DNA from: an uncultured Mycoplasmatota bacterium | GTDB taxonomy: Bacteria > Bacillota_I > Bacilli_A > RF39 > UBA660 | NCBI GenBank assembly: GCA_946528555.1 | Contig: CAMMYS010000009.1 | Span: 1 to 44,765, forward strand | Length of the DNA: 44,765 bases | Reading direction: 5' to 3' | Shown here: positions 1 through 44,765 of the stretch, in pieces | Position numbering within the stretch: the stretch's first letter is position 1 | Layout: each line of letters starts with the position of its first letter | Program-made: the position numbers and the translations under genes | Notes under the pieces: generated by a model | What the model was told of the DNA's origin: nothing | Database searches by the model: none | What the model saw: the letters and a program-made list of their open reading frames with translations, nothing else

Positions 1-1
1 A

Positions 2-496
2 AGAAAAATATATATTGATTCAATTAACAAATATATTAAAGGTATTTTTGATAAATATATAAAGAATAAAGGATTATATATTAAATATCTATCAGATTAT
101 GAAATAAATGATAAGGAAAAATTAATAAAAGAATTAAAAAAGAATAGAAAAAAAGAAATTAATATAGGAATGACTGATTTTGGTATTCATAGAGATGATT
201 ATGAATTTATACACAATGAAAATAATGCAAAAGAGTATAGTTCTCAAGGATTACAAAAACTAATAGTATTAGCTATGAAATTATCGGAAGTTCAAATATT
301 TATAAATGATTATGAAATATATCCAATATTATTGTTAGATGATCTATTCAGTGAATTGGATGAAAAAAATAGAAATAATATATTTAAATCATTAGATAGT
401 AATATACAAGTATTTATAACGACAACTGATTTAAAGAATATTAATAAAAATATAATAAAAAAAGCAAAAATATATGATTTAGACAAAGAGGTGTGA
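2..496 (+). CDS. recF: RecF, DNA replication and repair protein (5' truncated)
   Basis: C-terminal part of RecF, the SMC-like ATPase that binds single/double-strand DNA junctions and helps load RecA at gaps. The frame is open from base 2, so the N-terminus and Walker A lie outside the window. Visible are the ABC signature region ([15 protein letters not shown]), the Walker B stretch ([13 protein letters not shown]) and the D-loop/switch region ending in ITTTD. The stop lies one base before the gyrB start, and the gyrB ribosome-binding site is inside the recF end, so the two are co-transcribed. The order recF-gyrB-gyrA is the classic origin-proximal arrangement of Bacillota, which puts dnaA/dnaN and oriC just left of the window (inference). 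Confidence 0.93.
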
Positions 497-497
497 T

Positions 498-2417
498 ATG
501 AATAGTGATTATGGTGTAAATGATATTCAAGTTTTAGAAGGGTTAGAAGCTGTAAGAAAAAGACCAGGTATGTACATAGGTACAACAGATTTAAAAGGAC
601 TTCATCATTTAGTATGGGAAATTGTTGATAACTCAATAGATGAAGCTTTAGCTGGTTACTGCAAAAATATTGAGATTATTATTAATAAAGATAATTCAAT
701 AACAGTTAAAGATGATGGACGTGGAATTCCATGTGAAATTCATCCAAAAACAGGAATTTCTACTGTTGAAACAGTTTATACTGTGCTTCATGCAGGTGGA
801 AAATTTGGTGGAGGAGGATACAAAGTATCTGGTGGACTTCACGGAGTTGGTGCTTCAGTAGTAAATGCATTATCTAAATGGGTTACTGTTACAGTATATA
901 GAGATGGAAAAATTCATGAAGCTAAGTTTGAAAATGGTGGAAAAACAGTTCAAAAATTAACAGTAATTGGTGAATGTGAAAAAGATAGAACAGGTACTAC
1001 AGTTTCATTTAAACCAGATCCAGATATATTTGATTCTGAAATATATGATTATGAAACATTAAAAGTTAGAACCAGAGAATTAGCATTCTTAAATAAAGGT
1101 CTTCAATTAACACTAAGAGATGACAGGGATGAAGAAGATACTCAAGGTGAAAAATTCTTATATGAAGGTGGAATTAGTGAATATGTTAGATTCATTAATC
1201 AAGGAAAAACACCATTACATGATGATATTATTCATCTAACAGGTGAAAAAGATGGAATAATATTCGAAGTAGCAATGCAATATAACAATGGATATAATGA
1301 TAATATTTATTCATTTGTTAATAATATTAATACACATGATGGTGGTACACATGAAGAAGGTGTTAAAAGAGCACTTGTAAGAGTAACAAATAGTTATGCT
1401 AGAAAGAATAAAATATTAAAAGAAAATGATGAAAATTTAACAATTGATGATGTAAAAGAAGGACTTACAATGATAGTATCATGTAAGCATCCAAATCCTC
1501 AATTTGAAGGACAAACTAAAGGAAGATTAGGAAACTCTGAAGTTAAAAATTTAGCAGATAGTGTTTTTGCTGAAGGGTATGAACAATTCTTATTAGAAAA
1601 TCCTGAAGAAGCAAAAATAATAGTTAGTAAATCAATACTTGCAAGAAATGCAAGAATGGCAGCTAAAAAAGCTAGAGAAGCTACAAGAAAAAGTGATTTA
1701 GCAACAACAAACTTCTTTGGAAAATTATCAGATTGTAAAAGTAAAGATCCATCTGTTTCTGAAATATTTATAGTCGAGGGAGATAGTGCCGGAGGATCTG
1801 CTAAAAAAGGTAGAGATTCAATGACTCAAGCTATTCTTCCATTAAGAGGAAAAATCTTAAATGTTGAAAAAGCTAGACAAGATAAAGCTTTAGGAAATGA
1901 AGAAATCAGATCAATAATTACAGCATTTGGTACTGGAATTGGAGAATATTTTGATTTATCAAAACTAAGATATGACAAAATAATAATTATGACCGATGCT
2001 GATGTTGATGGATCTCACATAAGAGTATTATTATTAACATTATTCTATAGATTTTTTAGACCAATAGTTGAAGCTGGACATGTTTATGCAGCTCAACCAC
2101 CGCTATTTAGAATAATGCATGGTAAAACAAGAAAATATGTGTTAAATGAAGAAGAATTAAATGATTATATGAATTCATTACCTGAAAATATTCGTTCTAG
2201 AGCAGAAATAGCCAGAATGAAAGGTTTAGGTGAAATGGATGCAGAAGAATTAAATGAAACAACAATGGATATAAATAAAAGAGTACTTAGAAAAATAACA
2301 GTAGATGATTGTATATCAGCAGATGCTATATTTGAAAAACTTATGGGTGATGAAGTAGAACCAAGAAGAAAATTTATAGAAGAAAATGCTGGATATGTAC
2401 AAAATCTTGACATATAG
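498..2417 (+). CDS. gyrB: DNA gyrase subunit B
   Basis: ATPase subunit of DNA gyrase, which introduces negative supercoils. The 639 residues match the usual length of Gram-positive GyrB. The GHKL ATPase has Glu41 in [15 protein letters not shown] near residue 75 and the [14 protein letters not shown] loop. The Toprim domain carries [14 protein letters not shown] near residue 427 and DADVDGSHI near residue 500, the Mg-binding acidic cluster. The C-terminal gyrase B motif PLFRI is present. The ATG lies one base after recF, with AGAGG seven bases upstream inside recF. It is followed after nine bases by gyrA, so this is one operon. Gyrase rather than topoisomerase IV is indicated by the recF and gyrA neighbours and the GyrA box in the partner. 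Confidence 0.97.
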
Positions 2418-2426
2418 GAGGTTAAA

Positions 2427-4964
2427 ATGGAAGAAGAAAATATAGATAAAATTGAAAAATCTGAAGAAAATGAAGAAAAATTAGACATAGATAACAATTT
2501 TAGTGGTTATTTTCATGAAAGAGATCGATTAGATCATAATAACATTGTTGATGAAGTAAAAACATCTTTCATGGAATATTCTATGAGTGTTATTGCTTCT
2601 CGTGCACTTCCAGATTTGAGAGATGGTTTAAAACCAGTTCATAGAAGAATATTATGGTCAATGTATGAATCAGGTTATACTCCAGATAAACCACATAGAA
2701 AAAGTGCAAAAACAGTTGGTGAAGTTATGGGTAATTACCACCCACATGGAGACTCATCAATATATGAAGCAATGGTTAGACTTGCACAAGATTTTAACCA
2801 AAGATATATGTTAATAGACGGCCATGGTAACTTTGGTAATATTGAAGGTGATGGCGCTGCAGCAATGCGTTATACTGAATCTAGATTAGCTAAAATATCA
2901 TTAGAATTATTAAGAGATATTAATAAAGATACAGTTGATATGGATGATAACTTTGATGTAACTAGAAAAGAACCAAAAGTTTTACCATCAAGATTTCCAA
3001 ACGTACTAGTTAATGGTTCAATGGGAATTGCTGTAGGTATGGCAACAAATATTCCACCTCATAATTTAGGTGAAGTTATTGATGGTTGTGTTGCTTATAT
3101 TGATAATCCTGATATTGATACAGATGGATTAATGCAATATATTAAAGGTCCAGATTTTCCAACTGGTGGAATTATCTTAGGTAATTCTGGTATAAGAAAA
3201 GCTTATGATACTGGTAGAGGATCAATAACTATTAGAGGTAAAGCAGAAATAGAAGAACATAATGGTCATAATGCAATAATATTTACTGAAGTTCCATATG
3301 GTGTTAATACAATGGAATTAAAAAATAAAGTAGCAGAACTAGTTCATAATAAGATTATTGATGGTATTTCTGATTATCATACTGATTTAAAAGATGGTGT
3401 TAAAATTACTATTACACTTAAGAAAGATGCAAATCCACAAGTAGTATTAAATAATTTATATAAACATACATCTTTCCAAGTAAATTATGGAATTATATTC
3501 TTAATGCTTGATGGATTAACACCTAAAACATTAAGTTTAAAAGAAATAATATCTAAATATATAGATCATCAAAAAGAAGTTATTATTAGAAGAACAAAAT
3601 TTGATCTAATTAAAGATGAAAAAAGAGTTCATATATTAGAAGGATATAAGATTGCTCTTGACAATATAGATGAAGTAGTTAAAATTATTAGAAATGCTGA
3701 AACAGATGAAGAAGCTAAATCAAAATTAATGGAAAAATTTGGTTTAGATCAAATTCAATCTGAAGCAATATTAGAATTAAAACTAAGAAGATTAACTGGA
3801 TTAGAAAGAGATAAAATTGATGCTGAATTAAAAGCTTTATTAGAAGAAATAGAAGAATTAAAATCAATCCTTGCATCTGAACAAAAAGTTCTTGATATTA
3901 TTAAGAAAGAAATGTTGGATATTAAGAATAGATATAGTGACGATAGAAGAACAACCATTGATATGACAGCAATTGATTATATTGAAGATGAAGCATTAAT
4001 ACCACAAGATGAAATAATTGTTACTATTACTAATAAGAATTATATTAAGAGATTACCAAAAGATACTTATAAGACTCAACACAGAGGCGGTGTTGGTATT
4101 AAAGGTATTACTACAACTGATGATGATTACGTAGAACAATTATTATCTTTAAATACACATGATTATATATTATTCTTTACTAATAAAGGTAAAGTATATA
4201 GAATGAAAGGATATAATGTTCCAGAGTATTCAAGAGTTGGAAAAGGACTACCAATAGTTAATTTACTTGCATTAGATAAAGATGAAAAGGTTAATACAAT
4301 GCTTCGTAGTAATCAAGAAGATGCAAATAAATGTTTGATATTTAGTACTAAGAATGGTCTTGTTAAGAGAACATTAATGAAAGAATTCGATAATATTAGA
4401 CAATCTGGTAAGATTGCAATAACACTAAAAGAGAATGATGAATTAATATCTGTTAAAGTAACAGAAGGAGATAGTCAAATATTAATGTGTTCTTCAAATG
4501 GTAGAATGGTAAGATTTAATGAAAATGAAATTAGAATCATGGGAAGAACAGCTTCTGGTGTTAGAGGTATAAACTTAGGAAATGATATATGCGTTGGTGC
4601 AGAAATATCAGAACCAGGTAAGTTATTATTAGTTGTATCAGAAAATGGTTATGGTAAAAAGACACCAATTGAGGAATACAGAGAAACTAAGAGAGGTAGT
4701 AAAGGAGTTAAGACAATTAATATATCTGATAAGACAGGTAAGATTGTTGGATTCAAATCAACTACAAATGATAAAGATCTAATGATAATATCTAACAATG
4801 GTACTATTATTAGAATGGATGTAGCTTCTATTTCTCAAATGGGTAGAGTTACAAAAGGAGTTAAACTAATCAACTTAAAAGAAAATAATATAGTTGCTTC
4901 AATATCTGTTATAGAAAAGGAAGATGAAGAAGAAAATTCTTCTGAAGAGCCTGTTGAAGAATAA
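2427..4964 (+). CDS. gyrA: DNA gyrase subunit A
   Basis: Breakage-reunion subunit of gyrase, 845 residues. The start is set by GGAGG seven bases upstream. The catalytic tyrosine is Tyr149 in AAAMRYTE. The quinolone-resistance region GNYHPHGDSSIYEA keeps Ser110 and Glu114 at the positions of E. coli Ser83 and Asp87, that is, without the common Ser83 or Asp87 resistance exchanges. A GyrA box (QHRGGVG, near residue 551) opens the C-terminal DNA-wrapping beta-pinwheel and separates it from ParC. About 35 acidic residues precede the conserved core and a Glu-rich tail ends the protein, both longer than usual. The first palindrome of the parS/NBS array begins seven bases after the stop; its 34-bp dyad with flanking A and T runs could also act as the operon terminator. 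Confidence 0.96.
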   Translation: MEEENIDKIEKSEENEEKLDIDNNFSGYFHERDRLDHNNIVDEVKTSFMEYSMSVIASRALPDLRDGLKPVHRRILWSMYESGYTPDKPHRKSAKTVGEVMGNYHPHGDSSIYEAMVRLAQDFNQRYMLIDGHGNFGNIEGDGAAAMRYTESRLAKISLELLRDINKDTVDMDDNFDVTRKEPKVLPSRFPNVLVNGSMGIAVGMATNIPPHNLGEVIDGCVAYIDNPDIDTDGLMQYIKGPDFPTGGIILGNSGIRKAYDTGRGSITIRGKAEIEEHNGHNAIIFTEVPYGVNTMELKNKVAELVHNKIIDGISDYHTDLKDGVKITITLKKDANPQVVLNNLYKHTSFQVNYGIIFLMLDGLTPKTLSLKEIISKYIDHQKEVIIRRTKFDLIKDEKRVHILEGYKIALDNIDEVVKIIRNAETDEEAKSKLMEKFGLDQIQSEAILELKLRRLTGLERDKIDAELKALLEEIEELKSILASEQKVLDIIKKEMLDIKNRYSDDRRTTIDMTAIDYIEDEALIPQDEIIVTITNKNYIKRLPKDTYKTQHRGGVGIKGITTTDDDYVEQLLSLNTHDYILFFTNKGKVYRMKGYNVPEYSRVGKGLPIVNLLALDKDEKVNTMLRSNQEDANKCLIFSTKNGLVKRTLMKEFDNIRQSGKIAITLKENDELISVKVTEGDSQILMCSSNGRMVRFNENEIRIMGRTASGVRGINLGNDICVGAEISEPGKLLLVVSENGYGKKTPIEEYRETKRGSKGVKTINISDKTGKIVGFKSTTNDKDLMIISNNGTIIRMDVASISQMGRVTKGVKLINLKENNIVASISVIEKEDEEENSSEEPVEE

Positions 4965-4980
4965 CATTATTAATAAAAAA

Positions 4981-4996
4981 TATTTCCCGGGAAATA
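4981..4996. promoter_or_regulatory. Noc-binding site 1
   Basis: TATTTCCCGGGAAATA, embedded in a perfect 34-bp dyad (4972-5005) with an A-run on the left and a T-run on the right. It sits directly behind the gyrA stop and may double as its terminator. Confidence 0.88.
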
Positions 4997-5030
4997 TTTT
5001 TTATTTTGAATAATAAAGCAAATTTATGAA

Positions 5031-5046
5031 TGTTCCACGTGGAACA
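5031..5046. promoter_or_regulatory. parS site 1 (ParB/Spo0J binding)
   Basis: TGTTCCACGTGGAACA, a fully symmetric parS variant; the dyad extends to 20 bp (5029-5048). Confidence 0.9.
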
Positions 5047-5088
5047 TTATTCAAAAAGTCTGATTATTACTATGATTAATAGTTAAAT

Positions 5089-5104
5089 TATTTCCCGGGA
5101 AATA
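5089..5104. promoter_or_regulatory. Noc-binding site 2
   Basis: TATTTCCCGGGAAATA within a 24-bp perfect dyad (5085-5108). Confidence 0.88.
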
Positions 5105-5149
5105 ATTTTTGGAGCTAAATAATGTGTATTATAGTTAAAAACAAATCAA

Positions 5150-5165
5150 TGTTCCACGTGAAACA
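5150..5165. promoter_or_regulatory. parS site 2 (B. subtilis-type)
   Basis: TGTTCCACGTGAAACA, the one copy with the asymmetric Bacillus parS sequence. Flanks ATCAA and TTGAT continue the dyad to 28 bp (5144-5171) with one mismatched pair. Confidence 0.92.
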
Positions 5166-5221
5166 TTGATTATAATTAAATAAATAATAGTGTATAATCA
5201 TAAGTTAAATTATAAAAAAAA

Positions 5222-5237
5222 TATTTCCCGGGAAATA
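5222..5237. promoter_or_regulatory. Noc-binding site 3
   Basis: TATTTCCCGGGAAATA in a 28-bp perfect dyad (5216-5243) with A-run and T-run flanks as in site 1. Confidence 0.88.
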
Positions 5238-5297
5238 TTTTTTAAAATATTAAATAACCAATTAATACTAATTTGTTTAATAATTATTAACTTCAGA

Positions 5298-5313
5298 TGT
5301 TCCACGTGGAACA
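5298..5313. promoter_or_regulatory. parS site 3
   Basis: TGTTCCACGTGGAACA; symmetry extends only about one base beyond the core. Confidence 0.9.
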
Positions 5314-5365
5314 TTAAAATAATAATTGCATTAGATACATTGAATTCTAGTTTGACTGTTAAAAT

Positions 5366-5381
5366 TATTTCCCGGGAAATA
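5366..5381. promoter_or_regulatory. Noc-binding site 4
   Basis: TATTTCCCGGGAAATA in a perfect 32-bp dyad (5358-5389); the outer arms GTTAAAAT and ATTTTAAC differ from those of the other copies but pair with each other. Confidence 0.88.
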
Positions 5382-5446
5382 ATTTTAACTAATAATTAAT
5401 CAATAAAATCAGAGTTTGAATATAATAAATATAATAGAATATTGAA

Positions 5447-5462
5447 TGTTCCACGTGGAACA
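5447..5462. promoter_or_regulatory. parS site 4
   Basis: TGTTCCACGTGGAACA in a perfect 30-bp dyad (5440-5469) with outer arms TATTGAA and TTCAATA. Confidence 0.9.
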
Positions 5463-5507
5463 TTCAATAAATAACATATATTATACGATTGTAACTATAT
5501 AAAAAAA

Positions 5508-5523
5508 TATTTCCCGGGAAATA
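5508..5523. promoter_or_regulatory. Noc-binding site 5
   Basis: TATTTCCCGGGAAATA; here the symmetry stops at the 16-bp core. Confidence 0.88.
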
Positions 5524-5563
5524 ATTTATATTAAAAAGTACCCAAAATAGGACAATAAATATA

Positions 5564-5579
5564 TGTTCCACGTGGAACA
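5564..5579. promoter_or_regulatory. parS site 5
   Basis: TGTTCCACGTGGAACA; the last element, ending 13 bp before the -35 of the SRP RNA promoter, so ParB loading could affect that promoter (inference). Confidence 0.9.
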
Positions 5580-5592
5580 TTATAAAAATAGT

Positions 5593-5620
5593 TTGATTTT
5601 TATTTAAAAATAGATATAAT
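5593..5620 (+). promoter_or_regulatory. Promoter of the SRP RNA
   Basis: TTGATT, 16-bp spacer, TATAAT. The predicted start (about 5627) coincides with the first base pairs of the SRP RNA helix. Confidence 0.7.
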
Positions 5621-5625
5621 TTATT

Positions 5626-5699
5626 TGTGCAACGAATTATTTTATGAACCAGGTCAGAATCGGAAGATAGCAGCCTTAAATAATTTATTCGTGTGCACA
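5626..5699 (+). ncRNA. ffs: Signal recognition particle RNA, short 4.5S type
   Basis: The conserved domain IV hairpin is present: GGTCAG, a GGAA tetraloop and AGCAGCC (about 5651-5675), the Ffh-binding site. The long helix is closed by TTATTTTA pairing with TAAATAA, CGAA with TTCG, and at the ends TGTGCA with TGCACA, followed by a T-run that terminates it. About 74 nt is much shorter than the roughly 270-nt Bacillus scRNA and has no Alu-type domain, like mycoplasma SRP RNA. In B. subtilis this gene also lies between tadA and dnaX; here tadA follows it. Confidence 0.88.
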
Positions 5700-5705
5700 T
5701 TTTTT
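5694..5705 (+). terminator. Terminator of the SRP RNA
   Basis: The terminal stem of the SRP RNA (TGTGCA/TGCACA) runs straight into a run of six T, forming an intrinsic terminator. It sits just upstream of the tadA ribosome-binding site, so tadA depends on readthrough. Confidence 0.6.
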
Positions 5706-5718
5706 ATTGGAGAATATT

Positions 5719-6132
5719 ATGAATAATAAAATAATAAGAATATTAAATACATTATGTGATAAAGCTAAATTAAATGATGATGTACCAGTTGCATGCGTAA
5801 TAACTTACAATAATAAGATAATAGCTAAAGATTATAATAAAAAGGTTAAAAACAATGATCCATTAGCACATGCTGAAATACTTTGCATAAAAAAAGCAGC
5901 AAAAAAATTAAAGACGAATAATTTAAATGATTGTGAATTATATTGTTCATTATATCCCTGCAATATGTGTAAGGAAGTTATTAAAGAAGTTAGAATAAAA
6001 AAAGTATATTATATATTGGAAAGTGAAAAAGAAAGTAATAGTAAAATAGATTATAAAAAGATGGAGATAAATCCTAGCACATTAGCTGAATTTAGGCTAA
6101 AAATAAAGGACTTTTTTGTTAATAAAAGATAG
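5719..6132 (+). CDS. tadA: tRNA-specific adenosine deaminase TadA (short form)
   Basis: Zinc deaminase converting adenosine to inosine at the wobble position of tRNA-Arg(ACG). The cytidine-deaminase fold signature is complete: His51 and Glu53 in AHAEI, Cys81 and Cys84 in YPCNMC. The ATG at 5719 follows GGAG by six bases; the upstream TTG at 5707 overlaps that Shine-Dalgarno and is unlikely. At 137 residues it is shorter than the usual 150-170, and the conserved FN-rich segment before the C-terminal helix is not recognisable. The position next to SRP RNA and dnaX matches yaaJ of B. subtilis, which supports TadA over a generic cytidine deaminase. ComEB at 24835 shares the fold but is a different family. 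Confidence 0.82.
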   Translation: MNNKIIRILNTLCDKAKLNDDVPVACVITYNNKIIAKDYNKKVKNNDPLAHAEILCIKKAAKKLKTNNLNDCELYCSLYPCNMCKEVIKEVRIKKVYYILESEKESNSKIDYKKMEINPSTLAEFRLKIKDFFVNKR

Positions 6133-6149
6133 TATTAAACTATGTAATT

Positions 6150-6158
6150 TGATATAAT
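6150..6158 (+). promoter_or_regulatory. Extended -10 promoter before dnaX
   Basis: TGA followed by TATAAT, 20 bases before the dnaX ATG; no good -35 is visible. Confidence 0.45.
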
Positions 6159-6177
6159 TATTACAGGAGGAAACGAG

Positions 6178-7872
6178 ATGGCATACATATCATTATACAG
6201 AAAATATAGACCTAGTAACTTTGATGATGTTGTAGGACAAGAAATTGTAGTAAGCATATTAAAAAACAGTATAGTTGAAAACAAAATTGGTCATGCTTAT
6301 ATATTCAGTGGGCCCAGAGGAACAGGTAAAACAAGTATTGCTAAAATATTTGCTAAAGCTGTTAACTGTTTAAATAATAAAAATGGAAACTTATGTGGTG
6401 AATGCGAAGTATGTACTAAGAATCAAAGTGAAGAAATTGATATTGTTGAAATAGATGCTGCCAGTAATAATGGCGTAGATGAAATAAGAGAAATAAGAAA
6501 TAATACAAAGTTACTACCAATACAATATAAATATAAAGTATATATTATAGATGAAGTTCATATGTTATCTCAAAGTGCTTTTAACGCATTACTTAAAACA
6601 TTAGAAGAACCTCCAAGTCATGTTATATTTATATTAGCGACAACAGAATTTAATAAGATTCCTGTGACTGTAGTATCTAGATGTCAAAAATTTGATTTTA
6701 AAAAGATTAAAACATCTGATATTGTTAAAAGAATTAAATACATTTTAGAAATAGAAAAAAGAGAACTAGATGATGAAATAATTGAGTTTATAGCAAAACT
6801 TAGTAATGGTGGCTTAAGAGATGCAATAAATTTACTTGATCAGGTACTATCATTAAATAAAGAAAAAATAACTTTAGATGATGTTTATGAAATTACAGGA
6901 TATATTAAAAATGATGATATATTTAATTTATTAAAACAAATGTTTGCCAATAATATGAGTGAAACGTTTAATTTACTAGAACAATACTCACAGACAGAGA
7001 AGAATTACATGTATTTATGTAATAAAATGATTGATATATTAAAGGATATAATTATATATAATAATTCAAATAACTACTTTTTAGCTAGTTACGAAAAAGA
7101 ATTAAAAGAATTCGCAAGGATTGATGTATCTAAAATATTTAAATGTACAGAATATTTACTAGATTTAAGGAATGAACTTAAAAGAAGTAATGATCAAAGG
7201 ATACTTGTAGAAGTATACTTTCTTAAGATTTTATTATTATTTAGTGATAAAAATGGAGAAAAAGTTATTATAAATGAAACTCCAATCGAATCAAAAAAGG
7301 AAGAAATAAAAGAAACATCAACAAAACCATTAAAAGAAGAAGTAAAAATTGAAAAAACCCCTGAAATTAAGGAAGCAAAAGAACAAAAAGAAGTAAAAAT
7401 TATAGAGGCAGATGTTGATGAAAATTTAGAAAAAATAAGAATAAATAATGCATTTTATGGTGCTAATAAAGAATTAAAGAACGAATTTATTGATAAATTT
7501 GATGAAGTAAACGACTATATATCTAATAAAGAATATACTTCAATAGCAAATTTATTATTAAAATCTAAGCCAGAAGTAGTATCTGATAAGAATGTTATAT
7601 TTAGATTAAAGAAAGACATTGATAAGAATTTATTTAATATTAACCTAGAAGAAGTACAAAAACTTCTTAAATTAATATATAAGAAGAAGTATGCAGTCAT
7701 AGCAATATCAGACGATGATTGGAAAATTCTTAAAGAAGAGTATATCAATAATGTTAAAAATAATATAAAATATGAATATATTGAAGAAAATGTGAAGAAA
7801 AAAGAGAAAAAGAGTGTATTGCAAGACAATATAGAAGATATATTTGGAGATGAGTACACTAATGAGGAATGA
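6178..7872 (+). CDS. dnaX: DNA polymerase III subunits gamma/tau
   Basis: Clamp-loader ATPase and polymerase organiser, 564 residues. Domain I has Walker A GPRGTGKT (45-52), a zinc module with Cys64, Cys73, Cys76 and Cys79, Walker B DEVH (125-128) and the SRC arginine finger at Arg168. The AAA+ lid and collar follow, then a Lys/Glu-rich linker at about 365-410 and a C-terminal tau domain. A strong ribosome-binding site (AGGAGG) lies eight bases before the ATG. The ebfC and recR genes follow closely, the conserved dnaX-ebfC-recR operon. No poly-A slippery site like that of E. coli dnaX was identified. Confidence 0.95.
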   Translation: MAYISLYRKYRPSNFDDVVGQEIVVSILKNSIVENKIGHAYIFSGPRGTGKTSIAKIFAKAVNCLNNKNGNLCGECEVCTKNQSEEIDIVEIDAASNNGVDEIREIRNNTKLLPIQYKYKVYIIDEVHMLSQSAFNALLKTLEEPPSHVIFILATTEFNKIPVTVVSRCQKFDFKKIKTSDIVKRIKYILEIEKRELDDEIIEFIAKLSNGGLRDAINLLDQVLSLNKEKITLDDVYEITGYIKNDDIFNLLKQMFANNMSETFNLLEQYSQTEKNYMYLCNKMIDILKDIIIYNNSNNYFLASYEKELKEFARIDVSKIFKCTEYLLDLRNELKRSNDQRILVEVYFLKILLLFSDKNGEKVIINETPIESKKEEIKETSTKPLKEEVKIEKTPEIKEAKEQKEVKIIEADVDENLEKIRINNAFYGANKELKNEFIDKFDEVNDYISNKEYTSIANLLLKSKPEVVSDKNVIFRLKKDIDKNLFNINLEEVQKLLKLIYKKKYAVIAISDDDWKILKEEYINNVKNNIKYEYIEENVKKKEKKSVLQDNIEDIFGDEYTNEE

Positions 7873-7885
7873 GAGGTAATTAATT

Positions 7886-8179
7886 ATGAATATGCAAGCA
7901 ATGATGCAACAAGCAAAAAAACTTCAAGCAGAACTTGAAAAAACAACAAAGGCAATCGATGAAAAAACATTTAATTATGAAAATGAAAATGTATTAGTTG
8001 AATGTTTAGGTAGCAATAAGGTTACAAAAATTGAAATTAAGAATGAAGATCTATTAGAAGACGAAGAAATGTTAGGAGATATATTATTAGTTGCTATTAA
8101 TAATGTATTAGATCAAATAAAGGATGAAAAAGAAAAGAAACTAGGTAGATTAACAGGTGGATTAGGAGGATTATTTTAA
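7886..8179 (+). CDS. ebfC: YbaB/EbfC nucleoid-associated protein
   Basis: Small DNA-binding protein of 97 residues, length and fold of the YbaB/EbfC family, which acts as a dimer on DNA. N-terminal helix rich in Met/Gln (MNMQAMMQQAKKLQAELEK), central strands, and the family-typical Gly-rich end GRLTGGLGGLF. It lies between dnaX and recR as in most Bacillota (yaaK in B. subtilis). The start is set by GAGAGGT nine bases upstream overlapping the dnaX stop. Its role is believed to be in chromosome organisation or recombination repair together with RecR; this is family knowledge. Confidence 0.93.
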   Translation: MNMQAMMQQAKKLQAELEKTTKAIDEKTFNYENENVLVECLGSNKVTKIEIKNEDLLEDEEMLGDILLVAINNVLDQIKDEKEKKLGRLTGGLGGLF

Positions 8180-8181
8180 TA

Positions 8182-8781
8182 ATGCCACTTCCAAAAAGTT
8201 TTAGTAATTTAGTAGAAAATTTAACTATTTTACCCGGAGTTGGAGAAAAAACAGCTGAAAGATATGTTTATTCTTTGTATGAAAGAGACATAGATGAAAT
8301 AACAAATCTATCAAATGCACTATTAGAATTTAAAAAAAATATAAAAAATTGTAATATTTGTGGTTGTTTAAGTGACTATGATACATGTGAAATATGTTCT
8401 GATGGTGATAGGGATGTATCTACAATTTGTGTTGTAGAAGACTCAAAAAGCGTATTTTTCATAGAAAAAACTGGTAAATTTAAAGGCTATTATCATGTTT
8501 TAAATGGTCTAATTTCACCAATTGAAGGTATTAATCCAGAAGATTTAAACATTTCAAAACTTATTAATGATAGAATAAATGATTCAGTTAAAGAAATTAT
8601 TATAGCCTTAAATCCAAGTATTGAAGGTGAAGTAACTTCTATGTATCTTCAAAAATTACTGGAAAAGAAAAATGTTAAAGTATCTAGATTATCTTATGGA
8701 ATACCTATGGGTAGTGATATTGAATATTTAGATCCAATAATGATTTCAAAAGCACTAGATGATAGAAAAACAGTTTCATAA
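8182..8781 (+). CDS. recR: Recombination mediator RecR
   Basis: Partner of RecF/RecO in loading RecA on gapped DNA. 199 residues, the standard length. Domains in order: helix-hairpin-helix LPGVGEKTAERYV (18-30), a C4 zinc finger (Cys57, Cys60, Cys69, Cys72) and a Toprim domain starting at TICVVEDS (81) with the Gly-rich C-terminal Walker-like motif SYGIPMG. It starts two bases after ebfC and its Shine-Dalgarno GGAGG lies inside the ebfC end, so translation is probably coupled. A terminator follows directly after the stop, closing the operon. RecF, its functional partner, is at the left edge of the window. Confidence 0.95.
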   Translation: MPLPKSFSNLVENLTILPGVGEKTAERYVYSLYERDIDEITNLSNALLEFKKNIKNCNICGCLSDYDTCEICSDGDRDVSTICVVEDSKSVFFIEKTGKFKGYYHVLNGLISPIEGINPEDLNISKLINDRINDSVKEIIIALNPSIEGEVTSMYLQKLLEKKNVKVSRLSYGIPMGSDIEYLDPIMISKALDDRKTVS

Positions 8782-8803
8782 CTCCTTTTAGGAGTTTTAT
8801 TTT
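8780..8803 (+). terminator. Terminator after recR
   Basis: Stem AACTCC/GGAGTT with a five-base loop followed by a T-rich tract. Confidence 0.75.
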
Positions 8804-8806
8804 GCT

Positions 8807-8834
8807 TTGACTTTTAAATAGAAAATAATATAAT
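8807..8834 (+). promoter_or_regulatory. Promoter of the holB operon
   Basis: TTGACT, 16-bp spacer, TATAAT, then GGAGGAAG and the holB TTG start. The operon probably runs from holB to tatD or beyond. Confidence 0.65.
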
Positions 8835-8859
8835 ATATTATGTATTTGGAGGAAGAAAA

Positions 8860-9657
8860 TTGGAAAAATTATTAAAATATTTTGACAATTTATATGAAAC
8901 AAATAAAATTAGTCATTCTTATTTAATTGGGAATGTTTTTTATGATGATATTAAAGAAGAATTATCACAAGTGATTAAGAAATATTTTATTAATAATTTG
9001 AATAATATTGAGAATAATCCAGACATTATTATTCTAAAAGATGATGAAAATGGTGTTAAAAAAGAGGATATAAAAGACCTTATTAATAAGATTAACAGTA
9101 CTTCTCAATTTAATTCTTGTAAAATATATATTATTGAGAATGCAGATAAATTAAATGATTTTTCTTGCAATGCTTTGTTAAAAACATTAGAGGAACCACC
9201 AGAAAATGTATATGCATTTTTATTATCAAGTAATATTGATGAAGTAAAAGATACAATTTATAGTAGATGTCAAAAAATATTTGTTTCTTCAACAACATCT
9301 TCACAAATAGAAGATGAAGAAATAAGTAAAATATCAGATGAAATAATAGATGCTATTGAAAGAGATAAATTAAAAGTAATAGCTAAAAACTATGATTTTT
9401 ATAGTATAATAAGTGATAGAAATGTATTTTTTAAAATATTAAATAATGTATTATATAAATATGAAAAATCATTAAAAGAAATGTTAAAAAGTAGTGGAAA
9501 TAATATAATTTGTAAAAATAATAATATTGATGAAATATCAAGAAAAATAATAGTTATTAATGATAATATCAATTTATTAAGATTTCCAGTTAATAAAAAC
9601 TTAATAATTGATAGGTTTATTATAGAAATGTGGAGGTGCAAAAATGAAAATTGTTAA
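8860..9657 (+). CDS. holB: DNA polymerase III subunit delta'
   Basis: Clamp-loader delta' subunit of 265 residues, clearly homologous to the N-terminal part of DnaX: SCNALLKTLEEPPENVYAFL and the arginine-finger motif SRCQ. No Walker A is visible (NVFYDDIKEELS in its place), and the zinc module is missing. It is some 60 residues shorter than the B. subtilis protein. The start is a TTG with GGAGG seven bases upstream; no ATG or GTG lies nearby in frame. It overlaps ricT by 14 bases, the same pairing as in B. subtilis (holB-yaaT), while tmk, which often precedes holB, is absent. Confidence 0.86.
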   Translation: MEKLLKYFDNLYETNKISHSYLIGNVFYDDIKEELSQVIKKYFINNLNNIENNPDIIILKDDENGVKKEDIKDLINKINSTSQFNSCKIYIIENADKLNDFSCNALLKTLEEPPENVYAFLLSSNIDEVKDTIYSRCQKIFVSSTTSSQIEDEEISKISDEIIDAIERDKLKVIAKNYDFYSIISDRNVFFKILNNVLYKYEKSLKEMLKSSGNNIICKNNNIDEISRKIIVINDNINLLRFPVNKNLIIDRFIIEMWRCKNENC

Positions 9658-10477
9658 TGTAGAATTTAAAAAAGGTGGAAAACCATACATGTTTCTTGAT
9701 AATAATATAGAAATAGAAAAGGACGACTATGCTATTGTTAATACTGAGAGGGGATTACAATTTGGTAAAGTTGTTAGTGTAGTTGAAAATTCTAAACAAG
9801 AAGATCATTCTTTAGTATATAGAAAAGCCTCTAAAGAAGATATTAAGCAAAATGAAAAGAATATAAAAGAAGCTAAAGAAGCTAATATAAAAGCGCAAGA
9901 ATTATCTGATGAAATGGGATTAGATATGAAATTTATAGATGCTAGTTACACATTTGATAAAAAACAATTAGTATTTCAATTTTTAGCAGACAATAGAGTT
10001 GATTTTAGAGATTTAGCTAAATCTTTAGCAGGAATTTATAAAACTAGAATAGAATTAAGACAGGTAGGAGCTAGAGATAAAGCAAAAGAAATATCTGGAA
10101 TAGGTCAATGTGGAAGAAAACTCTGTTGTTCATCATTTTTAAATGATTTAGATTCAGTTGGTATAGCACAAGTTAAAAATCAAAACTTAGCACTAAATCC
10201 AACTAAGATTAATGGACTATGTGGTAGATTATTATGTTGTTTAAAATATGAAGATAACTTATATACTGAATATAGAAAGGATCTTCCAGAAGTAGGAGAT
10301 AAAATTAAAAAGGATGATAAAGAATATACAGTTATTTCACTAGATATTCCTAGACAAATATATGTAGCAATTGATGAAGAGAATAATAAAATAGAAGTTG
10401 ATGTTAGAAAAGAAAAAGAAGAACAAAAAAATAGAAAAGATTTTAGAAAAAATGACAGAAAAAGAAATAATAAATGA
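9644..10477 (+). CDS. ricT: RicT/PSP1-domain protein
   Basis: PSP1 family protein (YaaT/RicT), 277 residues. In B. subtilis RicT with RicA and RicF forms a complex that binds iron-sulfur clusters, assists RNase Y in mRNA maturation and affects sporulation and competence. Two cysteine clusters match the family: Cys156, Cys161, Cys162 (GQCGRKLCCSS) and Cys193, Cys198, Cys199 (GLCGRLLCC). The C-terminal tail is Lys/Arg/Asn-rich. Its start is in the holB coding end with GGAGGTG eight bases upstream. Here trmN6 follows immediately, whereas in B. subtilis the replication regulator yabA lies between; yabA is not present. Confidence 0.9.
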   Translation: MKIVNVEFKKGGKPYMFLDNNIEIEKDDYAIVNTERGLQFGKVVSVVENSKQEDHSLVYRKASKEDIKQNEKNIKEAKEANIKAQELSDEMGLDMKFIDASYTFDKKQLVFQFLADNRVDFRDLAKSLAGIYKTRIELRQVGARDKAKEISGIGQCGRKLCCSSFLNDLDSVGIAQVKNQNLALNPTKINGLCGRLLCCLKYEDNLYTEYRKDLPEVGDKIKKDDKEYTVISLDIPRQIYVAIDEENNKIEVDVRKEKEEQKNRKDFRKNDRKRNNK

Positions 10478-11183
10478 TTTAGTTTATTTTGATAATTTGA
10501 AAATTGTTCAAAATAAAGAATATTTTAATTTTAGTTTGGATTCAGTTTTGCTTCCAAACTTTTGTTGTTTAAATAAAAGTATTAAATCAATTATGGATTT
10601 ATGTACAGGAAATGCACCAATCCCTTTAATACTATCTACAATGACAGATGCTAAGATAATAGGTGTTGAATTACAAAAAAATATATACGATTTAGCAATA
10701 AAGAGTGTAAAAATTAACAATTTAGATAAAAAAATTAAAATTATTAATGAAAATGTACGTAAAATAGACAGTAATTTTGAGACGGATACATTTGATTTAA
10801 TTACATGTAACCCACCATATTTTAGATTAAATGAGAATAGTATATTGAATGACAATAGTGTAAAATCAATTGCTAGGCATGAAATAAATATCAATTTAGA
10901 TGATATAATGAGAGTATCAAAAAAATTATTAAAGAATAATGGTTCTTTATGTATGGTTCATAGAACAGATAGATTAATTGAAATAATTGAATGTATGAAA
11001 AAGAATAACATAGAACCAAAAAGAATTAGATTTATATATCCAAAAATTGGAAAAGAATCAAATTTAGTTTTAATTGATGGACATAAAAATGGTAAACCTG
11101 GTTTAAAAATACTAGATCCATTGTATGTTCATAATGATGATGGAAGTTATACAAAAGAAGTATTAAAGATGTTTGGAAAGTGA
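10452..11183 (+). CDS. trmN6: tRNA1(Val) A37 N6-methyltransferase-like (TrmN6/YabB)
   Basis: SAM-dependent N6-adenine methyltransferase of 243 residues. Motif I is MDLCTGNAPIPLIL and the catalytic NPPY is in LITCNPPYF, diagnostic of N6-adenine methylation. The family modifies A37 of tRNA-Val in E. coli; the position between ricT and rsmI matches B. subtilis yabB. I chose the ATG at 10452, which begins MTEKEIINDLVYF and overlaps ricT by 26 bases; the open frame extends 18 codons further upstream through a Lys-rich stretch but without better support. No clear Shine-Dalgarno is seen, so translation may be coupled to ricT. Confidence 0.85.
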   Translation: MTEKEIINDLVYFDNLKIVQNKEYFNFSLDSVLLPNFCCLNKSIKSIMDLCTGNAPIPLILSTMTDAKIIGVELQKNIYDLAIKSVKINNLDKKIKIINENVRKIDSNFETDTFDLITCNPPYFRLNENSILNDNSVKSIARHEININLDDIMRVSKKLLKNNGSLCMVHRTDRLIEIIECMKKNNIEPKRIRFIYPKIGKESNLVLIDGHKNGKPGLKILDPLYVHNDDGSYTKEVLKMFGK

Positions 11184-11187
11184 AAAT

Positions 11188-12024
11188 ATGATACAAAAAA
11201 GTTATGAAAAAACTAATTATGGTAGTTTATATTTAATACCAACTCCTATTGGTAATTTAGATGATATTACTATTAGGGGTATTAATACTTTAAAAATGGT
11301 TGATATTGTATATGCAGAAGATACAAGACAAACAATGAATTTATTAAAATACTTTGATATTAATAAAAAGGTAGAATCTTGTCATAAATATACAGAAATG
11401 AAGCATAAAAATAAAATTATTGAAATATTAAAAAGTGGCAAGAATATAGGCTATGTTACTGATAGGGGTACACCATTAATTAGTGATCCAGGAAATGTTA
11501 TAGTAGATGAAGTAATTAAAAACAATCTAAATGTTATTGCTTTACCAGGTGCTAGTGCGTTATTACCTGCTATTAATATGTCAGGTATTAGTAATCAAAA
11601 GTTTCTATTTTATGGATTTTTGGATAGTAAAAGAAGCATAGCTAAAAAAGAATTAATTGATTTGAAAGAAATAAAACAAACAATTATATTTTATGAGGCA
11701 CCTCATAGAATTGAAGAAACATTAAAATTATTATTAGATGTTCTAGGAGATAGAAAGATAGCTATTGTTAGAGAAATATCTAAATTACATGAAGAAGTAG
11801 TAAGAGATAATATTAGCAATATATTTAAAGAGTGTAATTTTAAAGGAGAAATTGTAATAGTTGTTGAAGGTAATAATGAAGTAAAAGAAGATAATAATAA
11901 TTATCAAGAAATTATTAACAATTTAGTTAAGAATGGATATTCAAAAAGAGATGCTATTAAAGAAACAGCAGATAAGTATAATATAAGTAAAAATAAATTA
12001 TATAATATGTATAAGGAGGATTAA
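11188..12024 (+). CDS. rsmI: 16S rRNA 2'-O-ribose C1402 methyltransferase RsmI
   Basis: Tetrapyrrole-methylase-fold enzyme that 2'-O-methylates C1402 of 16S rRNA in the decoding centre. 278 residues, normal length. Family motifs: LIPTPIGNLDDITIRG, YAEDTRQT, YVTDRGTPLISDPG, ALPGASALLPA and FYEAPHRIEETL. The C-terminal 40 residues form a helix-turn-helix-like end (RDAIKETADKYNISKNKLY). The ATG at 11188 has GGAAAG seven bases upstream; an in-frame TTG at 11173 inside the trmN6 end is less likely. It ends one base before pth. RsmA (17087), another 16S modifier of the same subunit, is in this window. Confidence 0.93.
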   Translation: MIQKSYEKTNYGSLYLIPTPIGNLDDITIRGINTLKMVDIVYAEDTRQTMNLLKYFDINKKVESCHKYTEMKHKNKIIEILKSGKNIGYVTDRGTPLISDPGNVIVDEVIKNNLNVIALPGASALLPAINMSGISNQKFLFYGFLDSKRSIAKKELIDLKEIKQTIIFYEAPHRIEETLKLLLDVLGDRKIAIVREISKLHEEVVRDNISNIFKECNFKGEIVIVVEGNNEVKEDNNNYQEIINNLVKNGYSKRDAIKETADKYNISKNKLYNMYKED

Positions 12025-12025
12025 T

Positions 12026-12589
12026 ATGAAATTAGTTGTTGGTCTTGGTAATCCAGGTAAAAAATATGAAAAAACTAGACATAATTGTGGATATAATGCA
12101 ATTAATTTTTATGCTGCAAAAAATAATTTAAGTTTTAAGAAAAAGTTTAATGCAGAATATTGTGAACAAGTTGTTAACAATGAAAAAATGTTATTAGTAA
12201 AACCAACAACGTATATGAATCTTTCTGGAAATGCTGTTATAGAGTTTGTTAATTTTTATAATATTGATAAAAAAGATATTTTAATTATATATGATGATAA
12301 AAATTTTGAAGTTGGAACATTTAAAATTAAGAGAAAAGGCAGTGATGGTGGACATAATGGTATTAAAAATATTATTAGTGTATTACATACAGAAGATATA
12401 GCTAGAGTAAAAATGGGTATATCTATGCCTAAAGAGGAATTAATAGATTATGTTCTTGGTAAGTTCAGTAAAGAAGATACTGAAAAATTAAATAATTTAT
12501 ACCCAACAATTTGTAATATTATTGATGATTTTAGTATATTAACAATAGATGAACTAATGGATAAATATAATGGTATGAATAATGAATAG
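12026..12589 (+). CDS. pth: Peptidyl-tRNA hydrolase
   Basis: Releases peptides from peptidyl-tRNA that has dropped off the ribosome. 187 residues, typical. Catalytic His19 in KTRHNCGYN, Asn9 in GLGNPG, and the substrate-binding KPTTYMNLSGNAV. Start fixed by AGGAGG immediately upstream at the rsmI end. It overlaps mfd by eight bases. The pth-mfd pairing is conserved in Bacilli (spoVC-mfd); the small fin gene that separates them in B. subtilis is missing. Confidence 0.95.
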   Translation: MKLVVGLGNPGKKYEKTRHNCGYNAINFYAAKNNLSFKKKFNAEYCEQVVNNEKMLLVKPTTYMNLSGNAVIEFVNFYNIDKKDILIIYDDKNFEVGTFKIKRKGSDGGHNGIKNIISVLHTEDIARVKMGISMPKEELIDYVLGKFSKEDTEKLNNLYPTICNIIDDFSILTIDELMDKYNGMNNE

Positions 12590-15500
12590 TACTTTATATA
12601 AAAAACTATTTGATTTTGATATTGATAAATATAAAAAGATATCAGTTAGTAAAAATGAAATATATAATCAATTAATGTTATATATCTTTTTAACGTGTAA
12701 GAAAAATATTGTATTAGTATTTCCTACATTAAATGAAGCTACAGAAACATATAATGAATTAAGAACATATATTGATGATGTATATATTTTTCCAGAAGAT
12801 GATTATATAACTAAAAGAGCAATTGCTAGTTCTCCAGAGTTATTATATATGAGAAGTAAACTATATAATAAACTAAATGATAATAGTAAAAAAATAGTTA
12901 TAGCTCATTTAAATAGTTTTATTAAAAAATTACCTTCTAAAAGTAAATATAATGATAATAAAATATTGTTAAAAACAGGTTTAAAAATACAAAGAGATGA
13001 ATTAATTAAAAAGCTAGATAATATAGGATATAAAAGAGATAGTATGGTCTATGATATATCTGAATATGCAGTAAGAGGATTTGTAATAGATGTTTTTCCT
13101 ATTGGAGAAGATAAACCAGTAAGAATTGAATTTTTTGATGATGAAATTGAAAAAATTAAATATTTTGATCCTCAAAAACAAATAACAACAAATAGTATAG
13201 ATAAAATTACAATAGGTGTAATAAAAGATGACTATGATGATATTTCATCATCTTTAATAGATTATATTGATAATCCATTAATTATTTATAATAACTATAA
13301 TCAAATAGTTGAACAAGAAAAAATGCTATTACCACAAGTTAAGTATTTAGAAATAGAAAATGAGATATTTAAATTAAAAGAATTAAAGAGTGATAAAGAT
13401 ATTTTTATTGAAACTATTAACAATAAAAATTGTGATTTAATTATTGAAGCAAAAAGTATAGATAAATATGAAAATAATAAAGAAAAGTTTTTACATGATA
13501 TAGAAAAGAATAATGGTATTTTATATACAAAAAATGATACTTTAGTTAAATTTGTTAAATCAAAGAATAAGAAGATTAAGATAGAAAACGAAATTCTTAA
13601 TCATGGTTTTGTATACAATAATAATTATTATTTTTCAGAATATGATTTAACTAGTACGTATAACTTAAATAATAGATTAAAAGATATTTCTTACGGAACT
13701 AGAATTATGTCTATAGATAACCTTGAAATAGGAGATTATGTTGTACATAGAAAAAGTGGTATTGGTATTTATAGAGGCCTTACTACTATTGAAAAAAATG
13801 GATTTAAGAAAGATTATATTTTAATAGAATATAAGGGTAATGATAAATTATATGTTGCCGTTGAAGATATTTCTAAACTATATAAATATGCTGCAAAAGA
13901 AGGGGCAAAGCCAACTATTAATAAACTAAATAGTGTTGAATGGACAAAAACAAAATTAAAGATAAAACAAAGAATTAAAAATATTACTAGTGAATTACTT
14001 CAAATATATAAAGAGAGAAATAAAGCTACAATTGAACCATTTAAAGAAGATGATGAAAATCAATTACTATTTGAAAATGAATTTGAGTATGAAACAACTG
14101 TTGACCAATTAAAAGCTTCAATTGAAATAAAAAAAGATTTAGAAAAACCAAGACCAATGGAAAGATTATTATGTGGTGATGTTGGTTATGGAAAAACAGA
14201 AGTAATATTTAGAGCAATGTTTAAAACTGTTATAAATGGAAAGCAAGTTGCATATTTATGTCCAACAACACTTTTATCACATCAACAATATGATTCAGCA
14301 ATAAAGAGATTTGCTAACTATGGAATAAATATTGATATAATAAATAGACACTTTACTGATAAACAAATATCTGAAAAAATAAAAAAATTAAAAGAAGGAA
14401 AAACAGATATAGTATTTGGAACACATAGATTATTAAGTAAAGATATAGAATATAAAGATTTAGGTCTTCTTGTTATCGATGAAGAACATCGTTTTGGTGT
14501 TGAACAAAAAGAAAAAATTAAAAAGATGAAATCAAATGTACATGTTTTATCAGTTTCAGCAACACCAATACCTAGAAGTTTACAAATGTCTTTAGTTGGA
14601 ATAAGAGATTTATCATTAATTGAAAGTGCTCCTAAAAATAGATATCCTGTTCAAACATATGTTATTGAATATAACGAAATGTTATTAAGAGAAGTACTTT
14701 TAAAGGAATTATCTAGAAAAGGACAAGCATTTATTCTATATAATAATATTGATAACATGGATACTCTTGTAAGAAAATATCAGCGTCTTATACCAGAAGC
14801 AAGATTTTGTTTTGCACATGGTAAAATGAAGAAAGATGAAATGCAAGATATTATATACGACTTTACTAATAAAAAATATGATGTATTAGTTAGTACAACT
14901 ATTATTGAAAATGGTATAGATATTCCAAATGCTAATACAATAATAGTTATAGATGCAGATAGATATGGATTAAGTCAGTTATATCAAATAAGAGGAAGAG
15001 TTGGTAGAAGTGATAAGATTGCATATGCATATTTAATGTATAAGAAAGAAAAAGTACTAAATAGTACTGCACTTAAGAGACTAGAAGCAATAAAAGAATT
15101 TACTGAATTAGGTAGTGGATATAAAATATCTATGAGAGATTTAGCAATTAGAGGAGCAGGAGATATTTTAGGAAGAGAACAAGCCGGATTCATAGATTCT
15201 ATTGGTGTTAATATGTATCTTGATTTAATTAATGAAGAAGTAAAAGGTATAGATTTAGATGAAGAAGATAACAATCAAAATCAAGCAAATATTGATGTAG
15301 AAACACATATTGGAAAAGAATATTCTGAAGATAGTGATATTTTAATTGATCTTCACAAAAAGATTAATAGTATTGAAACCAAAGACGATTTAAATAAAGT
15401 ATTATTTGAAATAAGAGATAGATTTGGTATAACAAATCAACAATTAGAAATATATGCTAATGAAAAGTATTTAGAAAAATTAATTTCAAAAACTGGAGTA

Positions 15501-15734
15501 ATTATTAATTTAAATGATAATTTAAAAACAATATTAAAAATAAAAAAAGAAGTTTATTCTAAACTAAATATAGAAGATTTATTTTATGAAGCAACAAAGA
15601 TTAGTTCTAAACTAAATTTTAGTTATAAGAATGACTACATATTAGTGACACTTTTAAAGGCATCACTAGAAAAAAATTATATATATTATCTAGAAGAATT
15701 CTTAGAAAAAATAGTTGATTTAACATATAAATAG
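12582..15734 (+). CDS. mfd: Transcription-repair coupling factor Mfd (short N-terminus)
   Basis: DNA translocase that removes stalled RNA polymerase and recruits UvrA. Order of domains: a reduced UvrB-like module (1 to about 350), RNA polymerase-interacting domain (EIGDYVVHRKSGIGIYRG, about 382-399), helicase domain with Walker A GDVGYGKT (532-539) and DEEHRFGV (633-640), second RecA lobe with QIRGRVGRSD, and the C-terminal D7 domain. Total 1050 residues against about 1150-1180 in E. coli or B. subtilis; the deficit of about 95 residues is all before the RNA polymerase-interacting domain. The start overlaps the pth end, so translation is coupled. Confidence 0.95.
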   Translation: MNSTLYKKLFDFDIDKYKKISVSKNEIYNQLMLYIFLTCKKNIVLVFPTLNEATETYNELRTYIDDVYIFPEDDYITKRAIASSPELLYMRSKLYNKLNDNSKKIVIAHLNSFIKKLPSKSKYNDNKILLKTGLKIQRDELIKKLDNIGYKRDSMVYDISEYAVRGFVIDVFPIGEDKPVRIEFFDDEIEKIKYFDPQKQITTNSIDKITIGVIKDDYDDISSSLIDYIDNPLIIYNNYNQIVEQEKMLLPQVKYLEIENEIFKLKELKSDKDIFIETINNKNCDLIIEAKSIDKYENNKEKFLHDIEKNNGILYTKNDTLVKFVKSKNKKIKIENEILNHGFVYNNNYYFSEYDLTSTYNLNNRLKDISYGTRIMSIDNLEIGDYVVHRKSGIGIYRGLTTIEKNGFKKDYILIEYKGNDKLYVAVEDISKLYKYAAKEGAKPTINKLNSVEWTKTKLKIKQRIKNITSELLQIYKERNKATIEPFKEDDENQLLFENEFEYETTVDQLKASIEIKKDLEKPRPMERLLCGDVGYGKTEVIFRAMFKTVINGKQVAYLCPTTLLSHQQYDSAIKRFANYGINIDIINRHFTDKQISEKIKKLKEGKTDIVFGTHRLLSKDIEYKDLGLLVIDEEHRFGVEQKEKIKKMKSNVHVLSVSATPIPRSLQMSLVGIRDLSLIESAPKNRYPVQTYVIEYNEMLLREVLLKELSRKGQAFILYNNIDNMDTLVRKYQRLIPEARFCFAHGKMKKDEMQDIIYDFTNKKYDVLVSTTIIENGIDIPNANTIIVIDADRYGLSQLYQIRGRVGRSDKIAYAYLMYKKEKVLNSTALKRLEAIKEFTELGSGYKISMRDLAIRGAGDILGREQAGFIDSIGVNMYLDLINEEVKGIDLDEEDNNQNQANIDVETHIGKEYSEDSDILIDLHKKINSIETKDDLNKVLFEIRDRFGITNQQLEIYANEKYLEKLISKTGVIINLNDNLKTILKIKKEVYSKLNIEDLFYEATKISSKLNFSYKNDYILVTLLKASLEKNYIYYLEEFLEKIVDLTYK

Positions 15735-15750
15735 TTAATGGAGGTGTAAA

Positions 15751-16506
15751 GTGATAGATTCTCATGCTCATGTAACAAGTGATAATTATGAAAATATAGA
15801 AGAAATTATATACGAAATTAAAAAACAAGGTGTAATTGCTGTAATTAATGCTGGTGATAGAATTGAAACTTCACATGAAGTAGTGGATCTATCAAAAAAA
15901 TATAATAATTTTATTTTACCTTGTGTAGGTATTCATCCTGAAAATGTTAATGAAATAAATAAGCTAAATGAGATAGAAGTTATTATTAAAAATAATAAAG
16001 TATATGCAGTTGGTGAAATAGGATTAGACTATTATTATGAAAAAGATAATAAGAAAGAACAAAAAGAATTATTAAATAAGCAGTTAGACCTAGCAGAGAA
16101 ATATAAATTACCTGTAATTATTCATACAAGGGAATCAATACAAGATGTATATGATGAATTAAAGAAAAGAAAATTAAAAGGAGTAATACATTGCTTTAAT
16201 GGAAGTTATGAAATGGCTAAGTTGTTTATTAAGCTAGGATATAAACTTGGAATAGGTGGTGTTCTTACTTTTAAGAATTCTAAATTATATGAATTAATTG
16301 AAAAAATTGATTTAGAAAATGTATTGTTAGAAACAGATAGTCCATACTTATCACCAGAGCCTTTTAGAGGAAAAAAGAATATACCATCTAATGTTTATTA
16401 TGTTGCTAAAAGAATATCTGAAATTAAAAATATAAGCATTGATGAAGTAATTAATAAAACCACTAAAAATGCCATAGAACTTTTTGACATTAAAATTGAC
16501 TTATAA
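15751..16506 (+). CDS. tatD: TatD-family metal-dependent hydrolase
   Basis: TIM-barrel metallo-hydrolase of the TatD family, reported to be 3'-5' DNases. 251 residues. Metal ligands are visible: His5 and His7 in DSHAH, Glu in VGEIGLDYYYEK, His in IIHTRES and VIHCFNG, Asp in ETDSPYLSPEP. The start is GTG with GGAGGTG five bases upstream. It corresponds to yabD of B. subtilis, which precedes yabE-rnmV-ksgA; here rnmV is absent. An internal promoter for the next genes lies in its 3' end. Confidence 0.92.
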   Translation: MIDSHAHVTSDNYENIEEIIYEIKKQGVIAVINAGDRIETSHEVVDLSKKYNNFILPCVGIHPENVNEINKLNEIEVIIKNNKVYAVGEIGLDYYYEKDNKKEQKELLNKQLDLAEKYKLPVIIHTRESIQDVYDELKKRKLKGVIHCFNGSYEMAKLFIKLGYKLGIGGVLTFKNSKLYELIEKIDLENVLLETDSPYLSPEPFRGKKNIPSNVYYVAKRISEIKNISIDEVINKTTKNAIELFDIKIDL

Positions 16507-16512
16507 TATAAT
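16484..16512 (+). promoter_or_regulatory. Consensus promoter inside the tatD end
   Basis: TTGACA, 17-bp spacer, TATAAT (a second overlapping TATAAT at 16502-16507). It should drive the 3D-domain gene and rsmA independently of the upstream operon. Confidence 0.75.
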
Positions 16513-16532
16513 ATAGTATTAAGGAGAAGTAT

Positions 16533-17090
16533 ATGAAACAATACATTCTTAATAAAATTAGAAATACTGTTGAAGCATTAATTGTTATATTAGTAGCTTG
16601 TTTTGTTATGCAAAAAGAATGTATTAATAAAACTACAACAACTATTGTAGAAAACGAAAGTTTGGCAAAGGCTTTAGATAAAGAAATTATTCAGGAAAAT
16701 CAAGATGATTTATATAAAAAAGGAAAATATAATCCACAATTTACATTTATAGGAGAACTTACAGGGTATGTAGGTGATTGTCCATTATGTACAGGTTATT
16801 TAGCATGTCCTCCTAGAACAAATGTATTAAAAGAGGGAATATATTATAAAGATAAAACATATGGTACTGTTAGAATAGTTGCTAGTAGTAGAAATTATCC
16901 TTGTGGAACTATATTAAGATTTAAGGTTAATAAATTATCAAGCGAACCAATTATAGCAATAGTACTTGATAGAGGTGTAGGTGGAAATACAATAGATTTG
17001 CTTACAGATGATGTTAACTATGCTATTAGAAAAGTTGGTAGAGTTAGAAACTTAGAATTTGAAGTTTTGAGAAAAGGATGGAAAAAATGA
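16533..17090 (+). CDS. Membrane-anchored 3D-domain protein (YabE-like)
   Basis: 185 residues: an N-terminal membrane anchor (about 12-27), a short linker, then a 3D domain, the double-psi beta-barrel related to RlpA/MltA found in cell-wall lytic proteins. Key pieces are YPCGTILRF, AIVLDRGVGGNTIDLL (two of the three defining Asp residues) and the final strand LEFEVLRKGWKK. Four extra cysteines (CPLCTGYLACPPR and YPC) may form disulfides. Gene position between tatD and rsmA is that of yabE in B. subtilis, which has additional DUF348/G5 domains missing here. A role in peptidoglycan turnover is inferred from the domain. Confidence 0.82.
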   Translation: MKQYILNKIRNTVEALIVILVACFVMQKECINKTTTTIVENESLAKALDKEIIQENQDDLYKKGKYNPQFTFIGELTGYVGDCPLCTGYLACPPRTNVLKEGIYYKDKTYGTVRIVASSRNYPCGTILRFKVNKLSSEPIIAIVLDRGVGGNTIDLLTDDVNYAIRKVGRVRNLEFEVLRKGWKK

Positions 17091-17863
17091 AAAGTTTTGA
17101 TTATAAAAAATCTTTAGGTCAAAATTTTTTAATGGATAAAAATATTATTAATAAAATAGTAGATTCAATTGATTCTACAAAAGATGATTTAATAATAGAA
17201 ATAGGTCCTGGATCTGGAGCATTAACAAGAGAATTAGTTAAGAAAGATTCAGATATTATTTGTTTTGAAATAGATGAAAGATTAAAAGAAAAATTAAATT
17301 CTATAGATAGTAAAAAATTAAAAGTTGTATTTGGTGATTTTTTAAAAATAAATCTTAATGAATATATAGATTACACTAAGTATAAGCATATTTATTTTGT
17401 TGGTAATTTACCATACTATATAACAACTGCTATTATTAATAAAATAGTTAGTGAATCCAAACCATATCAAATAGTAATAATGATTCAAAAAGAAGTTGCA
17501 GATAGATTTAATGCAAAAGTTGGAACAAAACAATATAATTCATTATCTTTATTTTTACAATATAATTTTGACATAGAAAAAGTATGTAATGTTAGTAAAA
17601 ACTGTTTTGAACCAATACCTAAAGTAGATAGTTGTGTTTTAAAATTAAAAAGTAATAAAAAAACATCTGCAAAAGATGAAGAAAAATTATATAAATTAAT
17701 TAAAGATGCCTTCAAACAAAAGAGAAAGAATTTAAAAAATAATCTTAATAATTATGACTTAGAAAAAATTGAAAAAATATTAAATAAATATAATAAAAAT
17801 TTAAAAAATAGAGCTGAAGAAATAAAACTTGAAGAATTTATTGAAATATCAAATAATATATGA
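17087..17863 (+). CDS. rsmA: 16S rRNA dimethyladenosine transferase RsmA/KsgA
   Basis: Dimethylates A1518 and A1519 of 16S rRNA. 258 residues. SAM-binding motif EIGPGSGALTREL, acidic loop motif CFEIDERL and the catalytic NLPYY in VGNLPYYITTAI; the N-terminal KKSLGQNFLMD is typical. I prefer the ATG at 17087, which forms an ATGA overlap with the preceding stop and has AAAGG nine bases upstream; an in-frame ATG at 17078 abuts that motif. Loss of KsgA function gives kasugamycin resistance in other bacteria. A terminator follows the stop. Confidence 0.95.
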   Translation: MKSFDYKKSLGQNFLMDKNIINKIVDSIDSTKDDLIIEIGPGSGALTRELVKKDSDIICFEIDERLKEKLNSIDSKKLKVVFGDFLKINLNEYIDYTKYKHIYFVGNLPYYITTAIINKIVSESKPYQIVIMIQKEVADRFNAKVGTKQYNSLSLFLQYNFDIEKVCNVSKNCFEPIPKVDSCVLKLKSNKKTSAKDEEKLYKLIKDAFKQKRKNLKNNLNNYDLEKIEKILNKYNKNLKNRAEEIKLEEFIEISNNI

Positions 17864-17867
17864 GGAT

Positions 17868-17902
17868 AATGTCAATAAAAATATTGCTTATTGACATTTT
17901 TT
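17868..17902 (+). terminator. Terminator after rsmA
   Basis: Ten-base-pair stem AATGTCAATA/TATTGACATT followed by a run of T. Confidence 0.8.
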
Positions 17903-17912
17903 GTAATATAAT
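17884..17912 (+). promoter_or_regulatory. Promoter of spoVG
   Basis: TTGCTT in the loop and right arm of the upstream terminator, 17-bp spacer, TATAAT. The TTGACA at 17891 is only 10 bp from this -10 and is unlikely to serve. Confidence 0.5.
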
Positions 17913-17938
17913 TAAAGTAGCATTTAAGGAGGTATCTT

Positions 17939-18211
17939 ATGGAAATTACATCAGTAAGAGTGCATAAAGTTTCTGTTAGAGAAGGATCTAAATTAAGAGC
18001 TTATGCAGAAGTAACAATAGATGATGCTGTTGCTATTCATGGTATAAAGGTTCTACAAGGTGACAATGGTTTATATCTTGGTATGCCAAGCGATAAAACA
18101 AAACATGATATTGCTCACCCAATCAAACAAGAAATAAGAACAATGTTTGAAAAAGCAATCTTCGATAAATATGAAGAAACAGAAGATGTTGCTGAGAAAG
18201 AAGAAGAATAG
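17939..18211 (+). CDS. spoVG: SpoVG family DNA/RNA-binding regulator
   Basis: 90 residues with the family core: MEITSVRVHKV, a beta-rich middle (HGIKVLQGDNGLYLGMPS) and DIAHPIKQEIR with a C-terminal helix and acidic tail. SpoVG binds DNA and RNA and modulates septation, virulence or capsule genes in Bacillota, including many species that never sporulate. It is a single-gene unit flanked by terminators, with AAGGAGG seven bases before the ATG. No sporulation-specific gene is otherwise seen in the window, so the name reflects homology only. Confidence 0.93.
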   Translation: MEITSVRVHKVSVREGSKLRAYAEVTIDDAVAIHGIKVLQGDNGLYLGMPSDKTKHDIAHPIKQEIRTMFEKAIFDKYEETEDVAEKEEE

Positions 18212-18216
18212 TTAAG

Positions 18217-18239
18217 AGACTTTTAAAAAGTCTTTTTTC
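18217..18239 (+). terminator. Terminator after spoVG
   Basis: Stem AGACTTTT/AAAAGTCT with a one-base centre followed by a T-run. Confidence 0.7.
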
Positions 18240-18285
18240 TTTACAAAAAAACTGTAAAAGTCAGTGTAAATAGATTTTGACTCAA

Positions 18286-18314
18286 TTGAATTAATTGCCC
18301 TTAAAATATATAAT
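18286..18314 (+). promoter_or_regulatory. Promoter of divIC
   Basis: TTGAAT, 17-bp spacer, TATAAT, 21 bases before the divIC ATG. A small dyad TCAATTGA overlaps the -35. Confidence 0.6.
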
Positions 18315-18335
18315 TATTTTAAGAATGGGGTAAAT

Positions 18336-18626
18336 ATGAAAAAAATGAGCCAAAAGACAAAATTTAGAGTGACATTTTTAATGCTATGTTTTATAATATC
18401 TAGTGTTCTTTTTGTGTCTTCAATTTTTTCTTATATATCTCAAATAGCGGATACTAAAAAAGAAATAGCAATGTTAGAAAATGATTATAAAACTGCTCTT
18501 TCTGAAGAAGAAAATTTAAAAGAAGAAATTAATAAATTACAGGATCCGGAATACATGGCAAAATATGCTAGAGAAAAATATTTATATTCAAAGGATGATG
18601 AAATAGTTATTAAGATAGAAGAATAG
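18336..18626 (+). CDS. divIC: FtsB/DivIC-type septum formation initiator
   Basis: 96 residues: a short basic cytoplasmic head, one transmembrane helix (about 13-35), a coiled coil (38-68) and the family motif LQDPEYMAKYAREKYLYSKDDEIV. It belongs to the bitopic FtsB/DivIC proteins that bridge FtsL and FtsQ/DivIB in the divisome. Its place before tilS and ftsH corresponds to divIC of B. subtilis. The Shine-Dalgarno (GGGG) is poor. Confidence 0.88.
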   Translation: MKKMSQKTKFRVTFLMLCFIISSVLFVSSIFSYISQIADTKKEIAMLENDYKTALSEEENLKEEINKLQDPEYMAKYAREKYLYSKDDEIVIKIEE

Positions 18627-18639
18627 AAAGGTATTTTTT

Positions 18640-19968
18640 ATGGAAGAAGTATATAATTTCATTAGAAATAAAATATCTTTAGAACCAGGAGATGTAGTTA
18701 TTGTTGGTACATCAGGTGGTCCTGATTCTATGGCTCTATTATATATATTGAATGAATTTAAAAGATTAATGGATTTAAAATTAGTTTGTGCTCACGTTAA
18801 TCACAATAAAAGAGAAGAAAGTGATCAAGAACAAATTGATTTAGAAAGATTTTGTAAGGAAAACAAAATCATTTTTGAGTGTAGAAAAGTAGAAAAATGG
18901 GGAGACGATAATTTTGAAAATGAAGCTAGAAGTGTTAGATATAATTTCTTTGAAGAATTAGTTGAAAATTATGGTGCTAAATATTTAATGACAGCACATC
19001 ATGCTGATGATTTAATGGAAACTATATTAATGCGTATAGTAAGAGGCTCTACTTTAAAGGGATATAGTGGCTTTTCTAGAGTAGTTGATAAAGGAGATTA
19101 TAAAATTGTAAGACCACTTATTACACTTACTAAATCTGAAATAGAGGAATTTTGTAAAGAAAATAATATTAAATATTGTATAGATAAATCAAATTTTGAT
19201 TTAAACTATACAAGAAATAGATATAGACATACAGTATTACCATTTTTAAAAAATGAGAATCCTAATGTTCATAAAAAGTTTATTAAGTTTAGTGAAATAT
19301 TACTTGAAAATAGTAATTATATTAATAGAGAAGTTGATAAAGTTATTAATAAGGTTTTTCAAAATGGTGTACTAGATATTGATAAGTTTATTGAATTAGA
19401 TAAACTTATTCAAACAAATATTATTTACAATATTCTTGAACAAATCTATGGTGATGATTTATTAATTATTGGAGATACTCATGTTGAACTATTGTTTAAT
19501 TTAATTACTTCTAGTAGATCTAATAGCATTGTGCATTTGCCAAACAATGTAAAGGCAATAAAATCATATAATGAATTATCGTTTAGTTATGATGAAGAAG
19601 AATATGATGATTATGAAATAGAAATAGATGATGTTATTAATTTACCAAATGGAAAAATAATTGAAAAAATAGATGATGATATTAATGATAATTCTAATAA
19701 CATTATTAGACTAAGTAGTAATGAAATAGCTCTACCTTTATATGTTCGTAATAGAAAAGATGGAGATAGAATTGAAGTTAAAGGTTTAAATGGAAGTAGA
19801 AAAGTTAGTGATATATTTATTGATAAAAAAATTAAAAAAAGTGATAGAGAAGTTTGGCCTATTGTTTTGGACTCAAAAGACACTATTGTATGGATTCCAG
19901 GACTAAAAAAATCTAAACTTGACAAGAAAAATGACGAAGAGTATGATATAATATTAAAGTATTATTAA
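18640..19968 (+). CDS. tilS: tRNA(Ile)-lysidine synthase
   Basis: PP-loop ATPase that adds lysine to C34 of tRNA-Ile(CAU), changing its codon specificity from AUG to AUA; essential in most bacteria and important here because AUA is frequent. The pyrophosphate loop SGGPDS is at 25-30, HVNHNKREES and MTAHHADDLMET are typical, and the C-terminal domain has RNRKDGDRIEVKGLNGSRKVSDIFID. 442 residues, normal. It starts 13 bases after divIC, with AAAGG upstream. An ftsH promoter is embedded in its end. Confidence 0.94.
   Translation: MEEVYNFIRNKISLEPGDVVIVGTSGGPDSMALLYILNEFKRLMDLKLVCAHVNHNKREESDQEQIDLERFCKENKIIFECRKVEKWGDDNFENEARSVRYNFFEELVENYGAKYLMTAHHADDLMETILMRIVRGSTLKGYSGFSRVVDKGDYKIVRPLITLTKSEIEEFCKENNIKYCIDKSNFDLNYTRNRYRHTVLPFLKNENPNVHKKFIKFSEILLENSNYINREVDKVINKVFQNGVLDIDKFIELDKLIQTNIIYNILEQIYGDDLLIIGDTHVELLFNLITSSRSNSIVHLPNNVKAIKSYNELSFSYDEEEYDDYEIEIDDVINLPNGKIIEKIDDDINDNSNNIIRLSSNEIALPLYVRNRKDGDRIEVKGLNGSRKVSDIFIDKKIKKSDREVWPIVLDSKDTIVWIPGLKKSKLDKKNDEEYDIILKYY
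19919..19952 (+). promoter_or_regulatory. Promoter of ftsH within the tilS end
   Basis: TTGACA, 17-bp spacer, TATGAT; a TGA-TATAAT extended -10 overlaps it at 19944-19952. hprT, which separates tilS and ftsH in B. subtilis, is absent. Confidence 0.6.
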
Positions 19969-19988
19969 ACAGAGAAAGGACTTAGAAA

Positions 19989-21920
19989 ATGAATATAAAA
20001 AAGACAAAAAGAAATATGAATTTTATGCCATATATTGTATTAATATTAGTAATTGTTGGCTCATATATGTTTCTTAATAGTTTAGGAACAAAAATAAACA
20101 ATTTAAGTTATACAGAATTAACTGATGATTTAAATAATGATAAAGTAACTGAAATAGCTGTTACTCCTAAAAGTGGAGCTGGAGTTTATGTTATAACTGG
20201 TAAATTAAAGAGTTATGGTAAGAATGAAAGTTTTAGTGTGACAGTGCCATATACAGATACAGTTATTTCTTCATTATATGAAATAGCAGAATCTAAAGGA
20301 TTAAAAGTTGAAACAAATACCAATCCTGAAAATAGTGCTTGGATTACTATATTAATTAATATCGTACCAATTTTACTATTTGGTGGACTAGCATATATGA
20401 TGTTAGTTAAGTTAGGAAATGGAAATAAAGGTACATTTGATTTTGGAAAGAGTAAAGCTAAATTAGCAGAAGAAAATGGAAGAAAAACATTTAAAGATGT
20501 TGCTGGTTTAAAGGAAGAAAAAGAAGAAGTACAAGAATTAATAGATTTTTTAAAAAATCCAAAGAAATTTACTAAGATGGGTGCTAGAATTCCAAAGGGA
20601 GTTTTATTAGTAGGTCCTCCAGGAACAGGTAAAACATTACTTGCAAGAGCAGTTGCTGGAGAAGCAAAAGTTCCATTCTTCTATATTAGTGGTTCAGATT
20701 TTGTTGAATTATTTGTAGGTGTTGGAGCTTCTCGTGTAAGAGATATGTTTAAACAAGCTAAGCAAACAGCACCATGCTTAATATTTATTGATGAAATAGA
20801 TGCAGTTGGACGTGAAAGAGGAACTGGACTTGGTGGTGGACATGATGAAAGAGAACAAACATTAAACCAATTATTATCTGAAATGGATGGTTTTGGTGAA
20901 AATGAAGGTATTATCATTCTTGCTGCTACAAATAGACCAGATGTATTAGATCCAGCATTATTAAGACCAGGAAGATTTGATAGACAAGTAACAGTTAATA
21001 GACCAGATGTATCTGAAAGAGAAGATATATTAAAAGTACATGCTAAGAATAAAGTATTAGATAAAACTGTTAATTTAAAGCATATAGCAGAAAGAACTCC
21101 AGGATATTCAGGAGCAGATTTAGAAAATCTATTAAATGAAGCAGCTTTACTTGCTGTAAGAAGAGACAAAGAAGCTATTTCTATGGATGAAATAGATGAA
21201 GCTGGTGATAGAGTTCTTATGGGACCAGCTAAAACGAGTAGAAAAGTAACAGATTATGAAAAGAGAATTGTTGCTTATCATGAAGCTGGACATGCAGTAT
21301 CTGGAATAGTTCTTCCAAATGGAGAAGAAGTTCATAAGATTACAATAATTCCTCGTGGTATGGCAGGTGGATATACACAAATGCTTCCAAAAGAAGAAAG
21401 AACACTTGTATATACTAAGAAAGAATTAGAAGAACAAATTATAACACTTTTATCAGGTAGAGCTAGTGAAGAAACTTATATGGATGAAATATCAACTGGT
21501 GCAAGTGATGACTTAAAGAAAGCTACTAAGATAGCAAGAAGTATGGTTACTGAATATGGTATGAGTTCACTTGGGCCAATGCAATTTGAACATAGAAGTG
21601 AAAGTGTATTCTTAGGTAGAGATTACAATAAAACTAAAGATTTCTCAGATCAAGTAGCATTACAAATTGATCAAGAAGTTAAAAAGATTATTGAAAGTTG
21701 TTATGCAGAAGCTAAGAAAATAGTTTCAAAAGAAAAGAAACTAATTGATATTCTTGCACAAACTTTAATTGAAAAAGAAACTCTAACTAAAGAAGAAATT
21801 GAATTATTAGTTGAACAAAATAGTGATTATAAAATTGTTCATGAAAATGAAGAGAAAAAAGAAGAAGATATTGTTTCTGAAGAAAAGGAAAATAAAAAAA
21901 GTAAAAAACAAGACAATTAA
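19989..21920 (+). CDS. ftsH: ATP-dependent zinc metalloprotease FtsH
   Basis: Membrane AAA+ protease for quality control of membrane and regulatory proteins. 643 residues. Two transmembrane helices (about 13-30 and 114-138) flank an extracytoplasmic domain. AAA domain: Walker A GPPGTGKT (209-216), Walker [12 protein letters not shown], second region of homology [19 protein letters not shown]. Peptidase: HEAGH (431-435), further zinc ligand in the [12 protein letters not shown] region. The C-terminal tail is Lys/Glu-rich. GAAAGGA lies eight bases before the ATG, and a terminator follows the stop. Confidence 0.97.
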
Positions 21921-21925
21921 TAATT

Positions 21926-21957
21926 AAAGAGATTACTTTTTTTAGTAATCTCTTTTA
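21926..21957 (+). terminator. Terminator after ftsH
   Basis: Twelve-base-pair stem AAAGAGATTACT/AGTAATCTCTTT with a T6 loop; the short trailing T-tract is part of the stem. Confidence 0.75.
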
Positions 21958-21970
21958 ATAAGGAGTATTT

Positions 21971-22885
21971 ATGAAAAATAAAACATTATTAATATTAGCT
22001 GCTGGTATGGGTAGTAGATTTGGTGGTTTAAAACAATTAGAACCATTTGGACCAAATGGAGAGTTCATTATAGATTATTCTATATATGATGCTGTAAAAT
22101 GTGGTTTTAATAAAATAGTATTTATTATTAAAGAAGAACATTATGATATTTTTAAAAGTACAATTGGTTCTAGAATTGAAAAATATTTAAAAAATAAAAA
22201 GGTTAAAGTAGAATATGTTTTTCAAAATCTAAATAATGTTCCTGAAGAATATAAAATTCCAGAAGAAAGAGTTAAACCATTAGGAACAGCTCATGCTGTA
22301 TTATGTGCTAAGGATGTTATTAAAGAACCATTTATGATTATAAATGCTGATGATTTTTATGGATATAATGCATATAAAACAGCTAGAGATTTTATGGATA
22401 ATAATAGTGGTAATACTATTGGTTTAGTAGGATATAATGTTATTAATACAATTACTGAAAATGGATCTGTTAAAAGAGGTATTTGTAATATTAAAAATGG
22501 TTATTTAGATACTGTTGATGAAAGTGAAATTTGGGTAGATGCTGATAAGATTAAAGCTAGATCTTTAGTAACTGGTAAATTATATGAAATAGATAAAGAA
22601 AAGAAAGTATCTATGAATATGATTTGTTTTTATCCTGAATTTATGGATTATATTGAAGAAAAATTTGTTGAATTTTTAGAATATAGTGATTTAACTAAAG
22701 ATGAATTTTTAATTCCTTCTGTAATAAGCGATGGTATTAAAAATAATTTGTGTAAGGTTAAAGTATTAGATACTACTGCAAAATGGGTAGGAGTAACTTA
22801 TAAAGAAGATAAAGAAATGGTTGAATTCTATATAAAGAGTTTAATTGAAGATAATGAATATCCTAGCAATTTATGGAGTGAATAG
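21971..22885 (+). CDS. Sugar-phosphate nucleotidyltransferase family protein
   Basis: 304 residues with the NTP_transferase (GT-A like) fold: LILAAGMGSRFGGLKQLEPFG is the nucleotide-binding signature with its Arg and Lys, PLGTAHAVLCAKD the uridine/base-binding segment, and MIINADDFYG holds the metal-binding Asp. This type activates sugars or similar groups (UDP-, dTDP- or CDP-linked) for envelope polymers. The actual substrate cannot be read from the sequence; no sugar-processing neighbours are present. ATG preceded by AAGGAG. It lies between the ftsH terminator and the t6A operon, 43 bases from tsaB, and has no clear promoter of its own. Confidence 0.8.
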   Translation: MKNKTLLILAAGMGSRFGGLKQLEPFGPNGEFIIDYSIYDAVKCGFNKIVFIIKEEHYDIFKSTIGSRIEKYLKNKKVKVEYVFQNLNNVPEEYKIPEERVKPLGTAHAVLCAKDVIKEPFMIINADDFYGYNAYKTARDFMDNNSGNTIGLVGYNVINTITENGSVKRGICNIKNGYLDTVDESEIWVDADKIKARSLVTGKLYEIDKEKKVSMNMICFYPEFMDYIEEKFVEFLEYSDLTKDEFLIPSVISDGIKNNLCKVKVLDTTAKWVGVTYKEDKEMVEFYIKSLIEDNEYPSNLWSE

Positions 22886-22928
22886 TAAGATTTATTAAAA
22901 AAATAATAATTAGAAAAGAGGAATAAAT

Positions 22929-23474
22929 ATGATATTATTTATTGATACACATGCTGAGTTAATAACTATTGCATTAAAAAATAAAGATAAATTATATGTA
23001 AAAACTAAAGAGAGTGAATATAGCCATTCTATTTTTACTATGCCTATGATAGAAGAAATATTTAAGGAGAATAAATTAGATATTAAAGATTTAAAAAAGA
23101 TTATAGTAGTAAATGGACCAGGTAGTTTTACTGGTATTAGAATAGGATTATCTATTGCTAAAACTATTGCTTATGCATTAAAAATAGATATTAATACTAT
23201 TTCTAGTTTAACAGCATATTTAGTTAGTAATAATACTAATGAAAAAAGAAAAGCTGTTATTGAAGATAATAAAGGATACTATATAAGTGTATTTGATAAA
23301 GATAATAAAGTTTTAGTTCCTGAATATTATAGTGAAGAAGATAATGAAGATTATCCACAAGTTGAAGAAAAATTAGATGTAGAAAAAATAATAGAATATT
23401 GTTCTAATATGAAGAGTGAAAATCCTCATTTTGTTAAAGCTAATTATATTAAGAAAATTGAGGTGGAAAAATGA
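22929..23474 (+). CDS. tsaB: tRNA t6A biosynthesis protein TsaB
   Basis: Non-catalytic scaffold that pairs with TsaD (and TsaE) in threonylcarbamoyl-adenosine formation at tRNA position 37. The ASKHA-type N-terminus is clear: ILFIDTHAELITIALK and VNGPGSFTGIRIGLSIAKTIAYAL. 181 residues is shorter than the usual 220-230, the loss being in the C-terminal domain. It overlaps rimI by four bases (ATGA) and tsaD follows, giving the conserved tsaB-rimI-tsaD operon. Confidence 0.92.
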   Translation: MILFIDTHAELITIALKNKDKLYVKTKESEYSHSIFTMPMIEEIFKENKLDIKDLKKIIVVNGPGSFTGIRIGLSIAKTIAYALKIDINTISSLTAYLVSNNTNEKRKAVIEDNKGYYISVFDKDNKVLVPEYYSEEDNEDYPQVEEKLDVEKIIEYCSNMKSENPHFVKANYIKKIEVEK

Positions 23475-23803
23475 TAAAAAAAGAGATAATTAGTGATACT
23501 GATAGCGTATATAACTATATGGATGGAGATATAGTATTAGGTTATCTTGAAATAAGACTTGTAGATGGTGTTATAGATATTATGAATTTATTTGTAAGTG
23601 AAGATTCAAGAAGAAAAGGTATAGCTACTGCTCTTATGAATGAAATGATAGAAAAAGAAGATTATAATAGAATAATGCTAGAAGTAAATGAAAATAATAA
23701 TGAAGCATTAAGATTGTATTCTAAACTAGGATTTAAAGAAATTAGTTTAAGAGATAGATATTATGGTGAAGATACAGCTATTATTATGGAGAAGGTGAAA
23801 TAA
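23471..23803 (+). CDS. rimI: GNAT N-acetyltransferase, RimI-like (short)
   Basis: GNAT acetyltransferase; RimI acetylates the N-terminus of ribosomal protein S18. 110 residues, against about 150 for RimI, with the N-terminal strand-helix unit abbreviated. Acetyl-CoA motif A is visible as SEDSRRKGIATALMNEM and motif B as ALRLYSKLGFKEI. The position between tsaB and tsaD is the standard one for rimI. It shares one base with the tsaD start. Substrate is inferred from context only. Confidence 0.82.
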   Translation: MIKKEIISDTDSVYNYMDGDIVLGYLEIRLVDGVIDIMNLFVSEDSRRKGIATALMNEMIEKEDYNRIMLEVNENNNEALRLYSKLGFKEISLRDRYYGEDTAIIMEKVK

Positions 23804-24807
23804 TGAAAGATGTATATATTTTAGCAGTAGAATCATCTTGTGATGAAACTAGTGTTAGTATAATTAAAAATGGTTTTGAAGATGTAGCAACAATTATTAA
23901 TTCACAAATAGATGTGCATACTAAATATGGTGGAGTAGTACCTGAAGTAGCAAGTAGACTTCATTTGGAAAATATTACTATGGTTATAGATCAATGTTTA
24001 GAAAAAGCTAATATGAAATTAGAAGATATGGATGCTTTTGCATGTACATATGCTCCAGGATTACTTGGTAGTTTATTAGTAGGAGTAGAGGCTACAAAAG
24101 CCCTTGCCTACGTGTATAATAAGCCATTTATAGCAACAAATCATATGATGGGGCATATTTATGCGAATATGATAGGAAATCACTTAAAATACCCTTTATT
24201 ATCGCTTATAGTAAGTGGTGGACATACTGATTTAATTTTAATGAAAAATGAGAATTCATTTGAATATTTAGGTCAAACTTTAGATGATGCTATTGGTGAA
24301 GCATATGATAAAGTAGCTAGAATCTTAGATTTACCTTATCCAGGTGGTCCTAATGTAGAAAAATATGCATTAGAAGGACAACCAACATATAAAATGCCAC
24401 AAATATTAAATGATGATTCATTTAATTTTAGTTTTAGTGGTATAAAAAGTCATTGTAATAATTTAGTTCATAATGCTCATCAAAGAGGAGAAGAAATAAA
24501 TAAAAATGATTTAGCTAGATCTTTTCAAGATTGCGTAACAAATCATTTAGTAGATAAAACTAAAAAAGCTCTTCTTAAATATAATTTAAAAACATTCCTT
24601 CTAAGTGGTGGAGTGGCTGCTAATTCTCATATTAGAGAAGCATTAAAAGAAATGTGTGAAAGCATTGGTGTAGAAATGCATATGCCTGAAAAAAGATATT
24701 GCACAGATAATGCAGCAATGATAGGTGCAGCAGCATATGTACTTTATAAAAACAAACAATTTGCACCACTTTCAACAAATGCACAAAGTAGTGTAAGATT
24801 GCAATAA
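23803..24807 (+). CDS. tsaD: tRNA N6-adenosine threonylcarbamoyltransferase TsaD
   Basis: Catalytic subunit of t6A formation, transferring the threonylcarbamoyl group from TC-AMP to A37. 334 residues. Signature features: LAVESSCDETSVSI, metal-binding His114 and His118 in NHMMGHIYA, SLIVSGGHTDLI, LDDAIGEAYDKVARILDLPYPGGP and the C-terminal CTDNAAMIGAAAY. It is the end of a three-gene operon; a bidirectional terminator follows. Confidence 0.96.
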   Translation: MKDVYILAVESSCDETSVSIIKNGFEDVATIINSQIDVHTKYGGVVPEVASRLHLENITMVIDQCLEKANMKLEDMDAFACTYAPGLLGSLLVGVEATKALAYVYNKPFIATNHMMGHIYANMIGNHLKYPLLSLIVSGGHTDLILMKNENSFEYLGQTLDDAIGEAYDKVARILDLPYPGGPNVEKYALEGQPTYKMPQILNDDSFNFSFSGIKSHCNNLVHNAHQRGEEINKNDLARSFQDCVTNHLVDKTKKALLKYNLKTFLLSGGVAANSHIREALKEMCESIGVEMHMPEKRYCTDNAAMIGAAAYVLYKNKQFAPLSTNAQSSVRLQ

Positions 24808-24837
24808 AAAAACACTAGTTAATCTAGTGTTTTTTTA
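24806..24837. terminator. Bidirectional terminator between tsaD and comEB
   Basis: AACACTAG/CTAGTGTT stem with flanking A-run and T-run, so it can end transcripts from both converging operons. Confidence 0.85.
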
Positions 24838-25323
24838 ATATCCTCTTTTGCCTTCTAATGATTCATCATTATCTATAAATGTTTGTACATCAATTTCTCT
24901 ATACTTAGTTTTAGTATCTCTATGTACTATTTTTGCTATGCCTGCATTTATTATGAATCTTTTACACATTGAGCAAGGCATACCATTTTCAACATATTTA
25001 CCTGTTTGAGCATCTACACCTGTTATATACATTGTTGCTCCAATCATATCTTTTCTCTGAGCAGCTATGATAGCATTTTGTTCAGCATGAACACTTCTAC
25101 AAAGCTCATATCTTTCTCCTCTTGGAATTTTTAATTCTTCTCTTATACATGTTCCTACGTCAGTACAATTTTTTCTTCCCCTTGGAGCTCCATTATATCC
25201 TGTTGATATAATTTCATCATTATTAACAATAACTGCACCATATTTACGTCTTAAACAAGTAGATCTTTCTAAAGCAGCTTCTGCTAAATCTAAATAATAA
25301 TTGTTCTTATCTATTCTTTTCAT
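24835..25323 (-). CDS. comEB: Deoxycytidylate (dCMP) deaminase, ComEB-like
   Basis: Zinc deaminase converting dCMP to dUMP for dTMP synthesis. 162 residues from the ATG at 25323, which has AAGAGG about seven bases upstream; an earlier in-frame ATG would add ten residues without a ribosome-binding site. Active site: His79 and Glu81 in SVHAEQNAI, Cys117 and Cys120 in PCSMC. GYNGAPRG and CTDVGTCIREE are typical of the dCMP family and separate it from TadA. No comE competence genes are nearby, so the symbol denotes the enzyme family. It is the second gene of a minus-strand unit. Confidence 0.92.
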   Translation of the reverse strand: MKRIDKNNYYLDLAEAALERSTCLRRKYGAVIVNNDEIISTGYNGAPRGRKNCTDVGTCIREELKIPRGERYELCRSVHAEQNAIIAAQRKDMIGATMYITGVDAQTGKYVENGMPCSMCKRFIINAGIAKIVHRDTKTKYREIDVQTFIDNDESLEGKRGY

Positions 25324-25359
25324 AATATTACCTCTTAGTGAAGATTTTATCATATAGAA

Positions 25360-27102
25360 TTATTTTTTTCTAGTTAATTTTAATTCTCTATTATATTCTG
25401 AACTCATTAATGATAATTCTTCTGCTCTTTGATTGAAATAATGTATTAATAAATCATGATGTTCAGGTGAAAAATTAAAGTGTATATCTCCTAATTTAAA
25501 GTGATGATATAATCTTTGATTATAAGAATCAGGATATCTTCTTCCTGGAGCAGTTGCTTGACAATAAACAGGTGTGTTTAGACCTGTATGTCTTCTTGGA
25601 ATAGTTGAATATTGGCTTTCTAAATATATTTCACTTATTAATTCTTTAGTAGCTTTATTTACTTCAATACCTTCTTGTTCAATTAAGTAACTAATGTATT
25701 CTTGATCTTGTATTCTAAATGTAAAAGGAAAACCTTCTTCTTTAGCTTCATTACCCATTAATATATTATATAAAATCATACTTTCTCTAACTATAGCGTC
25801 ACTTTTCGTAGCTCTAAGCATTTCTTTAGAAGAAAGGTTTTTAATATTCCAATATTTTAATCTATCTGAATTTTTACTTTCTAATGCTTTAGCTAATTTA
25901 TACATATCACGAAGAGTTTTTCCATCTTCATCAATTATTCTATTATCTAATATAGAATCACATTGACTATATGTTAAATTGCTAGCTATTCTTTGAACTG
26001 TAGGCATAAAATAATAATCTTGAACTTCTCCATATTCATTTATAACTACATATAGTGATAATAAATTTCTATATTCTCCTTCATTTAATGATAATTGATC
26101 TTCAACACCTCTATGGTATAGTTGTGTTCTTTTTCCACCTGACATATATTTGCATTCAAAGTTGTGAAGTGCATAATTATCTAAATCTGAGCCAGGCTTT
26201 ATTATTGAAGGAATATCTATTATATGTACACCATATATATATAAATTACCATCTCTTCTTATACTTAAAGCATCATCTCTAATATATGTGGATACACTAT
26301 CAATAGTTATAAGTTTATCATCATCATAGTAGCCACTTTTAGGAACATAAATCTTAGAATATGGCAAATCTTCAGTTATTTCATACTTATCTAATATTTG
26401 TTCAGGTGTTAATGATCTTCTAACTCCTAAAATAATCATATATATTTCATTTCCATGTGGATTACTAGGATCACAATGTTTATTTAATAAATCTACATAT
26501 TTCTTTCTATCTATTTTAGATGTATAAAAAATTTTTAATAAAGTAATATAGTAAAAAATATCTCTATCATCATTATCTATAGCCTGCATAGATAAATTAA
26601 ATATATGATCAAATAATTCATTATTATTACTTAAAATAGCAGCTTTATTAGCACCAATTATTTTTTTAATGATATTTACATCTTCTTTTCTATCTATTAA
26701 AGATTTTATTAATATTACTAAATCAGATGTATCAATCATCTTAGCAATAACTATTTCATCTAATCTATTAGCAGTGTCTAAAAGATATTGATCTAAATAT
26801 TTATTTGATAATGCATATAAAGATTCTCTATATTTTTTTATTCTTTCTTTATTTATTTCTATTTCTTTTTTATTAAAATTTGTTTTTTCACATAAAAATG
26901 ATATTAAGTCCACTATTTTAGACATAATATCATTATATTTATTATCTTCATTAGTTCTGGCTATATAATAACCAAGTAGTTTAAATGCTTTAGCAATAAG
27001 TTTTTTTTCAGTATAATTAGTAGATATTAAAAGATTATCAATGTTTTCTTGACTAAAGTCTCCATTTTTTACAAAATCATCAAATATCTTTGTTGTATCC
27101 AT
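25360..27102 (-). CDS. RNB-domain (RNase II/R-like) protein with altered active site
   Basis: 580 residues. The middle and C-terminal parts match the RNB exoribonuclease fold in order: TIDSVSTYIRDDALSI (266-281), YGVHIIDIPSIIKPGSDLD (290-308), LSLNEGEYRNLLSL, a NLTYSQCDSILD segment (375-386), IVRESMILYNILMG (437-450) and TAPGRRYPDSYNQRL (517-531). Of the four metal-binding Asp of RNase II, three are kept (268, 276, 277); the one equivalent to E. coli Asp207 is Ile274. The usual N-terminal cold-shock domains and C-terminal S1 domain are missing; the first 235 residues look all-helical and unrelated. ATG with AAGAGG upstream. It leads comEB by 36 bases. Active enzyme or RNA-binding pseudoenzyme is open. 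Confidence 0.82.
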   Translation of the reverse strand: MDTTKIFDDFVKNGDFSQENIDNLLISTNYTEKKLIAKAFKLLGYYIARTNEDNKYNDIMSKIVDLISFLCEKTNFNKKEIEINKERIKKYRESLYALSNKYLDQYLLDTANRLDEIVIAKMIDTSDLVILIKSLIDRKEDVNIIKKIIGANKAAILSNNNELFDHIFNLSMQAIDNDDRDIFYYITLLKIFYTSKIDRKKYVDLLNKHCDPSNPHGNEIYMIILGVRRSLTPEQILDKYEITEDLPYSKIYVPKSGYYDDDKLITIDSVSTYIRDDALSIRRDGNLYIYGVHIIDIPSIIKPGSDLDNYALHNFECKYMSGGKRTQLYHRGVEDQLSLNEGEYRNLLSLYVVINEYGEVQDYYFMPTVQRIASNLTYSQCDSILDNRIIDEDGKTLRDMYKLAKALESKNSDRLKYWNIKNLSSKEMLRATKSDAIVRESMILYNILMGNEAKEEGFPFTFRIQDQEYISYLIEQEGIEVNKATKELISEIYLESQYSTIPRRHTGLNTPVYCQATAPGRRYPDSYNQRLYHHFKLGDIHFNFSPEHHDLLIHYFNQRAEELSLMSSEYNRELKLTRKK

Positions 27103-27121
27103 ATAATGCCTCTTCCCATCT

Positions 27122-27150
27122 ATAATATCAAATATATTTTATAATAACAA
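27122..27150 (-). promoter_or_regulatory. Promoter of the RNB gene-comEB unit
   Basis: On the minus strand TTGTTA, 17-bp spacer, TATTAT; back-to-back with the plus-strand promoter at 27158. Confidence 0.55.
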
Positions 27151-27157
27151 GAAATTA

Positions 27158-27166
27158 TGCTATAAT
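27158..27166 (+). promoter_or_regulatory. Extended -10 promoter of the four-helix membrane protein gene
   Basis: TGC followed by TATAAT, 17 bases before the ATG at 27184; weak TTTATA as -35 at 27138. Confidence 0.5.
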
Positions 27167-27183
27167 TTAGTTAAGGAGATTGT

Positions 27184-27609
27184 ATGTATAAATATAAGAA
27201 ATTATCAATTAATATAATTACATGTATATTTATAGTACTAACACTTGTTGAACTATTTATATATATGTTTAGTAAAAACAACTTGTTTGGAATATATTAT
27301 TTGTTTTCAAACTTATTTATAGTATTTTTGCTTGTTCCAATTTCATATAATTATAATAAATATTTTTCAACTCAAAGATTGAGTAAATTAATAATAGTAC
27401 TTGTGCTATTGATATTTAATAGCTTTATATTGAATCTAATAGTGTTAAAAAATATGAGTTTCATAGATGCTTCTAGTACTTATATAGATAAGATCTTTGT
27501 TATAAAAAATGTAATAAAACCTATACTAGCCTTTGTAATACTGATATTTATATTACTTGAATTTAGGCTGGATAGATTATTAATAAAAAATAAAAAATCA
27601 CACAAATAA
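27184..27609 (+). CDS. Small four-helix membrane protein, unknown function
   Basis: 141 residues, not recognised. Four hydrophobic helices are predicted at about 9-30, 35-57, 66-90 and 110-127, with short basic ends (MYKYKK and KNKKSHK), so both ends are likely cytoplasmic. No motif of a known transporter or enzyme is visible. GGAG precedes the ATG by four bases. It is a monocistronic unit with its own promoter and terminator and is divergent from the RNB gene, forming the left edge of the envelope block. Confidence 0.7.
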   Translation: MYKYKKLSINIITCIFIVLTLVELFIYMFSKNNLFGIYYLFSNLFIVFLLVPISYNYNKYFSTQRLSKLIIVLVLLIFNSFILNLIVLKNMSFIDASSTYIDKIFVIKNVIKPILAFVILIFILLEFRLDRLLIKNKKSHK

Positions 27610-27638
27610 AGGAAAAACTTGACTTTTCCTTTATTTTT
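27604..27638 (+). terminator. Terminator after the four-helix protein gene
   Basis: Stem AAATAAAGGAAAA/TTTTCCTTTATTT followed by T and G; its loop also holds the TTGACT of the next promoter. Confidence 0.75.
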
Positions 27639-27647
27639 TGGTATAAT
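27619..27647 (+). promoter_or_regulatory. Distal promoter (P1) of the 27799 gene
   Basis: TTGACT in the terminator loop, 17-bp spacer, TATAAT. It would give a 5' leader of about 145 nt. Confidence 0.6.
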
Positions 27648-27692
27648 ATGTGCGAATTAATGAAGGGGTAGACAAATATATTGACAAACACT

Positions 27693-27757
27693 AAAACCTT
27701 TATTAATATATTTTCTACATGACGGATGATGAAAATATTTGACAAATACAAGGTTTT
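27693..27757 (+). other. Nested inverted repeats in the leader of the 27799 gene
   Basis: Outer arms AAAACCTT (27693-27700) and AAGGTTTT (27750-27757) enclose inner arms ATATTTTC (27708-27715) and GAAAATAT (27731-27738), leaving a 15-nt loop. In a P1 transcript this could fold into one interrupted hairpin; in DNA the right arms overlap the -35 region of promoter P2. Function unknown. Confidence 0.4.
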
Positions 27758-27767
27758 GTGCTATAAT
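27739..27767 (+). promoter_or_regulatory. Proximal promoter (P2) of the 27799 gene
   Basis: Perfect TTGACA, 17-bp spacer and TATAAT with extended TGC, the strongest promoter in the window by eye. A further TTGACA at 27681 has only a poor -10 (TAATAT). Confidence 0.8.
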
Positions 27768-27798
27768 ATAAAGCACATTTACGAAGGGGGTAAAATGT

Positions 27799-29253
27799 AT
27801 GAATGTTGAATTATATTTCGAATTAAAAAATAAGAAAAAAGAAATTAAAGCAAAAGATGATGCTTTATGTAAGGAGTATGAAGCTAATAAAAAATCTCTA
27901 ACTCATGATGAACAATTAGAAGTTAGTAGAAAGCATGAAGATTATAAAGCTGAATATGCTAAGTTAGCTGAAGAAATTAAAAAATATGAAAAGTTAGCTG
28001 ATTTATTTGAAAAAGGTGAAATTAGTGAATCTGATCTAATTGCATATGAAGATCAATTAGCTAACAAATATGGTTTTGTTTTTGTAGAAGAAAAACCAGT
28101 TGAAGTTAAAAATAAGAAGAAAGCTAAAAAAAGAACTGTTGCAACATTACTTGCAATATTAGGATTAGCTGGTTCATTTACAGCAGGAGCATTAATAGAA
28201 CACTTTAGACATGGAAAATGTGATGAAAAAGCATTAGAAGAAGCAAGTGTTAATGCTACTATAATAGAAACTGCACCAACTCCTACACCAGTATTAGAAA
28301 ATGCTGCAGGAGAAAGAGTAGTAATTGAAGAAAGTCCAGTAGAAGCTGCTATTGATGAAGTAGTTGCTGAAACTGTTGTAGAAACTCCAGTTGTTACACC
28401 AGAACCTACACCAGTAGCATTACCATTTGAAACTTATGGTCAATTCACTGATGTTAATAATGAAGAACAATTAAGAGCAAGAGCTACTTGGTATTACAAT
28501 ACTTATATAGCTGATCCAAATAAACCATCTCATGCAGGAGCAAACTTCTTCAGTATTGAAGAAATTATGGATGATATGAGAATGATCAATGGTGAATTTA
28601 TGCAAAATGCTGACGGATCAATTACTTATAATGATACAGATATGATCAATGTTGCTAATGATTTACATACAATAGCTAACTATGATTCATTTAAACAATA
28701 TGGAACTCAAATTTACTTTACTCCAATGGCACCATTATTTGAAGATGGTTCACTTGCACAAAAAGGAGCTATCGATTTAGATGTAGCTATGGAAAAAGTA
28801 GTAGCAGCAATTAGAGCTAACGATGATGAAGCATTCTTAGCAGCTGCTAAAGAATGGGGAACAATTGTAATCAATATGTTCAATTATGTAGATTTTACAG
28901 GCGAATATGTTAATATTTATCAAGTTGAATATCCAACATCATTTGCTTTATATCATGCAATGAGTGCTAAATATGCATCAACTATATTAGAATACTCAGA
29001 AGCACATCATTTAAATGTATGTATAGATTATTGTACAGATTATGAAACTGGTGAAATGCACCAAGCTCCATTATCTGAAATAATGTATACAATCAATGAA
29101 ATTCCACAAGATGCTGTAGCAGTAAGAAGTGGACACCAAGCTGAATACGAAGCTAACAACTTATCTTTACCAGAAATCTTATTCGTTGGTGCAAAAGATT
29201 ACTTTAATAGTAAATACGATATGGAACATGGATGTTCTTTAACACTAAAATAA
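27799..29253 (+). CDS. Membrane-anchored exported protein with N-terminal coiled coil, unknown
   Basis: 484 residues, no family recognised. Architecture: charged helical/coiled-coil cytoplasmic part (1-110), one transmembrane helix (about 113-133) after KNKKKAKKR, an acidic Pro/Thr/Val linker (about 150-210, with TPTP repeats) and a C-terminal extracytoplasmic domain of about 270 residues rich in Ala/Asp/Tyr with three cysteines (two in NVCIDYC, one near the end). The gene has more G+C-rich codons than its neighbours, a strong Shine-Dalgarno (GAAGGGGG) and a consensus promoter, so it is probably abundant. The ATG at 27795 is out of frame. It is followed 21 bases later by the Cys-rich repeat protein gene. 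Confidence 0.75.
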   Translation: MNVELYFELKNKKKEIKAKDDALCKEYEANKKSLTHDEQLEVSRKHEDYKAEYAKLAEEIKKYEKLADLFEKGEISESDLIAYEDQLANKYGFVFVEEKPVEVKNKKKAKKRTVATLLAILGLAGSFTAGALIEHFRHGKCDEKALEEASVNATIIETAPTPTPVLENAAGERVVIEESPVEAAIDEVVAETVVETPVVTPEPTPVALPFETYGQFTDVNNEEQLRARATWYYNTYIADPNKPSHAGANFFSIEEIMDDMRMINGEFMQNADGSITYNDTDMINVANDLHTIANYDSFKQYGTQIYFTPMAPLFEDGSLAQKGAIDLDVAMEKVVAAIRANDDEAFLAAAKEWGTIVINMFNYVDFTGEYVNIYQVEYPTSFALYHAMSAKYASTILEYSEAHHLNVCIDYCTDYETGEMHQAPLSEIMYTINEIPQDAVAVRSGHQAEYEANNLSLPEILFVGAKDYFNSKYDMEHGCSLTLK

Positions 29254-29274
29254 AAATTTAAGGGGGTTTTGATT

Positions 29275-30939
29275 ATGTATAGTAATGATAATAAAAACGG
29301 ATTTAGTATTTTAGATTTAATCGTTAAAATTATATTTGCTGGTCTATTTATTTTCATTCTAGTATGGTTATTTAATAAGAAAGTTCCAAATATGAAACCT
29401 TTCTATAGTAACGTATTTAGAGAAAATATTAGATATATGCAAGAAGCTGGTGAAAGTTATTTCACTGACGAAAAGATGCCTACTGAAGTAGGACAAGAAA
29501 TTAAAATATCATTAGGTGAAATGATTGAGAAAAAATTAATTATTCCATTTATTGATGAAGATGGTAATGAATGTAATAATGACGAATCTTACGTTGGTAT
29601 TACAAAATTAGATGAAGGTTATGAATTAAAAACTAACCTAGTATGTCCTAAAGAAAATAACTATACAGTTAAATTATTAGGATGTCATACATACTGCTTA
29701 AATGGTGTATGTAGACCAGAAAAAGAAGAAGAAAAAGAAGAAAAAGTTTGTACAACTACAAAAGTTAAACAATATCAATATAAGAAATTAGTTACAAGCA
29801 CTAAATCAACATATAGTTGTGCTAGTGGTTATACACTAAAAGGTAAATATTGTTATAAATCAGTATTAGTTGATTCTAAACCAGCTGAAAGTATTCCAGC
29901 AGGACAAAGAATTGATGTTCAAGATGCTATTGCTGTAACAACACCAGGATCAAGAATAGAATTAACACCAATTGTTAAAACTGATACTCAAACAGCAAAT
30001 TATAATAAAATAACATTAGAAACAAATAAAACAACAGGAACTCAAACAGCAAGTTATAATAAAGTTCCATTAGAAACTAAGAAAACAACTACACCAGATA
30101 CAACAAGACAAGAAGCATATAGTTGTACTAAGACTGAAAGAAGATGTTCAACAACATATCAATCTTATAGTTATTCTTGTAACTGTACATCATCTGTAGG
30201 TCCTACAGGTAAAACTATTACATCTTGTAGTACATGTTATGGTTCAACACCAGTTGAAAGTTGTAGTAATGTATCTGTACCAAGTACATGTTATAGAACT
30301 GTAACTGTTCCTGGAAGTACTACATATAGTTGCCCATCAGATGCTACTATCAAAGAAGGATCTGGAGCAAGCTTAAAATGTTATAAAACAAGTTGTCCAA
30401 GTGGATATACAATGAGTGGTAGTGGTACTAGTACAAAATGTACTAAGACTGATACAACTTATAGTTGTCCATCAGATGCTACTATTAAAGAAGGATCAGG
30501 GGCAAGCTTAAAATGTTATAAAACAAGTTGTCCAAGCGGATATACAATGAGTGGTAGTGGTATTAATACAAAATGTACTAAGACTACAAAAACTTATAGT
30601 TGTCCAGCTGAAGCTAATGTTAAAGAAGGATCTGGAGAAAGCTTAAAATGTTATAAAGCTACAGAAGGAAGTTACTATTATAAGTGTGCTGATTCTTCAT
30701 ATAAATTAGAAGGAAACAAATGTAAGAAAACTATAACTGATTCTACATTAGGTTGTCCATCAGATTATACTTTAGAAGGAAAAATGTGTAATAAATATTC
30801 TACAGAAGAAAAGAAAGCTACTGAAGAAAAAGTTACAACTAATAAGTATAAATATACATGGAGTGCTAAGACATCATTAAAAGGATGGACTAGAACTGGT
30901 AAAACTAGAACAGTTAAGGGTAAAAAAGTTTGTAAATAA
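29275..30939 (+). CDS. Cysteine-rich repeat surface protein with pilin-like N-terminus
   Basis: 554 residues. The N-terminus KNG-FSILDLIVKII followed by a hydrophobic helix (to about 33) resembles class III/type IV prepilins (G-F-S/T-L with an acidic residue at mature position 5, here Asp). A globular part (about 45-125) with LGEMIEKKLIIPFIDEDG follows. The remainder is Thr/Ser/Lys-rich with about 30 cysteines and internal repeats: an 18-residue unit (TQTA-YNK) twice and a 45-residue unit (YSCPSDATIKEGSG...) two and a half times. The ATG at 29275 has AGGGGGT eight bases upstream. No prepilin peptidase or pilus ATPase lies in the window, so the pilin idea is inference; a plain signal anchor is the alternative. 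Confidence 0.7.
   Translation: MYSNDNKNGFSILDLIVKIIFAGLFIFILVWLFNKKVPNMKPFYSNVFRENIRYMQEAGESYFTDEKMPTEVGQEIKISLGEMIEKKLIIPFIDEDGNECNNDESYVGITKLDEGYELKTNLVCPKENNYTVKLLGCHTYCLNGVCRPEKEEEKEEKVCTTTKVKQYQYKKLVTSTKSTYSCASGYTLKGKYCYKSVLVDSKPAESIPAGQRIDVQDAIAVTTPGSRIELTPIVKTDTQTANYNKITLETNKTTGTQTASYNKVPLETKKTTTPDTTRQEAYSCTKTERRCSTTYQSYSYSCNCTSSVGPTGKTITSCSTCYGSTPVESCSNVSVPSTCYRTVTVPGSTTYSCPSDATIKEGSGASLKCYKTSCPSGYTMSGSGTSTKCTKTDTTYSCPSDATIKEGSGASLKCYKTSCPSGYTMSGSGINTKCTKTTKTYSCPAEANVKEGSGESLKCYKATEGSYYYKCADSSYKLEGNKCKKTITDSTLGCPSDYTLEGKMCNKYSTEEKKATEEKVTTNKYKYTWSAKTSLKGWTRTGKTRTVKGKKVCK
30325..30660 (+). repeat. 135-bp tandem repeat inside the Cys-rich gene
   Basis: Two near-identical 135-bp units (30325-30459, 30460-30594) and a diverged half unit (30595 to about 30660), encoding 45-residue Cys-rich repeats. 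Most differences are synonymous or near the unit end, suggesting a recent duplication. Confidence 0.88.
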
Positions 30940-30941
30940 TT

Positions 30942-30967
30942 AAAAAGAGATTGTAAAATCTCTTTTT
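30942..30967 (+). terminator. Terminator after the Cys-rich gene
   Basis: Stem AAAAAGAGATT/AATCTCTTTTT with a four-base loop and trailing T. Confidence 0.8.
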
Positions 30968-30969
30968 TC

Positions 30970-30998
30970 TTGCCATTTTTTCCTAATATGAGTAAAAT
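30970..30998 (+). promoter_or_regulatory. Promoter of the thioredoxin-like gene
   Basis: TTGCCA, 17-bp spacer, TAAAAT, 17 bases before the ATG. Confidence 0.5.
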
Positions 30999-31015
30999 AT
31001 TAATAGAGGTGAATT

Positions 31016-31603
31016 ATGGCAACAAAAAAGAATGTAAAGAGCACTAAAAAGACTACAAGTGTAACAAAGAAAAAAGTAGAAGAGGTTGAAAAAATAGAAG
31101 ATGATTTTGAAGAAGAAGTTGAAGAAAAACCTTCTAAAAAATCTAAAGAAAAAGATACATTAAATATTAAAGGAATCTTAATAGTAATTGTATGTATAGC
31201 TGCTTTTGTAGGAATATCATTCTTATTACCAAATGGTAAAAAAGAAGAATCTGGTAATGAAACAACAACAGAATACAAAGTATCTGATTGGTCAAAAGAT
31301 GTTAAGGATAAAACAGTAGTTACAATCCTAGCATCAACAACTTGTCCACATTGCCAAGCTTATAAGCCAGTTATAACTAAATTAGCTAAAGATAATAATT
31401 TTGTTCTATATTTCTTTGAATTAGACGCTTTAACAAAAGATGAACAAAATGTTTTAACATCTACATTTGAATTACCAAATTTTGTTGGTTCAGTACCATA
31501 TACATTCATTGTTAAGAATGGAAAAGTTGCAACTGATACAACAGGTTTCTCAACTGAAGATGATACAGTTAAATTCTTAAAAGCAAGCGGTATTATTAAA
31601 TAA
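31016..31603 (+). CDS. Membrane-anchored thioredoxin-fold oxidoreductase (CPHC)
   Basis: 195 residues. A Lys/Glu-rich low-complexity cytoplasmic tail (1-50), one transmembrane helix (about 53-71) and an extracytoplasmic thioredoxin domain with Cys110-Pro-His-Cys113 in ASTTCPHCQAYKPVI and the cis-proline region GSVPYTFIVKNGKV. CPHC is the active-site sequence of DsbA, an oxidant, rather than CGPC of thioredoxin. The gene follows the exported protein with about 30 cysteines, so it plausibly forms or shuffles its disulfides (inference). Shine-Dalgarno AGAGGTG five bases before the ATG; own promoter and terminator. Confidence 0.85.
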   Translation: MATKKNVKSTKKTTSVTKKKVEEVEKIEDDFEEEVEEKPSKKSKEKDTLNIKGILIVIVCIAAFVGISFLLPNGKKEESGNETTTEYKVSDWSKDVKDKTVVTILASTTCPHCQAYKPVITKLAKDNNFVLYFFELDALTKDEQNVLTSTFELPNFVGSVPYTFIVKNGKVATDTTGFSTEDDTVKFLKASGIIK

Positions 31604-31629
31604 AAACTAGGAAACTAGTTTTTTATTTT
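31602..31629 (+). terminator. Terminator after the thioredoxin-like gene
   Basis: Stem AAAAACTAG/CTAGTTTTT with a GAAA loop, then T-rich sequence. Confidence 0.8.
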
Positions 31630-31638
31630 TTTATATTG

Positions 31639-31644
31639 TATAAT
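31639..31644 (+). promoter_or_regulatory. -10 element adjacent to an ATG (possible leaderless start)
   Basis: TATAAT ends six bases before the ATG at 31651, so transcription would begin at or near the start codon. No convincing -35 is present. Confidence 0.45.
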
Positions 31645-31650
31645 AATTAT

Positions 31651-32751
31651 ATGAACAAGAAATTAATTATATCAATTTTAATATGTATATTATTGATTCT
31701 TTGTAAGTATTATTTTTCTAATTATTCAATAGAGTACGAAGTTGGTAATTATAAAATAAAAGAAAATTATTCAAAGAAACGTTTTTATTATGAAATACAA
31801 GATGGAAATTATACATATAATTTCGATTATTATAAAAATAGAAGTCTTTCTAAAAAACAAATTAGAAAGATTGAAGATATTATCTCAGATGGATTAAAAT
31901 GTATTACTTTTAAAATAAAAGATGTTGACACTTATCCTCTATGTTATGAAAATGGAACATATACTGATTATAGTATTATAGAAAATGAATTATTAGATCA
32001 ATATAAAAGTGAAAAAATTATTATTGATAAAAAAGAAAAAGATTTTTCATTTAATAATAATTTAAATAATGATGAATATATTGCTTTATGGAACTATAAG
32101 GGATATATTTTGATGCATGGAAAAGAATATAAAAATATAGATATATTTGATAAAGATAGATATGATAATTCTTTATCTTATCTATACGGAAATACCATAT
32201 TTATGGCAGATTATAATTCTGAGTATGAATATAAAAAAATATATACTTTTAATTTATTAAATGAAGATATTAAAGAATATGATTTAGAATATACTATTGA
32301 TTTTGATTCATATTTTGTAGGATCAGTTAATAAAAATATTTATATTTTTGATAATAAAAATTCTATTTTATATGAATTAAATACAAAAAATATGAAAATG
32401 AAGATTAAATGTAATAATGAAACAGGATTTGTCAAATATGAAAATGGTGAGTTTGTTTCTTGTAGTAAAGTTGAATATAAAGTAGATAAAATTAAATTTG
32501 ATAAAAATGATTCTATTTATAATTATTCAAAGAAAGATGGTTTGACATACAAAACAATTTCAAATAGTAAGATAAAAGAGTTAATAAATAGAGAAGAGAT
32601 TAATATAGTTAGTGAATATAAAAATGAAATATATTATTATTTGAGAGAAAAATTTTATAAGTACACACCTAATAATGGTAGTGAAGAGATATTCTATAAT
32701 TATGAATTAAATTTTAATGATTCAAATACTATTTTTGTATATCATAAATAG
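31651..32751 (+). CDS. Membrane-anchored extracytoplasmic protein, unknown function
   Basis: 366 residues, not recognised. One N-terminal hydrophobic helix (about 4-23) after MNKK, then a Tyr/Asn/Lys/Asp-rich exported region predicted to be mostly beta strands; short repeated patterns such as NNDEYIALWNYKGYIL, LYGNTIFMAD and GSVNKNIYIFDN look like blades of a beta-propeller, but this is a visual guess. I use the ATG at 31651; an in-frame TTG at 31636 overlaps the -10 element. No Shine-Dalgarno is visible, consistent with a leaderless mRNA. Flanked by terminators on both sides, so monocistronic. Confidence 0.65.
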   Translation: MNKKLIISILICILLILCKYYFSNYSIEYEVGNYKIKENYSKKRFYYEIQDGNYTYNFDYYKNRSLSKKQIRKIEDIISDGLKCITFKIKDVDTYPLCYENGTYTDYSIIENELLDQYKSEKIIIDKKEKDFSFNNNLNNDEYIALWNYKGYILMHGKEYKNIDIFDKDRYDNSLSYLYGNTIFMADYNSEYEYKKIYTFNLLNEDIKEYDLEYTIDFDSYFVGSVNKNIYIFDNKNSILYELNTKNMKMKIKCNNETGFVKYENGEFVSCSKVEYKVDKIKFDKNDSIYNYSKKDGLTYKTISNSKIKELINREEINIVSEYKNEIYYYLREKFYKYTPNNGSEEIFYNYELNFNDSNTIFVYHK

Positions 32752-32776
32752 ACTAGTTAATACTAGTCTTTTTTTT
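32750..32776 (+). terminator. Terminator after the 31651 gene
   Basis: Stem AGACTAGT/ACTAGTCT, four-base loop, then a run of eight or more T. Confidence 0.85.
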
Positions 32777-32783
32777 AATCACG

Positions 32784-32792
32784 TGTTATAAT
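32784..32792 (+). promoter_or_regulatory. Extended -10 promoter of the 32818 gene
   Basis: TGT followed by TATAAT, 26 bases before the GTG start; no clear -35. Confidence 0.45.
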
Positions 32793-32817
32793 TAATGCAT
32801 AATAGGAGTTGGTTAAG

Positions 32818-34401
32818 GTGTTAGTAAAAAAACCCTATGCATTTTTAATCAAGAATTTTAGATTAATACATGGTTTTTTATTGTTTTTTGCAGCATATTT
32901 GGGCAAAAAATCACTAGATATCTATGATTTTTATAATAGATATGCAAATTTACACTCATTTACTGATGTAAATAATCTTGTTACTAAATATGTTTCACCT
33001 TTTATGTATGTTGCATGTATAATAACAATACTGGTATGTGGATTAATCTTTTTTATATTGTCATTAAAGAATAAAAGCAGAGGTTTATATTTATACACTG
33101 TAATCTTCTATATTGCTTTATTTGTTTATTATATTTTTATGGCACTTTCATTTGATAAATTACATGGTTCTATGTTTGATATAGAAACAGTAAGAGCATA
33201 TAGAGATATATCATTAATATTCTTATTCCCTCAAATACTGATTATATTCTTAATGTTTGGTAGAACTATTGGTTTCAATATTAAACAATTTGACTTCAAA
33301 AAAGATTTGGAAGAAATGAATATTGAAATATCAGATAGTGAAGAAGTAGAGTTAACTTTTGGTAATGATAACTATAAATATGCAAGAGGAGCTAGAAAAT
33401 TACTAAGACTTTCTAAATACTTTGTTTTAGAAAATAAGTTATTTGTAATAATTGTTTCATCAGTATTAATATTTGCATTATCATTAATATGGTTTTCAAG
33501 AATAAATGTATATGCAGATAAGAATTATGAAAAGGCAGCTTTTATTGCTAATGGACTAACATATGATATTGGAGAGAGTTATATAACTTCATCTGATAAG
33601 AATAATCAAGTTATTGAAAAGAATAAATATTATTTATTGATTAAAACAAAGATACAAAATAAAACTACTAAAGATATTAACGTTAATAGAGAAACATTTA
33701 GATTGTCATATAAAGATGAATTATTGTATGCAGATATGTCATTAGCTGAAAAGTTTATTGATTTAGGTGAGTCATTTAAAACTAATAAAGTTAAGTCTGG
33801 TACTGATTATGATTGCATTGTTATATTTGAATTAGATAAATCTCAATTAGCAACAGAATATATTTTAAATGTACTTACAAATACTACAGAAGGTTATAAA
33901 GCAAAAATAGTTAAACCAAAGAACTTAGATGAGGTTAAAGATAATGGTAGTAAAACAATACCAAATAACATAGTATTTTCTGATTCTATGTTAGGAAATA
34001 CAAGTCTTACATTAAAATCATATCAAGTTGAAGAAAAGTTTATGGAAAAATATGATTATATGTTTGATGGAGAACTAAAGAAGGGTACATATACAGTTAT
34101 GCCAGAAAGCACATCTCTAGGTATAAATGCTATATTAAGATTAGATTCTGAAATAGTTGTTGATAATAGTATTAACATGTATAAATATATTAAAAAACCA
34201 TCAGATTTTTATAAATATTATGGAATATTATCATATAGATCATTAGGAAATACTGGTAGTGTTAAATTGGTTCCAAAAGATGTTATATATGAAACAAATA
34301 ATTATACATATTTTGAAGTTCCATATGAATTAATGGATGCTGATAAAATTCAATTAGTCCTTTTAATTAGGGGACAAAAATACACTTTTATCTTGAAATA
34401 A
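32818..34401 (+). CDS. Multi-pass membrane protein with large C-terminal ectodomain, unknown
   Basis: 527 residues, not recognised. Five hydrophobic segments: about 14-29, 60-84, 89-112, 129-150 and 205-223, then about 300 residues outside the membrane starting VYADKNYEKAAFI. A basic/acidic cytoplasmic loop (about 155-200) separates the last two helices. The ectodomain is beta-rich with NKTTKDINVNRETF and a DUF4352-like flavour (conserved strand patterns for small telokin-like ectodomains), which is only a resemblance. The GTG at 32818 has AGGAG nine bases upstream; a TTG at 32809 abuts that motif. The promoter of tRNA-Cys overlaps its stop codon. Confidence 0.68.
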   Translation: MLVKKPYAFLIKNFRLIHGFLLFFAAYLGKKSLDIYDFYNRYANLHSFTDVNNLVTKYVSPFMYVACIITILVCGLIFFILSLKNKSRGLYLYTVIFYIALFVYYIFMALSFDKLHGSMFDIETVRAYRDISLIFLFPQILIIFLMFGRTIGFNIKQFDFKKDLEEMNIEISDSEEVELTFGNDNYKYARGARKLLRLSKYFVLENKLFVIIVSSVLIFALSLIWFSRINVYADKNYEKAAFIANGLTYDIGESYITSSDKNNQVIEKNKYYLLIKTKIQNKTTKDINVNRETFRLSYKDELLYADMSLAEKFIDLGESFKTNKVKSGTDYDCIVIFELDKSQLATEYILNVLTNTTEGYKAKIVKPKNLDEVKDNGSKTIPNNIVFSDSMLGNTSLTLKSYQVEEKFMEKYDYMFDGELKKGTYTVMPESTSLGINAILRLDSEIVVDNSINMYKYIKKPSDFYKYYGILSYRSLGNTGSVKLVPKDVIYETNNYTYFEVPYELMDADKIQLVLLIRGQKYTFILK

Positions 34402-34421
34402 TGCATATAGTTTGATATAAT
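34393..34421 (+). promoter_or_regulatory. Promoter of tRNA-Cys
   Basis: TTGAAA, 17-bp spacer, TATAAT; start expected about five bases before the mature 5' end. Confidence 0.7.
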
Positions 34422-34432
34422 TATATGCAAGT

Positions 34433-34506
34433 GGAACCATAGCCAAGTGGTAAGGCACCGGTCTGCAACACCGTCATCGTCGGTTCAAATCCGACTGGTT
34501 CCTCCA
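34433..34506 (+). tRNA. tRNA-Cys (GCA)
   Basis: 74 nt with encoded CCA. Acceptor GGAACCA/TGGTTCC, anticodon GCA at 34465-34467 in loop CTGCAAC, T-arm GTCGG-TTCAAAT-CCGAC canonical. One C-U mismatch (27-43) tops the anticodon stem. Own promoter and terminator. Confidence 0.96.
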
Positions 34507-34517
34507 AATAGTTAAAT

Positions 34518-34536
34518 AAGAGCATTTGCTCTTTTT
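34518..34536 (+). terminator. Terminator after tRNA-Cys
   Basis: Stem AAGAGC/GCTCTT, four-base loop, T-run. Confidence 0.75.
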
Positions 34537-34539
34537 AAT

Positions 34540-34568
34540 TTGCTTAAAAAAAGTAAGTATTATATAAT
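34540..34568 (+). promoter_or_regulatory. Promoter of the metallophosphoesterase gene
   Basis: TTGCTT, 17-bp spacer, TATAAT. The predicted leader is only about nine nt and carries GGTGAT as ribosome-binding site. Confidence 0.55.
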
Positions 34569-34583
34569 TATAATGGTGATAAT

Positions 34584-35285
34584 ATGAAGATAGCAGTTTT
34601 TTCAGATATACATGGTAATTATCAAGCATTAAAAGCTATAATTAAAAAAACTAAAAATAGATATGATGAAATAATATTTACAGGAGATGCAATAGATTTT
34701 GGGCCTGATTCATTAGAGTGTATTAAAGCTATTCAAAAGAACAATATTAAGTTTGTACTAGGTAATCATGATTTATACTATACAAGAGGTGTAGAAATAG
34801 ATGAAGATGTTAAAGGTGAAGGATTAAAACACCATGAATGGACTGAAAAACAATTAAAGAATATAGAATTGCAGGATAGAGAGAATAATCAAGATTTAAG
34901 ATATGATATAGAATGTAATGGATTTAAATTATCTTTTATACATTACTTTTTAAATAATGATAAATATCCTTATGAACATTTAGATATATTAAATGATGAT
35001 AGATATTTAAAAATTTTTCAAAGAGAAAAAGCTGATTTTGTATTTTATGGTCATAATCATGATGAAGATTATCATGAAATAAATGGTACAAAGTACTATG
35101 GATTAGGTTCTAGTGGATGTAGAAAAGATGATAAAACTTATTTCTATTCAATTTATATAGATAAAAATAAAGTATCTGTTAAAAAGATAAATATTAAATA
35201 TGATAGAAAAAGTTTTGAAAGAAGAATAAGGAGTTTAAAATATCCACAAAAAGCTATTATTGAAAGGGAGATATTTGGTTTATAG
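34584..35285 (+). CDS. Calcineurin-like metallophosphoesterase
   Basis: 233 residues with the complete binuclear metal motif set: FSDIHGNYQAL (Asp8, His10), FTGDAIDFGPDS, VLGNHD, SFIHYF and YGHNHDED. This is the YfcE/ApaH-like class that hydrolyses small phosphodiesters or nucleotides; substrate cannot be told. The C-terminal 35 residues are basic and helical. It lies between tRNA-Cys and the small membrane peptide gene and has its own promoter. Confidence 0.88.
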   Translation: MKIAVFSDIHGNYQALKAIIKKTKNRYDEIIFTGDAIDFGPDSLECIKAIQKNNIKFVLGNHDLYYTRGVEIDEDVKGEGLKHHEWTEKQLKNIELQDRENNQDLRYDIECNGFKLSFIHYFLNNDKYPYEHLDILNDDRYLKIFQREKADFVFYGHNHDEDYHEINGTKYYGLGSSGCRKDDKTYFYSIYIDKNKVSVKKINIKYDRKSFERRIRSLKYPQKAIIEREIFGL

Positions 35286-35286
35286 A

Positions 35287-35315
35287 TTGAAAAAAAGAGC
35301 ATTTTTTGGTATAAT
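35287..35315 (+). promoter_or_regulatory. Promoter of the 46-residue peptide-glycosylase operon
   Basis: TTGAAA, 17-bp spacer, TATAAT. Confidence 0.65.
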
Positions 35316-35335
35316 ATGCCATCGAGGTGAGAAGT

Positions 35336-35476
35336 ATGAGATATTTATTACAAGATTTCTTTATGTTAGATATTGATCATAGATTTCAAGTTCTTATTTT
35401 TGCTTGCCTTTTAGTTATACTAGTATTTATGGTATTAATATTAACAATAGTAAAAAAAGCAAAGGATAAGAAATAG
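35336..35476 (+). CDS. 46-residue single-pass membrane peptide
   Basis: Short ORF with good translation signals: GAGGTGAG six bases before the ATG and a promoter 21 bases upstream. The product starts MRYLLQDFFMLDIDHRF, has one hydrophobic helix (about 18-38) and ends in a basic tail KKAKDKK, so the C-terminus is cytoplasmic. The stop codon is followed without a gap by the ATG of the glycosylase gene, which points to translational coupling. No homolog recognised. Confidence 0.65.
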   Translation: MRYLLQDFFMLDIDHRFQVLIFACLLVILVFMVLILTIVKKAKDKK

Positions 35477-36295
35477 ATGAAAATAAATGTTCAAAACATT
35501 GATATAAAGAGTATTTTATTAAGTGGAGCTTGTTTTAGGGTAATTGAAGAAGCAGATGATAGTTTTACTAATATATTAAGTGATAGAGTTGTTAATTTAA
35601 AACAAGACGGAGATATTATAATTGTTAATTCTTCAAATATGGATAATATTAAAGAAGTTATTAACAATTATTTTGATTTAGATAAAGATTATAATTTAAT
35701 AAATGAAGAAATTATTAAAAAGAATCCTAAATTAAAAGATATGGTTAATAGTTGTAGTACATATAGAATACTTAATCAAGATTCCTTTGAAATGGGTATT
35801 AGTTATATATTAAGTTCTGCTAATAAAGTAGAAAGAATATCAAATATGGTTAATAATATAGCTAATAAATATGGTGATAAAGTTGTTTTTAATAATAAAG
35901 AATATCACTTATTCCCAAGATATGAACAATTAAAAAATATAACAATAGATGATTTAAAAGAATTTAAATTAGGTTTTAGAGACAAATATATTATTAATTA
36001 TTTAAATGAATATAATAAATTAAAAGATATAGATAAATTAAATGATAGTGAAGCTATAGATTTACTTACTAGTATTAAAGGAATTGGGCTTAAAGTAGCA
36101 TCATGTATTTTATTATTTGGATATCATAGATTAGATGTATTTCCAATAGATACATGGGTTAAAAAGTTTATGAAAGAAGATTATGCTAAAAGTGATAAAA
36201 CTAATGATATTAAAAAATATTCACAAGAACATTTTAGTCCATATTCTGGATTAGTAATACAATATATGTTTCATAGTAAAAGAAATATAAAATAA
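35477..36295 (+). CDS. ogg: 8-oxoguanine DNA glycosylase/AP lyase, OGG1-like
   Basis: HhH-GPD superfamily base-excision enzyme, 272 residues. Helix-hairpin-helix and catalytic lysine: SIKGIGLKVASCILL with Lys206; catalytic Asp225 in VFPIDTWVKKF. The N-terminal OGG domain (1-100, SGACFRVIEE, DLDKDYN) matches the OGG_N type rather than MutY, Nth or AlkA. It removes 8-oxoG opposite C; family knowledge. The start directly follows the stop of the 46-residue peptide gene, with AAGGAT as ribosome-binding site. Confidence 0.85.
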   Translation: MKINVQNIDIKSILLSGACFRVIEEADDSFTNILSDRVVNLKQDGDIIIVNSSNMDNIKEVINNYFDLDKDYNLINEEIIKKNPKLKDMVNSCSTYRILNQDSFEMGISYILSSANKVERISNMVNNIANKYGDKVVFNNKEYHLFPRYEQLKNITIDDLKEFKLGFRDKYIINYLNEYNKLKDIDKLNDSEAIDLLTSIKGIGLKVASCILLFGYHRLDVFPIDTWVKKFMKEDYAKSDKTNDIKKYSQEHFSPYSGLVIQYMFHSKRNIK

Positions 36296-36349
36296 TATTT
36301 CTTTTTTTATTATTTCATTATATAATAATATGCAATTTGAGGTGGTATT

Positions 36350-37324
36350 ATGGAAGATAAAAGTAGTAAAAAGATTTTAGATTTATATGTGAAAGCAAAT
36401 AAAAATAAAAATGATATAGTTGTAACTACTGAAGATGGTAAAAAATATAGTAAAGCTGAAATGGTAGTTTTGGCTTGTATGGCTATGGTAGTTAGAGCAC
36501 AAGAAGATAAAGAATCAGGTATTGATTATGATAAGGTTATTAAAACAATTATATTAAATAGTTTAGATGGTGATATTGATAATCTTAGAAAGAAAGATGA
36601 ATATAATCTACTTATAAAAGCTAGTAGAGAATTAGAAAGTGAAGAAGGATATGGTGCTAAAACTGTTTATGAAAGAATGGTAAACAATTTTACTTCATAT
36701 TTAAATGCAACATTTCCTGAAGAAGTATTTATAGGTAGAAACTTAAAATTGCATGATACTACTAGAACAGGGCATAAATATTGGGGAGTAGAATCAGATA
36801 GAATAGAAAATGTATTAGAACATATTTATGGATGTTTAGTTTTATCAATTGGACTTGAATCAGAATATGGCTATAGTGTTGATTATAATAAAATTAGAAA
36901 AATGCTAATATTACATGAAACTGGTGAAATAGTAATAAGTGATTTAACTGAATGGGATATTCCAAAAGAAGAAAAGGAAAAAATTGAAAGACAAGCAGTT
37001 ATTAAAATTTTAGGAAAATTACCTAATGGTAATGAATTAATTGCTTTATTAGATGAATTTAATATGCATTTTACTTTGCCATCTGAATATGCATACTTAA
37101 TTGATAAAATAGAATATGATATGCAAGTAAAAATGTATGAAAAAGAAGGAAGATATGATACTAGACATATTCCAGTTAATGTTGTAACTACTAGTTCTAG
37201 TGTTAAAAAAATAATTGAAAATGGAGCACAAACTGTTTTTGATGTTCATTATGAATATGACAAAGATAAATATAGTAGGATTCCTTGCTTTAGAAGAATT
37301 TTAGAAGAAACAAAAAATTATTAG
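36350..37324 (+). CDS. HD-domain (HD_3/YfbR-like) phosphohydrolase with HE variant
   Basis: 324 residues. The C-terminal two thirds show an HD_3 domain like YfbR/HDDC2 5'-nucleotidases: TGHKYWGVESDRIENVLEH (His158), MLILHETGEIVISDLTEWD (His189-Glu190 instead of His-Asp) and LIDKIEYD (Asp252). The first 120 residues are an unrecognised helical domain. A Glu can replace Asp as ligand, so activity on nucleoside monophosphates is possible but unproven. GAGGTGG before the ATG; TATAAT at 36321-36326 is a candidate -10. The uraA leader promoter begins right after the stop. Confidence 0.75.
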   Translation: MEDKSSKKILDLYVKANKNKNDIVVTTEDGKKYSKAEMVVLACMAMVVRAQEDKESGIDYDKVIKTIILNSLDGDIDNLRKKDEYNLLIKASRELESEEGYGAKTVYERMVNNFTSYLNATFPEEVFIGRNLKLHDTTRTGHKYWGVESDRIENVLEHIYGCLVLSIGLESEYGYSVDYNKIRKMLILHETGEIVISDLTEWDIPKEEKEKIERQAVIKILGKLPNGNELIALLDEFNMHFTLPSEYAYLIDKIEYDMQVKMYEKEGRYDTRHIPVNVVTTSSSVKKIIENGAQTVFDVHYEYDKDKYSRIPCFRRILEETKNY

Positions 37325-37353
37325 TTGCATTTAATAATTAGATATGTTATTCT
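37325..37353 (+). promoter_or_regulatory. Promoter of the uraA leader
   Basis: TTGCAT, 17-bp spacer, TATTCT with extended TGT. Predicted start near 37360. Confidence 0.5.
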
Positions 37354-37373
37354 TTTAAAAGAGGAAAAAATAT

Positions 37374-37454
37374 ATGAAAGAGATAACACTAAAAACTAAA
37401 ATTGTTTTTAATAGTACTGATAGTACTATTGTTGTTGGTTTCTTTGATATTTAG
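37374..37454 (+). CDS. 26-residue leader peptide upstream of uraA
   Basis: ATG with AAGAGGA nine bases upstream. Peptide begins MKEITLKTKIVFNSTDS and ends VVGFFDI. The coding sequence contains a perfect hairpin and two U-rich stretches, and its TAG stop directly abuts the left arm of an intrinsic terminator. This geometry is what is needed for coupling translation to termination. Confidence 0.5.
   Translation: MKEITLKTKIVFNSTDSTIVVGFFDI
37410..37430 (+). other. Hairpin in the uraA leader (possible pause site)
   Basis: Perfect nine-base-pair dyad, arms AATAGTACT and AGTACTATT with loop GAT, followed by U-rich ATTGTTGTTGG and TTTCTTTG. It could pause RNA polymerase before the terminator. Confidence 0.55.
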
Positions 37455-37484
37455 TCTCATCATTTATTGATGGGATTTTTTTTT
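37455..37484 (+). terminator. Intrinsic terminator (attenuator) in the uraA leader
   Basis: Stem TCTCATCA/TGATGGGA (one G-U pair), five-base loop, then nine T. It lies between the leader peptide and uraA, so uraA-upp expression needs readthrough. Confidence 0.8.
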
Positions 37485-37514
37485 ACCTAATTTATTGTTT
37501 TATGAGGAGGATAT

Positions 37515-38798
37515 ATGAAGAAAAACAGTAAAATGTTACTTGATGTTAATGACAAACCGCCAATTGGAAAATGGCTACTTTTATCACTACAACATGTATT
37601 TGCTATGTTTGGTGCTACAGTATTAGTTCCAATATTAGTAAATCAAGCTGCTGGTGAAGAAGTATTATCTATATCAGTTGCATTAATAGCATCTGGTATT
37701 GGTACGTTAATTTATATTATATGTACTAGAGCAAAAAGCCCTATATATTTAGGAAGTTCATTTGCATTTATTTCACCAATGATAGTAGGATTCCTTAAAT
37801 GTGGAAAAGCAAGTGTATTTACTGGACTTATGGGAGTTGGTTTAGTATATGTAATAGTTGCTTTAATTATTAAGCTTGTTGGAAAGAAGTGGTTAAACAA
37901 ATTATTACCACCTATCATTGTAGGACCTATGATTATGATTATAGGTTTAGGACTTGCTTCTTCAGCTGTGTCTCAAGTTGGACTAGATTTAGAAGTTGTT
38001 CCTTGGAAAAACTTATTAATAGCAACAGTTGCATTTTTAACAACATCATTACTTGCTATTAAAGCAAAAGGATTCTTTAGAGTTATTCCATTCTTATGTG
38101 GAATTGTAGCAGGTTATATATGTGCTGTAATTTTAGGAGAAGTTGATTTTGGAGCAGTAGAGGCAGCTAAATTCTTTCAAAAACCAGCTTTCTATATACC
38201 ATTTGTACATTACAAATTAAATTTTGGTGCATTTTTAACAATAGTACCAATTGCATTAGTTACAATGGCAGAACATATTGGAGATCATAAAGTATTAAGT
38301 GCTATTATAGATAGAGATTTAATTGAAGATCCAGGACTTGATAAAACACTTATGGGTGATGGTCTTGCAACTATGGCTGCTGGATTTATAGGAGGTCCAG
38401 CTAATACATCATATGGTGAAAATACTTCAGTTGTAGGTATGACTAAAGTTGCATCAGTATGGGTAACAGGATTAGCAGCAGTATTTGCAATAATGTTTGG
38501 TTTCCTAGGTAAATTAACAGCAATTATTTCAACAATACCAAATCCAGTATTAGGAGGTATATCAATTCTTCTTTATGGATTTATTTCAGTAAACGGTTTA
38601 AAAACTTTAGTTGATAATCATGTAGATTTTTCAAGACCTAAAAATGTAATAGTAGCATCTTCAATGTTAGTATTAGGTTTAGGAGGAGCTGCAATATCAT
38701 TAATTACTAAAAATATTTCTGTATCATTATCAGGAATGAGTTTAGCAGCTGTAGTAGGTATCTTACTTAACTTATTAATAAAGGAGAGAGAAGATTGA
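37515..38798 (+). CDS. uraA: Uracil permease (NCS2 family)
   Basis: Proton-coupled uracil importer, 427 residues, about 14 membrane segments. NCS2/UraA features: SLQHVFAMFGATVLVPILV, PIYLGSSFAFISP, the Glu of TMAEHIGDHKVLS and the Glu of GGPANTSYGENTSVVG (equivalents of UraA Glu241 and Glu290). Pairing with upp supports uracil rather than xanthine as substrate. GAGGAGG seven bases before the ATG. Overlaps the upp start by four bases. Regulation by the leader attenuator is inferred. Confidence 0.93.
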   Translation: MKKNSKMLLDVNDKPPIGKWLLLSLQHVFAMFGATVLVPILVNQAAGEEVLSISVALIASGIGTLIYIICTRAKSPIYLGSSFAFISPMIVGFLKCGKASVFTGLMGVGLVYVIVALIIKLVGKKWLNKLLPPIIVGPMIMIIGLGLASSAVSQVGLDLEVVPWKNLLIATVAFLTTSLLAIKAKGFFRVIPFLCGIVAGYICAVILGEVDFGAVEAAKFFQKPAFYIPFVHYKLNFGAFLTIVPIALVTMAEHIGDHKVLSAIIDRDLIEDPGLDKTLMGDGLATMAAGFIGGPANTSYGENTSVVGMTKVASVWVTGLAAVFAIMFGFLGKLTAIISTIPNPVLGGISILLYGFISVNGLKTLVDNHVDFSRPKNVIVASSMLVLGLGGAAISLITKNISVSLSGMSLAAVVGILLNLLIKERED

Positions 38799-39421
38799 AA
38801 GAGGTAGTATTAAATCATCCACTTATAACACATAAATTATCAATATTAAGAGATAAAAAGACAGGAACTAAAGAGTTTAGAGAACTAGTTGGTGAGATAG
38901 CAGTTCTTCTATGTTATGAAGCATTAAAAGATGCTCAATTAGAAGATGTAACTATTAAAACTCCATTAGAAGAATATAAAACACAATGTATAAATGAAGA
39001 TAATTATGCATTTGTACCAATCTTAAGAGCAGGAATGAGTATGATAGATGGAATTTTAACAGTAGTACCTAATGCTAAGATTGGACATATAGGTTTATAT
39101 AGAAATGAAGAAACTTTAGAACCTGTAGAATATTATTATAAAATGCCTAAAAATATTAAGAATAGAGAAGTCTTAGTATTAGACCCAATGTTAGCAACTG
39201 GAGGAAGTGCAATAGCAACAATAAATAGACTTAAACAAGACGGTGTAAAGAAGATTAAGTTCTTGTGTGTAATCGCAGCACCAGAGGGCTTAAATGCTCT
39301 TAAAAAGGCTCACAAAGATGTCAAAATATATTGCGCTAGTGTAGATAGACAGTTGAATGATATTGGATATATATTACCTGGCCTTGGAGATGCAGGAGAT
39401 AGAGTATATGGAACAAAGTAA
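38795..39421 (+). CDS. upp: Uracil phosphoribosyltransferase
   Basis: Converts uracil and PRPP to UMP. 208 residues, normal. PRPP-binding loop LVLDPMLATGGSAIATI and the uracil-binding end GYILPGLGDAGDRVYGT; ILRAGMSMIDG is typical. The start is TTG overlapping the uraA stop, with AAGGAGAG eight bases upstream. Together with uraA it forms a two-gene uracil salvage operon closed by a strong terminator. Confidence 0.95.
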   Translation: MKEVVLNHPLITHKLSILRDKKTGTKEFRELVGEIAVLLCYEALKDAQLEDVTIKTPLEEYKTQCINEDNYAFVPILRAGMSMIDGILTVVPNAKIGHIGLYRNEETLEPVEYYYKMPKNIKNREVLVLDPMLATGGSAIATINRLKQDGVKKIKFLCVIAAPEGLNALKKAHKDVKIYCASVDRQLNDIGYILPGLGDAGDRVYGTK

Positions 39422-39444
39422 TACTTATAATAAGTATTACTTTT
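39415..39444 (+). terminator. Terminator after upp
   Basis: Thirteen-base-pair stem AAAGTAATACTTA/TAAGTATTACTTT with a three-base loop overlapping the upp stop, then T-rich. Confidence 0.85.
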
Positions 39445-39454
39445 CATTTTATTG

Positions 39455-39463
39455 TGATATAAT
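39455..39463 (+). promoter_or_regulatory. Extended -10 adjacent to an ATG (possible leaderless start)
   Basis: TGA-TATAAT ending six bases before the ATG of the PAP2 gene; transcription would start at the A of the ATG. Confidence 0.55.
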
Positions 39464-39469
39464 TTATGT

Positions 39470-40096
39470 ATGATAAAGAAAATAATAAAGGAAAATTTAG
39501 TATACATATTAATAATAGTTTTTTTAATATTAGTATTTACATTTATTAAAAACTCTTCTTTGCATGATAAAATATTAAATTTTGATCACAAAATTATTTC
39601 TTTTAGAGATATTTATATTGACGAAAAATTAACTTTATCATTTAAACATATTACATTTTTTGGCGATTATTATATACCAATATTAATTATTGTGTGTATA
39701 TTTATATTTAATAAGAATAAATATCATTCATATGTAAATTTTGTAAACTATTTAGTTGCTTTAGTAATTACTTTTATAACAAAGGTAACAGTTAATAGAG
39801 CAAGGCCTGATGTTAATTTAATAGCTATACCTGATAAGTATAGTTTTCCAAGTGGACATACATTAACATCAATAGTGTTTTATACTTTTTTATGTTATGT
39901 AGCAACATATAATAGAAAAACAAGAAAGATACTATTACCAATTGTAATATTATTAATACTTGCTATTAGTATTTCAAGAATATATTTAGGTGTACATTAT
40001 TTTTCAGATGTAGTAGGAGCAATTATATTGTCTATACCAATACTCTTGATGAATATCAATATATTTAATAAACATGTAAAGGAGAAATTATTATGA
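39470..40096 (+). CDS. PAP2-family membrane phosphatase
   Basis: 208 residues, about five or six membrane helices. The three PAP2 motifs are present: KVTVNRARP, FPSGHTL and SRIYLGVHYFSDVVG, holding the catalytic His and Arg residues. Members dephosphorylate phosphatidate, phosphatidylglycerophosphate or undecaprenyl pyrophosphate; which one cannot be read here. The start is very close to a -10 and lacks a Shine-Dalgarno. It overlaps the next gene by four bases (ATGA). Confidence 0.88.
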   Translation: MIKKIIKENLVYILIIVFLILVFTFIKNSSLHDKILNFDHKIISFRDIYIDEKLTLSFKHITFFGDYYIPILIIVCIFIFNKNKYHSYVNFVNYLVALVITFITKVTVNRARPDVNLIAIPDKYSFPSGHTLTSIVFYTFLCYVATYNRKTRKILLPIVILLILAISISRIYLGVHYFSDVVGAIILSIPILLMNINIFNKHVKEKLL

Positions 40097-40710
40097 TAAA
40101 ATCAAAACAAATAATAGATGAAGTTGAATTATTATTAGGAAAATTTATAGATGATATTAATAGTGATGACTTAAATAGTATTAATGAGCTAACTATAAAT
40201 GGTTTTGATGTTTCTAAAAATGTTTTAGAGTTTCATTTAGAAGATTTATTATTATTTAATAATTTAAAATCCATTACATTTAATAATTTTATATTAGACG
40301 TAGATACTATGAACTATATATTTAATAGTAAAATTGAAGAATTAAATATGTATAATTGTGAATTATTATGTGAAATAACAAACAATTATGAAAATATTAA
40401 GACATTAAGAGTAGAATATACATCTAATTTTGAAGAAGAATATTTATCATATTTTCCTAATGTAAAAGAATTATCATACAAGGGATATAAATTAACAAAA
40501 CCTTTATCTAAAAATATTAATAAATTAGATTTATTAAATAGTAGTGTAGAAGACACTAATATTATTGAAGAATCTAATGTTAATGATTTATCAATATCTA
40601 TAAAAGAATATGAAGATAAAAAAGATTTTTATGATAAATTAATTATTAAAATTAGTGTTTATGATAAAAACAATTGTTATTTGATTGGTAAAGGTGATAA
40701 AAATGAGTAG
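40093..40710 (+). CDS. Leucine-rich-repeat-like protein, unknown function
   Basis: 205 residues, no signal peptide or membrane helix. The sequence shows irregular leucine-rich units of about 20-24 residues (LKSITFNNFILDVDTM, IEELNMYNCELL, IKTLRVEYTSNF, VKELSYKGYKL, INKLDLLNSSV), suggesting a small solenoid for protein binding; this is pattern reading, not family assignment. It is translationally coupled to the PAP2 gene upstream and overlaps the transglutaminase-like gene downstream by eight bases, so the three are probably functionally linked. Confidence 0.65.
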   Translation: MIKSKQIIDEVELLLGKFIDDINSDDLNSINELTINGFDVSKNVLEFHLEDLLLFNNLKSITFNNFILDVDTMNYIFNSKIEELNMYNCELLCEITNNYENIKTLRVEYTSNFEEEYLSYFPNVKELSYKGYKLTKPLSKNINKLDLLNSSVEDTNIIEESNVNDLSISIKEYEDKKDFYDKLIIKISVYDKNNCYLIGKGDKNE

Positions 40711-42019
40711 GTATAGTTTGAGTAGACCTATAGCTTATCCAGATTTAAATTTTATTAATCATTTACCTGATGATAGTATTATTGAAATTAGAAATACTAA
40801 AGGTCAAGATAAAGAAGTAATCAAAAAAATAAAATCCACAATTAAAATAAGAATAATTGGTGGATTAGATGAAAAAGCAAAACCAAAATATGATACTGAA
40901 AAATATTTTGCTAGAACTATATATAGTCCTTTAGAGGTATACAAAATAATAGAAAAGATGGAGATTATTGAAAAAGGTATTAATCCATCTTGGAATGATT
41001 TAGAAAAATCAATGTACATTTATAAAATTCTATGTGAAAGTATGAAGTATGATCATGTAGATAGAAAAGTAAATGGAAGAGATTTAGGAAGAAATTTATT
41101 AGGATTCATCACAGGAAAAGCAGTATGTGCTGGTTTTGCTATGATGTATAAAGAAATGCTTGATAGACAAGGAATAGAATGTCTATATCAAAATAAACAA
41201 TATGGTCATGCATGGAACTTAGTTAAAATAAATGGCAAATATATACCAGTTGATTTAACTTGGGATAATACAGAAAATGAAGATAAAAATAATAGATGTG
41301 ATTTTAAATACTTTGGAAGAGATAAAGACTTTTTTAAAGATCCAAATCATATTGTTACTGGTGAACCAGTAATAACAACTTCATTACTTACAAATGAAGA
41401 ATTTAATAAAGCATATAGTAAAGTTATCTCTTTGGAAAATATTGAAGTCAATACAAAACAATATGCAACACCATATGGCACTATTATTGATTATCTTGTA
41501 ATAAAAGACGGAAGATTTAATAGATGTTTCATTTCAAAAGGAAAAGAATTAAAAACGGTTATATTTGATGATACTGTTAAATTAAATACTATATTAGATT
41601 ATAACTTGTTTACTTTTGCTGAAAATAAATTCTTATTTACAAGAGATCCTAATAATAAAGTTAAAGAAGAAATGCACAAAATTAATGATAGTATTAAAGT
41701 ATTTGATAGAACTGATGGAAGTAAATTCTTTTTACAAGTAGAGGGAATGCAACCAAATGGAGCTATTAAACATAAATATATTCATATTGATAAACATGTT
41801 TTAAATGGTTATACATTATATAGCGATGATGATTTAGTACATACTCCAAGTGCTCTTATTCCAGGGGTAGCAGACATTTTATTATCAAGGAGAAGAGTAG
41901 AAGAAAAGGCAAATAAGTTTAATGGATATGTTGGTTATATGGGTATAGAAAAAGGAAGATTTGTTAAATATGCAAATGCTGGTCTTGAAGAACGCATTTC
42001 TGGTATAAAAAGATATTGA
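40703..42019 (+). CDS. Transglutaminase-like cysteine protein
   Basis: 438 residues. A transglutaminase-like (papain-fold) core has the triad Cys142 (GKAVCAGFAMMYKEML), His169 (YGHAWNLVKING) and Asp184 (YIPVDLTWDN). The N-terminal 95 residues and the C-terminal 230 are unrecognised; no signal peptide is evident, so it may act in the cytoplasm. Bacterial members are often peptidases or peptidoglycan/protein cross-link enzymes. ATG at 40703 chosen because AAAGGTG lies six bases upstream; an in-frame TTG at 40685 precedes that motif. The promoter of tRNA-Gly overlaps the stop. Confidence 0.78.
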   Translation: MSRYSLSRPIAYPDLNFINHLPDDSIIEIRNTKGQDKEVIKKIKSTIKIRIIGGLDEKAKPKYDTEKYFARTIYSPLEVYKIIEKMEIIEKGINPSWNDLEKSMYIYKILCESMKYDHVDRKVNGRDLGRNLLGFITGKAVCAGFAMMYKEMLDRQGIECLYQNKQYGHAWNLVKINGKYIPVDLTWDNTENEDKNNRCDFKYFGRDKDFFKDPNHIVTGEPVITTSLLTNEEFNKAYSKVISLENIEVNTKQYATPYGTIIDYLVIKDGRFNRCFISKGKELKTVIFDDTVKLNTILDYNLFTFAENKFLFTRDPNNKVKEEMHKINDSIKVFDRTDGSKFFLQVEGMQPNGAIKHKYIHIDKHVLNGYTLYSDDDLVHTPSALIPGVADILLSRRRVEEKANKFNGYVGYMGIEKGRFVKYANAGLEERISGIKRY

Positions 42020-42044
42020 AAAAGTTGTAGTAATATGTTAATAT
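42016..42044 (+). promoter_or_regulatory. Promoter of tRNA-Gly
   Basis: TTGAAA at the end of the previous gene, 17-bp spacer, TGT-TAATAT as extended -10. Predicted start about 42051. Confidence 0.45.
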
Positions 42045-42052
42045 ATTACTAC
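42027..42052. other. Inverted repeat over the tRNA-Gly promoter
   Basis: Perfect ten-base arms GTAGTAATAT and ATATTACTAC separated by six bases, covering spacer, -10 and start region. Candidate operator; no T-run, so not a typical terminator. Confidence 0.5.
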
Positions 42053-42056
42053 TGAT

Positions 42057-42131
42057 GCAGGTGTAGTACAACGGCTAGTACGCGGCCTTGCCAAGGCTGA
42101 GACGTGGGATCGTCCCCCATCACTTGCTCCA
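42057..42131 (+). tRNA. tRNA-Gly (GCC) with non-canonical T-loop
   Basis: 75 nt with encoded CCA. Acceptor GCAGGTG/CACTTGC (one G-U pair), D-arm GTAC/GTAC with GG in the loop, anticodon GCC at 42090-42092 in loop TTGCCAA. The T-stem GTGGG/CCCAT closes a loop ATCGTCC instead of TTCNANN: T54 is A and A58 is T. The neighbour tRNA-Cys has the normal TTCAAAT loop. Confidence 0.9.
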
Positions 42132-42140
42132 TATGAAATT

Positions 42141-42165
42141 AACTAGTCTTAGGACTAGTTTTTTA
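42141..42165 (+). terminator. Terminator after tRNA-Gly
   Basis: Stem AACTAGTC/GACTAGTT, four-base loop, T-run. Confidence 0.85.
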
Positions 42166-42166
42166 T

Positions 42167-42195
42167 TTGCATTTAAATATATATTTTTATATAAT
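42167..42195 (+). promoter_or_regulatory. Promoter of the lipoprotein gene
   Basis: TTGCAT, 17-bp spacer, TATAAT; two further TATAAT copies follow in tandem up to 42206, before AAGGAG. Confidence 0.6.
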
Positions 42196-42218
42196 ATAAT
42201 TATAATAAGGAGTTGGAT

Positions 42219-43664
42219 ATGAAAAAATTAGAAAGGTTAATGTTTGTATTAATTTGTACTCTATTATTAAGTGGTTGTGTTAAAATGCATACTACAATGA
42301 CAATTGATAGTGATAAGAGTATGATGTATGAACAAGAAGTATTAATGTCTAGTGCAATAACTAGCATGGCTGAAGAATCTACTGATGAAGAAGCAATGAA
42401 TGATTATAAGAGTAGAGGATTCAAAATAGAAGAAATAAAAGATAAAGATGGTTATACTGGTTATAAATTATCTAAGAAGTTTGATAATATTGATAACTTA
42501 TCAAAGGGTGATGGAAGTGTTGTTAATATTGGAGAATTTTATGATAAAGAATTTGATGAATCTAAATTATTTAAATTAGAAAAAGGTTTTTTTAAAAATA
42601 CATATACTGCTAACTTTAAATATGAAGTTAATAATAGCGAAATGAATGATGGTGAAGCTACATTTGATAATGAAACAGAAGAATTAAATGAAACATCTGA
42701 AATAGATGAGGAAGTTGGTGCTTCTGTAAAACCAGGAGAAGATGAAAATACTACTAGTGAAGAAGTCTTAACAACTGGTTTTGAAGATGGAGAAGAAGGA
42801 AATGATACATTTGGTGATTTATCTGCTTTAACTTCATTAATGGGAGAAGCTGAGTTTACTTATGTAGTTAATTTACCAGTTGCAGCAACTTCAAATAATG
42901 CAACTAGTGTAACAAATGATGGAAAAACTCTTTCATGGAAAATAGATCAATCAGGTGATAATGTAATAAAATATTCATTCTCATTACTTAATATGACAAA
43001 TGTTATTATTGTTTGTGGTGGTGGAATACTATTAATATTAGGTATTTCAATTGCTTTAGTTGTCGTATCTAAAAATAAAAAGAAAAAAGAAGATAATTTT
43101 ACTCCTACAGTTGTAAATGAAACTAAAGAAGGAGATACACCAATTAATGTAGAAAATGTATCTGGTAGTGAAGAAGTTAATAATTCAATAGAGACAGTTA
43201 ATGAACAAACAGTGGTTGCGGAACCTCAAACTGAAATGCCAGTTGTTGAACCAACAGCTGAGATAGCACCTGTAGTTCAAGAAGAGCCAGTTTTAGAAAA
43301 TCCTGTAGAAAATATGGTTAATTCAGTGGAACCTGTTAAGGAAGTTGAACCAATATTAAATATTGAAATTCCAACAATTCCAGAAGTTCCAACAGCAACA
43401 ATGGAAGAAATATCTACTGTTCCAATGAATATTGAAGAGGAAACACAACAAGAAGGATTAAAATTATCTCCTGAACAAGGAATAATGCCACTTGAAGTTA
43501 CACCAAGCGAAGCTCCTGTTAATCCAGAGTTTGTAATGCCAACAGTTGATGGATCGCAACCAGCAGTAGAAAATAATACACCTGTTGAAAATCCAGAGTT
43601 TGTAATGCCTACTGTTGATGAAACACAAATACCAGAAGCTCCAGTAGATAACAATATTCAATAA
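42219..43664 (+). CDS. LppM-like lipoprotein with transmembrane helix and long cytoplasmic tail
   Basis: 481 residues. Signal peptide with lipobox LLSGC, lipidated Cys20. The next part (VKMHTTMTIDSDKSMMYEQEV...) resembles the LppM domain found in actinobacterial and Bacillota lipoproteins, interrupted by an acidic insert (about 155-200). A second hydrophobic helix (about 261-283) ends in SKNKKKK, so the last 195 residues should lie in the cytoplasm; they are rich in Pro, Glu, Val and Thr and carry a repeated NPEFVMPTVD (twice). ATG at 42219 with AAGGAG six bases upstream. The coexistence of lipid anchor, TM helix and internal tail is unusual. Function unknown. Confidence 0.72.
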   Translation: MKKLERLMFVLICTLLLSGCVKMHTTMTIDSDKSMMYEQEVLMSSAITSMAEESTDEEAMNDYKSRGFKIEEIKDKDGYTGYKLSKKFDNIDNLSKGDGSVVNIGEFYDKEFDESKLFKLEKGFFKNTYTANFKYEVNNSEMNDGEATFDNETEELNETSEIDEEVGASVKPGEDENTTSEEVLTTGFEDGEEGNDTFGDLSALTSLMGEAEFTYVVNLPVAATSNNATSVTNDGKTLSWKIDQSGDNVIKYSFSLLNMTNVIIVCGGGILLILGISIALVVVSKNKKKKEDNFTPTVVNETKEGDTPINVENVSGSEEVNNSIETVNEQTVVAEPQTEMPVVEPTAEIAPVVQEEPVLENPVENMVNSVEPVKEVEPILNIEIPTIPEVPTATMEEISTVPMNIEEETQQEGLKLSPEQGIMPLEVTPSEAPVNPEFVMPTVDGSQPAVENNTPVENPEFVMPTVDETQIPEAPVDNNIQ

Positions 43665-43697
43665 AAAAAACTCCTAGTAATCTAGGAGTTTTTTTTT
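43663..43697. terminator. Bidirectional terminator at the convergent junction
   Basis: Stem CTCCTAG/CTAGGAG extended by an A-run on the left and T-run on the right; serves both the lipoprotein gene and the minus-strand protease gene. Confidence 0.88.
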
Positions 43698-43698
43698 G

Positions 43699-44765
43699 CT
43701 AATAATTATTTATAATTTTTCTAATATCATCCATTACATAGTCGTGATCTAATTTACCACTCCTACATTTAGTAAGTATTATTGAAAATTCATTAACAAT
43801 TTTTTTAACACCAATTAATTCTTCTTTAGTAACAGTTCTTTTAAACAAAAACTTAATTCTTTTTTCTAAACATCTTGTAAAGAATAAATCTAAATTTAAT
43901 ATATCTTTTATGTTATTGTCTTTCTTAATTCTTTCTAAAGCATCTAATATACATGATACTACTGGTTTTTTAGATTCGACACCATGTTTAAAAATCTCTG
44001 TTGCTAGCTTATCAAATTGATCAAAAAATTCATAAAATTCTATTCCATCTTGATACATAGTTCTAAATGTTTTATTAGTACCTAGAACATATTTCATCAT
44101 TCTAGCATATGTAGTTATTTTATAGTTATTAGATTCATAATTAAATACATTTTTATAACAATCTTGGCCTAATTCATATTTGCCTTGTATTTTATCTAAT
44201 TTAAATATTTGAAGTGCTTCATCTTCATTAAATATATCATCTATTAATATAATCCTATCTTTATTGGCATAATATTGTCTTATTCCATCTTTTCCATCTG
44301 GTACATCCACTGGTATTAATCCATTTTGTCTAATAATAAGTTTTTGTTCATAATATGGAATAGTAAAAATATTTGGATATTTAGTATTTAAATTGTTAAC
44401 TAATTCTTTATACTTATTATCATTACTTCCAACGTTTCCAATATAAGCAGTTTGAAAAGCATGACCAAATTCATGTGATATTATTTTTCTATTTACTATG
44501 TTTACCATTTCGTTAGAGACATCAGGTATTCTATTTTTCAATTTTTTAACAGAGACATCACTAATTGTATTAATATTTGATATTTTAAGTGTTTGATTAT
44601 CTATATTATAGTCTTCTTGTTCTATATTATTTGGATTATAAACATTGGTATATAAATAATTTCTTATATTATGAATAAGTCTATTTATAAAAAAGTCTAA
44701 TGATGAACTACTATTATTAACATATATAGTTTCATTATCAAAATTTATTTTAACATTTTTATAGT
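43699..44765 (-). CDS. HExxH zinc metalloprotease-like protein (5' end outside window)
   Basis: The minus-strand frame is open from the right edge to the stop at 43699 (about 355 codons seen), so the TTG at 44541 is not the start. The zincin motif is IISHEFGHAFQT, with two His and the catalytic Glu; the third ligand is not obvious (candidates are in FNEDEA or YESNNYKI downstream). The region before the motif is Asn/Asp/Ile-rich; the C-terminal 150 residues are helical. No membrane segment is seen in this part. Family not recognised; a peptidase with unknown target. Confidence 0.7.
   Translation of the reverse strand, partial: YKNVKINFDNETIYVNNSSSSLDFFINRLIHNIRNYLYTNVYNPNNIEQEDYNIDNQTLKISNINTISDVSVKKLKNRIPDVSNEMVNIVNRKIISHEFGHAFQTAYIGNVGSNDNKYKELVNNLNTKYPNIFTIPYYEQKLIIRQNGLIPVDVPDGKDGIRQYYANKDRIILIDDIFNEDEALQIFKLDKIQGKYELGQDCYKNVFNYESNNYKITTYARMMKYVLGTNKTFRTMYQDGIEFYEFFDQFDKLATEIFKHGVESKKPVVSCILDALERIKKDNNIKDILNLDLFFTRCLEKRIKFLFKRTVTKEELIGVKKIVNEFSIILTKCRSGKLDHDYVMDDIRKIINNY

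Follow-up and report, generated by a model that had tools for sequence, protein, structure and literature searches.

Interleaved parS and Noc-type sites beside gyrA in uncultured Bacilli, a candidate origin-proximal Noc-ParB centromere

Why would a chromosome bring the target sites of two related DNA clamps together at a single address? ParB and Noc are, by the available part of PMC8429893 and general ParB biochemistry, CTP clamps that nucleate at a palindrome and then move onto neighbouring DNA. The two are thought to be diverged duplicates, one restricted to the origin and the other spread over the chromosome, as set out in the available part of PMC7383237. The DNA stretch analysed here (44,765 bp, hereafter the window) carries five Noc-type palindromes (NBS) and five parS palindromes in strict alternation over 600 bp, between gyrA and the gene for the SRP RNA, and we asked whether such an arrangement recurs in relatives, which proteins would read it and what its geometry suggests about function.

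The array and its conservation

A motif scan bore out the description given in an earlier note on this DNA, namely ten alternating palindromes with 50 to 81 bp between centres. The NBS TATTTCCCGGGAAATA occurs five times, always exact, and parS occurs five times, once as the variant TGTTCCACGTGAAACA, in the order NPNPNPNPNP (N for NBS, P for parS) with centre spacings of 50, 58, 61, 72, 76, 68, 81, 61 and 56 bp. Beyond these ten, no NBS or parS site was found in the window with up to three mismatches allowed, and dinucleotide shuffles of the window gave mean matches of 0.12 (NBS) and 0.03 (parS). The probability that five plus five sites in random order alternate strictly is 2/252, and the spacers, judged by eye, do not look like tandem copies. 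Among 40 window ORFs scanned against Pfam (52 ORFs are listed), none encodes a ParB-family protein. The features of the locus are as follows.

498-2417, plus strand: gyrB (context; PF00204 and others)
2427-4964, plus strand: gyrA, upstream border of the array, with its stop at 4964 (PF00521, PF03989)
4981-5579, no strand: whole interleaved array, N-P-N-P-N-P-N-P-N-P (motif matches)
4981-4996, no strand: Noc-type site 1 (NBS), exact
5031-5046, no strand: parS 1, exact
5089-5104, no strand: Noc-type site 2, exact
5150-5165, no strand: parS 2 (TGTTCCACGTGAAACA), one mismatch against the symmetric form
5222-5237, no strand: Noc-type site 3, exact
5298-5313, no strand: parS 3, exact
5366-5381, no strand: Noc-type site 4, exact
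5447-5462, no strand: parS 4, exact
5508-5523, no strand: Noc-type site 5, exact
5564-5579, no strand: parS 5, exact
5616-5714, plus strand: small bacterial SRP RNA, downstream border of the array (RF00169, 57.3 bits)
5719-6132, plus strand: tadA-type deaminase, the next gene and a syntenic marker (start codon chosen by us; 5707 in the ORF list)

Scanning a genome collection for an NBS core followed by a parS core at a distance of 24-54 bp matched at least 118 stretches, from which L085 (Rhizobiaceae) and L117 (Balneolaceae) were dropped as chance, leaving 116 array stretches among the matches listed. All of these come from metagenome assemblies, of unstated completeness like those of the other relatives used here, and most are titled Bacilli, Bacillales, Tenericutes or Erysipelotrichaceae; the remaining titles comprise Candidatus Onthousia (n = 2), some that read "bacterium", a few Clostridia or Clostridium and one archaeon. 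At least one of gyrA, tadA and dnaX is present in 114 of the 116, the other two being only 106 and 2,199 bases long. Where both gyrA and dnaX are visible (66 stretches among the matches listed), 461 of 482 sites lie between them, and both site types do so in 65 of the 66. Within this interval the array may occupy the gyrA-tadA gap, the tadA-dnaX gap or both. Long examples have 24 sites (L044) or 15 strictly alternating sites (L083), and array lengths are lower bounds because the contigs of L044, L076, L077, L247, L252 and L265 stop inside or at their arrays.

Because the scan itself required a mixed N-P pair, we drew an order-wide sample of 146 genomes, taken evenly from the order of G001, which is the genome of locus L047 and the closest relative met (its GyrA is 95% identical to that of the window). 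GyrA was found in 141, the five without a true match were dropped, and downstream DNA was fetched for 134 of these, and existing loci were used for the other seven. Census counts refer to the 108 genomes in which gyrA is followed by at least 2 kb of DNA; the 33 of 141 with shorter flanks were left out, though those among the 134 fetched stretches were kept in the phasing set described below. The comparison of the gap downstream of gyrA, proposed in the earlier note as a check, gave the following counts at up to two mismatches: parS is present in 105 of the 108 genomes, NBS in 70 and both in 68, and an N-P distance of at most 100 bp occurs in 41. In a 40-genome census subsample we observed 58 NBS and 171 parS, where dinucleotide shuffles give 0.2 of each; the shuffles of the window and of the order sample rule out chance or low complexity as the source of the palindromes. 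All 20 genomes examined for dnaA have it on the array's contig, and in the 12 with array coordinates the two are about 7.5-8.2 kb apart; SMC scores exceed the cut-off in 19 of 20. Among 296 genomes sampled across the class, 35 of the 38 from this order carry exact NBS and 10 of the 258 others do; order membership was taken from earlier sampling, so some of the 258 might belong to the order. Census, dnaA linkage and gyrA-dnaX synteny in relatives together support the suggestion of a dedicated, origin-proximal mixed locus.

Two further observations concern the sites and their neighbour. Across the fetched loci the NBS consensus spans about 24 bp, AAA-W-TATTTCCCGGGAAATA-W-TTT, and that of parS about 18 bp. 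In G078, G115, G157, G163 and others, the gyrA match lies in a frame of about 1,460-1,500 codons after reading through one or two stops; our guess is that this long frame holds gyrB and gyrA in one.

Two ParB-family proteins and their predicted sites

All 30 array genomes tested have a Noc-type gene and 29 have a canonical ParB, with none found in the assembly of G008; in 19 of the 30 no more than 4 kb separates the two matches, and a parA-like ORF, recognised by eye, stands ahead of parB in the four loci examined. In the published specificity code, as given in the available part of PMC7383237, residues 173, 179, 184 and 201 discriminate the two targets and the model requires lysine at 179, at 184 or at both. 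All 30 Noc-type proteins carry Q173, K179 and R201, and position 184 is S, N, T, A or G and never K, so that the published QKKR quartet becomes QK-R here. The ParBs have R173 in 29 of 29 cases and, at position 201, G (21), S (7; L124, L126, L131, L132, L135, L140 and L148) or A (1; L129). These residues separate the 30 Noc-type proteins from the 29 ParBs without exception. Searches of PDB sequences agree with the assignment for G001, whose Noc-type protein scores 205 bits against Noc and 154 against Spo0J, and whose ParB scores 213 bits against Spo0J and 150 against Noc. Four Noc-type proteins scanned with TIGR04285 reached 274.8, 284.4, 280.4 and 293.8 bits, all below the curated Noc cut-off of 315, and two ParBs reached 235.4 and 238.8 bits; the Noc-type match stops at profile position 198-204 of 255, at the start of the linker. 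Source names accompany 3 of the 120 relatives among the protein-search matches listed, each of them ParB-type and none "Noc". Extra ParB-like proteins lacking the NBS residue pattern were seen on contigs C3 and C10 of G008, C39 of G018 and C62 of G029, that of G018 aligning as RLKS at the four specificity positions. The earlier note's expectation of two ParB-family proteins, one with parS-type and one with NBS-type residues, therefore finds support in relatives (30 Noc-type, 29 ParB), and the absence of a Noc paralog, which it had named as grounds for giving the idea up, was encountered in none of the 30. Given the 95% GyrA identity with G001, the organism of the window presumably possesses both proteins as well.

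The sites are concentrated at the array. Of the 52 NBS counted genome-wide in 15 array genomes, with up to one mismatch, 49 belong to the array that gyrA and dnaX enclose, and three stand 2 to 9 kb from gyrA; likewise 66 of 72 parS lie at the array, and one of the six outside is exact (for G009, G014 and G023 only one of the borders gyrA and dnaX was on the stretch used for this count). The many sites spread over the genome that had been named as contrary evidence are thus not what these relatives show. Exact NBS in the class-wide sample number at most 10 per genome, mostly near gyrA, unlike the published NBS, which are widely spread except near ter (available part of PMC7383237), and unlike the 41 NBS loci of S. 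aureus (available part of PMC5540599).

A Noc profile that separates the families cleanly (262-347 bits for Noc, 203-235 for ParB) was then set against the sites in 76 of the 146 genomes. These were 38 chosen by hand among the 70 that bear NBS beside gyrA, every one of the 37 that have parS alone, and G109, which has neither site type. The noc gene is present in 38 of 38 NBS-bearing genomes; of the other 38, it is present in 32 and missing from six. Genomes with parS and without NBS near gyrA make up 37 of the 108 in the census, and 31 of them bear noc. No exact NBS was found anywhere in the six noc-less genomes, which do have parS and among which a single one-mismatch site occurs (G106). Among the 32 noc-bearing genomes without a gyrA-side NBS, 24 hold 37 exact NBS, of which 30 share a contig with gyrA at a distance of no more than 11 kb; the remaining eight have none exact, five of them showing a one-mismatch site. 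Taken together, 62 of 70 noc-bearing genomes have an NBS near gyrA (up to two mismatches) or an exact one elsewhere, and none of the six noc-less genomes has an exact one (Fisher p = 1.4e-5 over the 76 genomes; p = 0.001 on the 38 without gyrA-side NBS alone). Many genomes that lack NBS in the 2.4 kb next to gyrA have an exact one at a distance of 2-11 kb, in many cases 5-7 kb past gyrA on its downstream side, which may be a satellite site. Three more of the 37 exact NBS stand 0.1-0.3 kb before noc at G080:C2:92276, G059:C22:84038 and G079:C9:2924, as expected of autoregulation.

These data bear on two alternative accounts of who reads the palindromes. One, named in the earlier note as grounds for giving its idea up, is that a single ParB of dual specificity serves NBS and parS alike, leaving the Noc-type protein some other task. 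The available part of PMC7383237 calls residue 201 absolutely conserved in extant ParB orthologs. In the engineered variants of dual specificity described there this position is mostly T or S, and the serine of 7 of the 29 ParBs speaks for this account; G or A at 201 in the other 22, R173 in all 29 and the persistence of parS without exact NBS in the six noc-less genomes speak against it and make it very improbable, and for the S201 ParBs in particular still conceivable, though unlikely. The other holds that the palindromes are DNA or RNA hairpins, such as gyrA terminators, rather than protein sites. They are perfect dyads, and flanking A/T tracts extend the NBS to about 24 bp, but terminators would not be expected to follow two fixed consensus sequences, to co-occur with a cognate gene or to reach this copy number, and we give this account almost no credence.

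The Noc-type protein itself differs from its studied counterparts. Of 60 Noc loci examined for their N-terminus, 46 were readable by a motif search, and in 45 of these no start codon lies more than 23 codons before NRFQPR; the exception, L348, has a GTG at 17 with a ribosome-binding site and also a TTG at 33 that lacks one. The Noc chains of Geobacillus and B. subtilis have 18-21 more residues before that point (tags not excluded), which in Bacillus Noc is the place of the membrane-targeting amphipathic helix, and B. subtilis Noc without this helix is impaired in nucleoid occlusion (both from the available part of PMC8429893). Judged from its genes, the clade's Noc is without an N-terminal membrane helix and carries, in most cases, a long disordered linker before the C-terminal domain. 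Linker and C-terminal domain together take up 121-413 residues after the DNA-binding domain in 53 of 54 proteins, some of them cut by the end of the stretch; the one protein with only 50 such residues should be the 256-residue L173 of G025. An AlphaFold2 model of the G001 protein (14 sequences, mean pLDDT 70.9) is folded to about residue 205, has pLDDT below 50 from 206 to 307 and ends in a helix and two strands, and the four best Foldseek matches of the model are all Noc structures. The motifs GERR and EN-QR, which we take to be CTP-site motifs, are conserved in 14 of 14 aligned Noc-type proteins. No short motif common to the linkers was found: FINYGEI-, FFSPAE- and DYFKxPDL-like segments each recur in only 7 to 13 of the 54 proteins, and we therefore propose no shared partner. 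The clade's Noc thus has in common with that of B. subtilis and S. aureus the NBS core, a ParB-like N-terminal domain, the DNA-binding domain, invariant GERR and EN-QR (14 of 14 aligned) and Q173, K179 and R201, and differs from it in the missing membrane helix, the long linker and the absence of K184 in 30 of 30. A role in nucleoid occlusion, which the earlier note had attached to this locus, is doubtful because the N-terminal helix is missing and the sites do not cover the chromosome.

Order and helical phasing of neighbouring sites

Across 37 clusters with at least two sites of each type, 156 of 243 neighbouring pairs are unlike (permutation mean 129.4, sd 7.0, z = 3.8), and alternation is often broken in the order sample, for example as NPPPN or NNPPPP. 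The arrays of the window and of G001 both alternate strictly with N first on the gyrA side, though their spacers and spacings differ. The earlier note had read strict alternation as a sign of selection on the pairing; unlike neighbours are enriched, but strict alternation is not obligatory and, rejected as a general rule, is limited to some lineages. As possible reasons the note offered equal stoichiometry or mutual roadblocking, in which either clamp would act as a roadblock or insulator to its partner's sliding and the array would keep both at high density. The excess of unlike neighbours (z = 3.8) would fit, but many arrays contain runs of parS uninterrupted by NBS, and a roadblock to a sliding clamp should need no fixed rotational phase, which makes this account improbable in the light of the spacings described next.

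Centre distances between neighbouring N and P sites cluster near 27, 36, 47, 57-58, 68 and 79 bp. After spacers that agreed in length and were at least 60% identical had been collapsed, the 263 N-P distances of up to 75 bp gave R = 0.29 at a period of 10.5 bp (p = 2e-10, phase 5.0), and a separate draw of one N-P pair per locus (158 loci) gave R = 0.34. At the same period neighbouring P-P pairs (119) gave R = 0.07 (p = 0.55) and neighbouring N-N pairs (40) R = 0.20 (p = 0.20); in a second set of 81 spacers neighbouring P-P reached R = 0.175 (p = 0.084), that is, weakly phased at most. A free scan of periods peaked at 10.65 bp for N-P; for the 119 P-P spacers its highest value, R = 0.29, fell unexplained near 13 bp. 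The N-P phase was first noticed post hoc in pooled data and then tested on disjoint loci, namely 124 census loci (10 of the 134, near-identical to scan loci, were left out) with period and phase preset from the scan loci, where 64 N-P distances gave V = 0.345, u = 3.90 and p = 5e-5. Shuffling the N and P labels within clusters gave z = 5.2 for 149 scan clusters and z = 3.0 for 74 census clusters (p = 0.001 each), and a bootstrap over 152 loci put the period at 10.65 bp (10.35-11.05) and the phase at 4.96 (4.57-5.28), where 5.25 would be half a turn. P-P and N-N pairs up to 160 bp apart, whether or not they are neighbours, also fall at integer turns, but this is not independent support, because it follows arithmetically wherever an opposite site lies between the two. 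The window's own nine spacings do not show the clade phase (p = 0.39). In G001 it is seen in five distances (p = 0.012, with 137 and 140 bp left out), and the 14 pooled from both give p = 0.057. Across the clade, though not in the window, the centres of neighbouring NBS and parS tend to lie at half-integer helical turns.

Such phasing also weighs on an alternative in which the two systems only share an address: Noc would keep its classical division-inhibiting role, genome reduction to a small size would have drawn its sites in towards the origin, and an N-P unit would have been tandemly duplicated with no joint function. Several arrays, L074 and L083 among them, do repeat one unit with a constant spacing, and the NBS of S. 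aureus and B. subtilis are already enriched near the origin according to the available part of PMC5540599. Against this stand the helical phasing of spacer-independent N-P pairs where neighbouring P-P pairs are not clearly phased, the N-P register that the window and G001 keep despite different spacers and spacings, and the missing membrane helix of Noc; we consider a shared address without joint function rather unlikely. Tandem duplication as the sole cause of the phasing was rejected, as the phasing stayed after spacers were collapsed and one pair was drawn per locus.

A proposed composite centromere and its possible meaning

Our preferred reading, which we hold to be probable, is that the array is a composite, origin-proximal Noc-ParB centromere in which neighbouring N and P sites tend to lie about n + 1/2 turns apart and Noc is most likely an origin-restricted partner or regulator. 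The array would be a shared loading pad of about 0.6 kb for two paralogous CTP-dependent clamps, with ParB predicted to bind and load at parS and the Noc-type protein at NBS. From its sites ParB would carry out its usual ParABS and SMC segregation work. With the helix missing and the sites confined to the origin, masking of the whole nucleoid is unlikely for the Noc-type protein, and an origin-restricted partner is favoured; its new role would most likely be that of a partner of the ParB complex, acting perhaps in bridging, in spreading or by signalling to division or replication from the origin. Superimposed DNA complexes of ParB and Noc suggest that both approach their dyads in a similar way (available part of PMC7383237), and if they do, a separation of n + 1/2 turns would place the two nucleation complexes on opposite faces of the DNA. 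A bolder version, which we advance tentatively and would not yet back over its negation, has ParB and a repurposed, membrane-free Noc forming one partition complex from opposite DNA faces, with the rotational register under selection and Noc acting as a segregation or origin-licensing factor and not as a nucleoid-occlusion factor.

Known systems offer partial precedents. The chromosomal ParABS system of Firmicutes (Soj-Spo0J-parS) has in common with the clade a parA-like gene before parB, the parS sequence, an origin-proximal position and SMC, but the clade's parS sites are interleaved with NBS in a compact array whose unlike neighbours tend to helical antiphase. Both protein-site pairs have been placed side by side, as here, in mParSpot (available part of PMC11109969), which combines ParB-parS and Noc-NBS in two-colour labelling; this is an engineered tool for living cells and not a natural mixed centromere. 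A literature search, with subscription papers mostly outside its reach, found no account of natural mixed parS/NBS arrays.

These uncultured Bacilli unite the ParB and Noc site types at one address, with a Noc that is without the membrane helix on which its action depends in B. subtilis and with sites that tend to helical antiphase. Such a 600-bp piece of DNA makes testable whether two CTP clamps load together or regulate each other, what Noc does without a membrane, and how the geometry of a centromere is read.
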